Part shown: positions 1 through 64,000 of the stretch, piece by piece
Numbering within the stretch: the first letter of the stretch is position 1
Layout of the letters: the number at the start of each line of letters is the position of its first letter
Program-made: the position numbers and the translations under genes
Source: Actinoplanes sp. M2I2
Lineage (GTDB): Bacteria; Actinomycetota; Actinomycetes; Mycobacteriales; Micromonosporaceae
DNA length: 64,000 bases
Reading direction: 5' to 3'
NCBI RefSeq assembly: GCF_023544445.1
Contig: NZ_JALPVJ010000018.1
Location: 124,001 to 188,000 of the forward strand
The notes under the pieces: model-generated
Seen by the model: only the letters and a program-made list of their open reading frames with translations
Databases searched by the model: none
What the model was told of the DNA's origin: nothing

Positions 1-553
1 ACGCCAGGAACGCCTCCACGACGTCGTCGAGCGGCACGCCGGCTGGCCCCAGATCGGACTCCACCGCCGCCAGCCGGCGGCGCAACCTCGTACGGGAAAG
101 GGTGTCGGAGACGCGCGGGGCGTCGGCGTGACCCAGTGCGTACGCCATCGTCTCGCCGACTCCCATCCCGCACGAACCGTGACGGCTCACGCCGCGAGCC
201 GCCTCCCGGCGCCGGTTCGCCGCCCGATGCCACGGAGTGGCCAAAAGCGCGTCGCCATCAACCGTGAGCAGCTCGAACGGGTTGCCCAACGCAGCCGCTT
301 CGGCGGCCAGCGCGAGCGGATCGACCACCACGAACCGCGTCAGGTGCGTCGGCACACCACGCAGCGTCCCCGAGCCGAACTGCGCGAACGTGTGCTGCCG
401 CCCGTCCTCGGTGACCACATTGTGCGCGGCCTGCGCTCCCCCGTTGAACCGCAGCACCGCCCGTACGGTGGCCGCCGCGCACAGAGCGTCGACCACCGTC
501 CCCTTGCCGGCGTCCCCGTAACCGAGGTCGACGACCGCGACATGCTCGTTCAC
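1..553 (-). CDS. Adenylosuccinate synthetase-like protein (3' end outside window)
   Basis: Translating the minus strand from a GTG at 553 gives VNEHVAVVDLGYGDAGKGT. GDAGKG matches the GDEGKG P-loop of PurA (IMP + Asp + GTP to adenylosuccinate). A following RFNGGAQAAHNV resembles PurA's RFQGGNNAGHTV, and HGSCGMGVGET sits where PurA has its RGIGPAY-type segment. The GTG overlaps the TGA of the upstream vWA gene by 4 bases (GTGA), so the two are translationally coupled. The sequence is clearly divergent, and its place in a regulatory-looking operon rather than a purine locus suggests a paralogue with another nucleotide or substrate (inference). About 184 codons are visible and the C-terminal half is missing, so catalytic completeness cannot be judged. 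Confidence 0.75.
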   Translation of the reverse strand, partial: MNEHVAVVDLGYGDAGKGTVVDALCAAATVRAVLRFNGGAQAAHNVVTEDGRQHTFAQFGSGTLRGVPTHLTRFVVVDPLALAAEAAALGNPFELLTVDGDALLATPWHRAANRRREAARGVSRHGSCGMGVGETMAYALGHADAPRVSDTLSRTRLRRRLAAVESDLGPAGVPLDDVVEAFLA

Positions 554-1506
554 AGCCGCTCGTTCCCCGAGCCCGCGTCCCCCACCGGCAGCTGCGTGCG
601 CCGCACCACCCCGCCACGCTGCAGCGGAGCGAGAGCCTTACCGACCGTGCCCCGGTGCGCGGACCCGACCTCGACCAGATCGTCGAGCCCCGCGTCCAGG
701 TCGATGGTGCCCTCACCGAGACCCACGGTGAGGGCGATCGTCTCGCACACCGCGTCCAGGTCGTCGAGCTCGAGCACGTTCTGTCCCAGCAGCTCCCGCC
801 ACCGCTTGAGCACATCCCGGTTGCCACCGTGACCGGCCGCGACCGGCAACAGGTAGTAGACGTCGTACATCCGGGTCAGCTCGGCGACGATGGCCTCGGT
901 GCTCATCCGCTCGGCCCGCTCCCCGAGAAACTTCTCCACCTCGCGCGGCTTGAGTTTCGCGTACGGCATCTCGTCGCCGATCAGGAACAGGTAGCCGCGC
1001 CGCCCCCGCTTCTCGAACGAGTCGAGCGCCGTGTGCCGCGCCATGAAATACATGGCCAGCTCGTACGACTCCATCATCTGCCCGCCGCCGCCCCCTTCCA
1101 GCACGATCCGGGCCAGGTCGTCGTCCATCCGGTTGTCCGACTCGAACTGCCCGATCTGCAACGGCACCCGGTCGCAGCTGGCGTCGCCGACCGCGCCGAA
1201 CAGGATGTGCGGGTCGGTCGCGTACGACTTGCGGGTCAGCAACCCGAGCAGCTGGGGCAGCTTGGTCTGCAGCACCCGCGGCACCCCACCCATCGACCCC
1301 GTGACGTCGAACAGCACGGCGATCGGCGTACTGAAGGGGTGCTCGTCGCTGTCCCGGCTCTCCCGCTTGCCGACATTGCGAGGGTCGAGCGCCGGGTGGG
1401 CCTGGCGAGCGCCGTTGTCGCTGTAGGCGAAGGCGCTCACCCCCGAGGCCCGCCGGTAGTTGTCGGCGGCGGTGTAGACGTCGGTCGACCAGCGTCCGCT
1501 TCCCAT
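550..1506 (-). CDS. von Willebrand factor A (vWA) domain protein
   Basis: 318 residues. An ATG at 1506 preceded by GGGAG is chosen; the frame stays open upstream but lacks family-like sequence there. After a variable 60-residue start comes IAVLFDVTGSMGG, a MIDAS-type metal-ion adhesion motif (DxTxS instead of the usual DxSxS). An alpha/beta vWA fold follows, including a Gly-rich loop before MMESYELAMYFMARH and the segment YLFLIGDEMPYA. No signal peptide or membrane segment is visible, so it is cytosolic. vWA proteins of this kind act as metal-dependent protein-protein scaffolds. It lies 13 bp after the J-domain/pseudokinase gene and overlaps the PurA-like gene by 4 bp. The partner is unknown. 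Confidence 0.85.
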   Translation of the reverse strand: MGSGRWSTDVYTAADNYRRASGVSAFAYSDNGARQAHPALDPRNVGKRESRDSDEHPFSTPIAVLFDVTGSMGGVPRVLQTKLPQLLGLLTRKSYATDPHILFGAVGDASCDRVPLQIGQFESDNRMDDDLARIVLEGGGGGQMMESYELAMYFMARHTALDSFEKRGRRGYLFLIGDEMPYAKLKPREVEKFLGERAERMSTEAIVAELTRMYDVYYLLPVAAGHGGNRDVLKRWRELLGQNVLELDDLDAVCETIALTVGLGEGTIDLDAGLDDLVEVGSAHRGTVGKALAPLQRGGVVRRTQLPVGDAGSGNERL

Positions 1507-1519
1507 GGTGTTTCTCCCG

Positions 1520-2410
1520 TCAGATCGTGAAGGGCCGGAAGGTCCGCGGCCCGTAGAGGCTGTGCAAAACTTCGTCGAGCTCATCGAGCAGCCGCCAAGC
1601 GTCCTGCGGCCGCATGCGCGGCTTGTCGTAGGCGCACCCGTCGGCAAACCGCCGCAGCCGCCGGGGCGGGTCTTCCATCAGCCGGGTCATCAGCCCGGTA
1701 GCCATATAGATGTCGGTGGCCGGTCCCGCGGTCTTGTCGTTGACAACTTCCGGCGGGTAGGCGTCGCGCCGCCGGGCAACGATCGCCTTGACGCGCGTCC
1801 CCGAGTAACACCAGTCGACCAGCGCAACACCGTGCTGCTCCGGGTGAATCAGCACGTGCTCCTCAAGAACAGCCCCATGCACAACGTCGGCGCGGTGAGC
1901 CCATCCCAAGCCGACGAGCAGCCGACGCCAGATCCAAGCCACGTCGCGCGGATCGCGCTTCCCGACCTCACTGAGCGGCACAAACCCATCCAGCCGCTGC
2001 AGAACGTTGACGCGCCGGCGTTTCCGCTCGTCGTCCTCGTGCCGGTAACTCTCGACCAGCATCGGTGCGTACGGCCGATACTTGGGGTCACCCTGATCCC
2101 ACAGCCGACGCAGCGCGTCGGCCTCGGCCTCCATGAGGTCGCTGTCGGCCGGGTCCCGCGGAATCTTCACCAGCGTGCCCCGGTCGCCGGTCACCAGATC
2201 CGCGACGTCGCCGACGGCCACACGCCGGCTCCGCTCGCGATAAAGCCGCGACAGCTTGGCGAAGGCCTCGGTGGCGGTCGCGCGCTGCGCTCCGGTCACC
2301 GCGTCCGGGTGTACGACCTTCGCGTACGACCGGTAGGCCGCCTCTCCCGCACCGAGCTCGGCGAAGCTGCTCGCCTGCTCGATGCGCGCGACGGCCTCCG
2401 CGAAGCTCAT
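1520..2410 (-). CDS. J-domain protein with degenerate protein-kinase-like domain
   Basis: 296 residues. The N-terminus carries a J-domain-like helix with the HPD motif (KVVHPD, about residues 31-36), the signature that stimulates Hsp70/DnaK ATPase. The C-terminal two thirds resemble a protein kinase: ADVVHGAVLEEHVLI takes the place of the catalytic HRD loop and ALVDWCYSG that of DFG. The catalytic Asp of HRD and the Phe-Gly of DFG are absent, so it is probably a pseudokinase or binding module. The start codon overlaps the TGA of the NUDIX gene (ATGA, 2410-2407), so the two are coupled. J-domain fusions to inactive kinases are seen in actinobacteria, but I know of no assigned function. Confidence 0.8.
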   Translation of the reverse strand: MSFAEAVARIEQASSFAELGAGEAAYRSYAKVVHPDAVTGAQRATATEAFAKLSRLYRERSRRVAVGDVADLVTGDRGTLVKIPRDPADSDLMEAEADALRRLWDQGDPKYRPYAPMLVESYRHEDDERKRRRVNVLQRLDGFVPLSEVGKRDPRDVAWIWRRLLVGLGWAHRADVVHGAVLEEHVLIHPEQHGVALVDWCYSGTRVKAIVARRRDAYPPEVVNDKTAGPATDIYMATGLMTRLMEDPPRRLRRFADGCAYDKPRMRPQDAWRLLDELDEVLHSLYGPRTFRPFTI

Positions 2411-3159
2411 CGGACGTCGTCCTCACGACCGGGCCGCAGCAGCGCGGGATGCAGCAGCTTGGCGTCGCCGGCCCGATAGAGCTTCGGTTTGGGGCCGCCG
2501 CGCTCCCCGCCCCGGGGCGACGTCTGCCCGGTGCCCTCCACGAAACCCGGGACCGAAAGCACCTTGCGGTGAAAGTTCCCGGCGTGCAGTTCCTCGCCCC
2601 ACACCACCGCGTAGACCTGCCGTAGCTCGGCGACCGTGAACTCCCGGTCGACGAAAGCCGTGGCCAGGGGCGTGTATTCGAGTTTCGAACGCGCCCGGTC
2701 GAGCCCGTCGGCGAGAATGACGTCGTGGTCGAAGGCCAGGTCGACGGCCTCGTCGACCGGCACCCAGTAGGCCGCGGCCGCGTCCGAGCCGGCCCGCGGA
2801 TCGGGCAGGCTGGGCGCGAAGGCCAGGTAGGCGACGGTGAGCACCCGCATGCGCGGGTCGCGGCCGGGGTCGCCGTAAGTCTTGAGCTGCTCGAGGTGGA
2901 CCCGCTCGAGCTCACCCTCACCCGGCTGGAGGGCTGTCTCTTCCATGAGCTCGCGCAGCGCAGCCGCTTCGAGGGCTTCGTCGCGGACAAAACCGCCGGG
3001 AAGAGCGCGACGGCCGGCGAACGGCTGCTCACCGCGCTCGACCAGCAGCACGCAGAGCCGACCGGCCCGGATGGTGAGCGCCACGACATCGACGGTCACC
3101 GCCGTCGCCGGGTAGGCCGCCGGGTCGTATCGCGCGAGGAACTCCGCCTCGTCCTGCAT
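2407..3159 (-). CDS. NUDIX hydrolase with NrtR-like C-terminal winged-helix domain
   Basis: 250 residues from the ATG at 3159. The NUDIX box is visible: GGFVRDEALEAAALRELMEE corresponds to GX5EX7REUXEEXGU. A C-terminal region (from about LEYTPLATAFVDREFTVAELRQVY to LLHPALLRP) matches the arrangement of NrtR proteins. In that family a NUDIX domain binds ADP-ribose-type ligands and a winged helix represses NAD-metabolism operons. Here it is the first gene of a four-gene overlapped operon and has an A+T-rich palindromic stretch just upstream, which fits an autorepressor. Whether the NUDIX part still hydrolyses or only senses a ligand cannot be told from sequence; the box residues look intact. 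Confidence 0.85.
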   Translation of the reverse strand: MQDEAEFLARYDPAAYPATAVTVDVVALTIRAGRLCVLLVERGEQPFAGRRALPGGFVRDEALEAAALRELMEETALQPGEGELERVHLEQLKTYGDPGRDPRMRVLTVAYLAFAPSLPDPRAGSDAAAAYWVPVDEAVDLAFDHDVILADGLDRARSKLEYTPLATAFVDREFTVAELRQVYAVVWGEELHAGNFHRKVLSVPGFVEGTGQTSPRGGERGGPKPKLYRAGDAKLLHPALLRPGREDDVR

Positions 3160-3170
3160 CGCCACCACCG

Positions 3171-3205
3171 TTACTCTCAAACTGAGTATTACTCTTCTTG
3201 AGAAG
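3171..3205. promoter_or_regulatory. Candidate operator of the NUDIX/NrtR-like operon
   Basis: An A+T-rich patch 12-46 bp upstream of the NUDIX start holds stacked symmetric elements. There is a perfect 11-bp palindrome GAGTATTACTC at 3184-3194. CTCA-AAC-TGAG lies at 3176-3186 and CTTCT-TG-AGAAG at 3194-3205. TTACTCT is directly repeated at 3171 and 3189, 18 bp apart. This is the position expected for an autoregulatory site of the NrtR-like protein. The rest of the intergenic region (3206-3472) shows nothing further that I can assign except the start region of the next gene. Confidence 0.5.
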
Positions 3206-3472
3206 AACTTAGCGGGCGTGGCAGCCGACGTCAACCCCGAGCGCGAAGGGCGCCCATTACCACCGAAAGACGCTCGGCGGCGGCCGATTTCGCCAAGGGG
3301 AAACGGCTCGGAAGGCCAGACCACAAACAAGTCCAACGGTATTTATCACTCTGGGCAATTGGCCCTTCACGTTTGGTTACGCTTCCGGCGAGACGGCCCG
3401 ACGAAGCGCAGCTGGTCGAGGCCCAACACACACCTACCGATGCGGTTCGAAAGACCGTAGGAGGACCAACGC

Positions 3473-5278
3473 ATGCGTAAGTCCACGTCAAAGGTGAAAG
3501 CGCTGGGAGTTACCGCGCTTTCCGTAGGTGCGACGGCGGCCGCCGTTCTCGTCGCACCGTCAGCGGCATTCGCCGTCGCCGACATCACGTCGATCGCTCC
3601 GAGCGGCGGCCCGACCAACGTTCAGGTCACGGTGACCGGTGCCGCCGGTACCTTCCTCACCGCGACGCCCGCGTTCGTCCTGACGAACGCCACCAGTTGC
3701 CCCGGCACCTACACGGCCACTGCCGCGTCACCGTTCGTGGCATTCGTCGGCACCGGCGGTAGCCGGGTGTCTGAAACCAGGGCGACCTTCACAGTCCCCA
3801 CCACCGCGACCGCCGGTAGCTACAAGGTCTGTGCCTACGGGGGCACGGCCTCGCCGAACAACACTTTGCTGAACGGCGCGACCACTCCTCCTACGTACAC
3901 CGTGGTGCCGAACTCGACCGTCAACCCGACCTCGGGACCGAGCGGCGGCGGCAACACCATCACCGTCACGCTGCCCGCTACCCTGTCGTGGGCGGCGGCC
4001 AATGCGGCGGTCTTCAGCCCGGGCGCGAACAGCTGCTCCGGCACCTACTCGACGAGTGCGGTGACGTCGCCGATCACCCCGAACACGGGCTCCAACACCG
4101 TCGGCACGGTGCCCGTGCCCGTCGGCGTGTCGGGCAGCCTGTCGGCCGCCACTCCGTGGAGTGTCTGCATCTACTCCGGAGCTTCTCTGGTCAACGGCAC
4201 GACTCCGCTGGTCTCGTCGAGCAGCGCGGCCTACAACGTCTCGCTTCCGGCCGTCAGCCTGAGCAGCTCGATCGGCGGCACGGGCGCCAACCTGGTTGTG
4301 TCGTCGACCAACAACTTCCTGACCGGTGCCACGGCTCCCGCCGTTCTGACCTCGTCGGACGTCTGCCCGGCCACGTACCCGGCCGGCCCCGGAGCCGGCA
4401 CGTACGGCAACGTCCTGAAGAGCGCCAACAACCGCGGTGCTTTCGCGCTGCCGTCCGCGGCCTCGGCCGTGGGTACGACTTACAACGCGTGCATCTACTC
4501 TGCCGCGACCACCGGAGCTCGCCTCCTGGCCAATGCGGCCTACACCGTTGCGTCGCCGCCCACCATCAACAGTGTGGCGAGCGGCGGCATCTCGCCGACG
4601 AGCGGCTCGTCGATCGGCGGTGACACGATCACCGTGACCGGTGCCAACTTCCCGATCACCCCGGGCGCGATCACCGCGAGCCTGGGCGGGGTGGCGCTCA
4701 CGAACATCACGCCGATCGACGCCAGCACCTTCACCGCGGTCACGCCCTCGCGCGCCGCTCAGGCGGGCGTTCCGCTCACCGTGACGACCGCGACCGGTAC
4801 GGCGACGCTCGCGTCGGCGTTCAACTACGTGAACGGCATCATCGCCTCGCCGAACACCGCTCCGAACACCTCCAACATCTGGGTGAACATCCGGGGTGTC
4901 GGCTTCCAGTCGCTCAACCTCGACACGGCGACGACGATCCTCACCGCCACTGGTGGCGCGGCCACTGCAGCGCGTATCTATCTCGTTGACGCTCGGGGCA
5001 CCACTGGCAACGTTTACACGCCGGGTGCCAACAACCCGGCTGTGGCCGAGTGCGCCACGCCCACCGTCATCAACGACACCGAACTGTTCTGCAATCTAAA
5101 CCTAATCAGCGGTGCGATCACGCTCAACGCCAGCACTGCCATTCCCAACGCCACTAGCACCCGAGTGCAGAACGGCACCTACACGCTGACCGTGGTCAGC
5201 GACGGCTCCCCGGCCGCGAGCGCTCCCACGCAGAGCGTCGTGTCCAGCGGCTCGACGTTCACGGTCGCCGACTTCTAG
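3473..5278 (+). CDS. Secreted IPT/TIG-domain protein 1
   Basis: 601 residues. A strong RBS (AGGAGG) lies 8 bases before the ATG. The N-terminus is a Sec signal peptide (MRKSTSK, hydrophobic run, AAFA cleavage near residue 34). The mature part is Thr/Ser/Gly-rich with repeated beta-sandwich-like segments, each with one or two Cys in a context such as SCPGTYT or SCSGTYS. A canonical IPT/TIG domain at about 361-450 carries SPTSGSSIGGDTITVTG. The last 130 residues are shared with the secreted protein at 7120-8382 and both end in SSGSTFTV. No LPXTG or membrane anchor is seen, so it is extracellular or loosely wall-bound. IPT/TIG domains are Ig-like folds used in adhesion and ligand binding; the ligand is unknown. 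Confidence 0.85.
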   Translation: MRKSTSKVKALGVTALSVGATAAAVLVAPSAAFAVADITSIAPSGGPTNVQVTVTGAAGTFLTATPAFVLTNATSCPGTYTATAASPFVAFVGTGGSRVSETRATFTVPTTATAGSYKVCAYGGTASPNNTLLNGATTPPTYTVVPNSTVNPTSGPSGGGNTITVTLPATLSWAAANAAVFSPGANSCSGTYSTSAVTSPITPNTGSNTVGTVPVPVGVSGSLSAATPWSVCIYSGASLVNGTTPLVSSSSAAYNVSLPAVSLSSSIGGTGANLVVSSTNNFLTGATAPAVLTSSDVCPATYPAGPGAGTYGNVLKSANNRGAFALPSAASAVGTTYNACIYSAATTGARLLANAAYTVASPPTINSVASGGISPTSGSSIGGDTITVTGANFPITPGAITASLGGVALTNITPIDASTFTAVTPSRAAQAGVPLTVTTATGTATLASAFNYVNGIIASPNTAPNTSNIWVNIRGVGFQSLNLDTATTILTATGGAATAARIYLVDARGTTGNVYTPGANNPAVAECATPTVINDTELFCNLNLISGAITLNASTAIPNATSTRVQNGTYTLTVVSDGSPAASAPTQSVVSSGSTFTVADF

Positions 5279-5317
5279 TCACCAGGCGACTCGCGTAAAG
5301 CCCGACGAGTCATAGCA

Positions 5318-5346
5318 GAAGCCCGGAGCCATTGGCTCCGGGCTTC
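5318..5346. terminator. Bidirectional terminator hairpin
   Basis: A perfect 13-bp stem (GAAGCCCGGAGCC) with the 3-nt loop ATT, followed by TCCTTGTT. It lies between the convergent IPT/TIG gene and the first two-cysteine membrane protein gene and can serve both. Confidence 0.9.
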
Positions 5347-5359
5347 TCCTTGTTCAGGC

Positions 5360-6067
5360 TCAGCGGCCGGCCCACACCTTGTCGATCAGGGCGACACTCC
5401 CCCGCTTCGACGGTTCCGCTCCGGTGGCCACAGTGAAGACGCTCCGATCCGCGCTGACCCGCCAGCAGACCAGCAACGTGGGCCGCTTCCGAGCCGGCTC
5501 GTCCCGGCTGAGCCGGAAGGTCTGCGAGCATCGTGAGGTCCCCACCGGCACGCCCCGGTCGGCCACCCATCCGAGTTCCCGCTGCCCGGTCAGGTCCTGA
5601 TCCGCCGAGACGACCCGAATGCCGTCCACCGTCCGTACGACGACGTCGGCGTCGTTCACCACGCCTCCGCCTCCGACGAGCGGCCGCCGGACAGTCGTGC
5701 CGGCTTCCACGTTCGCTCTCCGGGCAGCGGCCCACTTCTCCGCAACGGCCCGGGACACGTCCCCGGCCTCCATCAAAGACTGGATCTCCCGCTCGGGCGC
5801 CCGGCTCGCGGCCGCCGTAGTCGCCCCCGCGCCGCCGGCCGGAGCAGGGGCCGCCGTAGGCGCTCCCGCGCTGTCGGCCGGGGCGGCCGCCACCGGCAGC
5901 CTCCTCTCGGGTGAGGTGGGGTCGTCCCACGCCAGCAGTCCGACGCCGGCGCTGAGGAGACCGAGCAACCCGGTCGCTCCGGCCGTGACAGCCAGCTTCC
6001 GGCGCCGGGTGAAGGGATTGCCGTTACGGACGGATACTTCTGCGGCGCCCGTTTTCTGGTCGCGCAT
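5360..6067 (-). CDS. Membrane-anchored two-cysteine domain protein, copy 1
   Basis: 235 residues from an ATG at 6067 with AAAGGA upstream. Basic N-terminus, one membrane helix (about 23-47), an Ala/Pro-rich linker, then an extracellular C-terminal domain of about 95 residues. That domain has DLTGQRELGWV, a Cys at 180, FRLS, LLVCWR with Cys 201, RSVFTVA and PSK. The same domain occurs at 6224-6949 and 10462-11232. In all three the two Cys are exactly 21 residues apart, which suggests a disulfide. I do not recognise a named family. It is convergent with the IPT/TIG gene and shares its terminator. Topology is inferred from positive residues before the helix. Confidence 0.8.
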   Translation of the reverse strand: MRDQKTGAAEVSVRNGNPFTRRRKLAVTAGATGLLGLLSAGVGLLAWDDPTSPERRLPVAAAPADSAGAPTAAPAPAGGAGATTAAASRAPEREIQSLMEAGDVSRAVAEKWAAARRANVEAGTTVRRPLVGGGGVVNDADVVVRTVDGIRVVSADQDLTGQRELGWVADRGVPVGTSRCSQTFRLSRDEPARKRPTLLVCWRVSADRSVFTVATGAEPSKRGSVALIDKVWAGR

Positions 6068-6223
6068 TTTCTTGTCCTTTGCAGTTGTCGGCAACGTCGA
6101 ATCACCATCGGCGAATCGACCTCTCAAAACTCCGATGCTGTCACGGACGAAGGTCGCGGAAACGCAGATCGGCCGATCGCCCCGAGGCGACCGGCCGATT
6201 GCCGTACGTTGTCGAATGCGAGC

Positions 6224-6949
6224 TCAGGAAAGCTTCGCCCAAGCCTTGGTGATGGCCGCGACGCTTGCTTCCTTCGACGGCCGCGCCTTCGGGTTGACCG
6301 CGACGGTGTAGACGCTGCGCTCCGCGCTCGTCCGCCAGCACACCAGCAAGGACCGGCGTTCCATCGGCTTCATGTCGTTGCTCAGACGGAACTTCTGCGT
6401 GCACTGGGCCGGGCCTACCGGCTCGCCTTCACCGCCGACCCAGGACAGCTCTTCGTAACCGGTGAGGTCAGCCCGCGCCGACACCACCTTCAGCGTCCCT
6501 TCCGGTGACCGGGCGGACCCGAGATTCTCCACCTTCACGTCTTTCACCGTGGTCAGTGACTTGCTGCTGATGCCCCGCCGCAGCGGCACGCCGTCGGCGG
6601 CGGCCTTGCTCCGGGCGGCGACGATCTCCTTGGAGACCTCGGGGTCCACCTTCTGGACGGCCGTGGCCGCGGGCGACACCGGAGCCGTGACCGTCGGCGA
6701 CGCCGACGAGGTGGTCGGGGTCGACGACGTGACCGGCGCGCTCGAGGGTGCCGGGTCCGCGCTGGTGACCTGGGGCGCCGCCGGCGCGGCGACATCGCGC
6801 AGCTCGGTGTCGTCTCTCGAGTTCTGAACGATCAGGAGTCCGCCGACGCCCAGGACCGCCGCCAGTCCTACCGCTCCGATGGCGGCCTTGCGCTGGGTCG
6901 AGATGCCGGCGCGGCTCTTCGATGAGGGCTCGTGTCCGTGTTCGGCCAT
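6224..6949 (-). CDS. Membrane-anchored two-cysteine domain protein, copy 2
   Basis: 241 residues from the ATG at 6949; an ATG three codons upstream is possible but leaves no room for the GGAAAG ribosome site. Short cytosolic tail, one membrane helix (about 22-42), a Ser/Thr/Pro linker, then the C-terminal domain with DLTGYEELSWV, Cys 183, FRLS, LLVCWRTS (Cys 204), RSVYTVA and RPSK. It is the closest relative of copy 1, which lies downstream on the same strand 156 bp away, so the pair may be a tandem duplication. It is divergent from the second IPT/TIG gene at 7120. Function unknown. Confidence 0.8.
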   Translation of the reverse strand: MAEHGHEPSSKSRAGISTQRKAAIGAVGLAAVLGVGGLLIVQNSRDDTELRDVAAPAAPQVTSADPAPSSAPVTSSTPTTSSASPTVTAPVSPAATAVQKVDPEVSKEIVAARSKAAADGVPLRRGISSKSLTTVKDVKVENLGSARSPEGTLKVVSARADLTGYEELSWVGGEGEPVGPAQCTQKFRLSNDMKPMERRSLLVCWRTSAERSVYTVAVNPKARPSKEASVAAITKAWAKLS

Positions 6950-7119
6950 GCGTCTCATCTTTCCAGGAGGCGTGGCAAATCTGGCTCAAAGCCATCGAAC
7001 CATCCGCCATCGGGACCATATCCCGCGTTTTCCGCAAACCCCGGAGCCGGGCTCACTAGGCTCCACGTGCGCCGACTCCACTCGCCGGCCGCTGCCTCAG
7101 CCATCGGGAGGATTACGCT

Positions 7120-8382
7120 GTGCGCACCGTTCCGCTCGTTCGCGCCGCCTTGGCGAGTTGCGCGTCCACCGCGCTCATCGTCACCGCCACCGCCACGGCC
7201 GCGGCGGCTGCGCCCCCGGTGATGACGCTCAGCAGCATCGGTGGGCCGAGCGGCGGTGGCAACACCATCACCGGCACGGTCGCCGCCACCGCGACGAACC
7301 CGGGGCCGTTCCCGGCCGGCGCCAGTCCGACGGTTCAGTTCCAGTACGTCGGGGGCAAGTCGACCGCCTGCAGCACCAGCGCCAAGGCCGTCGCCGCCAT
7401 CGCCGGGGAGGGCACCACCACGACGGCCGGCGTGCTCACCGTCGACCCCGACCTGGTGAAGCGGATCTCCCAGACGAAGATCGGCTTCCAGGTCCCGGCC
7501 GCTTCCTACCCGGCCACGGTCGACGGCCAGGCCAGCACGGTCAACCCGTCCGGGCTCGTGCTGATCGGCAACCAGACGACGGCGAAGTGGAACATCTGCG
7601 TCTACGACAGCGACTCGACATCGACGAGCACCCTGCTCGCCACCGCGCCGTACACGCTGGCCGTGCGGCCGCTGATCAGCGCTGTCCTGCCGGCGAGCAG
7701 CCCCGTCTCGGGCGGACAGGCGATCACGGTGACCGGTGTCGGGTTCTCCGCCGCCGGGAACTCGACCACGGCGTCCATCGGCGGCGCCTCGCTCACCAAC
7801 GTCCGGGTCGCGGCCAACGGCAAGAGCTTCACCGCGGTGACGGCGGCGCGGTCGGCCGGCGCCAATCTGACGCTCACCGTCAACACTCCGGGCGGCCCGG
7901 TGATCAGTTCCGATCCGGACAACAACGGCAAGGAAGCGGACGGCGACCCGCTGACGGCGGATACGCCGATCTATTTCGAGTACAGCAACGGCGTGACCGT
8001 CACGCCTGACACTGCACCTCCCGGATCCAGAGTCAACATCTCGGTCCGGGGAGTCGGCTTCCAGCAGCTGACCTTCAAAGACACGGCCGCCGCGACGGAT
8101 GCGACCGCACACGTCTTCCTCGTGAAGGACGCCTACGACCCGGCCACCAACCGCGGCGTACAGGAGTGCAAGCAGGTGCTGGTGGTCAACGACACCGAGC
8201 TCATCTGCACCCTCGACCTGAAGGGTGACCGCTTCAACCCCGACGGCACCAGCGCAAGCGGTCCGGTACCCGAGGGCAGCTACACCGTGACCGTTGTGGC
8301 CAGCGGCGCGACGACCGCCGGTGACGCGGCCAAGGCGACGATCGTGAGCAGCGGCTCGACCTTCACCGTCAGCCCGTTCTGA
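7120..8382 (+). CDS. Secreted IPT/TIG-domain protein 2
   Basis: 420 residues. A GTG start is chosen because GGGAGG sits 8 bases upstream and a signal peptide follows at once (MRTVPLVRAALAS, cleavage in AAAAA-PPV near 31). It has an opening repeat with GGPSGGGNTITGTV and an IPT/TIG-like domain at about 186-260 (SSPVSGGQAITVTGVGFS). Its C-terminal part of about 130 residues is homologous to the end of the IPT/TIG protein at 3473 (VSVRGVGFQQL-type start, NDTELICTLDL, ending SSGSTFTV). It probably has the same extracellular role. It lies 108 bp upstream of a subtilase on the same strand, so the two may be co-transcribed. Confidence 0.85.
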   Translation: MRTVPLVRAALASCASTALIVTATATAAAAAPPVMTLSSIGGPSGGGNTITGTVAATATNPGPFPAGASPTVQFQYVGGKSTACSTSAKAVAAIAGEGTTTTAGVLTVDPDLVKRISQTKIGFQVPAASYPATVDGQASTVNPSGLVLIGNQTTAKWNICVYDSDSTSTSTLLATAPYTLAVRPLISAVLPASSPVSGGQAITVTGVGFSAAGNSTTASIGGASLTNVRVAANGKSFTAVTAARSAGANLTLTVNTPGGPVISSDPDNNGKEADGDPLTADTPIYFEYSNGVTVTPDTAPPGSRVNISVRGVGFQQLTFKDTAAATDATAHVFLVKDAYDPATNRGVQECKQVLVVNDTELICTLDLKGDRFNPDGTSASGPVPEGSYTVTVVASGATTAGDAAKATIVSSGSTFTVSPF

Positions 8383-8490
8383 CCCGATCACCCGGCCTCT
8401 GAGCCGGCAACGCATCTGCACCACGGAAAAGTCTGGCGACAGCCGACGCACGGCCGATTCCTCTCCCTGACCACCAAGGGGAGGACGACC

Positions 8491-10428
8491 ATGAAGAAGC
8501 ACCTGCGCCGTTATGCGGTTGGCGCACTTGCCATCGGCGCCGTAGCCGGAGGCGCCGCGATCGCCCTGCCCACCACTGTCACGTCGGCGAGCGAGTGGCA
8601 CCCGGCCACGTACAACCTGACCGAGACCCCCGACGAACTCCTGCCGACCACCGTGTCGACGCAGGCGCCCGTGCGCGTCGTCACCACGAGCCTCGACGCC
8701 GACGGCAAGCCGGTCATCAAGGTCACCACCGCCACCAGCAAGACCGCCGCCGCCAAGGCCGTCAAGGCCGGCCAGAGCGCCCAGAACGCCGTAGGCGTCG
8801 AGCTCGACGCGGTCACCACAGCCACCGCCGTTCCCACCGGCAGCGACTCGTATCGCAGCCAGCAGTGGGACTTCAGCAAGATCTCCGTCCAGACCGCCTG
8901 GCCCAAGTCGACCGGTTCCGGCGTGACCGTCGCCGTGCTGGACACCGGCGTGGACGCAAACCACCCGGACCTGGCCGCCAACGTCCTCTCCGGCTATGAC
9001 GCGGTCGCCGACAAGGCCGGCGTCAGCACCGACCCCAACGGGCACGGCACGCACGTCGCCGGGACCATCGCGGCCGTCACCGGCAACGGGCTGGGCATCA
9101 GCGCCATCGCGCCCGATGCCAAGATCCTTCCCGTACGGGTACTCGGCTCGAACGGGTCGGGCTACATGTCCGACGCGGCCGAGGGCATCGTGTGGGCCGC
9201 CGACCACGGGGCGAGCGTCATCAACATGTCGCTCGGCTCCTCGTCGAAGGTCAGCGCCGTCACCAACGCCATCACGTACGCCCGCAGCAAGGGTGTCACC
9301 GTCGTCGCCGCGGCCGGGAACGAGCGGGCCAAGGGCAGCCCGACCAGCTACCCCGCCGCCGACGCCGGCGTCATCGCGGTGGCTGCGACCGACTCGTCCG
9401 ACAAGGTGGCCACCTATTCGAACGCGGGCAGCTACGTCGACGTGGCCGCGCCCGGCTCCTCGATCCTCAGCACCTATCCGACGGCGCTGGGCAGCAAGAC
9501 CGGGTACGTCTCGATGAGCGGCACCTCCATGGCCGCCCCGCACGTCGCCGCGGTCGCCGCGCTGCTCGAGGCCTACCAGCCGGCGCTGACCCCGGACCAG
9601 GTGCAGGCCGCGCTGGAGAGCTCGTCCGTCGACCTGGGCCCGAAGGGCCGCGACAACGACTTCGGCTACGGCCGCATCGACGCCGCCGCCGCACTCGCCG
9701 CGGTCACGAAGACCCCCACGAGCCCGGCCACCACGAGCCCGGCCCCGACCACGAGCCCGACCACGAGCCCGGCCCCGACCACGAGCAGCCCCACCCCGTC
9801 GCCCTCCAAGACCACGACCGGCGCTCCGACCCCGACCCCGTCGGCCAGCAAGCCGACCGCGACGCCGACCCCGAGCAAGACCACCACCAAGCTCGCGCCC
9901 ACCATCACCGTCACCACCTCGCCGACCTCCGCCGTCTACGGCAGCACCAGCACGATCACCTACACCGTGACCGCGTCCGGCTCGGCCTGGGCCGGCAAGG
10001 CCGTACAGATCGGCCTCGCGAGCGCCGGCTCGTCGAGGTACAGCTTCACCAACGCCAAGACCGACGCGTACGGCCGGGTGGCGATCTCGGTGAAGGCCAC
10101 CGCCAGCTTCGACATCAAGCTGGTCGTCCCGGCCACCGCCACCTCGGTGGAGGTCGTCTCGCCGCTCACCACCTTCACGGTCCGGAGCCAGGCGGCGGTC
10201 CGGAGCCAGGCCGCGCACTCGCTCGACGTCGTGCTGACCGGGCCGACCGGGCAGAAGGTCGCGGTTCAGGAGTACGTGAAGGGCAAGTGGGTGACGGTCC
10301 GCGCGTTCACCGCGGCCAAGGCTCACACCACCGTCACCGGTCTGCCGTCCGGCGCGACGGTCCGCGTGGTCGTCCCGACCACGACCGAGGTCGCCGGCGT
10401 CACCACCGCTTCGATCAAGGTCGCCTGA
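8491..10428 (+). CDS. Secreted S8 subtilisin-family protease 1 with C-terminal beta domain
   Basis: 645 residues, with GGGGAGG before the ATG. Signal peptide (about 1-33), then a short propeptide-like region. The catalytic domain has Asp151 (AVLDTGVD), His185 (GHGTHVAG), Asn277 (AAGN) and Ser346 (GTSMAAP), so the triad and oxyanion Asn are complete. A Thr/Ser/Pro linker (about 405-465) is built from repeats of TSPAPTT. An Ig-like C-terminal part (about 466-645) holds a duplicated RSQAA. It should be an active extracellular protease. Neighbours are an IPT/TIG protein upstream and, convergent, the third two-cysteine protein. A second, closely related subtilase follows at 11323. Confidence 0.95.
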   Translation: MKKHLRRYAVGALAIGAVAGGAAIALPTTVTSASEWHPATYNLTETPDELLPTTVSTQAPVRVVTTSLDADGKPVIKVTTATSKTAAAKAVKAGQSAQNAVGVELDAVTTATAVPTGSDSYRSQQWDFSKISVQTAWPKSTGSGVTVAVLDTGVDANHPDLAANVLSGYDAVADKAGVSTDPNGHGTHVAGTIAAVTGNGLGISAIAPDAKILPVRVLGSNGSGYMSDAAEGIVWAADHGASVINMSLGSSSKVSAVTNAITYARSKGVTVVAAAGNERAKGSPTSYPAADAGVIAVAATDSSDKVATYSNAGSYVDVAAPGSSILSTYPTALGSKTGYVSMSGTSMAAPHVAAVAALLEAYQPALTPDQVQAALESSSVDLGPKGRDNDFGYGRIDAAAALAAVTKTPTSPATTSPAPTTSPTTSPAPTTSSPTPSPSKTTTGAPTPTPSASKPTATPTPSKTTTKLAPTITVTTSPTSAVYGSTSTITYTVTASGSAWAGKAVQIGLASAGSSRYSFTNAKTDAYGRVAISVKATASFDIKLVVPATATSVEVVSPLTTFTVRSQAAVRSQAAHSLDVVLTGPTGQKVAVQEYVKGKWVTVRAFTAAKAHTTVTGLPSGATVRVVVPTTTEVAGVTTASIKVA

Positions 10429-10446
10429 CGAAGCACCGCAAGCCGA

Positions 10447-10479
10447 GGACCCCGGGGCTGCTCAACGGCCCCGGGGTCC
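10447..10479. terminator. Bidirectional terminator with a stop codon in its loop
   Basis: A perfect 12-bp stem (GGACCCCGGGGC) with a 9-nt loop. It follows the subtilase stop on the plus strand. On the minus strand the TGA of the two-cysteine protein (10464-10462) lies inside the loop, so one arm of the stem encodes that protein's last residues. Confidence 0.9.
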
Positions 10480-11232
10480 GACGCGTAGCCGGGCCCATTC
10501 CCGGTCGATAACCGCGACGCTCTCACCCGACGACGGGCGTCCCTGCTCGGCCACGGCCACGGTGACCACGCTGCGGCTCGGCGACGTGCGCCAGCACACC
10601 AGCATCGACGGCATCACCCGTACCCGTTCCCCGGACGCCGACCGCACCGTCTTGGTGCAGCGGGCCGCACCGACCACCCACCCCGGGTCGCCCGCGATGG
10701 CCAGTTCCGGCCGGCCCGTGAGGTCGAAGCCGGCCGAGGTCACCCGGATCGTGCCCGAATCGGTCCGCTCGTCGTGCTTGGTGAGCCGGGCCGCGGCCGC
10801 CACACCCGGCGACGCGGCCGGAGTGGGCGAGGCCGAGGAGGGCGGCGGCGGCACGGGGCTGGCCTCCTGTCGTACGCCGGCACGGGTGACCCGCCCGATC
10901 GCCGGCCCGGCGGCCCGGGACCGCGACGCCGCGGCCGACGGCCGGGAGGGCGACGGCGACGGCAGCGGCGCGATCGACCTCGGCTCCCGCAGGGTTGTCG
11001 TGCGGGACAGGTCGATCAGCTGGCTCTGCACGACGAACGCGCCCGCCCCGGCCATCGCGGCCAGGCCGGCCAGCCCCACGCCGAGCTGTTTGCGCCGCTG
11101 GTTGCGCCGTTCCCGGGCCAGCGATCGGTAGACACCGTTCTCGTCCTGCACTGTCATCTGCGCGGGGTCCTCGTCCCAGGGCGGATCGGTCGCGGGGCGA
11201 CCTCGGTCCGATCGTTCCACCGAGACGGACAT
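10462..11232 (-). CDS. Membrane-anchored two-cysteine domain protein, copy 3
   Basis: 256 residues. A longer cytosolic N-terminus (about 1-50, acidic then strongly basic) precedes one membrane helix (about 51-70) and a Pro/Ser/Ala linker. The C-terminal domain shows FDLTGRPEL, Cys192, LVCWRTS (Cys213), RSVVTVAV and RPSS. The 21-residue Cys-Cys spacing is kept, although FRLS is replaced. It lies between the two subtilases: convergent with the first and divergent from the second, whose start is only 90 bp away. No clear ribosome site is visible. Function unknown. Confidence 0.8.
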   Translation of the reverse strand: MSVSVERSDRGRPATDPPWDEDPAQMTVQDENGVYRSLARERRNQRRKQLGVGLAGLAAMAGAGAFVVQSQLIDLSRTTTLREPRSIAPLPSPSPSRPSAAASRSRAAGPAIGRVTRAGVRQEASPVPPPPSSASPTPAASPGVAAAARLTKHDERTDSGTIRVTSAGFDLTGRPELAIAGDPGWVVGAARCTKTVRSASGERVRVMPSMLVCWRTSPSRSVVTVAVAEQGRPSSGESVAVIDREWARLRVGPRGR

Positions 11233-11322
11233 AGCGCTCTAAAACCACCGAACGAACGGCGAAACCGAGTCGCACCGCATCGCTCCCCGTCATGTCAACC
11301 GGCGCTGCCGAATCGGTCTGAC

Positions 11323-12954
11323 ATGAAGAAGCTGAGTGTGGGTGCCGTCGTCCTGACCGCCGTCGCGGGTGCTGTCGCGCTGGCGCTGCCGGAGCCGGAG
11401 CCGGCCTGGCGGCCGGTGACCCACAATCTCTCCGTGAGCCCGGCCGGTCTGCTGCCGCCGGTGGTCTCCCAGACCCGTCCGGTACGGGTGGTGAGCACCC
11501 GCCTCGACCGCGACGGCCGTCCCGTCGTGGCCGCCCGCACCGCCACCGACCGGGACTCGGCCGCGGCGCTGGTCGCCGACGGGCAGCGCGCGCCGGGCGC
11601 CGTCAGCGTCGAGCTGGACGCCCCGGTGACGGTGGCCCAGGTCGACCCGCTCCTGCCCGCCCAGTGGGATCTCGCCCGCGTCCGGGTCGACGGCGCCTGG
11701 CCGCGCTCGACCGGCGCCGGGACCACGGTCGCGGTTGTGGACAGCGGTGTCGACGCCACGCATCCCGACCTCGCCGGGCAGGTGCTGCCGGGCGCCGACT
11801 TCATCACCCACACCGAGGGCACGTCCGTCGACCCGCACGGGCACGGCACGCACGTGGCCGGCACGATCGCCGCGCTCACCGGCAACGGCGTGGGCGTGGC
11901 GGGCATGGCGCCGCAGGCCCGCATCCTGCCGGTCCGGGTGCTCGGGGCGGACGGCTCCGGCTACATGTCGGACGTGGCCAACGGCATCGCGTACGCCGCG
12001 GACCACGGGGCCGACGTCATCAACATGTCGATCAGCTCGACCTGGCAGGTCGCCGCGGTGAGCAACGCCGTCGCGTACGCGCGCAGCAAGGGTGTCGTGG
12101 TCGTGGCGGCCGCCGGCAACGCCCGCGCCCAGGGCAGCCCGGTCAGTTTCCCGGCGGCCGACGCGGGTGTCATCGCCGTCGCCGCGACCGCCTGGAACGA
12201 CAGCGTCGCCGGATACTCGAACCGCGGCGGGTACGTCGACGTGGCCGCCCCGGGCAGCGACATCCTCAGCACCTTCCCGGGCGACCGCTACGTACGGATG
12301 AACGGCACGTCCATGGCCGCGCCGCACGTCGCCGCCGTGGCCGCGCTGCTGAAGGGGGCCGACCGGTCGCTCACGCCCGACCAGGTGGAGTCCGCGCTGG
12401 CGTCGTCGGCCGTCGACCTGGGCCAGCCGGGGCGCGACGACGACTTCGGCGCCGGTCTGATCGACGCCGCGGCCGCCCTGTCCACCGTCGCCCCACCGAG
12501 CCCCAGTCCGGCCGTCACCACCGTCGCGCCGGCGCCGGCCCCCGAAGTCACGACCACCACGCCGGAACCGCCGGCCACGGTCACGCCCAGCCCGACGCCG
12601 AGCGAGACCCCCACGTTCAGCGAAACGCCCACCCCCAGCGAGACGCCCACGCCCACCGATTCGTCCAGCCCGGCCCCGAGTGCCACCGCGACGCCGAGCC
12701 CGAGTGCCACCCCGTCGTCCGCAGCGCCCGTCCGGCTCGACATCCGGCTCGTCCGCCCCGGCCCGGGCAAGCTCACCGTCGTCGTCGTGGGAGTCACCGG
12801 CGTACCCGTCGAGATCCAGCAGCGGGCGGGTGCGGAGTGGACGACCGTGCGCACCTACCCGGCCACCACTATCGCCCGGTTCGTCGACCTCGTCCCGGGC
12901 CTGGAGCACCGGGTCGTCGTGTCGGGCGCCACAAGCGACGTGATCCGGCTCTGA
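11323..12954 (+). CDS. Secreted S8 subtilisin-family protease 2
   Basis: 543 residues. The ATG at 11323 opens directly into a signal peptide (MKKLSVGAVVLTAVAGAVALALP). The frame is open far upstream, but that stretch is antisense to the two-cysteine gene. Catalytic residues are Asp140 (VVDSGVD), His174 (GHGTHVAG), Asn266 and Ser330 (NGTSMAAP). After the protease domain come a Ser/Thr/Pro linker with SETPTPSETPTP repeats and a short beta domain similar to the end of the first subtilase. No convincing RBS precedes the ATG. It is a paralogue of 8491-10428, and the pair flanks copy 3 of the two-cysteine protein. Confidence 0.95.
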   Translation: MKKLSVGAVVLTAVAGAVALALPEPEPAWRPVTHNLSVSPAGLLPPVVSQTRPVRVVSTRLDRDGRPVVAARTATDRDSAAALVADGQRAPGAVSVELDAPVTVAQVDPLLPAQWDLARVRVDGAWPRSTGAGTTVAVVDSGVDATHPDLAGQVLPGADFITHTEGTSVDPHGHGTHVAGTIAALTGNGVGVAGMAPQARILPVRVLGADGSGYMSDVANGIAYAADHGADVINMSISSTWQVAAVSNAVAYARSKGVVVVAAAGNARAQGSPVSFPAADAGVIAVAATAWNDSVAGYSNRGGYVDVAAPGSDILSTFPGDRYVRMNGTSMAAPHVAAVAALLKGADRSLTPDQVESALASSAVDLGQPGRDDDFGAGLIDAAAALSTVAPPSPSPAVTTVAPAPAPEVTTTTPEPPATVTPSPTPSETPTFSETPTPSETPTPTDSSSPAPSATATPSPSATPSSAAPVRLDIRLVRPGPGKLTVVVVGVTGVPVEIQQRAGAEWTTVRTYPATTIARFVDLVPGLEHRVVVSGATSDVIRL

Positions 12955-12995
12955 GTGCTGTCCACCGAAAAGATCATCCGGTTTACTCATCACCC

Positions 12996-13595
12996 ATGGG
13001 CATCATTTCCAGGGGATTCGGCGGCCGCCGACGAGAGTCGGTGCCCGGACTGCCGCCCGGTCAGTACCTCACCCACGACTTCCCGGTGCTTTCGGCCGGG
13101 CCGACCCCGCGCATCCCGCTCGACCGCTGGCGCTTCACCGTCACCACGGAGACCGGCGATCAGAAGAGCTGGAACTGGACGGAGTTCCAGGCGCTGCCGG
13201 CCGACGACGTCACGGTCGACATCCACTGCGTCACCAAGTGGTCCAAGCTCGGCACCACCTGGCGGGGCGTCTCGCTCGACACCCTGCTGGCCGACGTCGA
13301 GTCGGCGGCCGACTACACGATGGTCCACAGCTTCGGTGGCTACACCACCAACGTACCGATGGAAGATCTGCTCGACGGCAAGGCCTGGGTGGCGTACAAG
13401 TTCGATGGTGAGGATCTCGAGCCCGAACACGGCGGCCCGGCCCGGCTCCTCATTCCCCACCTGTACTTCTGGAAATCGGCGAAATGGGTCAACGGCGTGC
13501 AGCTGATGACCGAGGACGACCCCGGTTTCTGGGAGGCCGCCGGCTATCACATGTACGGAGACCCATGGCGCGAACAGCGGTATCAGGGCGACTGA
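12996..13595 (+). CDS. Sulfite oxidase-like molybdopterin oxidoreductase
   Basis: 199 residues. It matches the oxidoreductase molybdopterin-binding domain: RWRFTV near the start, then TVDIHCVTKWSKLGTTW with Cys78 as the expected Mo ligand, and GGYTTNVPMEDLL, GPARLLIPHLYFWKSAKW and FWEAAGYHMYGDPW. It is a small cytosolic form without the C-terminal dimerisation domain and without a Tat signal. The following FNR-type reductase overlaps it by 31 bp, so electrons probably pass from NAD(P)H/FAD to this centre. The substrate is unknown; methionine sulfoxide reductase MsrP is a relative of the fold. Confidence 0.9.
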   Translation: MGIISRGFGGRRRESVPGLPPGQYLTHDFPVLSAGPTPRIPLDRWRFTVTTETGDQKSWNWTEFQALPADDVTVDIHCVTKWSKLGTTWRGVSLDTLLADVESAADYTMVHSFGGYTTNVPMEDLLDGKAWVAYKFDGEDLEPEHGGPARLLIPHLYFWKSAKWVNGVQLMTEDDPGFWEAAGYHMYGDPWREQRYQGD

Positions 13596-14320
13596 TCTGG
13601 CGGGCGGCGACCGTTGCCGAAGCCCGCTGGGAGTCGCCGACGGCACGCACGCTGGTGCTCGACGTTCCGGACTGGCCGGGCCACCTGCCCGGCCAGCACG
13701 TCGACGTACGCCTGACCGCCGAGGACGGATACAGCGCCCAGCGCAGTTATTCGATCGCCTCGGCCTGGCCCGAGCCCGGCGGCAAGGTCGAGCTGACCGT
13801 CCAGCGGCTCGACGACGGTGAGGTGTCGCCCTACCTGACCGACACCGTTCAGGTCGGCGACCAGGTCGAGCTGCGCGGCCCGGTCGGCGGCTGGTTCGTC
13901 TGGCGCGACAAGCAGCCGGCGCCCGTTCTGCTGCTCGGCGGCGGCTCGGGCGTAGTGCCGCTGATGGCCATGGTGCGGGCGCGGGCCCTGGCCCGCACCA
14001 AGCAGCCGTTCCGGCTGATCTATTCGGTACGGACGCCGGAGGATCTGTTGTACGCCGACGAGCTGCGCCGCCGTGTCCGCGACGACGCCGGGCTCGACGT
14101 GCACTACGTCTACACCCGGAAGACGCCCGACAACTGGCCCTCGCCCCCGAAGAGGATCGACGTGGCCGCCCTGAACACGTACGGTTGGCCGCCGGACTTC
14201 GCACCGGACTGCTTCGTGTGCGGACCCACGACGTTCGTCGAGACCGCAGCCGACATTCTGGTCGCGCTCGGTCATGACCCGCGCCGGATCCGCACCGAAC
14301 GCTTCGGAGGGACGTCGTGA
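13565..14320 (+). CDS. Ferredoxin/flavodoxin reductase-type FAD/NAD(P)H oxidoreductase
   Basis: 251 residues. The ATG at 13565 lies inside the end of the molybdoenzyme gene. FAD-binding motif RSYSIAS, nucleotide-binding GGGSGVVPL and C-terminal CFVCGPTTFVE are typical of the FNR superfamily. No 2Fe-2S cysteines are seen at the C-terminus. It is the likely electron donor of the sulfite-oxidase-like protein, with which it is translationally coupled. The stop overlaps the next start (GTGA). Confidence 0.92.
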   Translation: MARTAVSGRLIWRAATVAEARWESPTARTLVLDVPDWPGHLPGQHVDVRLTAEDGYSAQRSYSIASAWPEPGGKVELTVQRLDDGEVSPYLTDTVQVGDQVELRGPVGGWFVWRDKQPAPVLLLGGGSGVVPLMAMVRARALARTKQPFRLIYSVRTPEDLLYADELRRRVRDDAGLDVHYVYTRKTPDNWPSPPKRIDVAALNTYGWPPDFAPDCFVCGPTTFVETAADILVALGHDPRRIRTERFGGTS

Positions 14321-14601
14321 CAGCACCCGGGGACAGGGCGGCGGCGCTCGACGGCAACGCCATGGCCGGCGATCTGCGCGAGATCTTCGCGGTCGACGTG
14401 ACCTCGGCGCGCTTCATGTGTGCCGGCTGCACGCACACCGACGCGGTGGCCACCCTGATGCTGTGGCACCAGGCGCCCGGGCTGGTGGCGCGCTGTCCCA
14501 ATTGTGACGACGTGGTGATGCGGGTGGTTCGCGCGCCCGACCGCGTCTATCTCGATCTGCGAGGCAGCGTACGCCTCGAAGTGCCGCTCGAAGGCAGCTG
14601 A
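14317..14601 (+). CDS. Small zinc-ribbon protein (DUF6510-like)
   Basis: 94 residues, GTG start overlapping the reductase stop by 4 bp, GGAGG 6 bases upstream. Two paired cysteines (FMCAGC and ARCPNC, about 36 residues apart) make a zinc-ribbon. This small protein is regularly the third member of actinobacterial sulfite-oxidase-like/FNR operons, to my knowledge without an experimental role. An electron-transfer or assembly factor is one possibility (inference). Confidence 0.8.
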   Translation: MTAPGDRAAALDGNAMAGDLREIFAVDVTSARFMCAGCTHTDAVATLMLWHQAPGLVARCPNCDDVVMRVVRAPDRVYLDLRGSVRLEVPLEGS

Positions 14602-14603
14602 CC

Positions 14604-16394
14604 TTGACCCGCCCGGGGCCGCCGGACGAGTTGCTGGCCGGAGCCGGCGAGTACGCCGAGTCCATCCGCACCGCCCAGGACGAGCTCATCCGCACGGCGC
14701 CCGAGAGCGTGCTGATGATCGTGGGCGGTCCGGGCACCGGCAAGACGGACACGGCGCTGCGCCGGGTGGCCTGGCTGCTCGACGACCCCGAGCTGGGTCT
14801 GACCAGCGGCGAGGTGCTGGTCGTGGGTCCGTCGCACGCGTTCGCCCGGCGCACCCGCGCGCTGCTCGAAGCCTGGGGTCATGACGGGGTCGCGCACAGC
14901 TCGATCGACGGGCTGCTGCCCAAGGCGGTCACCGGCCGGCCCGAGGCGCCGTACGTGACCCGGCTCAAGGGCGAGGCGCGGATGGCCGGCCTGCTCGGCC
15001 GGGCCCTCGAGAAACGCCGCAAGCGTCAGGCCTACCTGCCGTCGGTCATCACCGTACGGGGGCGGGTGGTGCGGCTCGACCCGGCGACGATCGAACGGGT
15101 GATCGCTACGGCCAAGGCCAGCGAGGCGACGGCCGGCGACCGGCGGCGCCTGCTGCGGGCGGCGCTGGTGGCCGGCACCCAGGACCCGCGGCTGATCCTG
15201 GACGCGGCCGATCAGCTGGCCGACCGGTTGTGGCCCGAGTTCGAGGCGACGACGTTCCTGGCCGAGCTGTTCGCCTCGCGGGCTCTGCTGACCGAGGCGG
15301 CCGCGGGCGAGTTCACCGACCGCGAGATCGACGCGCTGTGCCGGGTGACGGCCGAGGACCCGCCGTTCAGCGACGCCGACCTGCCCCTGCTCGACGAGGC
15401 CGAGCACCTGTCCGGCCTCGAACCGCAGACGTACGCCCATGTCGTGGTCGACGAGGCGCAGGACCTCTCGCCGATGCAGTTGCGCGCGGTCTCCCGCCGC
15501 TCGTCGACCGGCTCGCTGACCGTGGTCGGCGACATGGCCCAGTCGACCGGCCCGTGGGCGCGCGACGACTGGCACGACGTGCTCGCGCACCTGCCGTCGG
15601 AGATGCCGCACGTGCACCGCGAGCTGCGCTTCGGCTATCGCGTGCCCCGCCAGATCTTCGACCTCGCGGCCGAGCTGCTGCCGACCGCGGCGCCCAGCGT
15701 GCAGCCTCCGACGACCGTGCGGGACGGGACGGCCGACCCGGTGATCGCCCCGGTGGACCCGGCCGGGCGGGCCGCCGTCGTGGTCGCCGCGGCCGCCGAC
15801 CACGCGGCGGACGGGCGCTCGGTCGTGGTCATCTGCCCGGCCCGTTGCCGCGACGAGATCGAGGCGGCGCTGCGGGCGGAGGAATTGCCCTGGGGAACGG
15901 CTCCCGGCGACGGCCGCGGCCCGGCGATCACCCTGCTGAGCCCGCACGAAGCCAAGGGTCTCGAGTTCGACGCGGCGATCGTGGTCGAGCCCGGCTTCAT
16001 CGTCGACGACGACCCGCGCGGGCACCGGCTGCTCTACACGGCACTGACCCGGGCGACCGGTCACCTGCATCTGGTGGGCGCCCCGGAGGACCTGCCGGCC
16101 GATCCCGGTACGCACGGTGGCGCCCCCGGGCTCGTCGCGGACGAACCGGGCCTCACCGAAGCGGGCCCCGCCGAACCGGGTCTCGCCCCTGAGCCGTCAC
16201 CGCCGGGCCTCGCCCCTGAGCCGTCACCGCCGTCCGAGGCGCCGCCCGTCGTGCTCGACCCCGCCGTACAGGAGCAGATCGACATGGTCGCCCAGGCGCT
16301 GGCCGAGACGCTGCTGGGCAGCCTGACGCCGGAGCTGTGGCCGGTCGCGCTGGACCGGCTGATCGAGCTGATCAGCCCCGATCCGGCGGCATGA
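14604..16394 (+). CDS. HelD/UvrD-like superfamily 1 ATPase
   Basis: 596 residues, TTG start 2 bp after the previous stop. Motif I IVGGPGTGKTDTA, motif II HVVVDEAQDLSP, Gln/Arg-containing motif III GDMAQS, motif V AKGLEFDAAIVV and motif VI LYTALTRAT are all present. The overall order resembles HelD/UvrD-like proteins, and at under 600 residues it is shorter than typical actinobacterial HelD. HelD proteins remove stalled RNA polymerase; here the clamp-insertion arm appears reduced. Near the C-terminus PGLAPEPSPP occurs twice in tandem. The stop codon abuts a 26-bp tandem repeat. Confidence 0.85.
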   Translation: MTRPGPPDELLAGAGEYAESIRTAQDELIRTAPESVLMIVGGPGTGKTDTALRRVAWLLDDPELGLTSGEVLVVGPSHAFARRTRALLEAWGHDGVAHSSIDGLLPKAVTGRPEAPYVTRLKGEARMAGLLGRALEKRRKRQAYLPSVITVRGRVVRLDPATIERVIATAKASEATAGDRRRLLRAALVAGTQDPRLILDAADQLADRLWPEFEATTFLAELFASRALLTEAAAGEFTDREIDALCRVTAEDPPFSDADLPLLDEAEHLSGLEPQTYAHVVVDEAQDLSPMQLRAVSRRSSTGSLTVVGDMAQSTGPWARDDWHDVLAHLPSEMPHVHRELRFGYRVPRQIFDLAAELLPTAAPSVQPPTTVRDGTADPVIAPVDPAGRAAVVVAAAADHAADGRSVVVICPARCRDEIEAALRAEELPWGTAPGDGRGPAITLLSPHEAKGLEFDAAIVVEPGFIVDDDPRGHRLLYTALTRATGHLHLVGAPEDLPADPGTHGGAPGLVADEPGLTEAGPAEPGLAPEPSPPGLAPEPSPPSEAPPVVLDPAVQEQIDMVAQALAETLLGSLTPELWPVALDRLIELISPDPAA

Positions 16395-16602
16395 GCGTCA
16401 GCCCTGAGCCGGCGTTGTGCGCGTCAGCCCTGAGCCGGCGTTGTGCGCGTCAGCCCCGAGCCGGCGTTGTGCGCGTCAGCCCCGAGCCGGCGTTGTGCGC
16501 GTCAGCCCTGAGCCGGCGGCATGAGCATCAGCGCTGAGCCGGCGTTGTGCGCGTCAGCCCCGAGCCGGTGGCATGAGCATCAGCCCTGACTCGGCGTCAG
16601 GA
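16395..16602. repeat. 26-bp tandem repeat, 8 units
   Basis: Eight head-to-tail units of 26 bp begin directly after the ATPase stop. The unit starts GCGTCAGCCCTGAGCCGGCG and ends TTGTGC. Units 1-4 (16395-16498) differ only by C/T at one site. Units 5 and 7 end GGCATGA and units 6 and 8 begin GCATCAG. The last unit runs into the final codons of the minus-strand gene at 16597. The period is not a multiple of 3 and there are no spacers, so it is neither coding nor CRISPR. Confidence 0.95.
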
Positions 16603-16977
16603 GCGGAAGCCGCCGCGCAGGCGCTGAGCTAGGGAGATCGGCGAGGGCGGGCGGTCGGCCGCGGGCCGGGGCCGCGACGGGATGGACCGGCCGACCGGGC
16701 GGTCGTAGTCGGCGGTGGCGATCGCCTCGATGATCTGGCCGTCGCCGAAGTTCTCCGAGTCGGGGATCGAGGGGACGAAACCGACCAGGATGCCGTTACG
16801 CATGATCTGAGCCTCTAGCCCGGCCGTGCCGTCGTTGTCCCAGATGGCCTCGCGGCCGTCGGGAAGCACCACGCGGATGCCGTACTGGGTGACGCCGGCC
16901 TGCGGCAACTTCACATGGGCGAAGACATCGCGTGCCCGCAGCGTCTCGACCATCCGGCGTGCCCGTTCCTCTTCCAT
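16597..16977 (-). CDS. Conserved hypothetical actinobacterial protein
   Basis: 126 residues. Acidic/basic N-terminus (MEEERARRMVETL), a compact domain with GIRVVLPDGREAIWDNDGTAGLEAQ, then a Pro/Arg-rich tail. No signal peptide, no membrane segment, no recognised motif. TAACGT lies exactly 6 nt before the ATG, so the message is probably leaderless. It is convergent with the HelD-like gene across the 26-bp repeat. I cannot assign a function. Confidence 0.75.
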   Translation of the reverse strand: MEEERARRMVETLRARDVFAHVKLPQAGVTQYGIRVVLPDGREAIWDNDGTAGLEAQIMRNGILVGFVPSIPDSENFGDGQIIEAIATADYDRPVGRSIPSRPRPAADRPPSPISLAQRLRGGFRS

Positions 16978-17132
16978 GGTCCGACGTTAGCGAGGCCGTC
17001 TGAGGGCATCCTGAAGATCAGCTGTGCCGCTCGTGTGAAAGCCCGTCGCCCCGGGGCGGCGCCGACGCCGAAGACATCGATGAACGTTACTAGCCCGTAA
17101 CAGCAATGTCACCGTGTTTCTTTTCCCGCAAC

Positions 17133-17150
17133 ACTGAATTACCGTTCAGT
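17133..17150. promoter_or_regulatory. Inverted repeat upstream of the GDSL lipase
   Basis: ACTGAA-TTACCG-TTCAGT, perfect 6-bp arms with a 6-bp spacer, 48 bp before the lipase start. The A+T content is high for this genome. It is the size expected of a TetR-type operator, but no such regulator is adjacent. Confidence 0.4.
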
Positions 17151-17197
17151 AACCGGAGCGCTCCGGCTTCCCTCCCCCACGGACCGGAGGCCACTCG

Positions 17198-17998
17198 ATG
17201 GGCAGACGTCTTTCCCTTCTCGGCTGTCTCATATCCACGTCCCTGCTGTCGCTGGTCGTCGCGGCCCCCGCCGCCGCGGCCGTCGACCCAGCCGTGACCG
17301 ACTACGTCGCCCTCGGTGACTCCTACTCCTCGGGCGTGGGCGCGCCCGGTCAGAACATCTTCTGCCTGCGCAGCAAGCAGGGCTACCCCGGCCAGTGGGC
17401 AGCGCGGAACAAGCCGAAGTCGTTCACCGACCTCAGCTGCGGCGGCGCCGTGACCAACGACGTACGAAGCCTGCAGATCCCGTTCCTGAGCAGCCGCGCC
17501 GACCTGATCAGCATCACCATCGGGGGCAACGACGCCGGCTTCGCGCCCACCGTGCTCGGCTGCCAGGTCGGCACCGACGCGGCCTGCCTCGACAAGGTCG
17601 CCACCGCGCGCACCGACATCACCGGCTCGCTGCCCGGCAAGCTCGACGCCACGTACGCGGCCATCGAACGCAAGGCCCCGAATGCGAAGGTCGTGGTGCT
17701 CGGCTACCCGATCCTGTTCGACACCGCGTCGGCGTCATGCGGGCTGGCCGGCATGAGCCTGGCCAAGCGCCGGGCTCTCAACGAGGGCGCGCAGGTGCTC
17801 AACGACGTGATCGAGGCTCGCGCCCGAGCAGCCGGCTTCACCTTCTCGGACGTACGCGACGAGTTCGCCGGCCACGGCATCTGCTCGTCGTCGCCCTACC
17901 TGAACGGCCTCACCGTCGTCCCCCCACAGAACTCCTTCCACCCCAACGTCAACGGCTACACGTACGGCTACCTGCCCGCACTGGTGAGCGCCCTCTAG
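17198..17998 (+). CDS. Secreted SGNH/GDSL-family lipase or esterase
   Basis: 266 residues, GGAGG 7 bases before the ATG. Signal peptide about 1-28. Block I GDSYSSG with nucleophile Ser42, block III GGND with Asn111, and the C-terminal NSFHPN with catalytic His248 are intact. Six cysteines (56, 81, 122, 130, 181, 229) are placed as in the three-disulfide secreted Streptomyces lipases of this family. It should be an extracellular acyl-ester hydrolase. The downstream 440 bp hold a tandem repeat and no gene. Confidence 0.93.
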   Translation: MGRRLSLLGCLISTSLLSLVVAAPAAAAVDPAVTDYVALGDSYSSGVGAPGQNIFCLRSKQGYPGQWAARNKPKSFTDLSCGGAVTNDVRSLQIPFLSSRADLISITIGGNDAGFAPTVLGCQVGTDAACLDKVATARTDITGSLPGKLDATYAAIERKAPNAKVVVLGYPILFDTASASCGLAGMSLAKRRALNEGAQVLNDVIEARARAAGFTFSDVRDEFAGHGICSSSPYLNGLTVVPPQNSFHPNVNGYTYGYLPALVSAL

Positions 17999-18081
17999 CC
18001 ACGGCCGGTCCCGGGTGCCCCCACGGCCGCCCGGGACAGCCCGCCGCCCGCTTCGGCAGATCACCCTCCCGGCCCCCCGCC

Positions 18082-18350
18082 GCGCAGACCGCCCCTCATC
18101 CAAGCTCCCACCCCACCGACGACCGGCGAAAGCCCGTCCCCCGCGCAGCGCAGCTCTCACCCAAACGCCCACCCACCGATACCGGCGAAAACCCGCCCCC
18201 CGCGCAGCACAGCTCTCACCCAAACGCCCACCCACCGATACCGGCGAAAGCCCGCCCGCCGCGCAGCTCTCACCCGAACGCCCACCCGCCGATACCGGCG
18301 AAAGCCTGCCCCCCCGCGCACGGCGAACCTCACCCGGACGCCCTGCTCCC
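18082..18350. repeat. 59-bp tandem repeat, about 4 units
   Basis: Units begin ACCGGCGAAAGCCCG at 18122, 18181, 18240 and 18294. The first two are 59 bp and nearly identical, the third has lost 5 bp (54 bp), and the fourth and a partial one before 18122 are degenerate. The repeat lies between the lipase stop and the small membrane protein at 18437. There are no spacers and no reading frame with protein-like composition. Confidence 0.9.
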
Positions 18351-18436
18351 CGCAGAACCGCGGGAGCTCGGCCGCCACCGGAAAGCACCCGCCCGGGACC
18401 GTCCGGCCGCCCCGTCAGCCGGGATCGTTTCCGGAC

Positions 18437-18727
18437 ATGGCTAGCGTCTTCGTTCTCCTGCTCCTGCTCGACCTCGCGCTGGTGATCATCGCCCTGGTCG
18501 ACTGCCTCCGCGCCGACGAGAACGAGATCCGCACAGCCCCGTGGACCGCCTGGATGTTCGCCATCTTGCTGATCTCCCCGTTCGGAGCGATCGCCTGGTT
18601 CGTCAAGGGCCGCCCGGTCCCCAAGGTGCAGCTGCGCCCCCGCCCCGTCTTCGTCGCCCCGGACGACAACCCCGACTTCCTCACGTCCCTGGCCGCCGCG
18701 ATCCGTCGCCCGGACGACGAAAGCTGA
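18437..18727 (+). CDS. Small PLDc_N-type membrane protein
   Basis: 96 residues. Two membrane helices (about 3-22 and 36-57) are separated by DCLRADENEIR. The second is followed by FGAIAWFVKGR, the pattern of the phospholipase D-nuclease N-terminal (PLDc_N) domain found as a stand-alone protein in actinobacteria. A cytosolic tail of about 35 residues follows. No catalytic domain is present. Function unknown. Confidence 0.8.
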   Translation: MASVFVLLLLLDLALVIIALVDCLRADENEIRTAPWTAWMFAILLISPFGAIAWFVKGRPVPKVQLRPRPVFVAPDDNPDFLTSLAAAIRRPDDES

Positions 18728-18826
18728 CCTCCACATGTGAGTGCCGCTGGGAACCATCAGCTACAACCGTCGCGCAAGAAGCCGACGTGCGCAGTCTGGC
18801 CGGTCGACCCGTGGGCCACCCCAACC

Positions 18827-19110
18827 CGTGGACAACGTCAGACGGCGCCTCTCGGCCCCGATCGCGGAATCAGGAGACGCGCACGTTCATGCCGAACGAT
18901 GGCTCTCGCCGCAGACACAGACCGGCAAGCACGCTGCAGCTCAGTCCGGACCGGGGAAGCGACGGACATACGCGCCAGGCGTGGCTCCGGCTGTGGAAAC
19001 ACGTGCGTGTGGACAGCACGTCTGTACTGCATCTCAGCGTGGATTGTGGAACTGGCGGACATGCTCGTCAGACCGGGGCTGACCTGTGGACAACTCTGGC
19101 TTGTGGACGA
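18827..19110. other. Cluster of DnaA-box-like 9-mers in a gene-free stretch
   Basis: The 490-bp stretch 18728-19221 has no credible gene. It holds a perfect TGTGGACAA (complement of TTGTCCACA) at 19085, three 8/9 matches at 18827, 19008 and 19102 and a 7/9 match at 18992, all in the same orientation. An A+T-rich segment (TTAGTTAAAG, then TTAATAAA, about 19158-19178) follows. TTGTCCACA is the usual actinobacterial DnaA box. There is no dnaA, dnaN or other oriC neighbour, so this is not the chromosomal origin. A DnaA-binding regulatory or titration site is possible. Confidence 0.55.
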
Positions 19111-19221
19111 CGCCGCGGGTGGCGTCTCCCGGTTCCGGGTTTCCGAAGTGTTGCCTATTAGTTAAAGACCTTAATAAACTCCCGGGGCGGATAGTGGATG
19201 ATCTATATCCTGGGAGATCTT

Positions 19222-21411
19222 GTGAAGCGATCCTTGACCGCGGCCCTGGCCGTGGCATCGACGGCCGCGGCGCTGCTGGCAGCCCCGCCTGCGACGGCAG
19301 GTGGTGAGCGAAGCACGGTGACGGGCACCTACTCGACGGGGGCGGCCGATGCCTGGGTGCCGCTGCCCACGACGCGGGTCGGGGACGGTGTGGGCAAGGC
19401 TGTGGACGCGACCGTCGTCGTCGACCCGTCGCAGCGACGACAGCGCTACAGCGGCATCGGCATGTCGATCGACGAAACCAGCGTGTCGAACCTGTGGAAG
19501 CTGACCCCGGCCGAGCGCGAGAAGGCCGTGCGCCTGCTGGTCGACCCGAAGACCGGCGCGGGCTTCGACCGGTTCCGACTGACCATCGGCAGCCCGGACC
19601 TGATTGAGCACCTGCCGTTCTGGTCCTACGATGAGCTGCCCGCGGGCGTCACCGAGGACTTCGGCCTCAAGTACTTCTCCATCCAGCGCGACATCGACCT
19701 GCACATGGTCGAGGCGGTCAAGCTGATCCAGAAGTACAACCCCCGGGCCACGTTCTTCGCGTCGGCCTGGAGCGCGCCGTCCTGGATGAAGACCAACAAC
19801 CGCTTCACCGGTGAGGTCGCGCTCAAGCCGGGCAGCACCACCGAGCACTACCAGGTGGGCAAGCTGCGCGACGACTGTATCGACGTGTTCGCTCGCTATT
19901 ACGTCAAGTACATCCAGTCAATGCGTCAACACGAAATCAATGTTGACGCGATCACGATGTTGAACGAGCCCGGTATGGACGTCGTCTACCCGGCCATGGA
20001 CATCAGCGTCGAGCAGCAGCAGAAGCTCGCCGTCGCGATCAAACGTGAGGTGCGCCGGGCCGGCCTCGACACCGAGCTCTACGTGCACGACTTCAACTTC
20101 TGGGACTGGCGCGACCCGAACAGCACGGCGACCAAGAACTACTACCGGATCATGAACGACCCGGCCACGCGCCAGGCCACCGACGCCATCGCCTTCCACC
20201 CGTACTGGGGCGATCCCGCCGTCATGCGCGACGCCCGCCGGGAGTTCGGCAAGCCGGTGCACATGACCGAGACGAGCGACCTCAACCCGGCCACCGTGCT
20301 CAACTACTTCCGGCTCGACGCGAGCAGCTACACGCTGTGGGCGCAGGCCACCGACCAGACCGGCGGCACGCTGCACTGGACCGACAAGCGCGACAACAAT
20401 GTGGACTGGGAGGAAGTCGGCCGCACCACCAAGTGGCCCGACCGGCTGGTCAAGGTCAACACCGACACCAAGACCTTCTCGGTCCGCGACGAGCTCTACA
20501 TGCTGGGTGAGTTCGCCCGCTATCTGTCCCCGGACGACGTACGCGTGGAATCGAGCGCGCCGGCCGCGGGCGTCAGCAACGTCGTCTACCGCGACGGCGA
20601 CCGGTTCACCGCGGTGCTGGGCAACTCCGCCGCGTCGGCCCGCAGCGTCCGGGTCGTGCTCGGCGGCCAGTCGTTCGTCGTCAGCGTCCCGGCGGGCTCC
20701 TACGCCACGTACCGGTGGAAGGCCGATCCGCCCCGCTGTGACCACGCCCCGGTCTTGCGGGACGTGCCGGCGCTCACCGCCGATCAGTACGCGACGACCC
20801 TGTTCCGGCTGTCGGCGACCGACCGCGACCGGGACCGGCTCGCCTACTACGCCACCGATCTGCCCGCCGGCGTCTCGCTGGACGCGGCGACCGGCGTGGT
20901 GACGCTGAGCCCGACCACCGCCGGCACGCAGAAACTGACCTTCTACGTGACCGACGGCGCGTCCCGCGACGAAGTGAGCGTCACGGTCACCGTCACGCCG
21001 AAGGGCGCCCCGATCGGCGCCCGGGTCGAAGCCGAGTCCTATGCCGCGCAGACCGGCTGGACCGAGGGCGGCGCGAACTTCGTCGAGAGCAACGCGGGCG
21101 CCAGCGGCGGCAAGAACATCGGCTGGACCGCCGCCGGCAACTCGTTGAGTTACCGCGTCGACGTCGCACAGGCCGGCTCGTACGACCTGGAGCTGCGGGT
21201 CGCCAACGGCTCGGGCGCGGTCGCGGCGGACGCCATCTCGTTCCGGGACGCGGCCGGTACGAACCTCGCCACCGTGTCGGTGCCCGACACCGGCGGCTGG
21301 GCGGCCTACCAGTCCGTGCACGTGCCGGTGACGCTGGCCGCGGGCGACCAGCTGGTCACCGTCTTCTGCGAGACCGGCGGCTTCAACCTGGACTACCTGC
21401 GGCTCAGCTGA
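19222..21411 (+). CDS. Secreted GH30-family glycosidase with Ig-like and CBM6 domains
   Basis: 729 residues. GTG at 19222 is preferred to an in-frame ATG at 19198 because GGGAG lies about 7 bases before it and the signal peptide begins there. The catalytic domain (about 60-490) has the GH30 pattern. The acid/base Glu is in TMLNEPG (residue 249) and the nucleophile Glu in HMTETSD (residue 350), with the preceding SAWSAPSWMKTN strand. A cadherin/Ig-like module (about 507-600) and a C-terminal CBM6 (from about 605, ARVEAESYAAQ to FNLDYLRLS) follow. Family activities include beta-1,6-glucanase, glucosylceramidase and xylanase; the substrate is not settled. The stop lies inside a 14-bp palindrome. 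Confidence 0.93.
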   Translation: MKRSLTAALAVASTAAALLAAPPATAGGERSTVTGTYSTGAADAWVPLPTTRVGDGVGKAVDATVVVDPSQRRQRYSGIGMSIDETSVSNLWKLTPAEREKAVRLLVDPKTGAGFDRFRLTIGSPDLIEHLPFWSYDELPAGVTEDFGLKYFSIQRDIDLHMVEAVKLIQKYNPRATFFASAWSAPSWMKTNNRFTGEVALKPGSTTEHYQVGKLRDDCIDVFARYYVKYIQSMRQHEINVDAITMLNEPGMDVVYPAMDISVEQQQKLAVAIKREVRRAGLDTELYVHDFNFWDWRDPNSTATKNYYRIMNDPATRQATDAIAFHPYWGDPAVMRDARREFGKPVHMTETSDLNPATVLNYFRLDASSYTLWAQATDQTGGTLHWTDKRDNNVDWEEVGRTTKWPDRLVKVNTDTKTFSVRDELYMLGEFARYLSPDDVRVESSAPAAGVSNVVYRDGDRFTAVLGNSAASARSVRVVLGGQSFVVSVPAGSYATYRWKADPPRCDHAPVLRDVPALTADQYATTLFRLSATDRDRDRLAYYATDLPAGVSLDAATGVVTLSPTTAGTQKLTFYVTDGASRDEVSVTVTVTPKGAPIGARVEAESYAAQTGWTEGGANFVESNAGASGGKNIGWTAAGNSLSYRVDVAQAGSYDLELRVANGSGAVAADAISFRDAAGTNLATVSVPDTGGWAAYQSVHVPVTLAAGDQLVTVFCETGGFNLDYLRLS

Positions 21412-21770
21412 GCCCAGCCGAGCTGCCGCGCCACAAGCGAAACCGGCCGCCTCAACCAGGACTGTCCGGCCGGGCTCAGCAGAGCCCGGCCGGGTGCCGC
21501 CGCTACACGCCAAGCGCGACGGCCGAGCAGATCGGCTTCGGCGACTGGACGCCGGCGGCCTCAGCGGCGGCTCAGCTGAGCCGCGGCTGGGTGCCGCTAC
21601 AGGTGAATCCGGCGGCCTCTGCCCCGGCTCAGCTGAGCCGCGGCTGGGTGCCGCTACAGGTGAATCCGGCGGCCTCTGCCCCGGCTCGCCTGAGCCCGGC
21701 CGGGTGCCGCTACAGGTGAATCCGGCGGCCTCTGCCCCGGCTCAGCTGAGCCCGGCCGGGTGCCGCTGCC
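21402..21770. repeat. 57-bp tandem repeat carrying a 14-bp palindrome
   Basis: The perfect palindrome GGCTCAGCTGAGCC occurs at 21402, 21569, 21626 and 21739, with a variant at 21683. From 21569 these are spaced 57, 57 and 56 bp apart, and each is followed by a conserved stretch containing CCGCTACAGGTGAATCCGGC. The first palindrome contains the GH30 stop codon and the last contains the stop codon of the minus-strand HAD gene. The interval 21416-21568 holds only degenerate relatives of the unit. Each palindrome could form a hairpin and act as a terminator. Confidence 0.93.
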
Positions 21771-22347
21771 ACGGCGGCGGGACGCGTACGGCTGCCATCC
21801 CCGCCGCTGCGGCGGCGCGTACGCCGAAGTCGGTGTCCTCGAAGACCAGGCAGCGTTCCGGCGGGACGCCGACCAGCGACGCCGCGATCAGGAAGCACTC
21901 CGGGTCGGGCTTGCCGTTCAGGTAGTCACCGGCGCACACCATCGCCTCGAACCGGTCGAGCAGCCCCAGCGTCGTCAGCGACGCGGTCACCGACTCGCGG
22001 CTGCTTCCGGAGACGACGGCGAACGGCACTTTCCCGTACGCGTCGAGGATGTGCTCCAGAACCTCGGGCACCGCCTCGACCGTGGGCAGCAGCTCCTGGA
22101 AGATCTGCTCGCGGCGGGCGTCCACGACCTCGACCGGCATCGCCAGGCCCTGCTGGGCGTTGAGGTCGGCGATCACCGAGGCCGGCGTGCGACCGCCCCA
22201 CGCGTAGAACAGCTCCTCGGGGAACTCGGCGCCCCACTCCTCCAATGCCAACTGCCAGGCCTGGTAGTGGATCGGCATCGAGTCGGCGATCGTGCCGTCG
22301 CAGTCGAACAGGTACGCGTCGAACTCGCCCTCGGGCAGCGGCAACAT
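21742..22347 (-). CDS. HAD-superfamily phosphatase, beta-phosphoglucomutase-like
   Basis: 201 residues from the ATG at 22347; an adjacent GTG at 22350 is equally possible. HAD motif I is FDCDGTIADS, motif II VVSGSSR, motif III Lys is in LNGKPDP, and motif IV FEDTDFG. A helical cap follows motif I (MPIHYQAWQLAL), as in phosphoglycolate phosphatase and beta-phosphoglucomutase. It is cytosolic and probably acts on sugar phosphates. The 3' end and stop codon lie in the 57-bp repeat, so its last residues vary with the repeat. Confidence 0.9.
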   Translation of the reverse strand: MLPLPEGEFDAYLFDCDGTIADSMPIHYQAWQLALEEWGAEFPEELFYAWGGRTPASVIADLNAQQGLAMPVEVVDARREQIFQELLPTVEAVPEVLEHILDAYGKVPFAVVSGSSRESVTASLTTLGLLDRFEAMVCAGDYLNGKPDPECFLIAASLVGVPPERCLVFEDTDFGVRAAAAAGMAAVRVPPPWQRHPAGLS

Positions 22348-22453
22348 CACGCGTCAACCTTAAAGAACGCTGCTGGTGTCCAGATCCGGGAGGCGCCGTT
22401 CGTCGGAGACATGGGACCCGCCCGGGTTCCGCGTCCGGCAACGGGAGGCCCGC

Positions 22454-23626
22454 GTGACCGTCAGTCCCCGTACCCTCGATCGACCCACGCCACAGCAGAG
22501 ACACGACCGGTGGGCCGTCACCGCGGTCTTCCTTCTGAACGGGTTGACGCTGTCCACCTACATCGTGCGCGCCCCGTCGTTCAAGACCACCCACGATCTC
22601 AGCGACGCGCGGTTCGGGCTCAGCGGGCTGCTGTTCGCCCTGGCCGCGCTGGCCTGCATGCAGACCGTCGGCCCGCTCACCGCCCGGGTCGGCACGAGAG
22701 CGATCCTGCGGGTGGCCCTGGGGATCATGCCGCTGCTGCTGGCCGGCATCGCCGTCGCGCCGGGGCCGTGGTGGTTCATCGCCGGAGGGACGGTGCTGGG
22801 CGCGGTCCATGGCGCCACCGACGCGGCCATGAACGCGAGCGCGGTCGGCGTCGAGCGGGCGGCCGGACGACCGATCCTCAACGGCTGCCATGCGGCCTGG
22901 AGCGCGAGCGCGGTTGTCGCCTCGCTCTCCACCGCCGCGCTGGCCCAGGCCGGGGTTTCGCTCGCCACCCATCTCGTCGGTGCGGCCGCCGTCCTGCTTG
23001 TCGGCGGTCTGCTGGTCGGCCGCCGGTTGCCCGACACGGGCCGGGCCGCGTCCGAGCCGGCCACCACCGGCACCGTCGCGCGCGGCGGCTGGAGCCGATC
23101 GCTGGTCGTGCTGGGTCTCACGGCGACCGTGCTGATGATCTGTGAGGGTGGGACGCTCGGCTGGGGCGGGATCTTCCTGCACGAGGAACGGGGTGCCTCG
23201 CTGAGCCTGGCCGCGGCGGCCATCACCGCGTACACGGCCGGGCAGACCCTGGGACGTCTGACCGGGGACCGGCTCACCGGCCGCCGGGGCGGCAACGCGC
23301 TCTTCCGGCTCGGGGCGATGACGGCGGCCGGCGGGCTCGCGGTGGCCGTGCTGACCCCGCGCCCGGCCGTGGCGGTGGCCGGGTTCGCGCTGGCCGGGCT
23401 CGGCTCGTCGGTGCTGGTGCCGTTGACGTTCAGCGCCGTCGGCCGGCTGTCCGGCGCCGCCACGGCGGTGCTGGTGTCGCGGCTGACCACCTTCACCTAC
23501 ACCGGGATCCTGCTCGGCCCGGCCCTGATCGGCTGGGTCGCCGACCGGATCGGGCTGGACACCACGATGGCCGCGCTGATCCCGTTGCTGCTGCTGGTCG
23601 CCCTGGCGCCCCGGCCCAAGACGTGA
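22454..23626 (+). CDS. MFS transporter
   Basis: 390 residues from a GTG with GGGAGG 5 bases upstream. About 12 hydrophobic segments. The loop between helices 2 and 3 reads VGPLTARVGTRAI, matching the MFS GxxxDRxGxR loop, and the second half carries GQTLGRLTGDRLTGRRG. It resembles the FucP/YbjJ-like putative exporters of actinobacteria. The substrate cannot be read from sequence. It is divergent from the HAD gene, with about 100 bp between them, and convergent with an EF-Tu gene. Confidence 0.9.
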   Translation: MTVSPRTLDRPTPQQRHDRWAVTAVFLLNGLTLSTYIVRAPSFKTTHDLSDARFGLSGLLFALAALACMQTVGPLTARVGTRAILRVALGIMPLLLAGIAVAPGPWWFIAGGTVLGAVHGATDAAMNASAVGVERAAGRPILNGCHAAWSASAVVASLSTAALAQAGVSLATHLVGAAAVLLVGGLLVGRRLPDTGRAASEPATTGTVARGGWSRSLVVLGLTATVLMICEGGTLGWGGIFLHEERGASLSLAAAAITAYTAGQTLGRLTGDRLTGRRGGNALFRLGAMTAAGGLAVAVLTPRPAVAVAGFALAGLGSSVLVPLTFSAVGRLSGAATAVLVSRLTTFTYTGILLGPALIGWVADRIGLDTTMAALIPLLLLVALAPRPKT

Positions 23627-23636
23627 CCCAAGACGA

Positions 23637-23668
23637 GACGGGTGGCCGGCATTCACCGGCCACCCGTC
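23637..23668. terminator. Bidirectional terminator hairpin
   Basis: A perfect 13-bp stem (GACGGGTGGCCGG) with a 6-nt loop, between the convergent MFS and EF-Tu genes. Confidence 0.9.
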
Positions 23669-23680
23669 ATTCCCGCTGTC

Positions 23681-24871
23681 TCAGTCGAGCAGAGCCGTCA
23701 CTGTGCCGGCGGCGACCGTACGGTTGCCCTCGCGCACCGCGAAGCCGGCGCCCACCTCGAGCGCGACCGGCTTGCCCAGCGTCACCGTCACCTTGTCGAG
23801 CGTGTCGCCCGGCATGACCAGGTCGAGCCCGCCCAGGTCCAGGCCACCGGACACGTCGGTGGTGTGGAAGAAGAACTGCGGACGGTAGTTCGTCTCGAAC
23901 GGCGTGTGCCGGCCACCCTCCTCCTTCGTCAGCGCGTACATCCGCGCCTCGAACTTCTGGTGCGGCGTCACCGTGCCCGGAACCGCCACCACCTGACCGC
24001 GCTGCACCTGCTCACGCTTGATGCCCCGCAGCAGGACGGCCGCGTTGTCGCCCGCCTCGGCCGACTCCAGCGACTTGCCGAACGTCTCGAGACCGGTCGC
24101 CACGCTCGCGATGGTCGGGCCGAGCCCGACGACCTCGACCGGCTCGCCGACGCGCAGCGTGCCCCGCTCCACCTTGCCGGTCACGACGGTGCCCCGGCCG
24201 CTGATCGTGAGCACGTTCTCGATCGGCATCAGGAACGGCTCACCGAGCTCGCGCGGCGGGACCGGCACGTAGCTGTCGACCGCGTCGAGCAGCTCCACGA
24301 TGGACTTCACCCACCGCGGGTCGCCCTCCAGGGCCTTCAGCGCGCTGACCCGGACCACGGGCACCTCGTCACCGGGGAACCCGTACTCGCTCAGCAGCTC
24401 CCGGACCTCGAGCTCGACCAGGTCGAGCAGCTCCGGGTCGTCGACCGCGTCGCTCTTGTTGAGCGCCACCACCAGGTACGGCACGCCGACCCGCTGGGCG
24501 AGCAGCACGTGCTCGCGGGTCTGCGGCATCGAGCCGTCCTGCGCCGAGACGACCAGGATCGCCCCGTCGACCTGAGCCGCGCCCGTGATCATGTTCTTCA
24601 CGTAGTCGGCGTGACCCGGCATGTCGACGTGCGCGTAGTGCCGGGCCGGCGTCTCGTACTCGACGTGCGCGATGGTGATGGTGATGCCGCGGGCGGCCTC
24701 CTCCGGCGCCTTGTCGATGCCCTCGAACGCCACGTACCGGTTGGAGGCCGGGTCGCGGTCGGCGAGAACCTTCGTGATCGCGGCGGTCAGGGTCGTCTTC
24801 CCGTGGTCGACGTGCCCCATCGTGCCGATGTTGACGTGCGGCTTGGTGCGGATGAACTGGCTCTTGGCCAT
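23681..24871 (-). CDS. tuf: Elongation factor Tu paralogue (extra tuf)
   Basis: 396 residues from the conserved MAKSQF start; an in-frame GTG at 24889 is possible but adds only six unconserved residues. G1 GHVDHGKT (19-26), switch I with [15 protein letters not shown]3 DMPGH (83-87) and G4 NKSD (138-141) are present. All three domains are full length. It is not next to rpsL-rpsG-fusA, so it is not the str-operon copy. Several switch residues differ from the usual actinobacterial form (DMPGH for [19 protein letters not shown] for FDQIDKAPEEKARG). Streptomyces carries a comparable divergent tuf3 that responds to starvation or differs in elfamycin sensitivity. That role here is inference. Confidence 0.95.
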
Positions 24872-24938
24872 GGTTTTCTCTGTCCTCACTGGATGTAAGG
24901 GCGTTGGGGATGCGCGCCTGTTGCCAGGCAGAGCGCGC

Positions 24939-24980
24939 CAGAACCGCGCAGGGTGGAACCACCCTCCCCCTACGGTTCTG
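24939..24980 (-). promoter_or_regulatory. Nested hairpin in the EF-Tu leader / kinase 3' region
   Basis: An outer 8-bp stem CAGAACCG/CGGTTCTG encloses an inner 7-bp hairpin AGGGTGG-AA-CCACCCT. It lies about 70 bp before the EF-Tu start and 200 bp after the kinase stop, on the same strand as both. It could terminate the kinase message or regulate tuf translation or transcription. The rest of the 310-bp interval (24872-25181) shows no gene. Confidence 0.5.
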
Positions 24981-25181
24981 CTGCTGGTGGGGAAGGGTCA
25001 GATTCGCGTATCGGCGCCGCTGAGGAAACGCGCGCACACGGGAGCCGCCCCGGGGGGCAGCTGCAGACCGAGTGCGAACATGCGGATCACGGTAGGCCAG
25101 AACGCAGAACCCCTCCACCTAATTCCGCCCCCGTCGGCGACGGCGGGCCGGCGGGCCGAGACGCCCGGTGGGCCGACAGGA

Positions 25182-27374
25182 TCACCAGGTGAAGGTGGCG
25201 CTCCGGGCTTCGCTGGTGAGGGTGCGGCCGTCGCGGTCGTAGTTGAAAGACATGACGACGGCGTAGCTGCGGCCGCGAGCCGGTCGGGTCGAGGCCGGTC
25301 CGCAGGTGCGGGTGGCGATGTCGCCGTCGAACGCGAGGCCGTCGCAGCTCTTGGTGGCGCCGACGACGCGGCCGGTGTCGGCGTCCCTCAGGGCCACCGT
25401 GATGTGGCCCCGGCCGCCGCCGGGCGCGGTCACCGAGGCCTGGTAACGGACGTCGCGGCCGAGCATGTAGCAGGGCTGGACGCGGGCGGCGCTCTTGCTG
25501 CGGAGGTCGATCGCGAAGCTCTGGTTGCACTGCCACGGACCGTACGGCTGGGCTTCGAGACGCGGCGATCGGGTGGGCTTGCGCTTGGTCGGCCGGGGCG
25601 CGGCCTTCGGGCGTACGGCGGTAGGAGCCGGCTCCGCGGCGGCCGGAGCGCTCGACGTGGCCAGGGGCCGGGTGTTGCCGGTCAGGCGACGGTCGGCGGC
25701 CCGGGTGGCGGGCGTGGTGGCGCTGCGCCGCGCGACGGGGGCGGCGCCCGGGGCGGCGGCTGCGGAAGCGGGCGCGACGATGATCTGGGGTGCGGCCAGG
25801 TCACGGGATTCGCCGTCGGCGCGGCCCAGGTTCCAGGCGATGGTGGCTACGGCGGAGGCGACCATCGCCGCGGCGATCAGCGACATCGTGGCGCCGGGAC
25901 GGGCCCAGCGCCAACTGGGGACGGCGTTGCGCTTCCCGGGGTGCCGCTGCGGGGGAACGATCGACTCCGCCGCGCGGGAGCCGGCCGGCGCGGCACGGTC
26001 GGCGTCGGCCGGCCCGCGGTCGGAACGGCCCGCCGCCGGCCCGGGCGACGACCCGTCGGCGCTCGGCACGAGCGACAACCGGTGGGCGCCCGACGCCGAC
26101 CGGTGCGCGCCCGACGCCGGCGACGACCCGTCGGGGTCCGACGCGAGCGGAGAGCGGTCAGGGTCCGACGCGAGCGGAGCGCGGTCACGGTCCGACGCGA
26201 GCGGAGAGCCGGACGAACGCGAGGCCCGGTCGGTCGCCGGCGGAAGCGCGGCGCGGTGGGACGCCGACGAGTTCGAGGAACGGTCGGCGGCCGCCGGGAT
26301 CAAAGGACGGTCGGCGGGCGCGGGTGCGGACCGGTCGCCGGTCGGGGAGAAGCGCCAGCCGTCGTCGACGGCCGCGAACGAAGGCGACGGGAAATCGATG
26401 CTGGCCAGGGCCGGCCGCAGGAAGGGCTCGGAGCGCGGCGGCTCGGCCAGCGCGTCCGCCGGTGGCGGCAGCGCGGGGGTGCCGGCGAAGCGGCGGGCCA
26501 CGTCGGAGAGGTCGGCGACCAGTTCGGCGGCGGTCGGGCGCAGGCGCGGCTTCTGGGCCATGCAGGCCAGGACGACGTCCCAGACCGGGTCGGGCAGGCC
26601 GGAGCGGCGGACGGGGTTGCCCTCGAGGTGCCGGCGCATGAGGTCGGGGATCGAGTCGCTCAGGTACGGCGGCCGGCCGCTGACCAGTTCGTAAAACAGC
26701 ACGCCGAGGGCGTAGATGTCGGTCGCCGGGCTGGCCGCGGCGCCGTGGAAGGCCTCGGGCGACATGTAGTGCGGGGTGCCGACGACCGCGTTGGGGGTGG
26801 TCATGCTGGGGGTGTGCAGGATCCGGGCCACGCCGAAGTCGGTGAGCCGGGTGTCCAGGCGGCCGTCGGTGGTGTCGAGCAGGATGTTGTCGGGCTTCAC
26901 GTCGCGGTGCACCACGCCCAGGTCGTGCGCCTCGGCCAGGGCGGCGGCGACCTGCGCGGTGAGCCGGGCCGCCTCGCCCGGGGCCACGGTCGGCCGGTCA
27001 CGCAGCAGGTCGCGCAGGCTGCCCCCGCTGACCAGGTCCATCACCAGGCCGATGGTCTCGCCCACGCTGAACAGGTCGTGCACGCGCACCACGTTGCGGT
27101 GCCGCAGCATGCGCAGGATCGTGCGTTCCTGCACGAAACGAGTGACCAGCCGGGGCTGCCGCAGCAGGCTCTCGTGCAGCAGCTTCACCGCGACCGCCTC
27201 GCCGGTGGCCCGGTCGAGCGCCTCCCACACCGTGCCGGTCGCGCCCTGCCCGAGGGGCCGCTGCAGCATGTACGCGCTGCCGACGCACCGTCCACTCAAG
27301 TCCATGGTCGACGTGCCGTGCGTGTCGGCGCGTGATCCGACGCTCGACCGGTCCCGCGTGCCATGCTGAGTCAC
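25182..27374 (-). CDS. Transmembrane Ser/Thr protein kinase (PknB type)
   Basis: 730 residues, GTG start with AAGGA 7 bases upstream. The kinase domain (about 36-295) has Gly-loop LGQGATGTVW, Lys64, HRDVKPDN with Asp158, DFG with Asp179 and GTPHYMSPE, so it is active-looking. A long Ser/Pro/Asp-rich juxtamembrane linker contains three repeats of a 10-residue unit (SPLASDxDRx, about 390-418). One membrane helix lies at about 496-516. The extracellular part ends in a four-cysteine domain of about 110 residues (QCNQSF, QPCYML, KSCDGL, RTCGPA) that is not a PASTA repeat. The ligand is unknown. EF-Tu, a known target of STKs in other actinobacteria, is encoded next (context only). Confidence 0.95.
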   Translation of the reverse strand: MTQHGTRDRSSVGSRADTHGTSTMDLSGRCVGSAYMLQRPLGQGATGTVWEALDRATGEAVAVKLLHESLLRQPRLVTRFVQERTILRMLRHRNVVRVHDLFSVGETIGLVMDLVSGGSLRDLLRDRPTVAPGEAARLTAQVAAALAEAHDLGVVHRDVKPDNILLDTTDGRLDTRLTDFGVARILHTPSMTTPNAVVGTPHYMSPEAFHGAAASPATDIYALGVLFYELVSGRPPYLSDSIPDLMRRHLEGNPVRRSGLPDPVWDVVLACMAQKPRLRPTAAELVADLSDVARRFAGTPALPPPADALAEPPRSEPFLRPALASIDFPSPSFAAVDDGWRFSPTGDRSAPAPADRPLIPAAADRSSNSSASHRAALPPATDRASRSSGSPLASDRDRAPLASDPDRSPLASDPDGSSPASGAHRSASGAHRLSLVPSADGSSPGPAAGRSDRGPADADRAAPAGSRAAESIVPPQRHPGKRNAVPSWRWARPGATMSLIAAAMVASAVATIAWNLGRADGESRDLAAPQIIVAPASAAAAPGAAPVARRSATTPATRAADRRLTGNTRPLATSSAPAAAEPAPTAVRPKAAPRPTKRKPTRSPRLEAQPYGPWQCNQSFAIDLRSKSAARVQPCYMLGRDVRYQASVTAPGGGRGHITVALRDADTGRVVGATKSCDGLAFDGDIATRTCGPASTRPARGRSYAVVMSFNYDRDGRTLTSEARSATFTW

Positions 27375-27533
27375 TCGTTGGTCCTTCCGAAGCCGACAGT
27401 GCTCCGGAATATTGCTGTTTGTCCGTATCGCAAGGCAAGCGTTCGCGCCCGGTTTCGCCCCTTCGGTCGGAGTAGCGAAATTCCCGTTACTTGGACGTGC
27501 CGGTGTCGTTCGAGATGGTGCCGGACAGCGTGC

Positions 27534-29570
27534 TCACTTGGGCGCCGCGGCGTCGGTCGGGCTGGTGCCGGCGAGCGTGCGGATGGCGCCGAGCAACGTC
27601 GACCGGGTGAACGGCTTTTCGATCAGCATGCTGTTGTCGTCGAGCTGCAGCTGCGGGCCCAGCGACGCCGCGGTGTAGCCGGACATGTAGAGGACCGGCA
27701 GGTGCGGCTGGTGCGTCCGCAGGGCCGCGGCCAGCTCGGGACCGGTCATCGTCGGCATCACCACGTCGGTGATCAGCAGGTCGGGGTGCGCCCCGGCGGC
27801 CACCTGGGTCACCGCCTGCAGCGCGTCGGTCGCCACGGTGATGGCGTAACCGGCCGGCTCGATCAGGCGTTGCACGAGTTGCGCGACCTCGGGCTGGTCC
27901 TCGACGATCAGGACCCGGCCGATCACGGCGGGCGCGCCCTGGCGGCCCGAGGCGGTCACCGTCTTCTCCTCGGCCGCCGGCAGGTAGAGGTGGACGGTCG
28001 TGCCCATGCGGGGCTCCGACTCCAGCTCGATGTGGCCGCCGATCCCCTGCACGATGCCGGCCGTGGTGGCCAGCCCCAGGCCCGCGGCGGTCGGCCGGGT
28101 GGTGAAGAACGGCTCGAGCGCGCGCTGACGCACCTCGTCGGTCATGCCCACACCCGTGTCGGTGATGACGATGTGCACGAGCCGGCCCGGCGGTACGCCC
28201 TCGGGCCCCTTGCCCGGCTCGACCAGCTCGTTCATCGCCGCCACCCGCAGCATGCCGCCGTGCAGCATGGCGTCGCGGGCGTTCGCGGCCAGGTTGACCA
28301 GCGCCTGCTCCAGCGGGCCGCGCTCGGCCCGGACGGCCCACACGTCGGGGCCGAACGCCAGGTCGAGGCCGATGTGCTCGCCGAGCGTACGGCTGAAAAG
28401 CGACTGCACGTCGGTGAGCAGGTCGGGAATCGGGATGATCTCGGGGCGGTTGCCGTCGCTGCGACCGAACGCGAGCAGCTGGTGGGTCAGCGAACGACCG
28501 GTGCCGACCGCGTCGAGGATGTCGACGGCCAGCTTGTGCTGCTGGCTGCTCTCGTCCGTGGTCGACGAGATCATCTCGGCCGAGCCGCCGACCACGGTCA
28601 GCAGGTTGTTGAAGTCGTGCGAGATGCCGCCGATGAGCTGGCCCAGGCTGTCCAGCCGGCGCAGGTGGTCGAGCTGGCGCTTGAGCCCGCGCGCGTCGAT
28701 GTGGTCGGTGGTGTCGGTGACCATGCAGACGACCCCGGTGAACTCACCGTGATCACCCATCAGCGGCATCATGCTGATGCGCACGCTGCGCTGTGAGCCG
28801 TCGGCGCGCATGAGACGGGTGCCGCCGACCGTCGACCGGCCGTCGCGGCACTCGTTGATCCGCCGGTTCAGCTCCTTCTGGCCCTGGTCGTTGAGGAACC
28901 CCCGCAACGAGACGCCGACGAGCTGCGACCGGGGCATGCCCAGCACGACGCCGATCGGCTCGTTGGCGTACGTCACCACGGCGTCCGGGTCGATCTGGAG
29001 CACACCCTCGGGGATCGTCTCGAGGACCCGCCGGTAGCGCTCCTCGCTGGCCCGCAGCCGTTCCAGGGCCCGGGCGCTGGAGCAGGCCAGGGCGAGCTCG
29101 CCGGCGATGTCCCGGGCCAGCTCGACCTCGGCCGTCGAATAGGACGAGCCGGGCGCTTCGCGGGTCAGGACCAGATAACCCGCGTACGTGTTGTCGACGA
29201 TCACCGGGCACAGCACCGCGGAGTGGATCTCGTGTTCCTCACCCGCCAGCGGCTCGATGCCGTCGCCGGCCAGCACGATGGGCCGGCGGCTGGCGGCCAG
29301 CGCGGTCGAGAAGTCGTCGTCGGGCAGTTGGTCGACGTGGTCGAGCACCCGGGCCAGCGAGGCCGACCGCTGGTCGTCGATGTGGTGGTAGGTGATCGAG
29401 TCGTAACGGCCGTCGTCGCGCAGCAACTGCACGCCGGCGCCGTCACCGATCATGTCGGCGGCGGCGCGGGCCGCCGTGGACTGGACGAGAGCAGGTTCGT
29501 GGGAGACCCGGCTGAGAGCCAGGGCAAGATCGGCGAGCGCGTACCGGAGGGGGTAAGCCATGACACCCAT
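27534..29570 (-). CDS. Soluble hybrid sensor histidine kinase (GAF-PAS-HisKA-HATPase-REC)
   Basis: 678 residues. An N-terminal GAF-like domain (about 15-170), a PAS domain (about 175-290) and a HisKA with phospho-acceptor His318 in GGISHDFNN follow in order. HATPase_c has NLAANARDA, DTGVGM and the G2 loop AAGLGLA, and a C-terminal receiver has Asp603 in LLITDVVMP. No membrane helix is seen. The ISHDFNN subtype with a C-terminal receiver resembles proteobacterial CckA-like kinases more than typical actinobacterial ones. No output regulator is adjacent, so the partner must be elsewhere. It precedes the STK gene on the same strand, 160 bp apart. Confidence 0.93.
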   Translation of the reverse strand: MGVMAYPLRYALADLALALSRVSHEPALVQSTAARAAADMIGDGAGVQLLRDDGRYDSITYHHIDDQRSASLARVLDHVDQLPDDDFSTALAASRRPIVLAGDGIEPLAGEEHEIHSAVLCPVIVDNTYAGYLVLTREAPGSSYSTAEVELARDIAGELALACSSARALERLRASEERYRRVLETIPEGVLQIDPDAVVTYANEPIGVVLGMPRSQLVGVSLRGFLNDQGQKELNRRINECRDGRSTVGGTRLMRADGSQRSVRISMMPLMGDHGEFTGVVCMVTDTTDHIDARGLKRQLDHLRRLDSLGQLIGGISHDFNNLLTVVGGSAEMISSTTDESSQQHKLAVDILDAVGTGRSLTHQLLAFGRSDGNRPEIIPIPDLLTDVQSLFSRTLGEHIGLDLAFGPDVWAVRAERGPLEQALVNLAANARDAMLHGGMLRVAAMNELVEPGKGPEGVPPGRLVHIVITDTGVGMTDEVRQRALEPFFTTRPTAAGLGLATTAGIVQGIGGHIELESEPRMGTTVHLYLPAAEEKTVTASGRQGAPAVIGRVLIVEDQPEVAQLVQRLIEPAGYAITVATDALQAVTQVAAGAHPDLLITDVVMPTMTGPELAAALRTHQPHLPVLYMSGYTAASLGPQLQLDDNSMLIEKPFTRSTLLGAIRTLAGTSPTDAAAPK

Positions 29571-29629
29571 GACGACATGATCCGCGCGCTACGGGGTGCG
29601 TGGTGCCGGTTCGCCAGGTTTGCAACCAT

Positions 29630-30448
29630 TCAACTGATGATCTCGGGGAGCACGGCCGCCGCCGGGGCCCGCAGACTGACGGCGCAGATCGGGTCGAGCG
29701 GGGTCGGCTGCGGGTTGACCTGGATGACGGCGCCACCGCTGCGGGCCGCCACCCACGGAAGGTCGGCGGCCGGGTAGACCAGGGCCGACGTCCCGACGGT
29801 GAGCAGGACGTCGCAGTGGGCGGCCGCGTCGACGGCACGCTCGAAAGCTTCGGCCGGCAATTGCTCACCGAACCACACGACGCCCGGCCGCACCGCCGCC
29901 CCGCAGACCGCACAGGCCGGCGGCTCGATGGGCCCCTCATCCCCGCCGGGCAGCACAGCCGGCGCGGCGCCGGCCGACATGGCCCCGGCCGACATGGCCC
30001 CGGCCGATGTGGCGCCGGCCGATGTGGCGCCGGCCGATCCACCGGGCGCCGCCGGCGGCACGGCCGGCGTGGCGCAGACCGAGCAGCGGGGCGTGAAGAG
30101 GCTGCCGTGCAGGTGCACGACGTCGGCGGAACCGGCCCGTTCGTGCAGGTCGTCGACGTTCTGGGTGATCACCGTGCAGTCGCGCCGGGCGATCGCCTCG
30201 TGGCCGGCGTTGGGCCGCACGCGCTCGACCGCGGCGCGGCGCCCCTCGTACCAGCCCCAGACCAGAGCCGGATCGCGCTCGAAGGCCTCGGGGGTGGCCA
30301 GCGCCTCGGCGTCGAAGCGGGCCCACAGGCCGGTGAGCGCATCGCGGAACGTCGGGATGCCGCTTTCGGCGGACATGCCGGCGCCGGTGAAGACGACGAG
30401 CCGGCGGGCCCGGCCGATCAGCTCGGCCGCCTCGCGTACGGGATCCAT
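29630..30448 (-). CDS. Sirtuin, NAD-dependent protein deacylase
   Basis: 272 residues. NAD-binding GAGMSAESGIPTFR, TQNVDDLHERAG, catalytic His114 in HLHGSLF and a zinc site CSVC (122, 125) plus CAVC (179, 182) are intact. Tyr67 and Arg70 (WYEGRR) give the YxxR signature of class III sirtuins that remove succinyl and other acidic acyl groups (known for CobB/SIRT5). Odd: about 30 residues of Ala/Gly/Ser repeat (GATSA, GAMSA units) are inserted between the two zinc CxxC pairs. The DNA there is a 15-bp repeat. It is divergent from the LPMO gene. Confidence 0.95.
   Translation of the reverse strand: MDPVREAAELIGRARRLVVFTGAGMSAESGIPTFRDALTGLWARFDAEALATPEAFERDPALVWGWYEGRRAAVERVRPNAGHEAIARRDCTVITQNVDDLHERAGSADVVHLHGSLFTPRCSVCATPAVPPAAPGGSAGATSAGATSAGAMSAGAMSAGAAPAVLPGGDEGPIEPPACAVCGAAVRPGVVWFGEQLPAEAFERAVDAAAHCDVLLTVGTSALVYPAADLPWVAARSGGAVIQVNPQPTPLDPICAVSLRAPAAAVLPEIIS
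29966..30045. repeat. 15-bp in-frame repeat inside the sirtuin gene
   Basis: Five consecutive 15-bp units such as CCGGCCGACATGGCC and CCGGCCGATGTGGCG encode the pentapeptide repeat (G-A-x-S-A) in the zinc-ribbon insertion. The period keeps the frame, so copy number can change without breaking the protein. Confidence 0.85.
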
Positions 30449-30499
30449 CCGCCCATCGTCACACTATTGACACTCGTCGATTTTATGCGACCGTGTTAC

Positions 30500-30515
30500 G
30501 ACACCCGCCGGTGTC
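30500..30515. promoter_or_regulatory. Inverted repeat between sirtuin and LPMO genes
   Basis: GACACC-CGCC-GGTGTC, perfect 6-bp arms, 85 bp before the LPMO start. A TTGACA hexamer lies about 30 bp further upstream. It could be an operator or a leader hairpin; no regulator is indicated. Confidence 0.35.
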
Positions 30516-30599
30516 TGTGATCCGGGAGCAGAGGGCAGCTCTCGCCGGATTCCCCTGGCCTGTCCACCGGGCCACCGACCATGCGGAGCGCATGCCCTC

Positions 30600-31679
30600 A
30601 TGAAATCCAGAATCGTCTTCAGCGCGCTGGCGGGCCTTCTGCTCGCCGGCCTCACCTTCCTGTTCGCGCCGTCCTCCCCGGCCGGCGCACACGGCAACAT
30701 CACCGGCCCGGCGTCGCGCAACTACGGCTGCTTCGAGCGCTGGGGCAGCAAGTTCCAGGACCCGGCGATGGCCACCCAGGACCCCATGTGCTGGCAGGCC
30801 TGGCAGGCCAACCCGAGCGCCATGTGGAACTGGAACGGCCTGTTCCGCGAGAACGTGGGCGGCAACCACCAGGGCGCCATCCCCGACGGCCAGCTGTGCA
30901 GCGGCGGGCGTACCGAGAACGGTCGTTACAACGCGATGGACGCCCTCGGCGACTGGAAGGCCACGAACGTCGGCACCAGCTTCAACGTGAAGCTGTTCGA
31001 CGGCGCGCGGCACGGCGCCGACTACATCCGGGTGTACGTCAGCAAGCCCGGCTTCAACCCGGTGACCCAGGCCCTGAAGTGGTCGGACCTCGACGAGGTG
31101 TCCGAGATCGGCAACACGCCGGCGGCGCAGTGGACGCAGCGCGCCGACGGTGTGGAGATCGACGTCCCGGTCTCGGCGCCGGGCCGCAGCGGACGGGCCC
31201 TGGTCTACACGATCTGGCAGGCCAGCCACCTCGACCAGTCCTACTACTTCTGCAGCGACGTGAACTTCGGCGGCACGACCACACCGCCCACCACCCCGCC
31301 GACCACGCCGCCCACGACTCCGCCGACCACACCGCCCACCACTCCCCCGACGACCCCGCCGACCACCACGCCGCCGGTCTCGGGCGCGTGCTCGGCGACG
31401 TACTCGACCAGCAGCCAGTGGTCGGGCGGCTTCCAGGGTGAGGTCAAGGTGACCGCCGGGTCGGCGGCCCTGAAGAGCTGGACGGTGAACCTGGCCTACG
31501 GCAGCGCGCCGTCGGTCCAGCAGTCGTGGAGCTCGACCGTCACGGCGAGCGGCACCTCGCTGGTGGCCAAGAACGTCGCCTACAACGGCGCCGTGCCGGC
31601 CGGCGGCTCCGCGAGCTTCGGGTTCATCGCCTCCGGTACGGCCTCGGCCCCGACGGTGACCTGCACCGCCACCACCTGA
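30600..31679 (+). CDS. Lytic polysaccharide monooxygenase (AA10) with CBM2
   Basis: 359 residues. The signal peptide is cleaved before His31 (GA-HGNITGP), leaving the N-terminal His of the copper histidine brace. The second brace His is 138 (GARHGADYIRVYVSK). Cysteines are placed as in cellulose-active AA10 enzymes. A linker of about eight TPPT repeats (about 226-260) leads to a C-terminal CBM2 (CSATYSTSSQWSGGFQGEVKVT to the final VTCTATT). The enzyme oxidatively cleaves crystalline polysaccharide, most likely cellulose given the CBM2 (inference; chitin is also known for the family). No CebR-type site is seen upstream of it, although one lies 73 bp downstream. Confidence 0.96.
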   Translation: MKSRIVFSALAGLLLAGLTFLFAPSSPAGAHGNITGPASRNYGCFERWGSKFQDPAMATQDPMCWQAWQANPSAMWNWNGLFRENVGGNHQGAIPDGQLCSGGRTENGRYNAMDALGDWKATNVGTSFNVKLFDGARHGADYIRVYVSKPGFNPVTQALKWSDLDEVSEIGNTPAAQWTQRADGVEIDVPVSAPGRSGRALVYTIWQASHLDQSYYFCSDVNFGGTTTPPTTPPTTPPTTPPTTPPTTPPTTPPTTTPPVSGACSATYSTSSQWSGGFQGEVKVTAGSAALKSWTVNLAYGSAPSVQQSWSSTVTASGTSLVAKNVAYNGAVPAGGSASFGFIASGTASAPTVTCTATT

Positions 31680-31685
31680 CCGACC

Positions 31686-31719
31686 CAGAGGCCGGCAGCC
31701 GCCGTGCCGCCGGCCTCTG
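31686..31719 (+). terminator. Terminator of the LPMO gene
   Basis: A perfect 11-bp stem CAGAGGCCGGC/GCCGGCCTCTG with a 12-nt loop, 7 bp after the stop codon. Confidence 0.85.
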
Positions 31720-31750
31720 GCGCCACTTCCCGCCAGCCGTTAAAGTGCTT

Positions 31751-31766
31751 CTGGGAGCGCTCCCAG
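31751..31766. promoter_or_regulatory. Perfect CebR/CelR-type operator with no obvious target gene
   Basis: CTGGGAGCGCTCCCAG is a 16-bp perfect palindrome containing TGGGAGCGCTCCCA, the established operator of CebR (Streptomyces) and CelR (Thermobifida), LacI-family repressors of cellulose and cello-oligosaccharide use. It lies in the 335-bp gap between the LPMO terminator and the sigma factor gene. The 250 bp after it hold no gene-sized open frame with a ribosome site, only 17-codon frames at about 31850 and 31910. It may be an orphan left by a lost cellulase gene, or it may control the downstream sigma operon. Confidence 0.85.
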
Positions 31767-32014
31767 ACCAAGGGCGCGCACCTCGACATCAGCGGCCGAA
31801 AGGAGTTCCCCGTTCCACCCGGCGGTTGTTTCTCGAAGCCGCGGGGGACGATGACTGCCCTCCTCGTCCCCCGTCTTCAGCACCTGCACCGAGCTCGCTC
31901 CTGAACAGGATGAGACGCGGCCACGGCGGGCCACTCGGCCCCGCCCTTCGCCTGCGCCCCTGATCGGACGAGAATTTTTTATAACCTCCCGCGCCTCGAG
32001 GCCGTCTTACTGAC

Positions 32015-32557
32015 GTGAGCGAAACCGACCGAGATTTCCGCGAGTTCGTGGCGGCGCACCTGGAACGGCTGCGGGCCCTCGCCTACATCACGTGCGGCGA
32101 CTGGCAACTCGCCGAGGACGCGGTGGCCACCGTGCTCAGCCGGATGTACCCGCGGTGGGAGCGCATCGAGCAGCCGGCCGTGTATGCGCGTCAGGCCGTC
32201 GTGCGAGCGGCGATCTCCGAGAAGCGCCGGCCTTGGTGGCGGCGCGAGCGGTCAGCCGGTGACGCCCTGCCCGAGGTGAGCCTGGCCGACCACTCCGGGC
32301 CCGTCGACGAACGCCTTCGCCTGCACGCGGCCCTGCTGCGCGTCCCGGTCGGTCTGCGCTCGGTGCTGGTGCTGCGGTTCATCGAGGGCCTCAGCGTCGC
32401 GGAGACGGCCGAGGCGCTCGGCCGTCCCGAAGGAACCGTCAAGAACTACACATCCCGAGGGCTGGAAGCCATGCGCAGGATCCTCGGCCCGAACCTGACC
32501 GACCTGGAGGGGGACAAGCATGTCACAGCGTTTGCACGACATTCTGCCGATGGTTGA
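32015..32557 (+). CDS. ECF sigma factor, SigE70-like
   Basis: 180 residues, GTG start. Region 2 (FREFVAAHLERLRALAYITCGDWQLAEDAVATVLSRMY, given here only as a location, residues 8-45) and region 4 helix-turn-helix (GLSVAETAEALGRPEGTVKNYTSRGLEAMR, about 128-158) have the SigE/Sig-70 family layout of actinobacteria. The A+T-rich run ATTTTTTATAA 30 bp before the start is a candidate promoter element. The next gene begins inside its last codons (38-bp overlap), a coupling usual for a sigma factor with its membrane regulator. Confidence 0.92.
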   Translation: MSETDRDFREFVAAHLERLRALAYITCGDWQLAEDAVATVLSRMYPRWERIEQPAVYARQAVVRAAISEKRRPWWRRERSAGDALPEVSLADHSGPVDERLRLHAALLRVPVGLRSVLVLRFIEGLSVAETAEALGRPEGTVKNYTSRGLEAMRRILGPNLTDLEGDKHVTAFARHSADG

Positions 32558-33674
32558 GGAGAATGCGCCGCCGATGCGGTTCACGCCCGACGACATCCTC
32601 GGACTGGGCCGGCGGCGTAAACGAAACCGGCGAGCCGCCGCAGTGGCGTCGGCGGCCACGGCGCTGGCCGTCGCGGTGGTGGCCGTGGCGCCGAACGCCC
32701 TCGGCGGCGGCGACGACCTGGCGCCGGCCGCCGGCGGACCGGCGATGCTGACTGTGGCGGGCCCGTTCCAGGGCACCATCGTCACGACCGAGGCGGCCGG
32801 CTTCACGATCAGCGAGACCGCTCAGGTGACCGACGGCTACCAGCTCGCCACGATCACCACGCCCCAGGACACCGCACGGGCCGCCGGCCTGGTCGCTCTC
32901 TTCCGGCCAGGGGTGTTCTCGGCGAAGGCGTACACCGAAGGCGGGCAGAAGGTGGACGTCGACGGCCGACCGGGGTGGTACGTGCCGGAGGTGAGGTTCG
33001 CCGACGAGCCGGACCCCGGGCCGGCCCTGGTCTGGGAGTACGCCGAGAACGCGTACGCCCTGGTCGCCGCCTACCACCGGACCGGGCGCGGGGCGGGCGT
33101 CCCGGAGCCGGACCCCAGCGACACGACCACCATCTACCCGGAGCCGCCGAAGGCCGGGCCGCCGTGGATGGACAAGGCCCAGCTGACCACCGTGGCCGCG
33201 GCGGTGCGGACCACGGACACCGCCGAGCCGTTGCGGGTCGGCGTCAAGCTCCCTGAGCTGCCGTCCGGCTGGTCGCTGGACTCGGCCGGCACGCTGAGCT
33301 CGACCTACGGACTGCTCGATGACGACTCCCACCTCCGGCTGGTCCAGGGCTCGCACACCTATCAGGACGTCGATCAGCTCCGGACGCCGGCCGGCCTGGC
33401 CTCGATCGTGATCTCGGCCGGGCCGTACCGGGCGAGCGAGGCGAACCTCGAGATCGCGCCCGGTGAGGTCAGGTGCCCGAAGGTGGACTGGTGCGTGTGG
33501 CTCAATGCGGACCGCACCTGGCTGGCGGCTATCACGGCCACCGCCGCCGACGGCAGCGTCAACAACGCCGGCACAGGCATCACCCAGGCGACGTTGAAGG
33601 CGATGTTGAGCTCGGCGACCATCGCCGACCCGGCCGACCGGTCGAGCTGGTTCCCGGTCCGCGCCGGGAAGTAA
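32520..33674 (+). CDS. Single-pass membrane protein coupled to the ECF sigma factor
   Basis: 384 residues. Cytosolic N-terminus of about 35 residues (MSQRLHDILPMVEENAPPM, then a basic RRRKRNRR), one membrane helix (about 38-57) and an extracellular domain of about 320 residues with two Cys near the end (VRCPKVDWCVW). There is no zinc-binding HxxxCxxC anti-sigma motif. Overlap with the sigma gene makes an anti-sigma or co-regulator role likely, but this is context, not motif evidence. Confidence 0.8.
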   Translation: MSQRLHDILPMVEENAPPMRFTPDDILGLGRRRKRNRRAAAVASAATALAVAVVAVAPNALGGGDDLAPAAGGPAMLTVAGPFQGTIVTTEAAGFTISETAQVTDGYQLATITTPQDTARAAGLVALFRPGVFSAKAYTEGGQKVDVDGRPGWYVPEVRFADEPDPGPALVWEYAENAYALVAAYHRTGRGAGVPEPDPSDTTTIYPEPPKAGPPWMDKAQLTTVAAAVRTTDTAEPLRVGVKLPELPSGWSLDSAGTLSSTYGLLDDDSHLRLVQGSHTYQDVDQLRTPAGLASIVISAGPYRASEANLEIAPGEVRCPKVDWCVWLNADRTWLAAITATAADGSVNNAGTGITQATLKAMLSSATIADPADRSSWFPVRAGK

Positions 33675-33699
33675 CCGGGCCTCCCCAGGGATGCGCACC

Positions 33700-33744
33700 C
33701 GAGCCGTTCGCGGCGGCCCTCACCGGGCCGCGGCGAACGGCTCG
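33700..33744. terminator. Long bidirectional terminator with a stop codon in its loop
   Basis: A 20-bp stem with one mismatch (arm starts CGAGCCGTTCGC) and a 5-nt loop. The TGA of the minus-strand GH88-like gene (33722-33720) lies in the loop, so one arm encodes that protein's last residues (EPFAAAR). It serves both convergent genes. Confidence 0.92.
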
Positions 33745-34610
33745 GCGGCTGTGGTCGCGAGCAGATGAAACGCCTGGGCCTCGGCCGACGTGCCCGGGCG
33801 GTCGAAGGTCGGCGTCCCGCAGGCGTTGCGGACCAGCCCGTGCTCATCCACCTCTCTCGTGGCCGCGGCCAGCAGGTCGAGGCCCACCGCGGCGTACGCA
33901 TCCGGGAGCCAGCCGTCGGTCACGCCGGTCAGCGCCGCATAGGCGAACATCTGCGCGGCGTTGCTCTCGCGGAACGACTCCGGGTCGTCCAGCACGTCGT
34001 GGAACAGCCCGTCGGCGCGCCGGAAGGCCAGGCAGGCGTCGAGCACCTCGCGGGCGTGCCCGGGCAGGTCGGTCGAGCGCAGCGCGGGCGCGAGCCGGAT
34101 GGCCCGCGCTATCCCGGCGACCACCCAGCCGTTGCCGCCGCCCCAGCGCGCCGGCCGCCCCGGGCTGATCGCCGAGTAGAGATTGTCCCGGCACAGGTGC
34201 CGCCGATGCCCGTGGACCTGCCGGACCGCCTCGTCCAGCTCACCGCTCAGGGCGAGGAAGGGCACCACCATGTGGATGGTGTCGGCCCACACCTCACGCC
34301 GCCCGACCACGTGAAAGATCGTCCCGTCGTCCGCACGCCCCGCGGAACGCAGCAGGAAGTCGAGCTGACGCCGGGCGGCCCCGGTGAAGCCGGCCCGCAC
34401 GACCGCCTCCCCGCACGCCGCGCCGTTGACCGCGTTGTCGTCGGGGCCGCCGAGCCGGCCGTCGGCCGACTGCCGTGCGACCGCCGACTCGGCCATCAGG
34501 AAGGCCAGGTCGTCGCGGCCCAGGTCGAGCGCCGCCTGGGCGGCGACGCCCTGCTCCCAGCTCTGCCGCTGCATGGCCAGCAGCGCGTCGAGCACCCGGC
34601 CGACGCTCAT
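33720..34610 (-). CDS. Glycoside hydrolase family 88/105-like protein
   Basis: 296 residues. The (alpha/alpha)6 pattern of GH105/GH88 unsaturated uronyl hydrolases is visible: REVWADTIHMVVPFLA with likely catalytic Asp110, WGGGNGWVVAGIARAI, RESNAAQMFAYAAL and GTSAEAQAFHLLA. It is shorter than typical YesR/YteR (about 370) and lacks a signal peptide, so it would act on imported oligosaccharides from pectin or similar polymers after lyase cleavage. The start overlaps the stop of the PRPP synthetase gene by 4 bp. Confidence 0.85.
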   Translation of the reverse strand: MSVGRVLDALLAMQRQSWEQGVAAQAALDLGRDDLAFLMAESAVARQSADGRLGGPDDNAVNGAACGEAVVRAGFTGAARRQLDFLLRSAGRADDGTIFHVVGRREVWADTIHMVVPFLALSGELDEAVRQVHGHRRHLCRDNLYSAISPGRPARWGGGNGWVVAGIARAIRLAPALRSTDLPGHAREVLDACLAFRRADGLFHDVLDDPESFRESNAAQMFAYAALTGVTDGWLPDAYAAVGLDLLAAATREVDEHGLVRNACGTPTFDRPGTSAEAQAFHLLATTAAEPFAAAR

Positions 34611-35545
34611 GCGAACAGCGCGCTGACCGACTCGCCGTTGTGGATGCGGCGCATCGCTTCGGCGAGGGCCGGGGCCACCGACAGCACGGTCAGCTTCTCC
34701 GTGTGGCTCTGGGCCGGGATCGGCACCGTGTTGGTGCTGACGATCTCTTCGATCTCCTTCTCGGCCGACAGCCGCTGGATCGCGTCGCCCGCGAAGAGGC
34801 CGTGCGTGCAGGCGACCCGGACACTGCGGACGTTGCGCTCGCGCAGCCTGTCCAGCAACTCGAAGACCGTGCTGCCCTTGGCGATCTCGTCGTCCAGCAC
34901 GATCACGTCCTTGTCGGCCACGTCGCCGATCACCGTGCTGATGACCACCTTGTCGTCGGCGTAGCGCTGCTTGGCGCCGGCCGCGACGCCGATGCCGAGC
35001 AGCCGGGCGAACGCCGCCGCCTCCTTGGCGTTGCCCAGGTCGGGCGACACGACCACGGCGTTGCTCAGGTTGTACCGCCGGAAGTGCCGGGCCAGCTCCT
35101 GCAGCGCGTGCAGGTGGTCGACCGGGATGTTGAAGAAGCCGTGCACCTGCGGCGAGTGCAGGGTCATGGCCAGCACCCGGTCGGCGCCGGCCGTGGTGAG
35201 CAGGTCGGCGACCAGGCGGCCGCCGATCGAGATGCGCGGGGCGTCCTTCTTGTCACTGCGGGCGTACGCGTAATGCGGCAGCACGACCGTGATGCGCCCG
35301 GCCGAGGCACCCCGGGCCGCGTTGAGCATGAAGAGCAGTTCGACGAGATTTTCCTGGACGGGCGGGACGAGCGGCTGGATCAGGAAGACGTCACGTTCGC
35401 GGCAGTTGCCCTGCAGCTGCACCTCGATGCAGTCGTTGGCGAAGCGGGAGGTGCGGATCGGGAGCAGCGGCACTCCGAGGTGGTCGCAGATCTCGGCGGC
35501 GAGTTCAGGGTGGGCGGATCCGGAGAAAACGGCGATGTCGCGCAC
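34607..35545 (-). CDS. prs: Ribose-phosphate pyrophosphokinase (PRPP synthetase)
   Basis: 312 residues. GTG at 35545 is chosen because the protein then begins VRDIAVFSGSAHPELA, as in relatives, and TAGGCT lies 6 nt upstream (leaderless). A GTG two codons earlier is the alternative. Catalytic flexible loop YARSDKKDAPR and PRPP-binding loop VIVLDDEIAKGST are present. It makes PRPP from ribose-5-phosphate and ATP. The PRPP loop differs from the usual DDMIDTGGT and the gene is paired with a glycosidase, so it may be a second copy rather than the housekeeping one (inference). Confidence 0.9.
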   Translation of the reverse strand: MRDIAVFSGSAHPELAAEICDHLGVPLLPIRTSRFANDCIEVQLQGNCRERDVFLIQPLVPPVQENLVELLFMLNAARGASAGRITVVLPHYAYARSDKKDAPRISIGGRLVADLLTTAGADRVLAMTLHSPQVHGFFNIPVDHLHALQELARHFRRYNLSNAVVVSPDLGNAKEAAAFARLLGIGVAAGAKQRYADDKVVISTVIGDVADKDVIVLDDEIAKGSTVFELLDRLRERNVRSVRVACTHGLFAGDAIQRLSAEKEIEEIVSTNTVPIPAQSHTEKLTVLSVAPALAEAMRRIHNGESVSALFA

Positions 35546-35614
35546 CCGCACAGCCTAGAATGCGGCCGGTTCGCGGGTCCTCACCGGGCGGGAAAAAACG
35601 CTAGCGTGACCGGC

Positions 35615-36457
35615 ATGAACGGACTCGCTGTCGCGTGCCGGCGCGTGGTGCACATCTATCGCGCCGAGGCCGGCGATGTGGTCGCGCTGGCCGGTGTCGA
35701 TCTCTCCATCGCGCCCGGTGAGACGCTGGCGCTCGTCGGCCCGTCCGGCTCGGGCAAGTCGACGCTGATCGCGCTGCTGGCCGGCCTGATGCGGCCCTCG
35801 GCCGGGCGGATCAACATCGGCACCTACGACATGGGCAAGCTCTCCGACGGCGAGATCTCGCGCCTGCGCGGCACCGAGATCGGCGTGGTCCTGCAGGGCG
35901 CGGCCCGCAACCTCCTGCCGTACGCGTCCCTGCACCGCAACATCTGGCTGGCCCAGCGCCGGGCCGCGCACACCCGGGGCATCACGCTCGACGACCCCGA
36001 CCGCATCCTCGACCTGGTCGGCCTGCCCGGCCAGGGCCGTCAGCGCCTGGCCGACCTGACCCCGGGCGGGCGGCAGCGCGCCGCGCTCGCGGTCGGCATC
36101 GCCACCGGGCCGGGCCTGCTGCTCGTCGACGAGCCGACCAGCCGCCTCGACACCGCGGGCCGCGACGAGGTGCTCGCCGCGATGGAGACGGTGAACGCCG
36201 AACGCCAGACCACGATCGTCGTGGTCACGCACGACAACGAGGTCGGCGCCCGGCTGGGCCGGGCCGTGACGATCCGCGACGGCCGGGTCGGCGCCGAGGG
36301 CCGTGACGGCCAGGACTTCGCCGTGGTCGCCGGCGACGGCACGGTGCAGCTGCCGCCCGAGGTGCTGGGCAGCTATCCGCCGGGCACGCTCTTCACCGTC
36401 CAGCACATCGACGGCGAGGTCACCCTGGTCCCCGGCGGCACCGAACCCGTCGCCTGA
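35615..36457 (+). CDS. ABC transporter ATP-binding protein with altered signature motif
   Basis: 280 residues, ATG with TAGCGT 7 nt upstream (leaderless). Walker A GPSGSGKST, Q-loop VVLQG, Walker B LLLVDEPT and switch His (VVTHD) are intact. The ABC signature reads LTPGGRQR instead of LSGGQ, so one ATP site may be weak. A C-terminal extension of about 60 residues (GQDFAVVAGDGTVQLPPEVL...) is predicted beta. It is of the LolD/MacB type that works with FtsX-like permeases and converges on the second ATPase and the two permease genes. Confidence 0.9.
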   Translation: MNGLAVACRRVVHIYRAEAGDVVALAGVDLSIAPGETLALVGPSGSGKSTLIALLAGLMRPSAGRINIGTYDMGKLSDGEISRLRGTEIGVVLQGAARNLLPYASLHRNIWLAQRRAAHTRGITLDDPDRILDLVGLPGQGRQRLADLTPGGRQRAALAVGIATGPGLLLVDEPTSRLDTAGRDEVLAAMETVNAERQTTIVVVTHDNEVGARLGRAVTIRDGRVGAEGRDGQDFAVVAGDGTVQLPPEVLGSYPPGTLFTVQHIDGEVTLVPGGTEPVA

Positions 36458-36497
36458 AGCTCGCCCGCGACACCGGCACCGGCGCCGGGACCGGCGG

Positions 36498-37151
36498 CTA
36501 GGAGCGCACCCAGACGGCCTCGCCGTCGCCCAGGTGAAGCTCCCGGTCGCAGGCCGCGGCCGCCTCGGGGTCGTGGGTGGCGAAGACGACGGCCGCGCCG
36601 CGGGCCGCCTCGGCGCGCAGCAGTTCCATGACCCGCTGGCGGTTGGCCGCGTCCAGCTCGCTGGTGATCTCGTCGGCGAGCACGATGTCGCCCTGCAACG
36701 CCAGCCCGCGGGCGATCGCCGTGCGCTGCTGCTGCCCGCCGGAGAGCTCCTCGATGAGCTGGTTGGCCTGACCCGAGAGGCCCAGCGGTTCGAGCGCCTC
36801 GGCGGTGCGCCGCCGCGCCTCGGCCGCCGTGCCGCCGGTGGCGATGACCGCGACCGCGATGTTCTCGGCCGCCGTGAGGATGGCGGCGAGCCCGTTGTCC
36901 TGGGGGATCAGCACCACGCCGAGCTTGACCGCCTGATCCCGGCCGGTGAGCCGTTCCCCGTCGACGAGCACCTCGCCCCGGGCCGGGATGAGCAGGCCGG
37001 CCATCGCGCTGAGCAGGGTCGACTTGCCGGCGCCGGAGGTGCCGGTGATCGCCAGGATCTGGCCCGGGCGGGCCTCGACCGAGACGCCGCGCAGCACCGT
37101 CAGATCGCTGTCCCAGGCCAGGTCGGCGTCCACCACGCTGAGCGTCTTCAT
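36498..37151 (-). CDS. ABC transporter ATP-binding protein (MacB/LolD type)
   Basis: 217 residues from an ATG with GGAGG 6 bases upstream. Walker A GTSGAGKST, Q-loop LIPQD, canonical signature LSGGQQQR, Walker B IVLADEITSELD and switch His ATHD. It lies 23 bp after the second permease gene on the same strand and is the likely motor for both permeases. Confidence 0.93.
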   Translation of the reverse strand: MKTLSVVDADLAWDSDLTVLRGVSVEARPGQILAITGTSGAGKSTLLSAMAGLLIPARGEVLVDGERLTGRDQAVKLGVVLIPQDNGLAAILTAAENIAVAVIATGGTAAEARRRTAEALEPLGLSGQANQLIEELSGGQQQRTAIARGLALQGDIVLADEITSELDAANRQRVMELLRAEAARGAAVVFATHDPEAAAACDRELHLGDGEAVWVRS

Positions 37152-37174
37152 CGGTTCCTCCAAGGATCAGGTGG

Positions 37175-40174
37175 TCAGGGCGTTATCCGGCGGCGGAGGT
37201 CTCGACCGGTGGCCAGAGCCACGGCTGCCAGCAGCATAAGGACGAGCACGGTCGCGCCGGCCAGCACCGGGACCCGCGGCCAGGACGGCAACGGCAGGTC
37301 GGCCGGGGCGACCCCGGCCAGCGGCAGCGCCCACCCGGTCGCCGCCCACCCGGCCAGCGCGGTGAGCATGCCGGCCACCGCGGCGATGCCGACCAGCGCC
37401 GGATAGGTCCACAGCGTCGCCCGGCTCATCGTGGGCCGGCGCAGGCCCTGCACGCGCAGCGCGGACAGGTCCTCGACCCGGCGGCCCCGGTCGACCGCGG
37501 CCGCCAGCACCAGGGCGAAGGCGCCCAGCAGCACGGCCAGCCCGCCGGCCAGCAGGTGGAACCACAGCGACAGCGCCGGCCCCTGCTCGCCGAGCTGACG
37601 GAGCACCTGCGCCGACCGGGAGTCGGACCGGACGGTCAGGCCCTGGGCGGTCAGCCGGTCGACCACGTCGGCCGGGGCGGTGGCGGCGAGCCACACCTCG
37701 GGCAGCAGGGCCGGGGCGGCGTCCACGGCCAGCCGGTCGGCGTACTCGAGATCGACCAGGCTGGCGTGCCGGCCGAGGCGGGGCACGGCGGGCAGATCGC
37801 CGGCCCCGGTCACCGACATGGCCTTTCCGTCGAGACCGGTCAGCACGTCGCCGGGCGGCGCGGCGCCGGCGTAGGCGACCGGCAGCGGGTACGGCGTGTC
37901 GACCGGCTGCACCCAGGCGCCCTCGGGCAGCCCGCCCGGTGCGTCCACGTCGATACGCAAGCCCGTGGGCGCCGAGCTGAGTGTCCCGTACCGGGACATC
38001 CGCCAGCCGGCGGCGTCGCTCACCGCCACCGTGTCACCCGGGCCGCCGCTGCCCACCCGCTCGATCGTCACCCCGCCGGTCACGCCGACCACCGAGCCGT
38101 TGACCATGAACTGGAAGCCGTTGATCCGGCAGCCCTCGGCACACCCGCTGACCCGCTGCTGATAGGTCGACGTGCCCGGGCGCAGGTCGCCGAGCTGCAC
38201 GAAGCTGTCGCCGAGCCCGGTCAGCGAGGACAGCGCCACGCCGAGCCGCAGCTCCTTGCCCTTCACGACACCGGTGGTGGTCGCCTCGACGGTGAGCTCC
38301 GGACCGCCGATCACCGGCGGGGCCGGGGCGGCCGGGCGCAGGTCGCGGGCCACCTCGGGCGCCGGCGGCCCGCCGTCGGGCCAGGTGGCCACGGCGGCCA
38401 GCCGGGTCGCGTCGACGGCCAGGCCGAGCGGCTCGCGGCCGTCGCTGTTGCGCAGGCGGGCGGTCGCCATCGCGAACTCACCCGCCGGGTCGACCTGGCG
38501 CACGGCGTGCAGCAGCCGGCTGCGGTCGACCGGCTCGATCTCGAGGACCCGGCTCGCGCCGACGCCCAGCTCGGCCTGCACCACCCGGCCGCGGGCGGCC
38601 ACGTCGATCGCGCAGGCCGCATAGCCGGCCACCGCCACCGTGGCGACCAGCAGCGCGAAGAGCTGCTGGGCGCCGGGCCGGCGGGACAGCGGGAAACCGG
38701 CCAGCGCGGGCCCGAGCCGACCGGCCGCGAGCGAGCGCGTGGCGTACCGGGTGACCAGCGGCAGCACGGCCCGCGCGGCGACCAGCGCCAGCGCCAGCAG
38801 GACGAACGCGGGCGCGAGCAGACCGACGCCGGTGAGCGACCCGCCCGAGATCGCCAGCTGCCCGGCGAACACCACGGCGAGCAGCACGATCACGGCGTCG
38901 AGGGCGAACGCGCGATGGCCCTTCACCGTCACCGGACGCCGCAGCAGCGTGGCGACCGGGCTGAGCAGCTGGCGGCGCTGGGCCAGCACGGCCGCGGCCA
39001 GGGCGGCCAGGGCCGCGTACGGGGCGTACCGCAGGGAAGCCCAGCCCGGATCGACGCCGACGCCGGGGAACCGGGTCGCGGCCACGGCGTTGACCAGCAG
39101 TTGCCCGGCCAGGCAGCCGGCCACGGCCCCGGCCAGGATCGCCGCCAGGCTCTCGCCGGTGGCCAGCCACCAGCGGGTCCACCAGCGCGCGCCGCGCAGC
39201 GCGACGACGGCCAGCTCGGACTGGCGGCCCTGGGTGCCGTAGCTGACCGCGAGGAAGATGCTGAAGCAGGCCAGCAGCACGAGCGGCAAGGCCAGCACCG
39301 GTACCAGCAGGTGGGCGGCCGCGCGGCCCGACTCGATGCGGTCGAGCAGGGCCGGGATCGCGGTGTCGACCTGCAGATCGACACCGATCTCGGTGGCCCT
39401 CCGGGTCACCGTCAGCAGCCCGGTGCGCAGCTCGCCGAGCCGGTCGGCATTCAGCGCCTCCGGGCCGGCCACCCCGTCGATGGACAGGTCGGTCAGCCCG
39501 TGGTCCATCGTCTCGAACGTGGTCTGCCCGGTGAAGACCGGCTCGACCGGGCCGAGACCGGGCACGGTGGTGAAGTAGCCGTGCGTGCCCCAGTAGGCGT
39601 CGTCCGGGTCGGCGACGTCGTAGGTGCCCGCGATCACGAGGTCCCTGGGTTCGCCGTCCTTCTGCCAGCGCGGGTCGTTCCGGTCGTCGACGAACGCCGC
39701 GTAGGTCAGGGTGACCCGGTCGCCGGCGGCCAGCCCGAGGCGTTCGGCTGTCCGCGCCCCGACGATGACGTCGTCCTCGCCGACCAGGCAGCGACCGCTG
39801 ACGATCCGCACGTGGGTGCAGAGGTTCTGGCGGAACACCATCCGGTGGGCCGAGGCGGTGCTCTTCTCCAGGCCGATGGTCGGGTAGGACGAGCCGTAGA
39901 CATAGCTGAAGCCGGGCAGTTCGACCAGGGCCGCCCCCACGTCGGCGAACTCGGGTCCGCCGCTGTCGACCCGGGCGTCCTGGGTGCCGGCGATGACCAG
40001 GCTGCGCTCGCCGGGCACGGCGGTCTCGATCTGACCGGCCGCGACCGCGCGGTCGACCGCGGCCAGATAGGCCGGCGACGCCACCGCCGAGGCCACGGCG
40101 AACAGCGCCAGCAACGCCAGCGTGACCGCCTGGCCGCGCCTGGTCCAGACCATCGCCAGCACCAGCGACATCAT
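37175..40174 (-). CDS. FtsX-like ABC permease 2
   Basis: 999 residues. ATG at 40174 overlaps the stop of permease 1 (ATGA); a second ATG follows at once. One N-terminal helix (VTLALLALFAVASAVASPAYL), a large extracellular domain, then clusters of helices from about 330 to 520 and at the C-terminus, the pattern of a double FtsX/MacB permease. A second large extracellular domain (about 530-900) contains a CAEGCRINGFQF motif that also occurs, modified, in permease 1. Substrate unknown; such exporters move lipoproteins, peptides or lipids. Confidence 0.9.
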   Translation of the reverse strand: MMSLVLAMVWTRRGQAVTLALLALFAVASAVASPAYLAAVDRAVAAGQIETAVPGERSLVIAGTQDARVDSGGPEFADVGAALVELPGFSYVYGSSYPTIGLEKSTASAHRMVFRQNLCTHVRIVSGRCLVGEDDVIVGARTAERLGLAAGDRVTLTYAAFVDDRNDPRWQKDGEPRDLVIAGTYDVADPDDAYWGTHGYFTTVPGLGPVEPVFTGQTTFETMDHGLTDLSIDGVAGPEALNADRLGELRTGLLTVTRRATEIGVDLQVDTAIPALLDRIESGRAAAHLLVPVLALPLVLLACFSIFLAVSYGTQGRQSELAVVALRGARWWTRWWLATGESLAAILAGAVAGCLAGQLLVNAVAATRFPGVGVDPGWASLRYAPYAALAALAAAVLAQRRQLLSPVATLLRRPVTVKGHRAFALDAVIVLLAVVFAGQLAISGGSLTGVGLLAPAFVLLALALVAARAVLPLVTRYATRSLAAGRLGPALAGFPLSRRPGAQQLFALLVATVAVAGYAACAIDVAARGRVVQAELGVGASRVLEIEPVDRSRLLHAVRQVDPAGEFAMATARLRNSDGREPLGLAVDATRLAAVATWPDGGPPAPEVARDLRPAAPAPPVIGGPELTVEATTTGVVKGKELRLGVALSSLTGLGDSFVQLGDLRPGTSTYQQRVSGCAEGCRINGFQFMVNGSVVGVTGGVTIERVGSGGPGDTVAVSDAAGWRMSRYGTLSSAPTGLRIDVDAPGGLPEGAWVQPVDTPYPLPVAYAGAAPPGDVLTGLDGKAMSVTGAGDLPAVPRLGRHASLVDLEYADRLAVDAAPALLPEVWLAATAPADVVDRLTAQGLTVRSDSRSAQVLRQLGEQGPALSLWFHLLAGGLAVLLGAFALVLAAAVDRGRRVEDLSALRVQGLRRPTMSRATLWTYPALVGIAAVAGMLTALAGWAATGWALPLAGVAPADLPLPSWPRVPVLAGATVLVLMLLAAVALATGRDLRRRITP

Positions 40175-43100
40175 CGGGCGCCCACCCGCCCGCGCAGCCC
40201 GCGCACCAGCGGCAGCACCGACAACCACCCGACCAGCCCGAGCACCACGACCGCGATCAGCCCGGCCAGGCCCAGGGCGGCCCAGCCGAGGGCGCCCGGC
40301 GGCGGCAGCACGTTCCAGCCGTCGGTGAAGCCGCGCACGGCCACGCGGGCCAGCGGGTTCGCGACGGCGGCGGCCAGCAGCCCGGCCAGCAGACCCGTGA
40401 CGATCAACACCCAGGTTCCCGCGTACGCCGTGCCGACCGCGGCCTTCAGCGGGAGCCCCTGCAGCCGCAGCGCGCGCAGCTGGTCGAGCCGGCTGCGGCG
40501 GTCGACGGCACCGGCCACCCCGATGGTCGCGGCGGCCAGCAGGAGCCCGACCCCGCCGGCGATCAGCCCGAACCGGGCGATCGCGGCCGGCGCCTGCTCG
40601 GCCAGGCGGTCGGACCGGCGGGCGACCGTCTCCGCCTCCCCGACGATCAGCCCGGCCCCGCGCAGCGCGTCGATCACCCCGGCCCCGGCGCCGGGCGCGA
40701 GCCAGACCTGGAACTGGCCGGGCGCGTTGGCGTCGCCGGCTATCCGGCGGGCGGTGTCGAGATCGGCGAGCACGCCGTCGCGACCCAGCACCGGCAGCAC
40801 CCCGGTGACGCCGGCGACCCGTACGGGAAGGGGCTGCCCGCCGAACGAGGTGAGCGAGGGCTCGCCGAAACGCCAGTCCACGGGCGGTGTCCCGGTCAGC
40901 AGGACCGGCGGCGGGAGCGCGCTGTCCACGGCGTACACCTGGATGCCGATGTCCGGGTTGCCGGCGAAGTTGCGGTCGCGGGCGATGCGCAGCCCGCCGT
41001 CCACGGCCGCGATGTCGAGCTCCGCACCGGCCGTGCCGGGCCGCCACCGGGCGAGGTCGCCGAGTTCCGTCCGGCCGAGGAGGGCGGCGGACGGGTTCGC
41101 CTGGTCGAGCGAGCGCACGATGATCGCGCTGCCGGGCAGGGCCGGCGGGACGTTGCCGTTGGGTTCGACCGGGCTGCTCAGCTGCCAGCGCAGCAGACGG
41201 CAGCCGGGCGGCCGGGCGCAGCCGGTGACCGGCGCGGTGAGGGTCTGTTCACCCGGGCGCAGCGTGCCGAACCGGACCTGAACCGGCGCGCCGGTGCCCT
41301 CGTGCTGCAGCGACAGCCCGACCGCGGCCGGATCTCGGCCCTCGTTGCGCAGCCGCAGGGTGAGCCGGTCGCCGGTGATCGCGGCCGTGGGCGGCGGGCC
41401 CGGGCTCTCGGCGGTCGCGGCCGCGAGCAACCCGGCCGGACCGTACCCGGGTTGCCACCGTGCCACCGCGGCGAGCCGGGAACTGTCGACCGCGAGCACC
41501 GGCGGGACACTGACCCGATCGACGACGACGGCCATGGCCTCGTCGCCTTCCGGATCGGCGCGGCGCACCGCGTTCAGCAGCGCGGTGCGGTTGGGCGCCT
41601 GCACCGGGACCACCCGGTCGGCGCCCAGCTCGGCGGCGCTGCGGGTGACGCGGGCCCGGCTGTCGCCCAGCGCGAGACCGAGCGTCGTGGCGAACAGCGC
41701 GACCGCGACGACGATGAGGGCGAACACCCGGTCGCTGCCGGGCTGCCGGGAGACCTGCACCGACGTGAGGCCGAGCCGCAGACGCCCGCTCCGCATCGCC
41801 GCGCTGCCACCCCGGTCGGCCACGCGGCCGAGCAGCCGGGCCAGCACCAGCGCCACGGCCAGCGCGACCAGGCCCGGGGCGGCCAGCGCGAGACCGCTGT
41901 CGGGCGCGCTCGACCGGGCCTGATAGACGGCCGCGGCGGCGATGGTCAGCAGCAGGAGGTCGGCCAGGCCGGCCCGCCAGTCGCCGCGGCCCGGCCCGGC
42001 CTGGCGCAGCAGATCGGCGACCGGGCGGCGCAGGGCCACGGCCTCGACGGCGGCCAGCACCACCAGACCGCCGAGCAGCACCGCGCCGACGGCCGCGAGC
42101 GAGAGCAGCAGGGCCTCGCGCTGCTGGACCGCCGAGCTGACCGGCCCGGCCAGCCCCCGCGCGAGCAACCACCCGAGCGGCAGGCCGATCAGCGCGCCGG
42201 CGGTCAGCGGCAGCAGGTGCTGGCCCCAGACCAGCCGCAGGATCGCGGACCGCGTGCTGCCGCGCAGCTTGAGCAGGGCGGCGTCGCCGCGCCGGTCGCG
42301 CCCGGTGTAACGGCCCGCCAGCCCGATCGCGAACCAGGTCAGCGCCAGGGTCTGCACCATCGCGATCACCACGCCGAGCCGGATCTCCTCGCGGTCGCGG
42401 TCGATCGCGGCGAGCAGCGGACCGGTGGCGTTGACCAGGCGCAGCCCCGAGGCGGCGATGCGGGCGTCGGCCTCGCGCAGGACCCGGCCGAGCCGGAAGC
42501 CGCCGTCGCCGCGCAGGAGCCGCTCGGGCACGGTGAGGTCGAAGGTGACGGTGGGCTCCCAGAGCGGCTCCAGCCGGAACGTGTCGAGCGGTGTGAAGGC
42601 CGGGTCGAGCCCGCGGCCGGCCTCGAAGAGCGCGTTGCTCCAATAGGGACCGCCGGGATCGGTGTACGAGTACCGCGCGACCACGGTGAGGTCGACCGGC
42701 CGGGCGTTCGGCGAGAACCGCAGGGTCAGCTTGTCGCCCAGGCCCAGGCCGAGCTGCTGGGCCGCCGCCACGCTGATCGCCGTCTGCCCGGGCGACGCGG
42801 GGCACGGCCCGTCGAGGCGGACGTTGGCGCAGAACTCGTCGCGGTAGGCGACGCTCATGACGGTGACGCCCCCACCGGCGTTGACGGTCATCGGCAATGC
42901 GAGCCCGGTGACCGGATCGACCTGGGGCAACGGCAGCTGCCCCTGCACCGTCGACGTGAGCCCGGCGATCGCGGCCCGCGGGTCGCCGTCGAGGTCGGCG
43001 ATCTGCTGCACCGACACGGTGCGCTGCTCGGCCGGGGCCGCGGCCACGTCGGAGGCGGCCGCCCGGTTGATGCTCGCGTAGGCGTACCAGGGACCGGCCG

Positions 43101-43191
43101 CGGCCACCGCGGCGGCCAGCGCGGTCAGCACCAGGATGGTCAGCACCTGCGCGGTCCGGGCTCGCACAGCACCCCAGATGAGCGCGAACAT
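40171..43191 (-). CDS. FtsX-like ABC permease 1
   Basis: 1006 residues, first gene of the exporter operon. N-terminal helix (TAQVLTILVLTALAAAVAAAGPWY), two large extracellular domains and about ten helices in FtsX-like blocks. CARPPGCRLLRWQL corresponds to CAEGCRINGFQF of permease 2. The two proteins are paralogues and probably form a heterodimer powered by the ATPase at 36498 and perhaps also the one at 35615. No regulator is adjacent. Confidence 0.9.
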   Translation of the reverse strand: MFALIWGAVRARTAQVLTILVLTALAAAVAAAGPWYAYASINRAAASDVAAAPAEQRTVSVQQIADLDGDPRAAIAGLTSTVQGQLPLPQVDPVTGLALPMTVNAGGGVTVMSVAYRDEFCANVRLDGPCPASPGQTAISVAAAQQLGLGLGDKLTLRFSPNARPVDLTVVARYSYTDPGGPYWSNALFEAGRGLDPAFTPLDTFRLEPLWEPTVTFDLTVPERLLRGDGGFRLGRVLREADARIAASGLRLVNATGPLLAAIDRDREEIRLGVVIAMVQTLALTWFAIGLAGRYTGRDRRGDAALLKLRGSTRSAILRLVWGQHLLPLTAGALIGLPLGWLLARGLAGPVSSAVQQREALLLSLAAVGAVLLGGLVVLAAVEAVALRRPVADLLRQAGPGRGDWRAGLADLLLLTIAAAAVYQARSSAPDSGLALAAPGLVALAVALVLARLLGRVADRGGSAAMRSGRLRLGLTSVQVSRQPGSDRVFALIVVAVALFATTLGLALGDSRARVTRSAAELGADRVVPVQAPNRTALLNAVRRADPEGDEAMAVVVDRVSVPPVLAVDSSRLAAVARWQPGYGPAGLLAAATAESPGPPPTAAITGDRLTLRLRNEGRDPAAVGLSLQHEGTGAPVQVRFGTLRPGEQTLTAPVTGCARPPGCRLLRWQLSSPVEPNGNVPPALPGSAIIVRSLDQANPSAALLGRTELGDLARWRPGTAGAELDIAAVDGGLRIARDRNFAGNPDIGIQVYAVDSALPPPVLLTGTPPVDWRFGEPSLTSFGGQPLPVRVAGVTGVLPVLGRDGVLADLDTARRIAGDANAPGQFQVWLAPGAGAGVIDALRGAGLIVGEAETVARRSDRLAEQAPAAIARFGLIAGGVGLLLAAATIGVAGAVDRRSRLDQLRALRLQGLPLKAAVGTAYAGTWVLIVTGLLAGLLAAAVANPLARVAVRGFTDGWNVLPPPGALGWAALGLAGLIAVVVLGLVGWLSVLPLVRGLRGRVGAR

Positions 43192-43257
43192 GCCTGCCCT
43201 CCCCCGCCGGATGACCGGCAGGTTACGCCAACCGGACGGCGTACGGGGTCCCGTCGA

Positions 43258-44259
43258 TCAGAGCCAGCCGCGCCTCTTCAGATAGAGGTAGAGAAGGGCC
43301 GAGACGGCCACGATCGTCGCCGTGCTGACCACGAAACCGGAGAGCTTCTCGTAGCCCGGATAGGGCAGGTTCTGGCCGAAGTAACCGGTCACCGCGGTCG
43401 GCACAGCGATGATGGCGGCCCAGGCGGCCAGCTTGCGGGTGGTGTCGTTGAGGACGTTGCCCTGCTCGGCCAGGTCGGTCTGCAGCAGCGCGTCGATCCG
43501 GTCGCGCAGGTGCTCGACGTCGTCGACGGTGTGGGTGGCGTGGTCCTCGACATCGCGGTAGTAGGGCCGCAGGTTCGCGTCGACCAGGCCCAGATCGGTC
43601 CGCATCGTCTGGCTCACCAGCTCGGGCATGGGCGCGACCGCCCGGCGCAGCGCGGCCAGCAGCTTGCGCATCTCGACACCCCGCATGCGGGTCGCCCGCG
43701 GCGCGCCGCCCTCCTCCAGCAGCTGGTCCTCGACCTGGTCCATCGCGGCGTCCAGCCGTTGTGTGGCCGCGTACTGCCCGTCGACGACCACGTCGAGCAG
43801 GCCGTAGAGCAGAAAGCCGACCCCGCTGCCGTCGGCGCCCAGCTCGCCGTCGGCGTCCCAGCGCTCGACGAACTTGGTGGTGTCGCTGGTCGACTTGCGG
43901 ACCGTGATCAGGGCCCGCGGCGTGACGAAGACGCTGATCTCGGTCTTGCCGAACTGGGTCCCCGCGTCCCCGGTGGCGATGTCGACCGCGTAGACGTTGA
44001 GGAACACGTGGTGCGGGTAACGGTCGATCTTGGGCCGCTCATGGTCGGCCACCGCGTCCTCGACGGCCAGCGGGTGCAGCTCGAACTCCTTGGCCACCAG
44101 CGCGAGATCGTCGACGCCGGGATCGAACAGATCGATCCACAGCACCGAGCCGGGGTGCTGCTCGAGAAGGCCGGCCACCTGGTCGTACCGGAAGTCCTTG
44201 GCGATCGGCTTCCCGTTCTCATAGAGCCGGGTCTCGATCGGACAGGTGGGTTCGGTCAC
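43258..44259 (-). CDS. corA: CorA-family magnesium/cobalt transporter
   Basis: 333 residues. GTG at 44259 is chosen: CATAGT lies 6 nt upstream, giving a leaderless message. Long cytosolic funnel, then two C-terminal helices with the pore signature GYFGQNLP (GQN in place of the usual GMN) and a basic C-terminus YLKRRGWL. GxN variants with Gln are uncommon but occur among CorA/ZntB proteins; ion selectivity is uncertain. It is divergent from pnuC with only 41 bp between start codons. Confidence 0.9.
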   Translation of the reverse strand: MTEPTCPIETRLYENGKPIAKDFRYDQVAGLLEQHPGSVLWIDLFDPGVDDLALVAKEFELHPLAVEDAVADHERPKIDRYPHHVFLNVYAVDIATGDAGTQFGKTEISVFVTPRALITVRKSTSDTTKFVERWDADGELGADGSGVGFLLYGLLDVVVDGQYAATQRLDAAMDQVEDQLLEEGGAPRATRMRGVEMRKLLAALRRAVAPMPELVSQTMRTDLGLVDANLRPYYRDVEDHATHTVDDVEHLRDRIDALLQTDLAEQGNVLNDTTRKLAAWAAIIAVPTAVTGYFGQNLPYPGYEKLSGFVVSTATIVAVSALLYLYLKRRGWL

Positions 44260-44300
44260 GGAACCACTATGCCCCCGCCACCGGCGGCCTACCATGAACC

Positions 44301-45056
44301 GTGCACTGGGCCGACCAATTGCTCTCCGGTTTCTACGACGCCAAGTGGCAGGTGACCGCCGACCAGGCGATCTACTACCGCGAGATCGTCGGCAACGCCT
44401 TCGGGCTCGGGTCGGCGCTGTTCGGCATGCGCCGCAGCGTCTGGGCCTGGCCGGTCGGCATCGTCGGCAATGTGCTGCTGTTCACCGTCTTCGCGGGCCA
44501 GGCGATCGGCAACGACCAGGGCACGCCCCTGTTCGGCCAGGCCGCCCGGCAGGTCTTCTTCGTGATCGCCAGCGTCTACGGCTGGTGGCGGTGGAACCAG
44601 AACAGCCGGCGCAGCTCCGACGGCACGGCCGTCCGGCCGCACTGGGCCACGGCCCGGCAACGCGTCGTCTACGGCAGCCTGGCCCTGTTCGCGGTGGTCC
44701 TGTGCTTCTACGTGTTCCGCGCGGTCGGCGCCGGCTTCCCGGTCCCCTGGTGGTACTACCTGGCCGACTCCTGGATCTTCGTGGGCTCGATGCTGGCCAC
44801 GTACGCGCTGGCCCGCGGCTGGGTCGAGTTCTGGCTCTGCTGGATCGCCGTCGACCTGGTCGGCGTGCCCGAGCTGCTGCACTTCCGCTACTACCCGTCG
44901 GCCGTCCTGTACGCCGTCTACGCCGTCTTCGTGATCTGGGGCTTCGTCGTGTGGCTGCGCATCTCGCGCGCCGAGTCCGGGACGCCCTCCGCCGCGGCGG
45001 AACGGCCCGCAGGATCTGGCAAGGATGCGGCGACAGCAGACATTCATTCGAACTGA
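44301..45056 (+). CDS. pnuC: PnuC-like nicotinamide riboside transporter
   Basis: 251 residues, GTG with TACCAT 5 nt upstream (leaderless). Seven or so hydrophobic helices. PnuC-type residues WPVGIVGNVLLF, GWWRWNQN and WFxxD-like WLCWIAVDLVG are visible. It facilitates uptake of nicotinamide riboside or a related vitamin. In some bacteria pnuC is an NrtR target; here the NrtR-like gene is 41 kb away, and no copy of its candidate operator is seen in this short intergenic region. Confidence 0.88.
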   Translation: MHWADQLLSGFYDAKWQVTADQAIYYREIVGNAFGLGSALFGMRRSVWAWPVGIVGNVLLFTVFAGQAIGNDQGTPLFGQAARQVFFVIASVYGWWRWNQNSRRSSDGTAVRPHWATARQRVVYGSLALFAVVLCFYVFRAVGAGFPVPWWYYLADSWIFVGSMLATYALARGWVEFWLCWIAVDLVGVPELLHFRYYPSAVLYAVYAVFVIWGFVVWLRISRAESGTPSAAAERPAGSGKDAATADIHSN

Positions 45057-45124
45057 ACCGATGCGTAGCGTTTTCGAAGGGCCGGAACCGGCCCTTTGAA
45101 CGCACCGGAACAGAGGATCCACCG

Positions 45125-46060
45125 ATGCCCGACAAGACCACCATCGGCACTCTCGATCTCGACACGACTCTCGACTCCTACGCGACCGGTCTCGCGTATT
45201 CCTCGCGCTCCCCGTTGCTGCGCACCCCGGCCGACGAGGGCCTCGACCACGAGGACATCTCCTATCCGTCGTCGGACGGCACGCCGCTCGAGGCCTGGTA
45301 CATCCCGCGAGAGGGCTCGACGAAGCTCATCGTGTCGATGCACGCCTTCACCATGAACCGCTACGGGTTGCCGGCCCACCTCGAACCGTGGAAGTCCGTC
45401 TTCGGGCCCGGAAACGACACCGAGGTCGACTTCATCCGCGACTACCGGATCCTGCACGACAACGGCTACAACGTGCTCGCCTTCGACTTCCGCAATTGCG
45501 GGCACAGCAGCGCGGCCAACGGCAACCTCCAGTCCAACAATCGTTTCGAGGCGCGCGACGTCCTCGGGACCCTCGCCTACATCCGCTCCCGCCCCGACCT
45601 GGCGTCCATGGCCCTCGGCCTGTTCGCCCGGTGCATGGGCGCCAACGCCACGTTCCGGGCCATCGACACCGACCCGCGAGCCTTCACCGACGTACGCTGC
45701 CTCGTCGCGCCGCTGCTGCTGTCACCCCGAGCCTTCCTCGAGACCGCGCTCCAACGCGACGGCCTGGGTGAGCACGCCGACGAGGTCGACCGCCGGTTCC
45801 GGCTGCGGACCGGCGCTTCGCTGAGCGACGGCACCACCAGCCGCTGGGCGCCCTCGGTGACCATGCCGACGCTCACGTACGGGGTCCGGGACGACACGCT
45901 CACCCGGCCGTCGGACCTCGAGGACGCCTTCGCCGCGATCGGCGCCGCCGAGAAGTCGATGTTCTGGATCGACGGAACACCCAACCGATGGGACGGCTAC
46001 CAATGGTTCCAGCGTCACCCGGAGCGCATCCTCGACTGGTTCGGCACCCACCTGGGGTGA
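45125..46060 (+). CDS. Alpha/beta hydrolase with a cysteine nucleophile elbow
   Basis: 311 residues, GAGGA 8 bases before the ATG. The alpha/beta hydrolase pattern is clear: KLIVSMHAFTMNRYG, NVLAFDFRNCGHSS, then the elbow LFARCMGANAT where G-x-S-x-G would be expected. The nucleophile would be Cys, as in dienelactone hydrolase. A likely acid is in YGVRDDTLT. A final catalytic His is not certain (candidate in FQRHPERI). No signal peptide. An AraC regulator follows 55 bp downstream on the same strand. Substrate unknown. Confidence 0.85.
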   Translation: MPDKTTIGTLDLDTTLDSYATGLAYSSRSPLLRTPADEGLDHEDISYPSSDGTPLEAWYIPREGSTKLIVSMHAFTMNRYGLPAHLEPWKSVFGPGNDTEVDFIRDYRILHDNGYNVLAFDFRNCGHSSAANGNLQSNNRFEARDVLGTLAYIRSRPDLASMALGLFARCMGANATFRAIDTDPRAFTDVRCLVAPLLLSPRAFLETALQRDGLGEHADEVDRRFRLRTGASLSDGTTSRWAPSVTMPTLTYGVRDDTLTRPSDLEDAFAAIGAAEKSMFWIDGTPNRWDGYQWFQRHPERILDWFGTHLG

Positions 46061-46115
46061 TACCCGCTCACAACGGTGTCGTACTGCGGGAACGCTTGAT
46101 CATCCGGGAGCCGGA

Positions 46116-46982
46116 ATGACGACGCTGCACACGGAGATACGCGCACGGATCGCGGCGGCGGCCGACCGGCCGGACGCCCAAGGACGCATAGATGGGCTTC
46201 AGCTGTACCGGGCCCGAGCGCCCGAGCCGCCGATCCCCCTGATCTTCCGGCCGTCCCTGTACCTGGTCTTCCAGGGAGCCAAGCGCCTGCTGCTGGGCGA
46301 TCGGGAGGTCGCCTACCGCGAGGGTGACCTGGTCATGGCCGGCGTCGACCTGCCCGCGCTGGCCCAGGTCACCGAGGCCTCGGAGCAGGCGCCGTACCTG
46401 GCGGTCGAGATCGCCCTGGATCACCGGGTGCTCGGCGCCCTCGCCGCCGAACTGCCGGCTCCCCCGCCGCGGCCGAGCCAAGCCCTGACGATCCAGCCGC
46501 TGCCCGGCGCGGTGCACGAACCGGTCCTGCGGCTGCTGCGGCTGCTCGACGACCCGGTCGACGCGCGCATCCTCGCGGACGGGGTGAAACGAGAGATCCT
46601 GTACCGGGTGCTGACCGCCCCCGAGGGCGACATCCTGCTCGATCTGGTGCGGGCCGACTCCGTGCTCGCCCGCATCGGAGAGGTGACCGCGTGGATGCAT
46701 GGCCATCTGGGGACACCCGTCGACGTCGATCACCTCGCCGGGCGGGCGCGGATGAGCGTCACCTCGTTCCACCGCAGCTTCAAGGCGGCCACGGGCACGA
46801 CGCCGATCCTCTATCACAAGCAACTCCGGCTGCACGAGGCGCGGCGACTGGTCGCGGTGAAAGACGCGAGCCTCGCGCAGATCGCCGCGTCCGTGGGGTA
46901 CGCCAGCCCGGCCCACTTCAGCCGCGACTACAAACGCGCCTTCGGCGCAGCGCCCCAGGTCGACGCCAAACGCTTCAGCTAG
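46116..46982 (+). CDS. AraC-family transcriptional regulator
   Basis: 288 residues. N-terminal AraC_N-type cupin (about 1-160, with FRPSLYLVFQGAKRLLLGD and YREGDLVMAGVDLP) and C-terminal double helix-turn-helix (about 188-288, with MSVTSFHRSFKAATGTTP and IAASVGYASPAHFSRDYKRAFG). It probably controls the adjacent alpha/beta hydrolase gene or an unlinked target (inference). Confidence 0.93.
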   Translation: MTTLHTEIRARIAAAADRPDAQGRIDGLQLYRARAPEPPIPLIFRPSLYLVFQGAKRLLLGDREVAYREGDLVMAGVDLPALAQVTEASEQAPYLAVEIALDHRVLGALAAELPAPPPRPSQALTIQPLPGAVHEPVLRLLRLLDDPVDARILADGVKREILYRVLTAPEGDILLDLVRADSVLARIGEVTAWMHGHLGTPVDVDHLAGRARMSVTSFHRSFKAATGTTPILYHKQLRLHEARRLVAVKDASLAQIAASVGYASPAHFSRDYKRAFGAAPQVDAKRFS

Positions 46983-46997
46983 CAGTGCGGCTGCCCG

Positions 46998-47232
46998 TCA
47001 GCGTTCGCGGGTCTGCCAGGTGCACAGGCAGATCTTGTTGCCTTCCGGGTCGGCCAGAACCCAGTACGCCGGGGCGACCACCCGCCGCGACTGCGGCGTC
47101 GATGCGGGGCTGGGCCTCGGCCGGGTCGGTCCACAAGTCCGCTCGCCAGCGCTGGCGAGGCTCCTCGTCGCCGGACTGCTGGAACCACAGGATGGGCAGC
47201 CTGTCGGCCGGGTCGGTCAGGTCGATTCCCGC
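46998..47232 (-). pseudogene. VOC/glyoxalase-like protein, frameshifted and 5'-truncated
   Basis: On the minus strand about 47232-47085 encodes DPADRLPILWFQQSGDEE then RQRWRADLWTDPAEAQP and DAAVAAGG. A one-base shift at about 47085 is then needed to continue RVVAPAYWVLADPEGNKI and end CLCTWQTRER-stop at 46998. Both parts match the C-terminal half of the Glyoxalase_6/VOC proteins. The N-terminal half is absent and the upstream DNA is hairpin-rich, so this is a decayed gene. Confidence 0.8.
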
Positions 47233-47292
47233 GGGCCTCGTTCCGGTTTGCTGCTGGCCTCGACCATCGTCGGGGGTAGACCCTGGGGCGCT

Positions 47293-47309
47293 GCCCCAGA
47301 CCCCGACCG
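47293..47309. repeat. GC hairpin of the degraded intergenic region
   Basis: CTGGGGC-GCT-GCCCCAG, near 47283-47299 by line count, a perfect 7-bp hairpin followed by ACCCCGACC. Hairpins of this type recur between genes in actinobacteria. It sits between the VOC remnant and the large inverted repeat. Confidence 0.5.
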
Positions 47310-47346
47310 CCTGGGGAGATGGATGAAGCTTTCTTGCGGTGGGTGC

Positions 47347-47475
47347 CTTGGTTGATCTCCCCGGGTCGGCTGCCGAAGCGAATCGCAAGCGAGGGCGGGA
47401 CGCAAGCAAACTGCGCTTGCGTCCCGCCCTCGCTCACGATGAGCTGTGGCTGCCGCCCCGGGGAGATCAACCAAG
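47347..47475. repeat. 129-bp inverted repeat
   Basis: Outer 19-bp arms are perfect (CTTGGTTGATCTCCCCGGG at 47347-47365, its complement at 47457-47475). Inner 19-bp arms are also perfect (GCGAGGGCGGGACGCAAGC and its complement) around a 7-nt loop. The 23 bp between inner and outer arms pair only partly. The whole could fold as one long hairpin. No transposase or target duplication is visible. It could be a MITE-like or REP-like element. Confidence 0.85.
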
Positions 47476-47479
47476 TCTG

Positions 47480-47870
47480 AGGGGAGGAAAAGCAGATCAG
47501 AACCGCCCGCCCACGGGGAGGCGCGAACCCATCGGGCCATGACCGACATCCAGCCAGCGCGAAACGATGACCTGCTCAGCTGCGGTGACTCATGCTCAGG
47601 CGCGACCTGCCGACCACAACAGCAGACTCCCTGACCCACCACCCAGGCGCACCATGCTGACCGCAAGCGGCACGGTCCTGCTCCCTTGACCCACCACCCA
47701 GGCCCGCCCGCCCGAGCGACTCGCTGTCCAGCGACCACAGCGCGGCAGCCGGACCCCTCACCGTCAGGTGACCACCCGGCTCACCCGGGCAATCAGCAGC
47801 CGGCGACCGATCCCTCAGCCGCCACCGGCTCGCCCCCGACCGTCAACCGCAAGAAACTCACCAACCAAAA
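47480..47870. other. Gene-free intergenic stretch with a short direct repeat
   Basis: No open frame here has protein-like composition plus a ribosome site. TGACCCACCACCCAGGC occurs twice, at about 47634 and 47688. I see no tRNA fold and nothing else to assign. Confidence 0.6.
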
Positions 47871-47905
47871 TCCGGCCCCGGAAGCCAGAAGCAACCGGGG
47901 CCGGA
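47871..47905 (-). terminator. Terminator of thrS
   Basis: A perfect 11-bp stem TCCGGCCCCGG/CCGGGGCCGGA with a 13-nt loop, followed on the minus strand by TTTTGGTTGG, 16 bp after the thrS stop. Confidence 0.9.
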
Positions 47906-47920
47906 CTCCGAAAGCAGGAC

Positions 47921-49936
47921 CTACTCGGCGACGGCCACCGGGGCGGTCGGGCCGACGTTGGTGCGCGACCGGACGATCTCGGCGACATGGGCGACGGCCT
48001 CGTCGAGAGGAACGCCGTTGCGCTGGGAGCCGTCGCGGTAGCGGAAGGAGACCGTGCCCGCGGCCACGTCGTCGTCACCGGCGATGGCCATGAACGGGAT
48101 CTTCTGCTGCTGCGCCGTGCGGATCTTCTTTTGCATGCGGTCGTCCGAGTAGTCGACCTCGGCGCGGATGCCCGCCTCGCGGAGCTTGGTGACGAAGCCG
48201 GTCAGGTAGTCGGCGTGGTCGTCGCGGATCGGGATGCCCACGACCTGGACCGGGGCCAGCCACGCCGGGAACGCGCCCGCGTAGTGCTCGACCAGGACGC
48301 CGAAGAAGCGCTCGATCGAACCGAACTTGGCCGAGTGGATCATCACCGGCTCCTGGCGGGTGCCGTCGGCCGCCTGGTATTCCAGGCCGAAGCGGGCCGG
48401 CTGGTTGAAGTCGTACTGGATCGTCGACATCTGCCAGGTGCGGCCGATCGCGTCCTTGGCCTGGACGCTGATCTTCGGGCCGTAGAAGGCCGCGCCGCCC
48501 GGGTCGAGCACCAGGTCGAGGCCGCTCTCGGTGGCCACGTCCTCCAGGACCTTCGTCGCCACGGCCCACTGCTCGTCCGTACCGATGAACTTGTCGCTCT
48601 TGGGGTCTCGGGTCGACAGCTCGAGGTAGTAGTCGTCGAGGCCGAAGTCGCGCAGCAGCGACAGCACGAAGTCGAGCAGGTGCTTGATCTCGCCCGAGGC
48701 CTGCTCGGCGGTCACGTACGAGTGGGAGTCGTCCTGGGTCAGGCCGCGCACGCGGGTCAGGCCGTGCACCACGCCCGACTTCTCGTAGCGGTAGACCGTG
48801 CCGAACTCGAAGAACCGCAGCGGCAGCTCACGGTAGGACCGCCCGCGCGACTTGAAGATCAAGTTGTGCATCGGGCAGTTCATGGCCTTGAGGTAGTAGT
48901 CGGCCCCCTCCAGCTGCATCGGGGGGAACATCGTGTCCTTGTAGTACGGCAGGTGCCCGGAGGTCTGGAACAGGCCCTCCTTGGTGATGTGCGGCGAGCT
49001 GACGTACTGGAAGCCCTCCTCGATGTGACGGGCGCGGACGTAGTCCTCCATCTCGCGCTTGATCACACCGCCCTTGGGGTGGAAGACGACCAGGCCGGAG
49101 CCGATCTCGTCGGGGAACGAGAAGAGGTCGAGCTCGGTGCCCAGCTTGCGGTGGTCGCGGCGCTCGGCCTCGGCCAGGCGGTTCAGGTACGCCTTGAGGT
49201 CGTCGCGGGACGGCCAGGCGGTGCCGTAGATGCGCTGGAGCTGCGGGTTCTTCTCCGAGCCGCGCCAGTAGGCGGCGGCCGAGCGCATCAGCTTGAAGGC
49301 GGGGATGAGCCGGGTGGTGGGCAGGTGCGGGCCGCGGCACAGGTCGCCCCAGACGCGCTTGCCGTCCTTGTCGACGTTGTCGTAGTGGGTCAGCTCGCCG
49401 TGGCCGACCTCCATCACCTCGTCGGCGTCGACGTCACCCTTGAGGTCGACCAGCTCCAGCTTGTACGGCTCGCCGGCCAGCTCCAGCTTGGCCTCGTCGA
49501 GCGACTTGTACTCGCGGCGGCGGAACGTCTGGCCGGCCTTGACGATCTCCTGCATGCGCTTCTCGAGCTTCTGCAGGTCTTCGGGCTGGAACGGCTTGGG
49601 CACGTCGAAGTCGTAGTAGAAGCCGTTCTCGATGGGCGGGCCGATGCCCAGCTTGGCCTCGGGGAACGTGTCCTGTACGGCCTGGGCCAGCACGTGCGCG
49701 GCCGAGTGGCGCAGCACGTTCAGCCCGTCGGGCTCGTCGATCGAGACGGGGGTGGCGTCGGTGTCGAGCTCGGGACGCCAGTCGAGGTCGCGCAGGCGGC
49801 CGGCGGCGTCGCGGACGACCACGATCGCCTTGGGGCCGGTCGTGGGCAGGCCGGCTGCGGCCACCGCATCGGCGGCCGTAGTCCCGGCCGGGACGACGAG
49901 AGGGTCGGCCACAGCGGGGGTACGGGATGCGGACAC
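47921..49936 (-). CDS. thrS: Threonyl-tRNA synthetase
   Basis: 671 residues from a GTG at 49936 with AAGGAGAT and a 4-base spacing; the in-frame ATG at 49966 would bury that ribosome site. TGS domain, editing domain with [11 protein letters not shown] and CRGPHLP, class II core with motif 2 ([12 protein letters not shown]) and motif 3, zinc ligands including Cys in KAMNCPMH, and a C-terminal anticodon domain ([16 protein letters not shown]). Full length. No T-box leader is seen in the short upstream space. It is not in an obvious operon with the WXG100-like pair upstream. Confidence 0.97.
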
Positions 49937-50023
49937 GGTGATCTCCTTCAGCTGCGAAAAGCCCATCAGAACCTTGACGATGCTATCCGCCCGGAAATTC
50001 CCCCGGCCCGCCGCGCCCGGGCG

Positions 50024-50911
50024 TCACCGTTTGGTGAGCTCCGCTTCCTGTTCGGCGCCGGGCTCGTACGAGAGCAGGTGCTTGCCCTCGGATCGGCGTT
50101 CCAGGTCGGTGATGGTGGACAGCCGGCGGTCGAGGTCGAGCTGGGCCCGGCTCATGACGCCGTCGTGCACCTCGTCCTGACGGGCCCGGGCGGCCAGCAC
50201 CTCGTCCTTGGCCCGGCGCAGCAGGAGGCGGTTGGCGGTGTCGCGGTCTCCCGGCGGGAGCCCGCGCGCGGCGCCGATGATCTCGGGATGCTCGGCGATG
50301 GCCCGATCCTGCACGAGCGAGTGCTGTCCCTTCCACCAGTCACCTTGGCTGGGGGTCGTCCAGTTGGCCAGGGCCAGGATGCTGATGTCGTCGTATCGCG
50401 GTTCCTCGGTGACGGGGACGACCTCCTCGCGGAACGTGTTGTCGCCCAGGATGCCGGCGGCTTTGCGGTCGGCGTCGTTGATGCCGGCGACGATCTCGCC
50501 GATCTGCCGGGCGTACCCGTCGACGGCCGGCTGGGTCGCGGCCACCCCGATCGGCGCGGTGATCAGCCCGGCGGCCAGGTCGACGCGCAGCCCGGTCGCC
50601 TCGGCCTCGGCGACGACCTCCTGCAGCACCCGCCGGTGGTGCTCGATGGCCAGGACGAACTCGCGGATGGTCCACGCGATGGCGGCGCAGTGCACCTGCC
50701 CCCGGCCGACCTGCACGCGCAGATCGGCCGCCTTGTCCTGGGCGGCCTGCGAGCTGGGGCCGGCCGGCCAGTGGTTGGGCAGCTCCCGGGTGTCGCGGCC
50801 CAGATCCTCCACGGCGGTGTCGAACGTCCGGGCCAGCCTGTCCCAGCGCCCGGCGATGTCCTCGAGGCGGCCGGTGTCGGCGGCCAGCAGTCCCTGCAGG
50901 GTGATGGTCAC
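50024..50911 (-). CDS. WXG100-like protein, N-terminal part of a DUF1023-type protein
   Basis: 295 residues, GTG at 50911. The first 90 residues look like a helical WXG100/ESX hairpin with WPAGPSSQAA. A second helical region follows, ending DLERRSEGKHLLSYEP. In the actinobacterial DUF1023 family this Leu-rich GKHLL-like strand leads straight into an alpha/beta hydrolase domain. Here the frame stops about 12 residues later (ELTKR), so the hydrolase domain is missing. It is coupled to the small WXG100 gene 4 bp upstream. Type VII secretion is inferred from fold only; no secretion genes are in the window. Confidence 0.7.
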   Translation of the reverse strand: MTITLQGLLAADTGRLEDIAGRWDRLARTFDTAVEDLGRDTRELPNHWPAGPSSQAAQDKAADLRVQVGRGQVHCAAIAWTIREFVLAIEHHRRVLQEVVAEAEATGLRVDLAAGLITAPIGVAATQPAVDGYARQIGEIVAGINDADRKAAGILGDNTFREEVVPVTEEPRYDDISILALANWTTPSQGDWWKGQHSLVQDRAIAEHPEIIGAARGLPPGDRDTANRLLLRRAKDEVLAARARQDEVHDGVMSRAQLDLDRRLSTITDLERRSEGKHLLSYEPGAEQEAELTKR

Positions 50912-50915
50912 GGTG

Positions 50916-51230
50916 TCACCCGGGCTTTCCGGCTGTCCGGAGGCGGTCGGCCGCGTCGCTGTCGGTGGCGACGAAGTCTCCCGCGGCCGCGCGCAACTCG
51001 CCGCCGTAGTCGCGGACCATCGCCCCCAGCCCGTCCATCGTGATCTCCCAGAACCGGGCCGAGCCGGCCAGCTGCGACTCGCACAGCACCGCGCCGTCGA
51101 CCGCGCCCTGGCCCGCGTACTCCCAGCCGCGGATCTCGGCGGCCACGCGCTGCACCCGCTCCCCGATCCCGGTGACCGCCACACCCATCGCCCGCACTTC
51201 CGGCGCGTCGATGCTCGTCATGTCGTCCAT
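50916..51230 (-). CDS. Small WXG100-like protein
   Basis: 104 residues, all predicted helical, with a turn region RGWEYAG and later RFWEITMDG in the WxG position. No signal peptide. The size and its pairing with a longer WXG100-like gene 4 bp downstream match the EsxA/B-type partner arrangement of actinobacteria. Confidence is moderate because the WxG motif itself is imperfect. Confidence 0.75.
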   Translation of the reverse strand: MDDMTSIDAPEVRAMGVAVTGIGERVQRVAAEIRGWEYAGQGAVDGAVLCESQLAGSARFWEITMDGLGAMVRDYGGELRAAAGDFVATDSDAADRLRTAGKPG

Positions 51231-51435
51231 CGATCAACCACCCACCCGTTGAGGTATCGGCTCTGTCCCCTACACGGCGCCGGACCGCCGTCCGGTTCAG
51301 CCTCGCCGCCCCGGGTGTGTTCCGAGCTGGTTGGTCAGGTCCCGGGCCGGCCGGACGGGCGCGCCCCCCACGGCCGACGTCCCCGGGCGACAATCGTCGC
51401 GGCCGGCGACGCCGGCGGAGGGCGAGGTCGGTTCG

Positions 51436-52170
51436 ATGATCAGCAGTGGTTACGACGCCGAGTTGCGGCGGCACCATGAGGTGTTGCGGCGGGCCTGGGA
51501 CATCGGGCCGCACGATCGCGTGCTGGACGTCGGGTGCGGGGCCGGGCTGACCACGCGGGACGCGGCGCGGGCGGCGCGGGACGGCAGCGCGCTCGGGGTC
51601 GACATCTCCGGACCGGCTGTCGAGCTCGCCCGGGAGCTGGCCCGGGCCGAGGGGCTCGGCAACGTCGCCTTCGAGCGCGCCGACGTGCAGGCGCACCCGT
51701 TCCCACCGGCGGGCTTCGACGTGGCGATCAGCCGGTTCGGGACGATGTTCTTCGACGACCCGGTGGCCGCGTTCGGCGGTGTCGGGCGGGCGCTGCGGCC
51801 GGGCGGGCGGCTGGTGATGCTGGTGTGGCAGGCCGGCGAGCTCAACGAGTGGCACCTCGTCGTCCGGCGGGCCCTCGACCGGACCGGGCCGTCGCCGAAC
51901 GCGTTCTCGCTGGCTGATCCGTCCACCGTGCGGCAGGTGCTGGGCGCCGCCGGGTTCGCCGACGTGACCCTGACCGACGTGGACGAGCCGGTCTGCTACG
52001 GCCCGGACGTGGCGGCCGCGCTCGACTGGGTGCGGGGTTTCGCTTCCGTCCAGGAGTCGCTGACGGCCGTGGGGGTCGAGCGGCTGCGCGAGGAGCTGGT
52101 GGCGCACGCGACCGGCGACGGCGTCTGGCTGGGCTCGCGGGCCTGGCTGGTCACCGCCCGTCGCGGCTGA
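51436..52170 (+). CDS. Class I SAM-dependent methyltransferase
   Basis: 244 residues from the ATG at 51436 with GAGG upstream; the frame is open earlier but without conserved sequence. Motif I VLDVGCGAGLTT, acidic loop GVDIS, motif with FERADVQAHPFP and post-motif FDVAISRFGTMFF, ALRPGGRLVMLVW are all typical of UbiE/Methyltransf_11 proteins. Substrate unknown. It stands alone on the plus strand. Confidence 0.92.
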   Translation: MISSGYDAELRRHHEVLRRAWDIGPHDRVLDVGCGAGLTTRDAARAARDGSALGVDISGPAVELARELARAEGLGNVAFERADVQAHPFPPAGFDVAISRFGTMFFDDPVAAFGGVGRALRPGGRLVMLVWQAGELNEWHLVVRRALDRTGPSPNAFSLADPSTVRQVLGAAGFADVTLTDVDEPVCYGPDVAAALDWVRGFASVQESLTAVGVERLREELVAHATGDGVWLGSRAWLVTARRG

Positions 52171-52249
52171 GCGGCCGGGGCACCTCGGAGGGACTGCGCC
52201 GAGCGACACGCATCGATACCATTCAATGATTCCGACACGGGGAGGAATC

Positions 52250-52804
52250 ATGAAGGCACCTGTCACCGCCGCGGCGGCCGCCGTGCTGCTCGTCACCACG
52301 GGGAGCGCCTCCTACGCCCGCGAGCCGCGTGCCGACGCGGCCTGCGCCGGGCAGCTCATCGCCAACCCCGGTTTCGAGCGCGGCGCCACCGGCTGGACAG
52401 CCGGGCCCCGCATCGTCGTCGTGGGCGACGAGGCCCGGCCCGCGCATCACGGCCGCGCGTACGCCGCCCTGGCCGGTCTCGACGTCACCCACACCGACCT
52501 GTTGCGCACCAGCGTCACGGTGCCGGCCGGTTGCACCTTGACGCTGCGCTTCTGGGTACGGACGACCACCACCGAGACCAGCCGCGGCGACCATCTCAAT
52601 GTCGGGCTGGCCGTCACCGGCGTGCCGCCGAAGACGTACTTCGCGCTGTCCTCCGACGGTTCGCCGCAGTGGTATCAGTACACCGGCACCGCCGCGGCGG
52701 CGCCCACGGAACGCGTCGCGACGGTCAGCTTCGCCGCCAGTGAGTCCGCCGGCAACGGCGTCACCGCCTTCGACGTGGACGACGTGCGGTTCACCCTGAG
52801 CTGA
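52250..52804 (+). CDS. Secreted carbohydrate-binding-like jelly-roll protein
   Basis: 184 residues; GGGGAGGA 4-6 bases before the ATG. Signal peptide about 1-23, then CAGQLIANPGFERGATGWT, the start of a CBM4/CBM22-like or galactose-binding beta-sandwich, with AAFDVDDVRFTLS-like ending (FDVDDVRF). Two Cys (32 and 95) may pair. No catalytic domain is attached. A stand-alone carbohydrate- or wall-binding protein is likely; the ligand is unknown. Confidence 0.85.
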   Translation: MKAPVTAAAAAVLLVTTGSASYAREPRADAACAGQLIANPGFERGATGWTAGPRIVVVGDEARPAHHGRAYAALAGLDVTHTDLLRTSVTVPAGCTLTLRFWVRTTTTETSRGDHLNVGLAVTGVPPKTYFALSSDGSPQWYQYTGTAAAAPTERVATVSFAASESAGNGVTAFDVDDVRFTLS

Positions 52805-52810
52805 TCCGGG

Positions 52811-54193
52811 CTACTGAGGCAGCACCGCGGCGACGCCGTCGGCGCGGGGATCGCTGCCGGCCTCGAGAACGCCGCCCCGGAGACGGGCGAGCTGCACGTG
52901 CCCCGCGTCGTCATGGGGGCCGACGGTGATGGTCACGGTCAGGCCCGTCGTGTCGCCGAGGTCGGGCAGCCCGGGCTCGAGGATCAGCTCGGCGCCCCGG
53001 ACGATCCACCGTGGACGGCTGACCAGTTCCGCCGGGTCCGCGGTCAGCACGTCGGGGGCCAGCTGGGCCAGGATCCACGGCTGCGCCCGGCCGCCCTGAC
53101 AGCCCAGGGCGACCACGTCGCCATCGGTGAGGCCGATCGTCGGGCAGAGCGTGTGCGGTGGGCGCATTCCGGGGGCGATGGAGGCCGGGTGGGACGGATC
53201 GGGGCTGAACGACGAGCCGCGGTTGTGCAGCACGACACCGGTGGTGGGCTCGAGCAGGCCCGCGCCGAAGCTTTCGAAGACGCTCTGGATGAGGGTGACA
53301 GCGTTGCCGTCGTCGTCGACGGCGGTGACGGCCACGGTGTCCCCGGTCGGGACGGTGGCTTCGAAGCCGGGGGGAAAGGCGTCCGGCGTACGCAGCAGAA
53401 GACCGTCCAGGTCGATGGGGCCACCGCGCGGGTCGCCGAGCAACGCGTGCCGGGCGGCCTGGGCGCGGCGGCTGTCGGCCGGCAGCGACGGCGACCCGAC
53501 GACGGCCAGGAAGGTGGCCCCCTGCACCGGCGGCGGCGCGGCATGCCACGTCACACCGCCGACCGTACGCCGGAGGGGCTCGACCACCTCGGCCGTGTGC
53601 GCGGCCAGATCGGCCGCCGTCAGCGGGCTGCCGAGAGCCCAGAGACCGGCGACGAGCGGACCCGAGTAGAACGATCGCCAGTCGTGCGCGATCCCGGACA
53701 ACGTCCGGGCCAGCGCCGGCTGCACCAGGGTCGGCGGCAGCAGCACCGCCGACAGGCCCGGATCGGCGCGGATCACGTCGAGCCCGTTCGCGATCGCCCG
53801 AAGCAGGCCCGGGCTCTTGTCCACGCCCTCGGCGGCCAGCCGTACGGCCGGCGCGAGCAACTCGCCCAGCGACAGCCGCGCGCCCAGCGAGCGCACCGCG
53901 GCCCAGCCGGCCACCACGCCGGGCACGGTCACCGAGTGCGGACCGCGAAACGGAACAGGCCCCAGCCGGGCGCCGAGCCCCGCGGCGCCGACCGAGAGCA
54001 CAGCGCACACCGGGGAGCCGGCCGGGCGGACCATCGCGACCAGGTCCCCGCCCACCGAGCACTGGTGCGGATAGACGACGGCCAGCGCGCCGGCCGCAGC
54101 CAGCGCCGCGTCGAAGGCGTTGCCCCCGGCGGCCACGACCGTCCGCGCGGCCTGCACGGCAGCCGGGTGGGGAGCGGCCACGGCGACAGACAT
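52811..54193 (-). CDS. Gamma-glutamyltransferase family protein
   Basis: 460 residues, ATG with TAAGGT 7 nt upstream (leaderless). Ntn-hydrolase GGT pattern: GGNAFDAALAA near the start, YPHQCSVGGDL, then Thr286 (TGDTVAVTAVDDDGNAV) aligning with the self-cleavage Thr of GGT, and PGMRPPHTLCPTI. It is shorter than classic GGT (about 550-580) and lacks a signal peptide, closer to YwrD-like or acylase-like homologues. It probably transfers or hydrolyses gamma-glutamyl groups. Confidence 0.88.
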   Translation of the reverse strand: MSVAVAAPHPAAVQAARTVVAAGGNAFDAALAAAGALAVVYPHQCSVGGDLVAMVRPAGSPVCAVLSVGAAGLGARLGPVPFRGPHSVTVPGVVAGWAAVRSLGARLSLGELLAPAVRLAAEGVDKSPGLLRAIANGLDVIRADPGLSAVLLPPTLVQPALARTLSGIAHDWRSFYSGPLVAGLWALGSPLTAADLAAHTAEVVEPLRRTVGGVTWHAAPPPVQGATFLAVVGSPSLPADSRRAQAARHALLGDPRGGPIDLDGLLLRTPDAFPPGFEATVPTGDTVAVTAVDDDGNAVTLIQSVFESFGAGLLEPTTGVVLHNRGSSFSPDPSHPASIAPGMRPPHTLCPTIGLTDGDVVALGCQGGRAQPWILAQLAPDVLTADPAELVSRPRWIVRGAELILEPGLPDLGDTTGLTVTITVGPHDDAGHVQLARLRGGVLEAGSDPRADGVAAVLPQ

Positions 54194-54246
54194 AGCGGCG
54201 ACCTTACAGTTCCTCCGGTCGAGCCCGCCTCAGCGAGAATGGCCCG

Positions 54247-54795
54247 ATGCGAACCCTGGAGACCGACCGGCTGACGTTGCGCGGGTGGCGGGACGACGAC
54301 CTCGACGTGCTCGCCGCGATCAACGCCGACCCCGAGGTCATGCGGTACATCCTCGACGGTTCCGTGCGCGATCGGGAGCAGAGCGCCGAGGGGCTGCGGA
54401 AGATGCGGCGCGACTGGGCGGAGAACGGCTTCGGTCTGTACGCCGTCGAGGTGCGCGCGACCGGTGAGCTGATCGGCTGGGCCGGGCTGGCCGTGCCCAC
54501 CTTCCTGCCCGAGGTGCTGCCGGCCGTGGAGATCGGATGGCGGCTGAGCCGGCGCTCCTGGGGGCACGGGTACGCCACCGAGGCGGCCGCGGCGGCGCTG
54601 CGTCACGGCTTCGACGAGATCGGCCTGGACCGCGTCATCAGCATCCGGCACGTGCGGAACCAGCGGTCGGCCCGGGTGATGGAGAAACTGGGCCTGGCGT
54701 ACGAGTTCGAGACCGTGGTGCCCGGCCACGACCAGCCCGTGGCCGTGCACGCCGCGACGCCTCAGACCGTCAGCGGGACGGCCACGTCGAGCTGA
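54247..54795 (+). CDS. GNAT acetyltransferase, RimJ/RimL type
   Basis: 182 residues, ATG with GAGAAT 6 nt upstream. LETDRLTLRGWRDDDLDVL, acetyl-CoA site RRSWGHGYATEAAAA and the final FDEIGLDRVISI plus HVRNQRSARVMEKLGL are typical of Acetyltransf_3. Divergent from the GGT gene (53 bp). Its 3' end overlaps the convergent epimerase gene by 34 bp. Confidence 0.92.
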   Translation: MRTLETDRLTLRGWRDDDLDVLAAINADPEVMRYILDGSVRDREQSAEGLRKMRRDWAENGFGLYAVEVRATGELIGWAGLAVPTFLPEVLPAVEIGWRLSRRSWGHGYATEAAAAALRHGFDEIGLDRVISIRHVRNQRSARVMEKLGLAYEFETVVPGHDQPVAVHAATPQTVSGTATSS

Positions 54796-55721
54796 CCGTG
54801 GTCGACGAGCCACCGCACCGACTCCAGCACCGCGTCCTCCGGCTCGTAGCGCGGGGCGTAGCCGAGCAGCCGGCGCGCCTTGTCGATGCTGAAGTAGTGG
54901 TCGCGGACCAGATGCTCCCAGCTGGCCTGGGCCGCCTCCTCGTCGGTCGAGCGGCGGAACTCGTCCCACGTCACCGGGCGCAGCTCCGCCGTCCGGCCGA
55001 ACCAGGAGGCAGCGATCTGGGCGTAGCCGCGCACGTTCAGGGCGGACGGCGCCACGACGCTGAAATCCTCACCGGCGGCCGCGTCGCGACGGGCGATGGC
55101 GGCCTCGAAGGCCAGGGCCACGTCGTCGGCGTGGACGTGATGCAGGAACTCCGTGCCGATCCCCGGGACGTCGAGCGGCTCCCCGGCCGAGAGCGTGCGC
55201 CACACCGCCGGGTCGGTGTTGCCCAGCGGGCCGATCGGCGCCCAGCCGGGACCCACGATGTGACCCGGGTGCAGCGACGTGGTGACCAGACCGCCCGACC
55301 GGGTCTCCTCCTTGAGCATCCGGGCGATGGCGGCCTTGGCGATGCCGTACTCCCCGATCGGCGGCGCGCCGTTCTCCTCGGTGATCGGCAGCTTGACGCT
55401 GGGCCCGGCGCGCCAGATCGAGCCGCAGTGCAGCAGGTGCCCGGCCTGCCCGCGCAGCCGCTCGACGAGCGCGACCGCCGAGTCGAGGGTGAAGCAGATG
55501 AGGTCGACGACGACGTCGGCCCCCAGCCCGGCCACGTGGTCGGGAAAGTCGGCGGCGTCGCGGTCCGCGGTCTCCTGACGCACCTGCTGCCACGCGGGGT
55601 CGTCGACGTAGCTGCCCCGCTGCCCCCGGCTCACGTTGACGACGTCGTGCCCGGCGCGCACCAGCCGGGGAACGAGAAACGTGCCGATGTGCCCACTACC
55701 ACCGATGACGACAACTCTCAC
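54762..55721 (-). CDS. NAD-dependent epimerase/dehydratase family protein
   Basis: 319 residues, GTG with TAGCCT 6 nt upstream (leaderless). Rossmann motif VVIGGSGHIGTFL, and an atypical-SDR active-site region with IGEYGIAKAAI (YxxxK). C-terminal YFSIDKARRLLGYAPRYEPEDA is the usual epimerase tail and is repeated in the epimerase at 56901-57743. The substrate is probably a sugar nucleotide or small carbonyl compound; not resolvable. Confidence 0.92.
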   Translation of the reverse strand: MRVVVIGGSGHIGTFLVPRLVRAGHDVVNVSRGQRGSYVDDPAWQQVRQETADRDAADFPDHVAGLGADVVVDLICFTLDSAVALVERLRGQAGHLLHCGSIWRAGPSVKLPITEENGAPPIGEYGIAKAAIARMLKEETRSGGLVTTSLHPGHIVGPGWAPIGPLGNTDPAVWRTLSAGEPLDVPGIGTEFLHHVHADDVALAFEAAIARRDAAAGEDFSVVAPSALNVRGYAQIAASWFGRTAELRPVTWDEFRRSTDEEAAQASWEHLVRDHYFSIDKARRLLGYAPRYEPEDAVLESVRWLVDHGQLDVAVPLTV

Positions 55722-55738
55722 CCACCCAGGCTAGGACA

Positions 55739-56461
55739 TCAACCCGCGAGGGCCTGGCGGGTGGCGTTCACGAACGTCCAGAAGCCGGCGAGGGTGGTGT
55801 GCTTGCGGCGCGTACGGGTGTTGGTGCCGAACATGCCGGTGCGCAGCGGGGTGGTCAGCTCGAGCTGGACGCCGGCGCCGGACAGGTTGCGGTTGACGAT
55901 GTTGGCGGCGGCTTCGCCGTTGAGGGCGGGCACCCCGGCGGCGTCGATCGCCGGGACGCCGGCCGCCCGGTAGGCGTGCAGCAGGGCCGTCTTGAGGCCG
56001 GTGTCGCGCCTGCCGACCAGCACGGCGGCGGCGTCGGCGGCCAGCCCGGCCTCGGCCGGTGAGCAACCGTGCAGCGACAGCACGCGGCGGCTGCCGGCCA
56101 CCGTCGCCAGCGCCACCGGGTCGTCGCAGTGCACCGACGTGACGTGCAGCGCGGCGTTGCCCGACGGCCGGATGCCCTCGAACATCCAGTAGTCGTAGAC
56201 GGTGCCGCCGGTGCCGCCGGCCGGGTGGTAGCCGGCGACGGCCAGGCACAGCTCGGACGTGCCGGGCTCGATGCCACCGCCGTGCAACGCCACGACGGCC
56301 GTGTCGGGGTAGCTGTCGCCGGGACCGTTGCTGTCGTCGAGCGCGGCGTGCCGCCGGAAGCGCCGGGCGTAGTCCACTCCCTCGGCGAGATCCGCGTAGA
56401 GGGCGGTGTTCGACGGATAGGTGTCGGCCGCGGATCCGGGCCGGGCGCCGGTCACGACCAT
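55739..56461 (-). CDS. Poly-gamma-glutamate hydrolase family protein
   Basis: 240 residues. ALHGGGIEPGTSELC carries the His/Glu zinc-ligand pattern of PghP-like poly-gamma-glutamate hydrolases (phage and actinobacterial). LHVTSVHCDDP and VLSLHGC supply further His, and NIVNRNLSGAGVQLELT and the final FVNATRQAL are also family-like. The family cleaves poly-gamma-glutamate capsule. Relatives are often secreted, but no signal peptide is seen here, so the N-terminus may be shortened or the protein cytosolic. Confidence 0.88.
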   Translation of the reverse strand: MVVTGARPGSAADTYPSNTALYADLAEGVDYARRFRRHAALDDSNGPGDSYPDTAVVALHGGGIEPGTSELCLAVAGYHPAGGTGGTVYDYWMFEGIRPSGNAALHVTSVHCDDPVALATVAGSRRVLSLHGCSPAEAGLAADAAAVLVGRRDTGLKTALLHAYRAAGVPAIDAAGVPALNGEAAANIVNRNLSGAGVQLELTTPLRTGMFGTNTRTRRKHTTLAGFWTFVNATRQALAG

Positions 56462-56535
56462 CGGGGGAAGGCGACCGGGACACTGCGACGACTGAGACGG
56501 GTCATGCTGTCAGCATCGACGACGTTGTCGACCTC

Positions 56536-56900
56536 CTCAGAGGCGTACGCCCAGACGGTCGAGAGCCGTGGCCAGACGGTCGAGGTCGTCGGCGGTGCTG
56601 CCCAGGCCCCAGCTGGCCCGCAACAGGCCGCCGGTGTCACACCCGCCGGCGCCGCCGCCGCGGCCGCGCAGGTACGGTTCGGCGGCGTCCAGCCAGTCGA
56701 CCCGGCCGGCCAGCACGCCCGCGCCGAACGGGGCGTAGAGCTTGTGGCCCGAGAAGACCAGGTAGTCGGCGCCCAGGCCCGCTCGTACGCGAAGGTCGAG
56801 CGCTGGGACCGCAGACCGGCTCCACGGTGGACACTGCCGTGGTACGGGAGCAGGTCGCGTACGGCGTCGGCGGCTCGGACGGCCGGCGCGGAGGCCGCCT
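56536..56900 (-). pseudogene. Class V aminotransferase, internally deleted
   Basis: On the minus strand the N-terminal signature AASAPAVRAADAVRDLLPYH, GSVHRGAGLRSQRSTFAYERA is followed after a frame change (at about 56785) by GADYLVFSGHKLYAPFGAG, the PLP-lysine region. The normal C-terminus then follows (GCDTGGLLRASWGL to DRLGVRL-stop at 56536). About 150 residues between the two parts, including most of the PLP-binding core, are missing. The deletion is out of frame, so no functional product is expected. Confidence 0.85.
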
Positions 56901-57743
56901 TCAGACCTCTGTGCGCCAGGTGAACTCGGGCTCGTAGCCGAGCAGGCGGCGGGCCTTGTCGATGGAGAGCAGGGCCTCGTGCTCGCCCAGCTCCTTGGTG
57001 ACGGGCAGGTCCGGGAAGACCTCGGCGGCCAGTTCGGCGCTGGGGCGGCTCATCACCGTGTCGGCGTTGGCGATGATGAAGACCTCGACGCCGGGCTCGC
57101 GGTGGACCAGGGCCTTGCGGACGGCCTGGGCGCCGTCGCGGGCGTCGATGTAGCCCCAGGCGTTCCAGCTGCGCAGGCGCGGGTCGGCGTCGTAGGAGGG
57201 GAAGGCGGCGTAGTCGGCCGGCTCCATGACGTTGGAGAAGCGCAGGCCGACCATCGTCAGCTCGGGATCCCACCGGCAGAACTGGGCGGCCATCTGTTCC
57301 TCGAGGTGCTTGCTGAGGGAGTACGCCGAGTTGGGCCGGGCGGGGTATTCCTCGTCGACCGGCAGGTAGGGCGGCGGGGTGTCGCCGAACGGCAGGCCCA
57401 GCAGCGTCTCGCTGGACGCCCAGACGATCGTCTTGATGCCCGCGACCCGCGCCGCCTCGAAGACGTTGTAGGTGGCCCGGATGTTGTTGTGGAAGATCGC
57501 CGCGTTGGGGAGACGGCCGGGGGCGGGGATCGCGGCCAGGTGGACCACGGCGTCGATCCGGTCGTAGCGGTCGTCGACCGCGGTCAGCGCCCCGACCACC
57601 TGGCCGTAGTCGGTGAGCTCGACCTGGACGTCGGCCGTGGGGGCATTGTCCAGGTTGACGACCTGCTGACCGTGGTCGAGCAGGTCCTGCACTACGGCGC
57701 GGCCTAGTTTGCCGCTGCCTCCGGTCACCGCGATACGCACCAT
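56901..57743 (-). CDS. NAD-dependent epimerase/dehydratase family protein
   Basis: 280 residues, ATG with AAGGA 5 bases upstream. GGSGKLGRAV nucleotide loop, DAVVHLAAIPAPG, SSETLLGLPFG and catalytic YSLSK. The ending LSIDKARRLLGYEPEFTWR parallels the epimerase at 54762-55721. Extended/atypical SDR, substrate unknown. The aminotransferase remnant lies directly downstream, which suggests a former two-gene unit. Confidence 0.92.
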   Translation of the reverse strand: MVRIAVTGGSGKLGRAVVQDLLDHGQQVVNLDNAPTADVQVELTDYGQVVGALTAVDDRYDRIDAVVHLAAIPAPGRLPNAAIFHNNIRATYNVFEAARVAGIKTIVWASSETLLGLPFGDTPPPYLPVDEEYPARPNSAYSLSKHLEEQMAAQFCRWDPELTMVGLRFSNVMEPADYAAFPSYDADPRLRSWNAWGYIDARDGAQAVRKALVHREPGVEVFIIANADTVMSRPSAELAAEVFPDLPVTKELGEHEALLSIDKARRLLGYEPEFTWRTEV

Positions 57744-57752
57744 GATTCCTTT

Positions 57753-58205
57753 CTACCCCCGGGCCAGATGCTCACGCAGGGCGGCCATGATCTCGCCGGC
57801 CGCGGCGAGCTGGGCCGGGGTCAGCGCGTCGACGAAGACCTCGCGGATGTCGCGCAGGTGGGGACGGGTCGCGGCCTGGAAGCTCTCCGCGCCGGCCGGG
57901 GTCAGCACGACCTCGGCGCCGCGGTTGTCGGTGACGCACTCCTCGCGGCGGATCAGCTCGCGTTTCTCCATGCGCCCGAGGTGGTGGGAGAGGCGGCTGC
58001 GTTCCCACCCGACGGCGGTGGCGAGCTCGGAGGACCGCAGCCGCCGCCCGGTCGCCTCGCTGAGCGCGAGCAGCACCGCGTAGTCGCCCTGGGAGAGCCC
58101 GGACTTCTGCAGGCGCGCGCCCATGGCCGCCCGGACGGCCTCGCCGGTCTCGACGAAGTCACGCCAGACGCGGAGCTCTTCTCGGGTGGGGAACTGAGTG
58201 GCCAC
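57753..58205 (-). CDS. MarR-family transcriptional regulator
   Basis: 150 residues from a GTG at 58205, chosen because AGGAGG lies 7 bases upstream; an ATG at 58256 would start inside the operator region. Winged helix-turn-helix with LRSSELATAVGWERSRLSHHLGRMEKRELI and the wing DNRGAEVVLTPAG. It is divergent from the LLM oxidoreductase gene with two palindromic sites between them, the standard MarR layout for ligand-induced derepression. Confidence 0.93.
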   Translation of the reverse strand: MATQFPTREELRVWRDFVETGEAVRAAMGARLQKSGLSQGDYAVLLALSEATGRRLRSSELATAVGWERSRLSHHLGRMEKRELIRREECVTDNRGAEVVLTPAGAESFQAATRPHLRDIREVFVDALTPAQLAAAGEIMAALREHLARG

Positions 58206-58222
58206 GGCCACACCTCCTGTAG

Positions 58223-58261
58223 TTGACGTGTCAATCGTAGCGAGCATAATTGACACGTCAA
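58223..58261. promoter_or_regulatory. Two palindromic MarR operator candidates
   Basis: TTGACGTGTCAA (58223-58234) and TTGACACGTCAA (58250-58261) are each palindromic with arms TTGAC/GTCAA and are 27 bp apart centre to centre. They lie between the MarR gene and the oxidoreductase gene. The second also supplies a TTGACA-like -35 for the plus strand. Confidence 0.8.
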
Positions 58262-58279
58262 TCAGCTTGGAGGGTCATC

Positions 58280-59311
58280 ATGACCGACATCACCTTCGGC
58301 CTCGACACGTTCGGCGACGTGCCGGAGGACGACCACGGCAACCTGCTGTCCTACGGCGCGGCCATCCGGCAGGTCGTCGACGAGGCCGTCCTCGCCGACG
58401 AGCTCGGCGTCGACGTCATCGCGCTGGGCGAGCACCACCGCCCGGAGTACGCGATCTCCTCCCCCGAGACCGTGCTGGCCGGGATCGCCGGCCGGACGAA
58501 GAACATCCGGCTGGCGTCCGGCGTCACCGTGCTGAGCTCGGACGACCCCGTCCGGGTGTTCCAGCGCTTCGCCACGCTCGACGGCCTCTCGAACGGGCGG
58601 GCCGAGGTCATCCTGGGCCGCGGCTCGTTCACCGAGTCGTTCCCGCTGTTCGGCTATGACATGGCCGACTACGAGGTGCTGTTCGAGGAGAAGATCGAGC
58701 TGTTCGCCGAGCTGCTCAAGGAGAAGCCGGTCACCTGGAGCGGCACCACCCGCGCGCCGCTGGTCGACGCCGACGTCTTCCCCAAGACCGACTCGGGTCA
58801 CCTGTCGGCCTGGGTCGGGGTCGGCGGCTCCCCGCAGTCGGTGGTCCGCACGGCGCGGTACGGTCTGCCCCTGATGCTCGCGATCATCGGTGGAGCGCCC
58901 GACCGCTTCGCCCCGTACGTCGATCTGTACCGGCGGGCGGCCGACCAGCTCGGCACCGTGGCGCACTCGGTCGGGATGCACTCACCGGGGTTCGTCGCGG
59001 ACACCGACGAGGAGGCCAAAGAGTTGTACTACCCGCGTTACAAGGTCATGCGTGACCGCATCGGCGCGCTGCGCGGGTGGCCCCCGCTGCGCAAGCAGGA
59101 GTTCGACCACGAGGTCGAGCACGGCTCGCTCTACATCGGCTCGCCCGAGACCGTGGCCCGCAAGATGGCCAAGGCGATCACGTCGCTCGGCGTCGGCCGG
59201 TTCGACCTGATCTACGTGGCCGGCACGACGCCCGCGAGCGCCCGGCTGCGCGCGGTCGAGCTGTTCGGCGCCAAGGTGCTCCCGATGACCCGCGACCTGC
59301 TGGCGGGCTGA
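58280..59311 (+). CDS. LLM-class flavin-dependent oxidoreductase
   Basis: 343 residues, ATG with GGAGGG 5-6 bases upstream. Luciferase-like TIM barrel: FGLDTFGDVPEDD, ALGEHHRPEYAISSPE, RIRLASGVTVLSSDDPVRV-like strand, FQRFATLDGLSNGRAEVILGRG and SPETVARKMAKAI. Uses FMN or F420. Probably induced through the divergent MarR protein. It is followed after 3 bp by an NAD(P)-binding reductase, which may supply reduced cofactor. Confidence 0.94.
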   Translation: MTDITFGLDTFGDVPEDDHGNLLSYGAAIRQVVDEAVLADELGVDVIALGEHHRPEYAISSPETVLAGIAGRTKNIRLASGVTVLSSDDPVRVFQRFATLDGLSNGRAEVILGRGSFTESFPLFGYDMADYEVLFEEKIELFAELLKEKPVTWSGTTRAPLVDADVFPKTDSGHLSAWVGVGGSPQSVVRTARYGLPLMLAIIGGAPDRFAPYVDLYRRAADQLGTVAHSVGMHSPGFVADTDEEAKELYYPRYKVMRDRIGALRGWPPLRKQEFDHEVEHGSLYIGSPETVARKMAKAITSLGVGRFDLIYVAGTTPASARLRAVELFGAKVLPMTRDLLAG

Positions 59312-59314
59312 GCG

Positions 59315-59995
59315 ATGACGACGATCGGCATCCTCGGCGCCGGCAAGGTCGGCACCGTTCTGGCCCGGCTGGCCGTGGCGGCCGGCCACCGGGTGCTCAT
59401 CGCCGGTTCCGGTGACGTCTCGAAGATCAGCTTGATCGTCGGCGTGCTGGTGCCGGGGGCCGAGCCCACCACCGCGGCCGACGCCGCCGCCCGGTCCGAC
59501 GTCGTGGTGCTCGCCCTCCCCCTGGGCAAGCACCCGACCGTCCCGGTCGACGCGTTGCGCGGCAAGCTGGTCGTCGACGCCATGAACTACTGGTGGGAGG
59601 TCGACGGCATCCGCGACGACCTCACCGACCCGCGCACCTCGTCGAGCGAGATCGTCCAGGCCTTTCTGCCCGGCTCCCGGGTGGTCAAGGCGTTCAACCA
59701 CATGGGCTATCACGACCTCGAGGAGGGCGCGCGGCCCGCGGGCAGACCCGGCCGCAAGGCGATCGGGCTGGCCGGTGACGGCGAGGCCGACGTCGCCGCG
59801 GTCGCGGCCCTCGTCGACGACCTCGGCTTCGATCCGGTGATTGCCGGGCCACTGTCCGAGGGCGTACGGCTGGAGCCCGGCACCGAGGCGTTCGGCGCGA
59901 ACGTCGCCGCCACCGAGCTGCGGGCCATGCTCGAGCGCTTCGGGGAGTCGGAGCGGGGCCGCGCGGTGACCGCGGCGCGGGCGCCGGCCGAGTAA
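59315..59995 (+). CDS. NADPH-dependent F420 reductase-like protein
   Basis: 226 residues. N-terminal [20 protein letters not shown] Rossmann loop and the FNO-like pattern with [21 protein letters not shown] and VVKAFNHMG. This is the F420 oxidoreductase/coenzyme F420-dependent NADP reductase fold. Its position 3 bp behind an LLM-type enzyme suggests the two act together, but many homologues are uncharacterised. Confidence 0.9.
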
Positions 59996-60101
59996 GCCGG
60001 CGGAGGGGAAGGGCGCCGGCCGGCTAAACCGGTCAAGGTCGTGGCGGGGGACACCATGCGACACGCCTCCCGGAGGGCGTACCGGCGCGCAGAATGATCG
60101 G

Positions 60102-62021
60102 GTGACCCAAGAGGCGCCCCACCGTGGCCATCCCAAACTGAGTACTGCCGTGGTGGTGGGTGCGCTCGGCGTGGTGTTCGGCGACATCGGCACCAGCCCG
60201 ATCTACACGGTGCAGACCCTGTTCAACCCCGACGACCCGCACCCGGTGCCGCTCACCGACGCCAACATCTTCGGCGTCGTGTCGACGATCTTCTGGTCGG
60301 TCATGATCATCGTGACGCTCACCTACGTCACGCTCGTGATGCGGGTGAACAACGACGGTGAGGGCGGCATCATGGCCCTGATCACCCTGCTGCGCCGCTG
60401 GGGCACCTCGACGGGCCGGCGCAGCGCGGTGCTCCTGGCCCTGCTCGGCATCTTCGGCGCCGCGCTGTTCTTCGGCGACAGCATGATCACCCCGGCCATC
60501 TCGGTGCTGTCCGCGGTCGAGGGACTCGAAGTGGTGCGGCCGGGGCTCGAGGCCATCGTCGTGCCGCTCACCGCTCTGATCATCGTCGTGCTGTTCGCCG
60601 TGCAGCGACGGGGTACCGCGGCGGTCGGCCGCCTCTTCGGCCCGGTGATGATCCTGTGGTTCACGGTGATCGGCGCGGCCGGCGTGTACGGCATCGTCCG
60701 TGAGCCCCGCATCCTCGAGGCGCTGTCCCCGACGTACGCCATCGGTTTCCTGGCCGGGCACTTCCACATCGCCTTCTTCGCGCTCGCCGCGGTCGTGCTC
60801 GCCGTGACCGGGGCCGAGGCCCTCTACGCCGACATGGGCCACTTCGGCCGCCGGGCGATCGTGCGCGGGTGGCTGGGGCTCGTGCTGCCGGCGTTGACGC
60901 TGAGCTACCTCGGTCAGGGCGCCCTGCTGCTGGGTGACCGGAGCGCCGTGACCGGGCCGTTCTTCCTGCTGGTGCCCGGGTGGGGCCGCCTGCCGCTGGT
61001 GATCCTGGCCACCGCGGCCACGGTGATCGCCGCCCAGGCCGTCATCACCGGGGCCTACTCGGTGGCCTCCCAGGCGGGTCAGCTGGGCTATCTGCCGCGC
61101 CTGCGGATCGCGCACACCTCCGAGTCGACCATCGGCCAGATCTACGTCCCGTGGATCAACTGGCTGCTGATGATCTCGGTGCTGGTCCTGGTGTTCGCCT
61201 TCCGCAGCTCGGCCGCGCTGGCCTACGCGTACGGCATGGCCGTCATCGGGACGATCACCATCACCACGCTGCTGTTCTTCTATTTCGCCCGGGTCCGGTG
61301 GAACGCGCCGCTGCCCCTGGTGCTGGCCGGCGGTGGCATCCTGCTGGCGTTCGACCTGCTGTTCCTGGCGGCCAACCTCACCAAGCTGGCCCACGGCGCC
61401 TGGTTGCCGCTGCTCATCGGCGTGGCCGCGTTCACCGTGATGGCGACCTGGCAGCGGGGGCGCGCGGTCGTGACCGCGGAACGTGACCGGGCCGAGGGCA
61501 CGCTGAGCGAGTTCGTCGACGACATCCAGACTCGGCAGCCGCCGCTGAGCCGGGTGCCCGGCACGGCGATCTTCCTGAACCGCGGCAAGCAGACCGCCCC
61601 GCTCGCGCTGCGGGCCAACGTCGAGCACAACCACGTGCGGCACGAGCACGTCGTCGTCCTGTCGATCGACACCCTGCCCGTGCCCCGGCTGGCCGACGAC
61701 CAGCGCATCGAGGTCGACCACCTGGGCTACGCCGGGGACGGCATCACGCACGTCACCGCCCGTTACGGCTACATGGAGACACCGGACGTGCCGGCCCTGC
61801 TGGCCATGCTCGACTCCGAGCTGACCGAGGGCGAGATCTCGGTCGACGAGGCCTCGTACTTCCTGTCGAAGATCGAGCTCGTCCGGGGCACGTCCCCCAC
61901 CATGGCGCCGTGGCGCAAACGCCTCTTCATCGCCACGTCCTACATCACGGCGGACGCGGCGGAGTACTTCAGCCTCCCCCGCGACCGCACGGTGATCATG
62001 GGTTCGCGAATAGAGGTCTGA
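60102..62021 (+). CDS. kup: KUP-type potassium uptake protein
   Basis: 639 residues, GTG with CAGAAT 6 nt upstream. K_trans signature at the start (VVVGALGVVFGDIGTSPIYT), about 12 helices including FFGDSMITPAISVLSAVEGL and GAEALYADMGHFG, then a C-terminal cytosolic domain with HVVVLSIDTLPVPRL and RDRTVIMGSRIEV. Full length. Low-affinity proton-linked potassium uptake is the family role. Its 3' end overlaps the convergent CYTH-like gene by 26 bp. Confidence 0.96.
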   Translation: MTQEAPHRGHPKLSTAVVVGALGVVFGDIGTSPIYTVQTLFNPDDPHPVPLTDANIFGVVSTIFWSVMIIVTLTYVTLVMRVNNDGEGGIMALITLLRRWGTSTGRRSAVLLALLGIFGAALFFGDSMITPAISVLSAVEGLEVVRPGLEAIVVPLTALIIVVLFAVQRRGTAAVGRLFGPVMILWFTVIGAAGVYGIVREPRILEALSPTYAIGFLAGHFHIAFFALAAVVLAVTGAEALYADMGHFGRRAIVRGWLGLVLPALTLSYLGQGALLLGDRSAVTGPFFLLVPGWGRLPLVILATAATVIAAQAVITGAYSVASQAGQLGYLPRLRIAHTSESTIGQIYVPWINWLLMISVLVLVFAFRSSAALAYAYGMAVIGTITITTLLFFYFARVRWNAPLPLVLAGGGILLAFDLLFLAANLTKLAHGAWLPLLIGVAAFTVMATWQRGRAVVTAERDRAEGTLSEFVDDIQTRQPPLSRVPGTAIFLNRGKQTAPLALRANVEHNHVRHEHVVVLSIDTLPVPRLADDQRIEVDHLGYAGDGITHVTARYGYMETPDVPALLAMLDSELTEGEISVDEASYFLSKIELVRGTSPTMAPWRKRLFIATSYITADAAEYFSLPRDRTVIMGSRIEV

Positions 62022-62778
62022 AATACCGGAGCGTCGCCTCCGTCTTGGTCACCTGCGGCTCGTCGTCCGGGACGATCCCGTACGCCCGGAGCGCGCTGGA
62101 CGTCTCGGCGGCCACCGCGGCCGCCTTGCCCGACGGGCAGCGCGTGGAGAGCTCGGCGATCGACGAGCCGTCCGGGAAGGTCCACTCCTCGGCCATCAGC
62201 GGGTGGTCGAGCGCGGCCAGCGTGAGCCGGCACTTGCGCACCTCGACCGGGCCGAAGGTGAGCAGGGCGCTCAGAGGCACGCTGGCGTACGCGGTGAGCA
62301 GCCGCCGCTGCCGGCCGGAGAGCAGCCGGGCGAGCGGTTTGCCGGCGGCGATCGTGCGCTCGACCTCGTGCCGGCCGAGGGAGCGCTTGAGGGCGCCCGA
62401 GCAGGCGTAGTTGTCGGGCAGCGCGTCGATCTCGACCGCGAACCCGTTGTCGTTGCGCAGCCAGGCCGGCAACGCCTTGGGAAGCACCGGCCGCAACTTG
62501 ACCACGGCGTCGCCGGCCCGGCCCTCGGTGCTGCGGACCCGCACGATGAGACCGTGCTGCTGGAGGGCGAGATCGGGCGTGTCGAGGAAATAGACCCGCC
62601 GGGCCAGGCCGCCGTCGAAATTGGCGTCCAGCGAGCGAAGATCGCCCGACGAGACGGCCACTTTGAGCTCGACCTTGGGGGCCTGTTTGGTCTTCGGAGG
62701 TTGCCAGAAACACCTGGTCATCACTGCTTCAGTCACTACACGCCCGCGTGTCTGGTGGTCCGACATGCCGACCCGCAT
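61996..62778 (-). CDS. CYTH-like (triphosphate tunnel) domain protein
   Basis: 260 residues; the start is uncertain (ATG at 62778 or 62766, no clear RBS). VELKVAVSSGDL resembles the opening strand of CYTH proteins but has only E-x-K of the usual ExExK. RVYFLDTPDLALQQHGLIVRVRST, GDAVVKLRPVL and VRKCRLTLAALDHPLMAEEW follow the tunnel-strand pattern with Arg/Lys facing in. With the first Glu missing, metal binding may be impaired. Polyphosphate- or nucleotide-triphosphate-related roles are known in the family; none can be assigned here. Confidence 0.72.
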   Translation of the reverse strand: MRVGMSDHQTRGRVVTEAVMTRCFWQPPKTKQAPKVELKVAVSSGDLRSLDANFDGGLARRVYFLDTPDLALQQHGLIVRVRSTEGRAGDAVVKLRPVLPKALPAWLRNDNGFAVEIDALPDNYACSGALKRSLGRHEVERTIAAGKPLARLLSGRQRRLLTAYASVPLSALLTFGPVEVRKCRLTLAALDHPLMAEEWTFPDGSSIAELSTRCPSGKAAAVAAETSSALRAYGIVPDDEPQVTKTEATLRYFRPLFANP

Positions 62779-62854
62779 TGCCCGAATCGGCGAAACAAAA
62801 CCTACCTCTTCCTCACGTAGACGCTTATTGATGAATACCAGCGGAAAATCGCAC

Positions 62855-62876
62855 GTTAACTTTCCGTTAACCTTGA
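62855..62876 (+). promoter_or_regulatory. PHO-box-like direct repeat
   Basis: Two 11-nt direct repeats, GTTAACTTTCC and GTTAACCTTGA, lie head to tail in an A+T-rich stretch about 200 bp before a lipoprotein gene. Streptomyces PhoP sites are 11-nt direct repeats with a GTTCACC core; here the core is GTTAAC(C/T). The 300-bp interval 62779-63077 holds no gene. Confidence 0.5.
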
Positions 62877-63077
62877 AAACCCTCGTCGTTTACCGCCGCC
62901 GCCATCATACCTCGCTCGGCCGCCGCAGCGTTTTGCGCAGATTGCTCCCGTCACGGGCGGTGGACCACCGAAAAGAACCCCGGCCGAAACCTTCAAGCGC
63001 GGTCGTCGCGCCGCCGATGAGGTGTCGAGCAGAGCGCGGGCGGGCCGCGCCGGTCTCGAAGCGAAGGGTTCCCCCAC

Positions 63078-63707
63078 GTGCGCCTCCCCCGAAGCGTGGC
63101 CGCCGGACTGGCCGCCGCCGTACTGTGCGGCAGCCTGACCGGCTGCAGCAGCCTCAAGCAGCTCACGAGCAGCAGCAAGCCGCTGATCGGCGACAGCAGC
63201 CCGAGCGCGTCGCCCTCCCCGGGGCCGAGCACGAGCACGGGCACCCGGGCGGTCGTGCTGCCGGTCCGGCCCAGTGGGCCGTTGGACACCGGCACGGTCA
63301 CCCACCGGCTCAAGCAGGGCACCTTCACGGTCCAGCTGACCTACTGGACGTCCGACAACGCCAAGCTCTACACGGCCGAGTCGCTGAAGACGATCAACGT
63401 CGCGGCCCACGTCGAGGATGCCGACGACACCCACCGCATCACCATCAGCACCTTCCAGGTGATCCAGGACGACGGCACCAAGCGGTCAACGGTGACCCGC
63501 GACAACGGCAAGTTCGACGTGACCCCGCCGTACCCCTACAACACCGTGGTGACGCTGCCGGCGGCCACGACCGGAGCGACGAAGCTCACGGTGTCGATCC
63601 GGCTGGACCTGCTGGTGGAGACCGCTCCGAAGTCGGACAGCTACTACCGCTCCACCGCCCTGGACACCCTCACCCTGCCGCTGCTCACGAATGGTGCCCC
63701 CCGATGA
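63078..63707 (+). CDS. Lipoprotein of unknown function
   Basis: 209 residues, GTG start. Lipoprotein signal with lipobox LTGC (Cys23), then a Ser/Pro linker and a beta-rich domain of about 150 residues with THRLKQGTFTVQLTYWTSDNAKL. No catalytic motif or known domain recognised. The stop overlaps the start of a glycosyltransferase gene (ATGA), so the two are co-translated and the protein may assist envelope polysaccharide synthesis (inference). Confidence 0.82.
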   Translation: MRLPRSVAAGLAAAVLCGSLTGCSSLKQLTSSSKPLIGDSSPSASPSPGPSTSTGTRAVVLPVRPSGPLDTGTVTHRLKQGTFTVQLTYWTSDNAKLYTAESLKTINVAAHVEDADDTHRITISTFQVIQDDGTKRSTVTRDNGKFDVTPPYPYNTVVTLPAATTGATKLTVSIRLDLLVETAPKSDSYYRSTALDTLTLPLLTNGAPR

Positions 63708-64000
63708 CCGAGTCCAGCCCCGGCCTGCGCCGGGCCACCGACCGCCAGATCCTGCTGCCCCGCAGCTCCAAGGCCGGGCCGCTGGCGTTGCCGCCGGCCG
63801 TCCCGCAGCTGCACGAGCTGGAGGCGGTCGAGACGATCGCCGGCGAGATCGCCGCCTCGGCCACCAACGCGACCCCGCGCAACGCCACGATCAGCTGCAT
63901 CATCCCCTGCTACAACGAGCAGGACACGATCGCCGACGTGCTGCGGAGCCTGCTGGCGCAGACGCGGCTGCCGGACGTCATCCACGTGATCATCAACAAC
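63704..64000 (+). CDS. Glycosyltransferase family 2 (3' end outside window)
   Basis: The first 99 codons are visible. After a variable cytosolic N-terminus comes SCIIPCYNEQDTIADVLRSL, the GT-A opening of family 2, then DVIHVIINN leading to the nucleotide-sugar site. The Cys-containing SCIIPCYNE form is typical of GT2 proteins with an N-terminal extension in actinobacterial hyaluronan/cellulose-synthase-like systems. The rest lies beyond the window. Confidence 0.9.
   Translation, partial: MTESSPGLRRATDRQILLPRSSKAGPLALPPAVPQLHELEAVETIAGEIAASATNATPRNATISCIIPCYNEQDTIADVLRSLLAQTRLPDVIHVIINN

Follow-up and report, generated by a model that had tools for sequence, protein, structure and literature searches.

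We describe a putative cell-surface island in a 64,000-nucleotide stretch of DNA (hereafter the window), in which seven consecutive genes (positions 3473–12954; Table 1) encode two secreted IPT/TIG proteins, two subtilases (S8) and three membrane-anchored two-cysteine proteins (C2), the last belonging to a family without a name. In other genomes the minimal unit of such loci is one C2 gene plus one IPT gene, and the IPT/TIG gene is the constant partner. We read the island as an expanded form of a two-gene surface module conserved among zoospore-forming Micromonosporaceae, in which C2 would act as tether or chaperone and one C2 lineage would have moved to a subtilase; we put the chances of this reading a little below even. 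The pairing, together with a restriction to flagellin-positive genomes, points to an unstudied cell-surface system in motile-spore bacteria.

Gene Content of the Island

The initial annotation had assigned these seven neighboring genes to just three families, and the open reading frames, the coordinates and the Pfam rows for the IPT/TIG and S8 proteins agree with it. Both IPT proteins exceed the cut-off of Pfam TIG (PF01833; 20.9 bits), and both subtilases are over that of Peptidase_S8 (PF00082), with motifs (DTG or DSG, HGTHVAG, GTSMAAPH) that we take to be the catalytic Asp/His/Ser motifs. The further claim, that each C2 gene is convergent with or divergent from a gene for a secreted protein, also holds: C2A is convergent with IPT1 (gap 81 bp); C2B, in tandem with C2A, is divergent from IPT2; and C2C is convergent with S8a (gap 33 bp) and divergent from S8b. 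The start of C2A is the ATG at 6067, and the reference sequence used spans 5360–6061. In the alignment, C2A and C2C are 38% and 30% identical to C2B, respectively.

Table 1. Features of the island (positions in the window)
Feature	Position	Strand	Description	Evidence
IPT1 5' leader	3374..3472	+	conserved leader: GTTACGCT block, hairpin P2, hairpin P3, Shine-Dalgarno, end at start codon	cmsearch, alignment, covariation
IPT1	3473..5278	+	secreted IPT/TIG protein, 601 aa	ORF; Pfam TIG residues 372–450, 35.4 bits
C2A	5360..6067	-	two-cysteine protein with a single TM at the N terminus and an extracellular C-terminal domain	ORF, alignment, neighbor table
C2B	6224..6958	-	two-cysteine protein	ORF, alignment, AF2 of C-terminal 110 aa (pLDDT 84.7)
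IPT2	7120..8382	+	secreted IPT/TIG protein, 420 aa	ORF; Pfam TIG residues 184–258, 45.7 bits
S8a	8491..10428	+	secreted subtilase, 645 aa, D/H/S motifs	Peptidase_S8 222.7 bits; translation
C2C	10462..11232	-	two-cysteine protein, S8-facing lineage	ORF, neighbor table, tree
S8b	11323..12954	+	secreted subtilase, 543 aa, D/H/S motifs	gene call; Peptidase_S8 199.1 bits on 11317–12954

In the 9.58 Mb genome to which the window belongs, a C2 domain profile finds three places and TIG (E ≤ 0.01) two. All of them lie inside this one island, and the grouping is therefore far from chance. A single-sequence search with the whole of C2B returned three weak rows elsewhere in the genome (E = 4.4e-4, 0.175 and 1.95), which cover query residues 20–119, that is, the membrane segment and linker, and have no domain-profile support. 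PADLOC rows to the S8 proteins (subtilase and a weak IetS) and to C2A (DruD, E = 0.0056) were read as generic.

An LPXTG-like motif is absent from all 119 IPT proteins and present in 3 of the 77 S8 proteins; a C-terminal stretch with hydrophobicity above KD 1.6 occurs in 2 of the IPT and 7 of the S8 proteins. The AF2 model of IPT2 consists mostly of strands (pLDDT 68.8).

The Two-Cysteine Family

No Pfam or NCBIfam model matches C2 over its cut-off. For the three proteins of the window, Pfam gave no match at E ≤ 1 and PHROGs none at E ≤ 0.1, and the single NCBIfam row scored 15.4 bits versus a cut-off of 450; for 34 family members, Pfam gave only scattered rows at E 0.0075 or worse. The first alignment (A2, 34 C2 proteins) contained no stretch conserved enough for a scan of the collection. 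A C2 match in genome G071 (E = 3e-4) was dropped, since the family profile search lists none there; further weak C2 rows were seen in G000:C66, in G140 at 3.28 Mb and in G029:C38.

C2 proteins have a domain of approximately 85 residues with two cysteines, placed outside the membrane on a Pro/Ser/Thr/Ala linker. Exactly two cysteines occur within the last 95 residues of 143 of the 145 C2 proteins, and they may form a disulfide. As anchor, 134 of the 145 have a transmembrane segment and 8 a lipobox call (one lipobox, at L110, is doubtful). The outside domain is thus constant and the anchor interchangeable.

Does the domain resemble a known fold? Foldseek, run with the C2B domain, listed nothing below E 0.17, which in itself does not argue for a new fold, and the best E-value of a sequence search against solved structures, 0.23, is at chance level. 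VIA-align placed the C2B model beside RseB (Z 5.7), Tsi3 (Z 5.5) and the extracellular domain of PknH (4esq; Z 5.5 over 96 aligned residues at rmsd 3.9 and 6% identity), with other rows at equal Z; the tool rates a Z of 5.5 as middling.

Partners and Gene Order across Genomes

We examined the neighbors of 146 C2 ORFs at 74 loci in 71 genomes. The initial annotation had asked whether the family always sits beside subtilases or IPT/TIG genes across Micromonosporaceae, and this is nearly always the case: 138 of the 146 C2 genes lie tail-to-tail with an IPT/TIG or S8 gene (117 directly, 21 through a tandem C2), at gaps of -32 to 489 bp, as compared with 119 convergent pairs among 860 neighboring pairs without C2 at the same loci. 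The remaining eight comprise six next to an IPT gene in a different arrangement, one at a contig end and one solitary gene (L090), the only such case among the 145 not cut by a contig end. C2 occurring mostly without either partner was not found.

An IPT/TIG gene is present in 71 of the 74 loci and a subtilase in 53. At the 21 loci where S8 is absent from the stretch analysed, 17 consist of one C2 and one IPT gene. The copy number of C2 rises with that of IPT plus S8 (Spearman 0.71 over 74 loci, relatedness uncorrected), and the convergent pair is kept amid different surroundings in other genera (L035, L046, L049, L051, L055) and occurs as an inverted unit in L059. IPT genes also occur where C2 is absent, both at second sites and in five g44 genomes (L066–L069, L071–L077), so the dependence is one-sided and IPT proteins do not need C2. 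The earlier suggestion that the families go together is therefore upheld in a narrower form, with IPT as the constant partner, a convergent order and a one-sided dependence.

Direct convergence on an S8 gene is seen for 44 C2. On a tree of 117 C2 proteins, the distinction between S8-facing and IPT-facing members requires 6 changes; scored against all other rows, the S8 label needs 9 changes and the IPT label 14. This separation by partner may merely mirror orthologous positions. Both types are common to the genus and on the tree predate the genome studied here, so that the paired duplication proposed in the initial annotation is too simple an account.

Within the Micromonosporaceae, C2 is present in 70 of 354 genomes, and all 70 are flagellin-positive; flagellin occurs in 93 of the 354, of which 23 have no C2. 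Outside the family we found a single genome with C2 (L104, from a different family in the same order); it too has flagellin and the convergent pair. Since 60 of the 70 genomes belong to one genus, Actinoplanes, the link with flagellin partly reflects shared ancestry.

A Structured Leader Upstream of IPT Genes

A search for promoter words upstream of C2, IPT and S8 genes gave nothing convincing across all three; out of it came a predicted RNA leader with covarying hairpins, which is new. The leader, approximately 100 nt long, precedes the start of 77 of the 119 IPT genes, in the genus of the window and in one outside genome, and was not found at ten loci from the family's other five genera. The leader model (R1, cmsearch) scores 64.2 bits at 3374–3449, its one strong match in the genome (E = 2.5e-12; next 0.8) and its single match in the island; none was found before IPT2.

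Hairpin P2 has double changes in 4 of 5 pairs among 49 sequences, which 0 of 500 shuffles equalled on any measure, and in 5 of 6 pairs in a larger set of 58. For P3, the MAFFT columns of the 58 sequences contain no double change; read sequence by sequence (n = 57), its arms are TC/GA in 26, TT/AA in 15 and CC/GG in 3. Six leaders folded alone were not clearly stabler than their shuffled versions (z = -1.12, -1.87, -2.44, 0.70, 0.55 and -0.38). We do not claim a candidate helix P1, drawn around both hairpins with pairs at the start codon: at least 4 of its 5 pairs can form in 46 of 58 sequences, but it has little covariation and 3 of 5 pairs in the window. At gathering score, Rfam 15 has no match in the window, and around three leaders it gives chance-level rows only.

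Using the TcrA box consensus in excerpts of PMC12691653, with up to 3 mismatches allowed, we scanned the window and found 97 boxes versus 97.1 expected; there is no excess and hence nothing that links the window to the TcrA regulon. Passages from six papers (PMC10733313, PMC12691653, PMC13293333, PMC7275007, PMC7682106, PMC11205660) hold no account of the C2, IPT or S8 genes and no binding, expression or proteome evidence for them. AMIS63 is mentioned once in PMC10733313, an Actinoplanes paper, and PMC13293333 mentions RNA-seq over the life cycle of A. missouriensis.

Proposed Function and Alternatives

Judged from sequence and gene order, C2 most likely serves its specific partner as a membrane tether or an export chaperone. 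The core module would be a secreted IPT/TIG protein and a C2 protein whose outside domain, on its flexible linker, binds the mostly anchorless IPT protein and tethers it or chaperones its export. One C2 lineage would have been redeployed to a secreted subtilase that may, by processing, mature or remodel surface material; the module might have a role in spores; and in the genus of the window many IPT genes also have a dedicated structured leader. In favor of the tether or chaperone explanation are the tail-to-tail order, its retention in other genera and in another family, the separation by partner on the tree, and the constant outside domain with its changing anchors. Counting against it, convergent genes cannot share a single mRNA, IPT genes also exist apart from C2, one C2 is solitary, 23 flagellin-positive genomes have no C2, and the leader was not found at the ten loci of the family's other five genera. 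A more far-reaching proposal, which we consider rather doubtful, is that C2 proteins form a new family of extracellular recognition domains that keeps two exported but unrelated partners, the IPT/TIG proteins and the subtilases, bound at the membrane and that in Actinoplanes, with a leader RNA controlling IPT translation, it constitutes a surface-assembly system of zoospore formers built on obligately convergent pairs.

Could C2 instead sit in the membrane as an inhibitor or immunity protein and protect the cell from the subtilases? The C2 genes directly convergent on S8 cluster on the tree, and the immunity protein Tsi3 is among the VIA-align rows, but at a middling Z, and C2 is present without S8 at more than a quarter of the loci in the stretch analysed, most of them a lone C2 and IPT pair; we think this unlikely. 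The convergence might itself be functional, with overlapping 3' transcription and antisense RNA regulation between IPT or S8 and C2 that makes protein contact unnecessary. The short gaps and their retention in changed surroundings would suit such an arrangement; however, gap length is highly variable and six C2 adjoin IPT non-convergently, and we regard it as quite unlikely.

The RseB and PknH alignments would suit a sensor that signals the state of its extracellular partner into the cell in a PknH- or RseB-like manner. This is improbable: approximately seven C2 proteins have a lipobox and so presumably lack a cytoplasmic part, and the Pfam rows for 34 C2 members at E ≤ 10 include no sensor domain. 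The concentration of C2 in Actinoplanes, where many genomes have the same flank (NUDIX, kinase-like, vWA-type and adenylosuccinate synthase genes; provisional names), would also fit mere co-inheritance of C2, IPT and S8 genes in one lineage, with no joint function. We disfavour this explanation as highly improbable, for in other genera and in a second family the pair has unrelated neighbors, the copy numbers track each other, and three of the C2-negative genomes of the genus are also without IPT.

The loci represent a candidate surface system that is conserved, includes an RNA leader and a domain family without a name, and is present in a tractable strain, putatively Actinoplanes missouriensis (locus L039). 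The persistent convergent pair makes testable the question of why the genes stay tail-to-tail instead of forming an operon.

Comparison with Known Systems

As a putative small extracytoplasmic alpha/beta domain, C2 may resemble the PknH extracellular sensor, the RseB C-terminal domain, Tsi3 and PsbP-DcrB-type folds (Z approximately 4 to 5.7 for the C2B model). Its sequence matches no solved structure below E 0.2, and Foldseek rows start at E 0.17 or above. The best NCBIfam row for both subtilases is mycosin (TIGR03921), but in contrast to the mycosins of T7SS they score 253.5 and 252.1 bits, under the cut-off of 278.75. With its hairpins, compensatory changes and end at the Shine-Dalgarno and start codon, the IPT leader is like structured, riboswitch-like leaders that control translation, whereas it matches no Rfam family and has one strong copy in its own genome. 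The two IPT proteins of the window belong by their TIG scores with the IPT/TIG domain proteins (PF01833); the IPT proteins of these loci differ from others as secreted actinobacterial proteins with a conserved C-terminal ending of the SSGSTFTVxP(F/Y) type and with a membrane partner encoded convergently, and many of their genes have their own leader.

Island genes and their families

The initial annotation described seven consecutive open reading frames in the window; they are real and adjacent (in order IPT1, C2A, C2B, IPT2, S8a, C2C, S8b). Two of the proteins carry a TIG domain above the Pfam cut-off and two are S8 peptidases, and they belong to the IPT/TIG (IPT) and subtilase (S8) families; the S8 proteins do not reach the score for mycosins. 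The three two-cysteine (C2) proteins have no Pfam or NCBIfam match above cut-off and belong to none of the named families tested. In the whole genome (9.58 Mb), the C2 domain profile finds three places and a TIG search two (E ≤ 0.01), all inside the island. A query with the whole of C2B returns three more weak rows, restricted to the membrane segment and linker.

C2 proteins begin with a short basic stretch, followed by a single membrane segment, a Pro/Ser/Thr/Ala-rich linker and a conserved C-terminal domain (approximately 85 residues) with two cysteines. Among 145 C2 proteins, the last 95 residues hold exactly two cysteines in 143 and three in 2. The anchor is called as a membrane segment in 134, a lipobox in 8 (that in locus L110 being doubtful) and weakly in 3, one of which contains masked sequence. 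Since some members are lipoproteins, the conserved domain must be outside and a cytoplasmic part is apparently dispensable; the family does not seem to need one. An AlphaFold2 model of the C2B domain, built from 16 sequences (pLDDT 84.7), predicts strands, a short helix, more strands and a long C-terminal helix. Foldseek finds no significant match to this model. VIA-align gives likenesses that the tool rates as middling: RseB (5.7), Tsi3 (5.5), the PknH ectodomain (5.5) and, in the same range, PsbP/DcrB-type rows.

Features with coordinates in the window and in loci of related genomes
Feature	Coordinates	Position	Remark
Leader RNA	window 3374-3472, plus 78 sites in L036-L136	before IPT/TIG genes	covarying hairpins
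Solitary C2 gene	L090 8133-8936		the only one
Small cysteine-rich protein (example)	L040 5966-6256		
Second neighbouring family (example)	L040 6467-7591		
GroEL-type gene (example)	L035 10576	directly upstream of C2	540 residues

Convergent pairing of C2 genes

We surveyed up to 20 kb of sequence around profile matches in 70 genomes of the family and around the match in G403, a C2-bearing genome from another family of the order. The survey comprises 74 loci from 71 genomes and 146 C2 open reading frames, one of them a 41-residue fragment; L057-L065, loci of a named collection whose contigs are already among those of the 74 loci, are excluded from the count. Genes were called by a custom script and labelled by HMMER with the window's proteins (E ≤ 1e-6 for IPT, 1e-10 for S8), labels that take in some gene pieces (e.g., in L120).

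The association of C2 with IPT/TIG or S8 genes, which the initial annotation proposed to check in other genomes, holds beyond the window: 138 of the 146 C2 genes are convergent with such a gene. Of these, 117 meet their IPT/TIG, IPT-like or S8 partner directly (gap, -32 to 489 bp) and 21 through one or more tandem C2 genes. For comparison, 119 of 860 neighbouring pairs without C2 in the same loci are convergent. Five unknown neighbours were relabelled IPT-like, four having TIG above cut-off; the fifth, in L118, matches nothing in Pfam and was assigned manually, and without it the convergent count is 136 rather than 138. Among the eight non-convergent C2 genes, five are followed by a co-oriented IPT or IPT-like gene, one (L041, Pilimelia) has a co-oriented IPT gene upstream, one lies at a contig end and one is solitary, in a genome with an estimated contamination of 8%. 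This solitary gene adjoins a lipase-like gene and lies near a gene for a 921-residue secreted repeat protein (names by sequence reading). In L059 the pair is inverted relative to a conserved flank with convergence kept, and in G403 the C2 gene again faces IPT.

Other genes recur nearby. In 35 of the 74 loci a small cysteine-rich protein is encoded no more than four genes from C2 (DUF1540 domain in the one member scanned), and in 11 loci another family occurs no more than three genes away; its single scanned member hits glycosyl hydrolase family 26 slightly above cut-off. In five loci of genus g7 (L035, L038, L042, L043 and L054), the neighbour is a GroEL-type gene, presumably the chaperonin.

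Which partner is basic?

Counting seven IPT-like genes that were labelled by hand, 71 of the 74 loci contain IPT, and 53 contain S8; in 17 loci a single C2 accompanies a single IPT and S8 is lacking, absence being counted within the stretch read, which sometimes stops at a contig end. Loci with more C2 copies tend to have more copies of IPT plus S8 (Spearman 0.71 across the 74 loci, p-value 1e-12, relatedness not corrected). When 145 C2 domains are placed on a tree, S8-facing versus IPT-facing requires 6 changes for 117 genes; each label against all other rows requires 9 (S8) and 14 (IPT), compared with averages of 37.8 and 48.8 after shuffling. Many forks of this tree are weak and its columns are few, and the split could be explained by orthologous position alone.

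Dependence between C2 and IPT runs one way. When 150 family genomes were drawn, an IPT2 search matched 32 of them, including every one of the 22 that have a strong C2 match; the other ten have no such match. Five of these ten belong to genus g44, whose loci, as far as read, contain IPT and no C2; g32 and g34 supply the remaining five, with weak TIG-type matches, and the two read both lack C2. Second-site IPT copies (L066-L069, L071, L072) have neither an adjoining C2 gene nor the leader described below. Three C2-lacking genomes of the window's genus, those tested of seven, also lack IPT. At or a few residues before their C-terminus, the IPT proteins inspected have a conserved SSGSTFTVxP(F/Y)-type motif, variants of which also occur in copies without C2.

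A conserved RNA leader before IPT genes

A conserved block 5' of IPT genes was met by accident during a search for shared promoters. A loose pattern gives 416 matches on both strands of the loci, and a stricter sequence filter leaves 62 distinct elements: 59 before IPT, two before IPT-like genes (TIG above cut-off in L124, slightly below in L108) and one before the L070 IPT gene, which is missing from the gene table. Each is followed by a Shine-Dalgarno-like sequence and a start codon (total length 95-108 nt). Of the 62, 49 were used to build a covariance model, which has one strong match in the window's own genome, before IPT1, and 79 matches (E ≤ 0.01) in 60 of the 74 loci. The first same-strand downstream gene is IPT in 77 and IPT-like in 2; the called start lies 20-26 nt away in 37 and 299-473 nt away in four. 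Matches in these loci are expected, since the model was built from their sequences; confinement to IPT starts is not expected from that origin.

In hairpin P2, four of five pairs show compensatory changes, and none of 500 shuffles reaches any of five measures. For hairpin P3, which immediately precedes the Shine-Dalgarno sequence, the MAFFT columns contain no double change; when each of 57 sequences is read individually, 26 have TC/GA arms, 15 TT/AA and 3 CC/GG. A third helix that pairs with the start region is predicted from folding energy for many members, without covariation support and weakly in the window. Six leaders folded alone give z-scores of -2.44 to +0.70, which counts against a structured leader. 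Fold stability is modest, and the leader extends over the window's genus and one outside genome, G403 (L104). No match is seen in 14 loci, among them all ten of the five remaining genera in the family, where two g7 loci reach only E 0.01-0.015. No Rfam family matches the leader. Leader-bearing IPT genes face C2 in 57 of 77 cases versus 14 of 42 without leader (Fisher p-value 3e-5, relatedness not corrected).

Distribution and flagellin

The C2 profile matches 70 of 354 genomes of the family, which belong to 6 of its 44 genera; the window's genus contributes 60 of them, out of 67 genomes. Across 249 genomes of the order it matches three (the window's own, one family relative and G403). Collection records name Actinoplanes, Amorphoplanes, Paractinoplanes, Pilimelia and Catenuloplanes. 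Flagellin (PF00669) is present in 93 of the 354 genomes, among them all 70 with C2, and in G403 as well. The link is partly ancestry, because 60 of the 70 belong to one genus; the remaining ten are spread over five. Another 23 family genomes have flagellin without C2, so flagella do not depend on C2. A TcrA box test was negative. Published descriptions have flagellated zoospores released from Actinoplanes sporangia.

Discussion

We prefer to see a surface module of IPT, membrane-tethered C2 and S8 in much of the genus, a reading independent of the leader. The main reason for assigning C2 the part of a tether is that the exported partners are mostly anchorless while C2 is anchored: LPXTG-like motifs and hydrophobic C-terminal stretches occur in 0 and 2 of 119 IPT proteins, and in 3 and 7 of 77 S8 proteins. 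The tethered C2 would hold or chaperone a secreted IPT protein, which in Actinoplanes often has its own leader; subtilases, present in addition in much of the genus and accompanied by a C2 of their own, may mature or remodel the material. The site, spores or hyphae, is inferred, as are binding and processing.

Among rival readings, C2 might instead act as a protease inhibitor or as a sensor, or the tail-to-tail arrangement might serve antisense control. Passive co-inheritance is a further rival; we disfavour it because the pair is found in changed surroundings, which differ in other genera.

The published material available to us in part yielded no account of these genes. The surface module that we prefer belongs to a kind already known, in which a surface protein has a membrane partner of its own; the module's new parts are the unnamed C2 domain family and a leader not described before.
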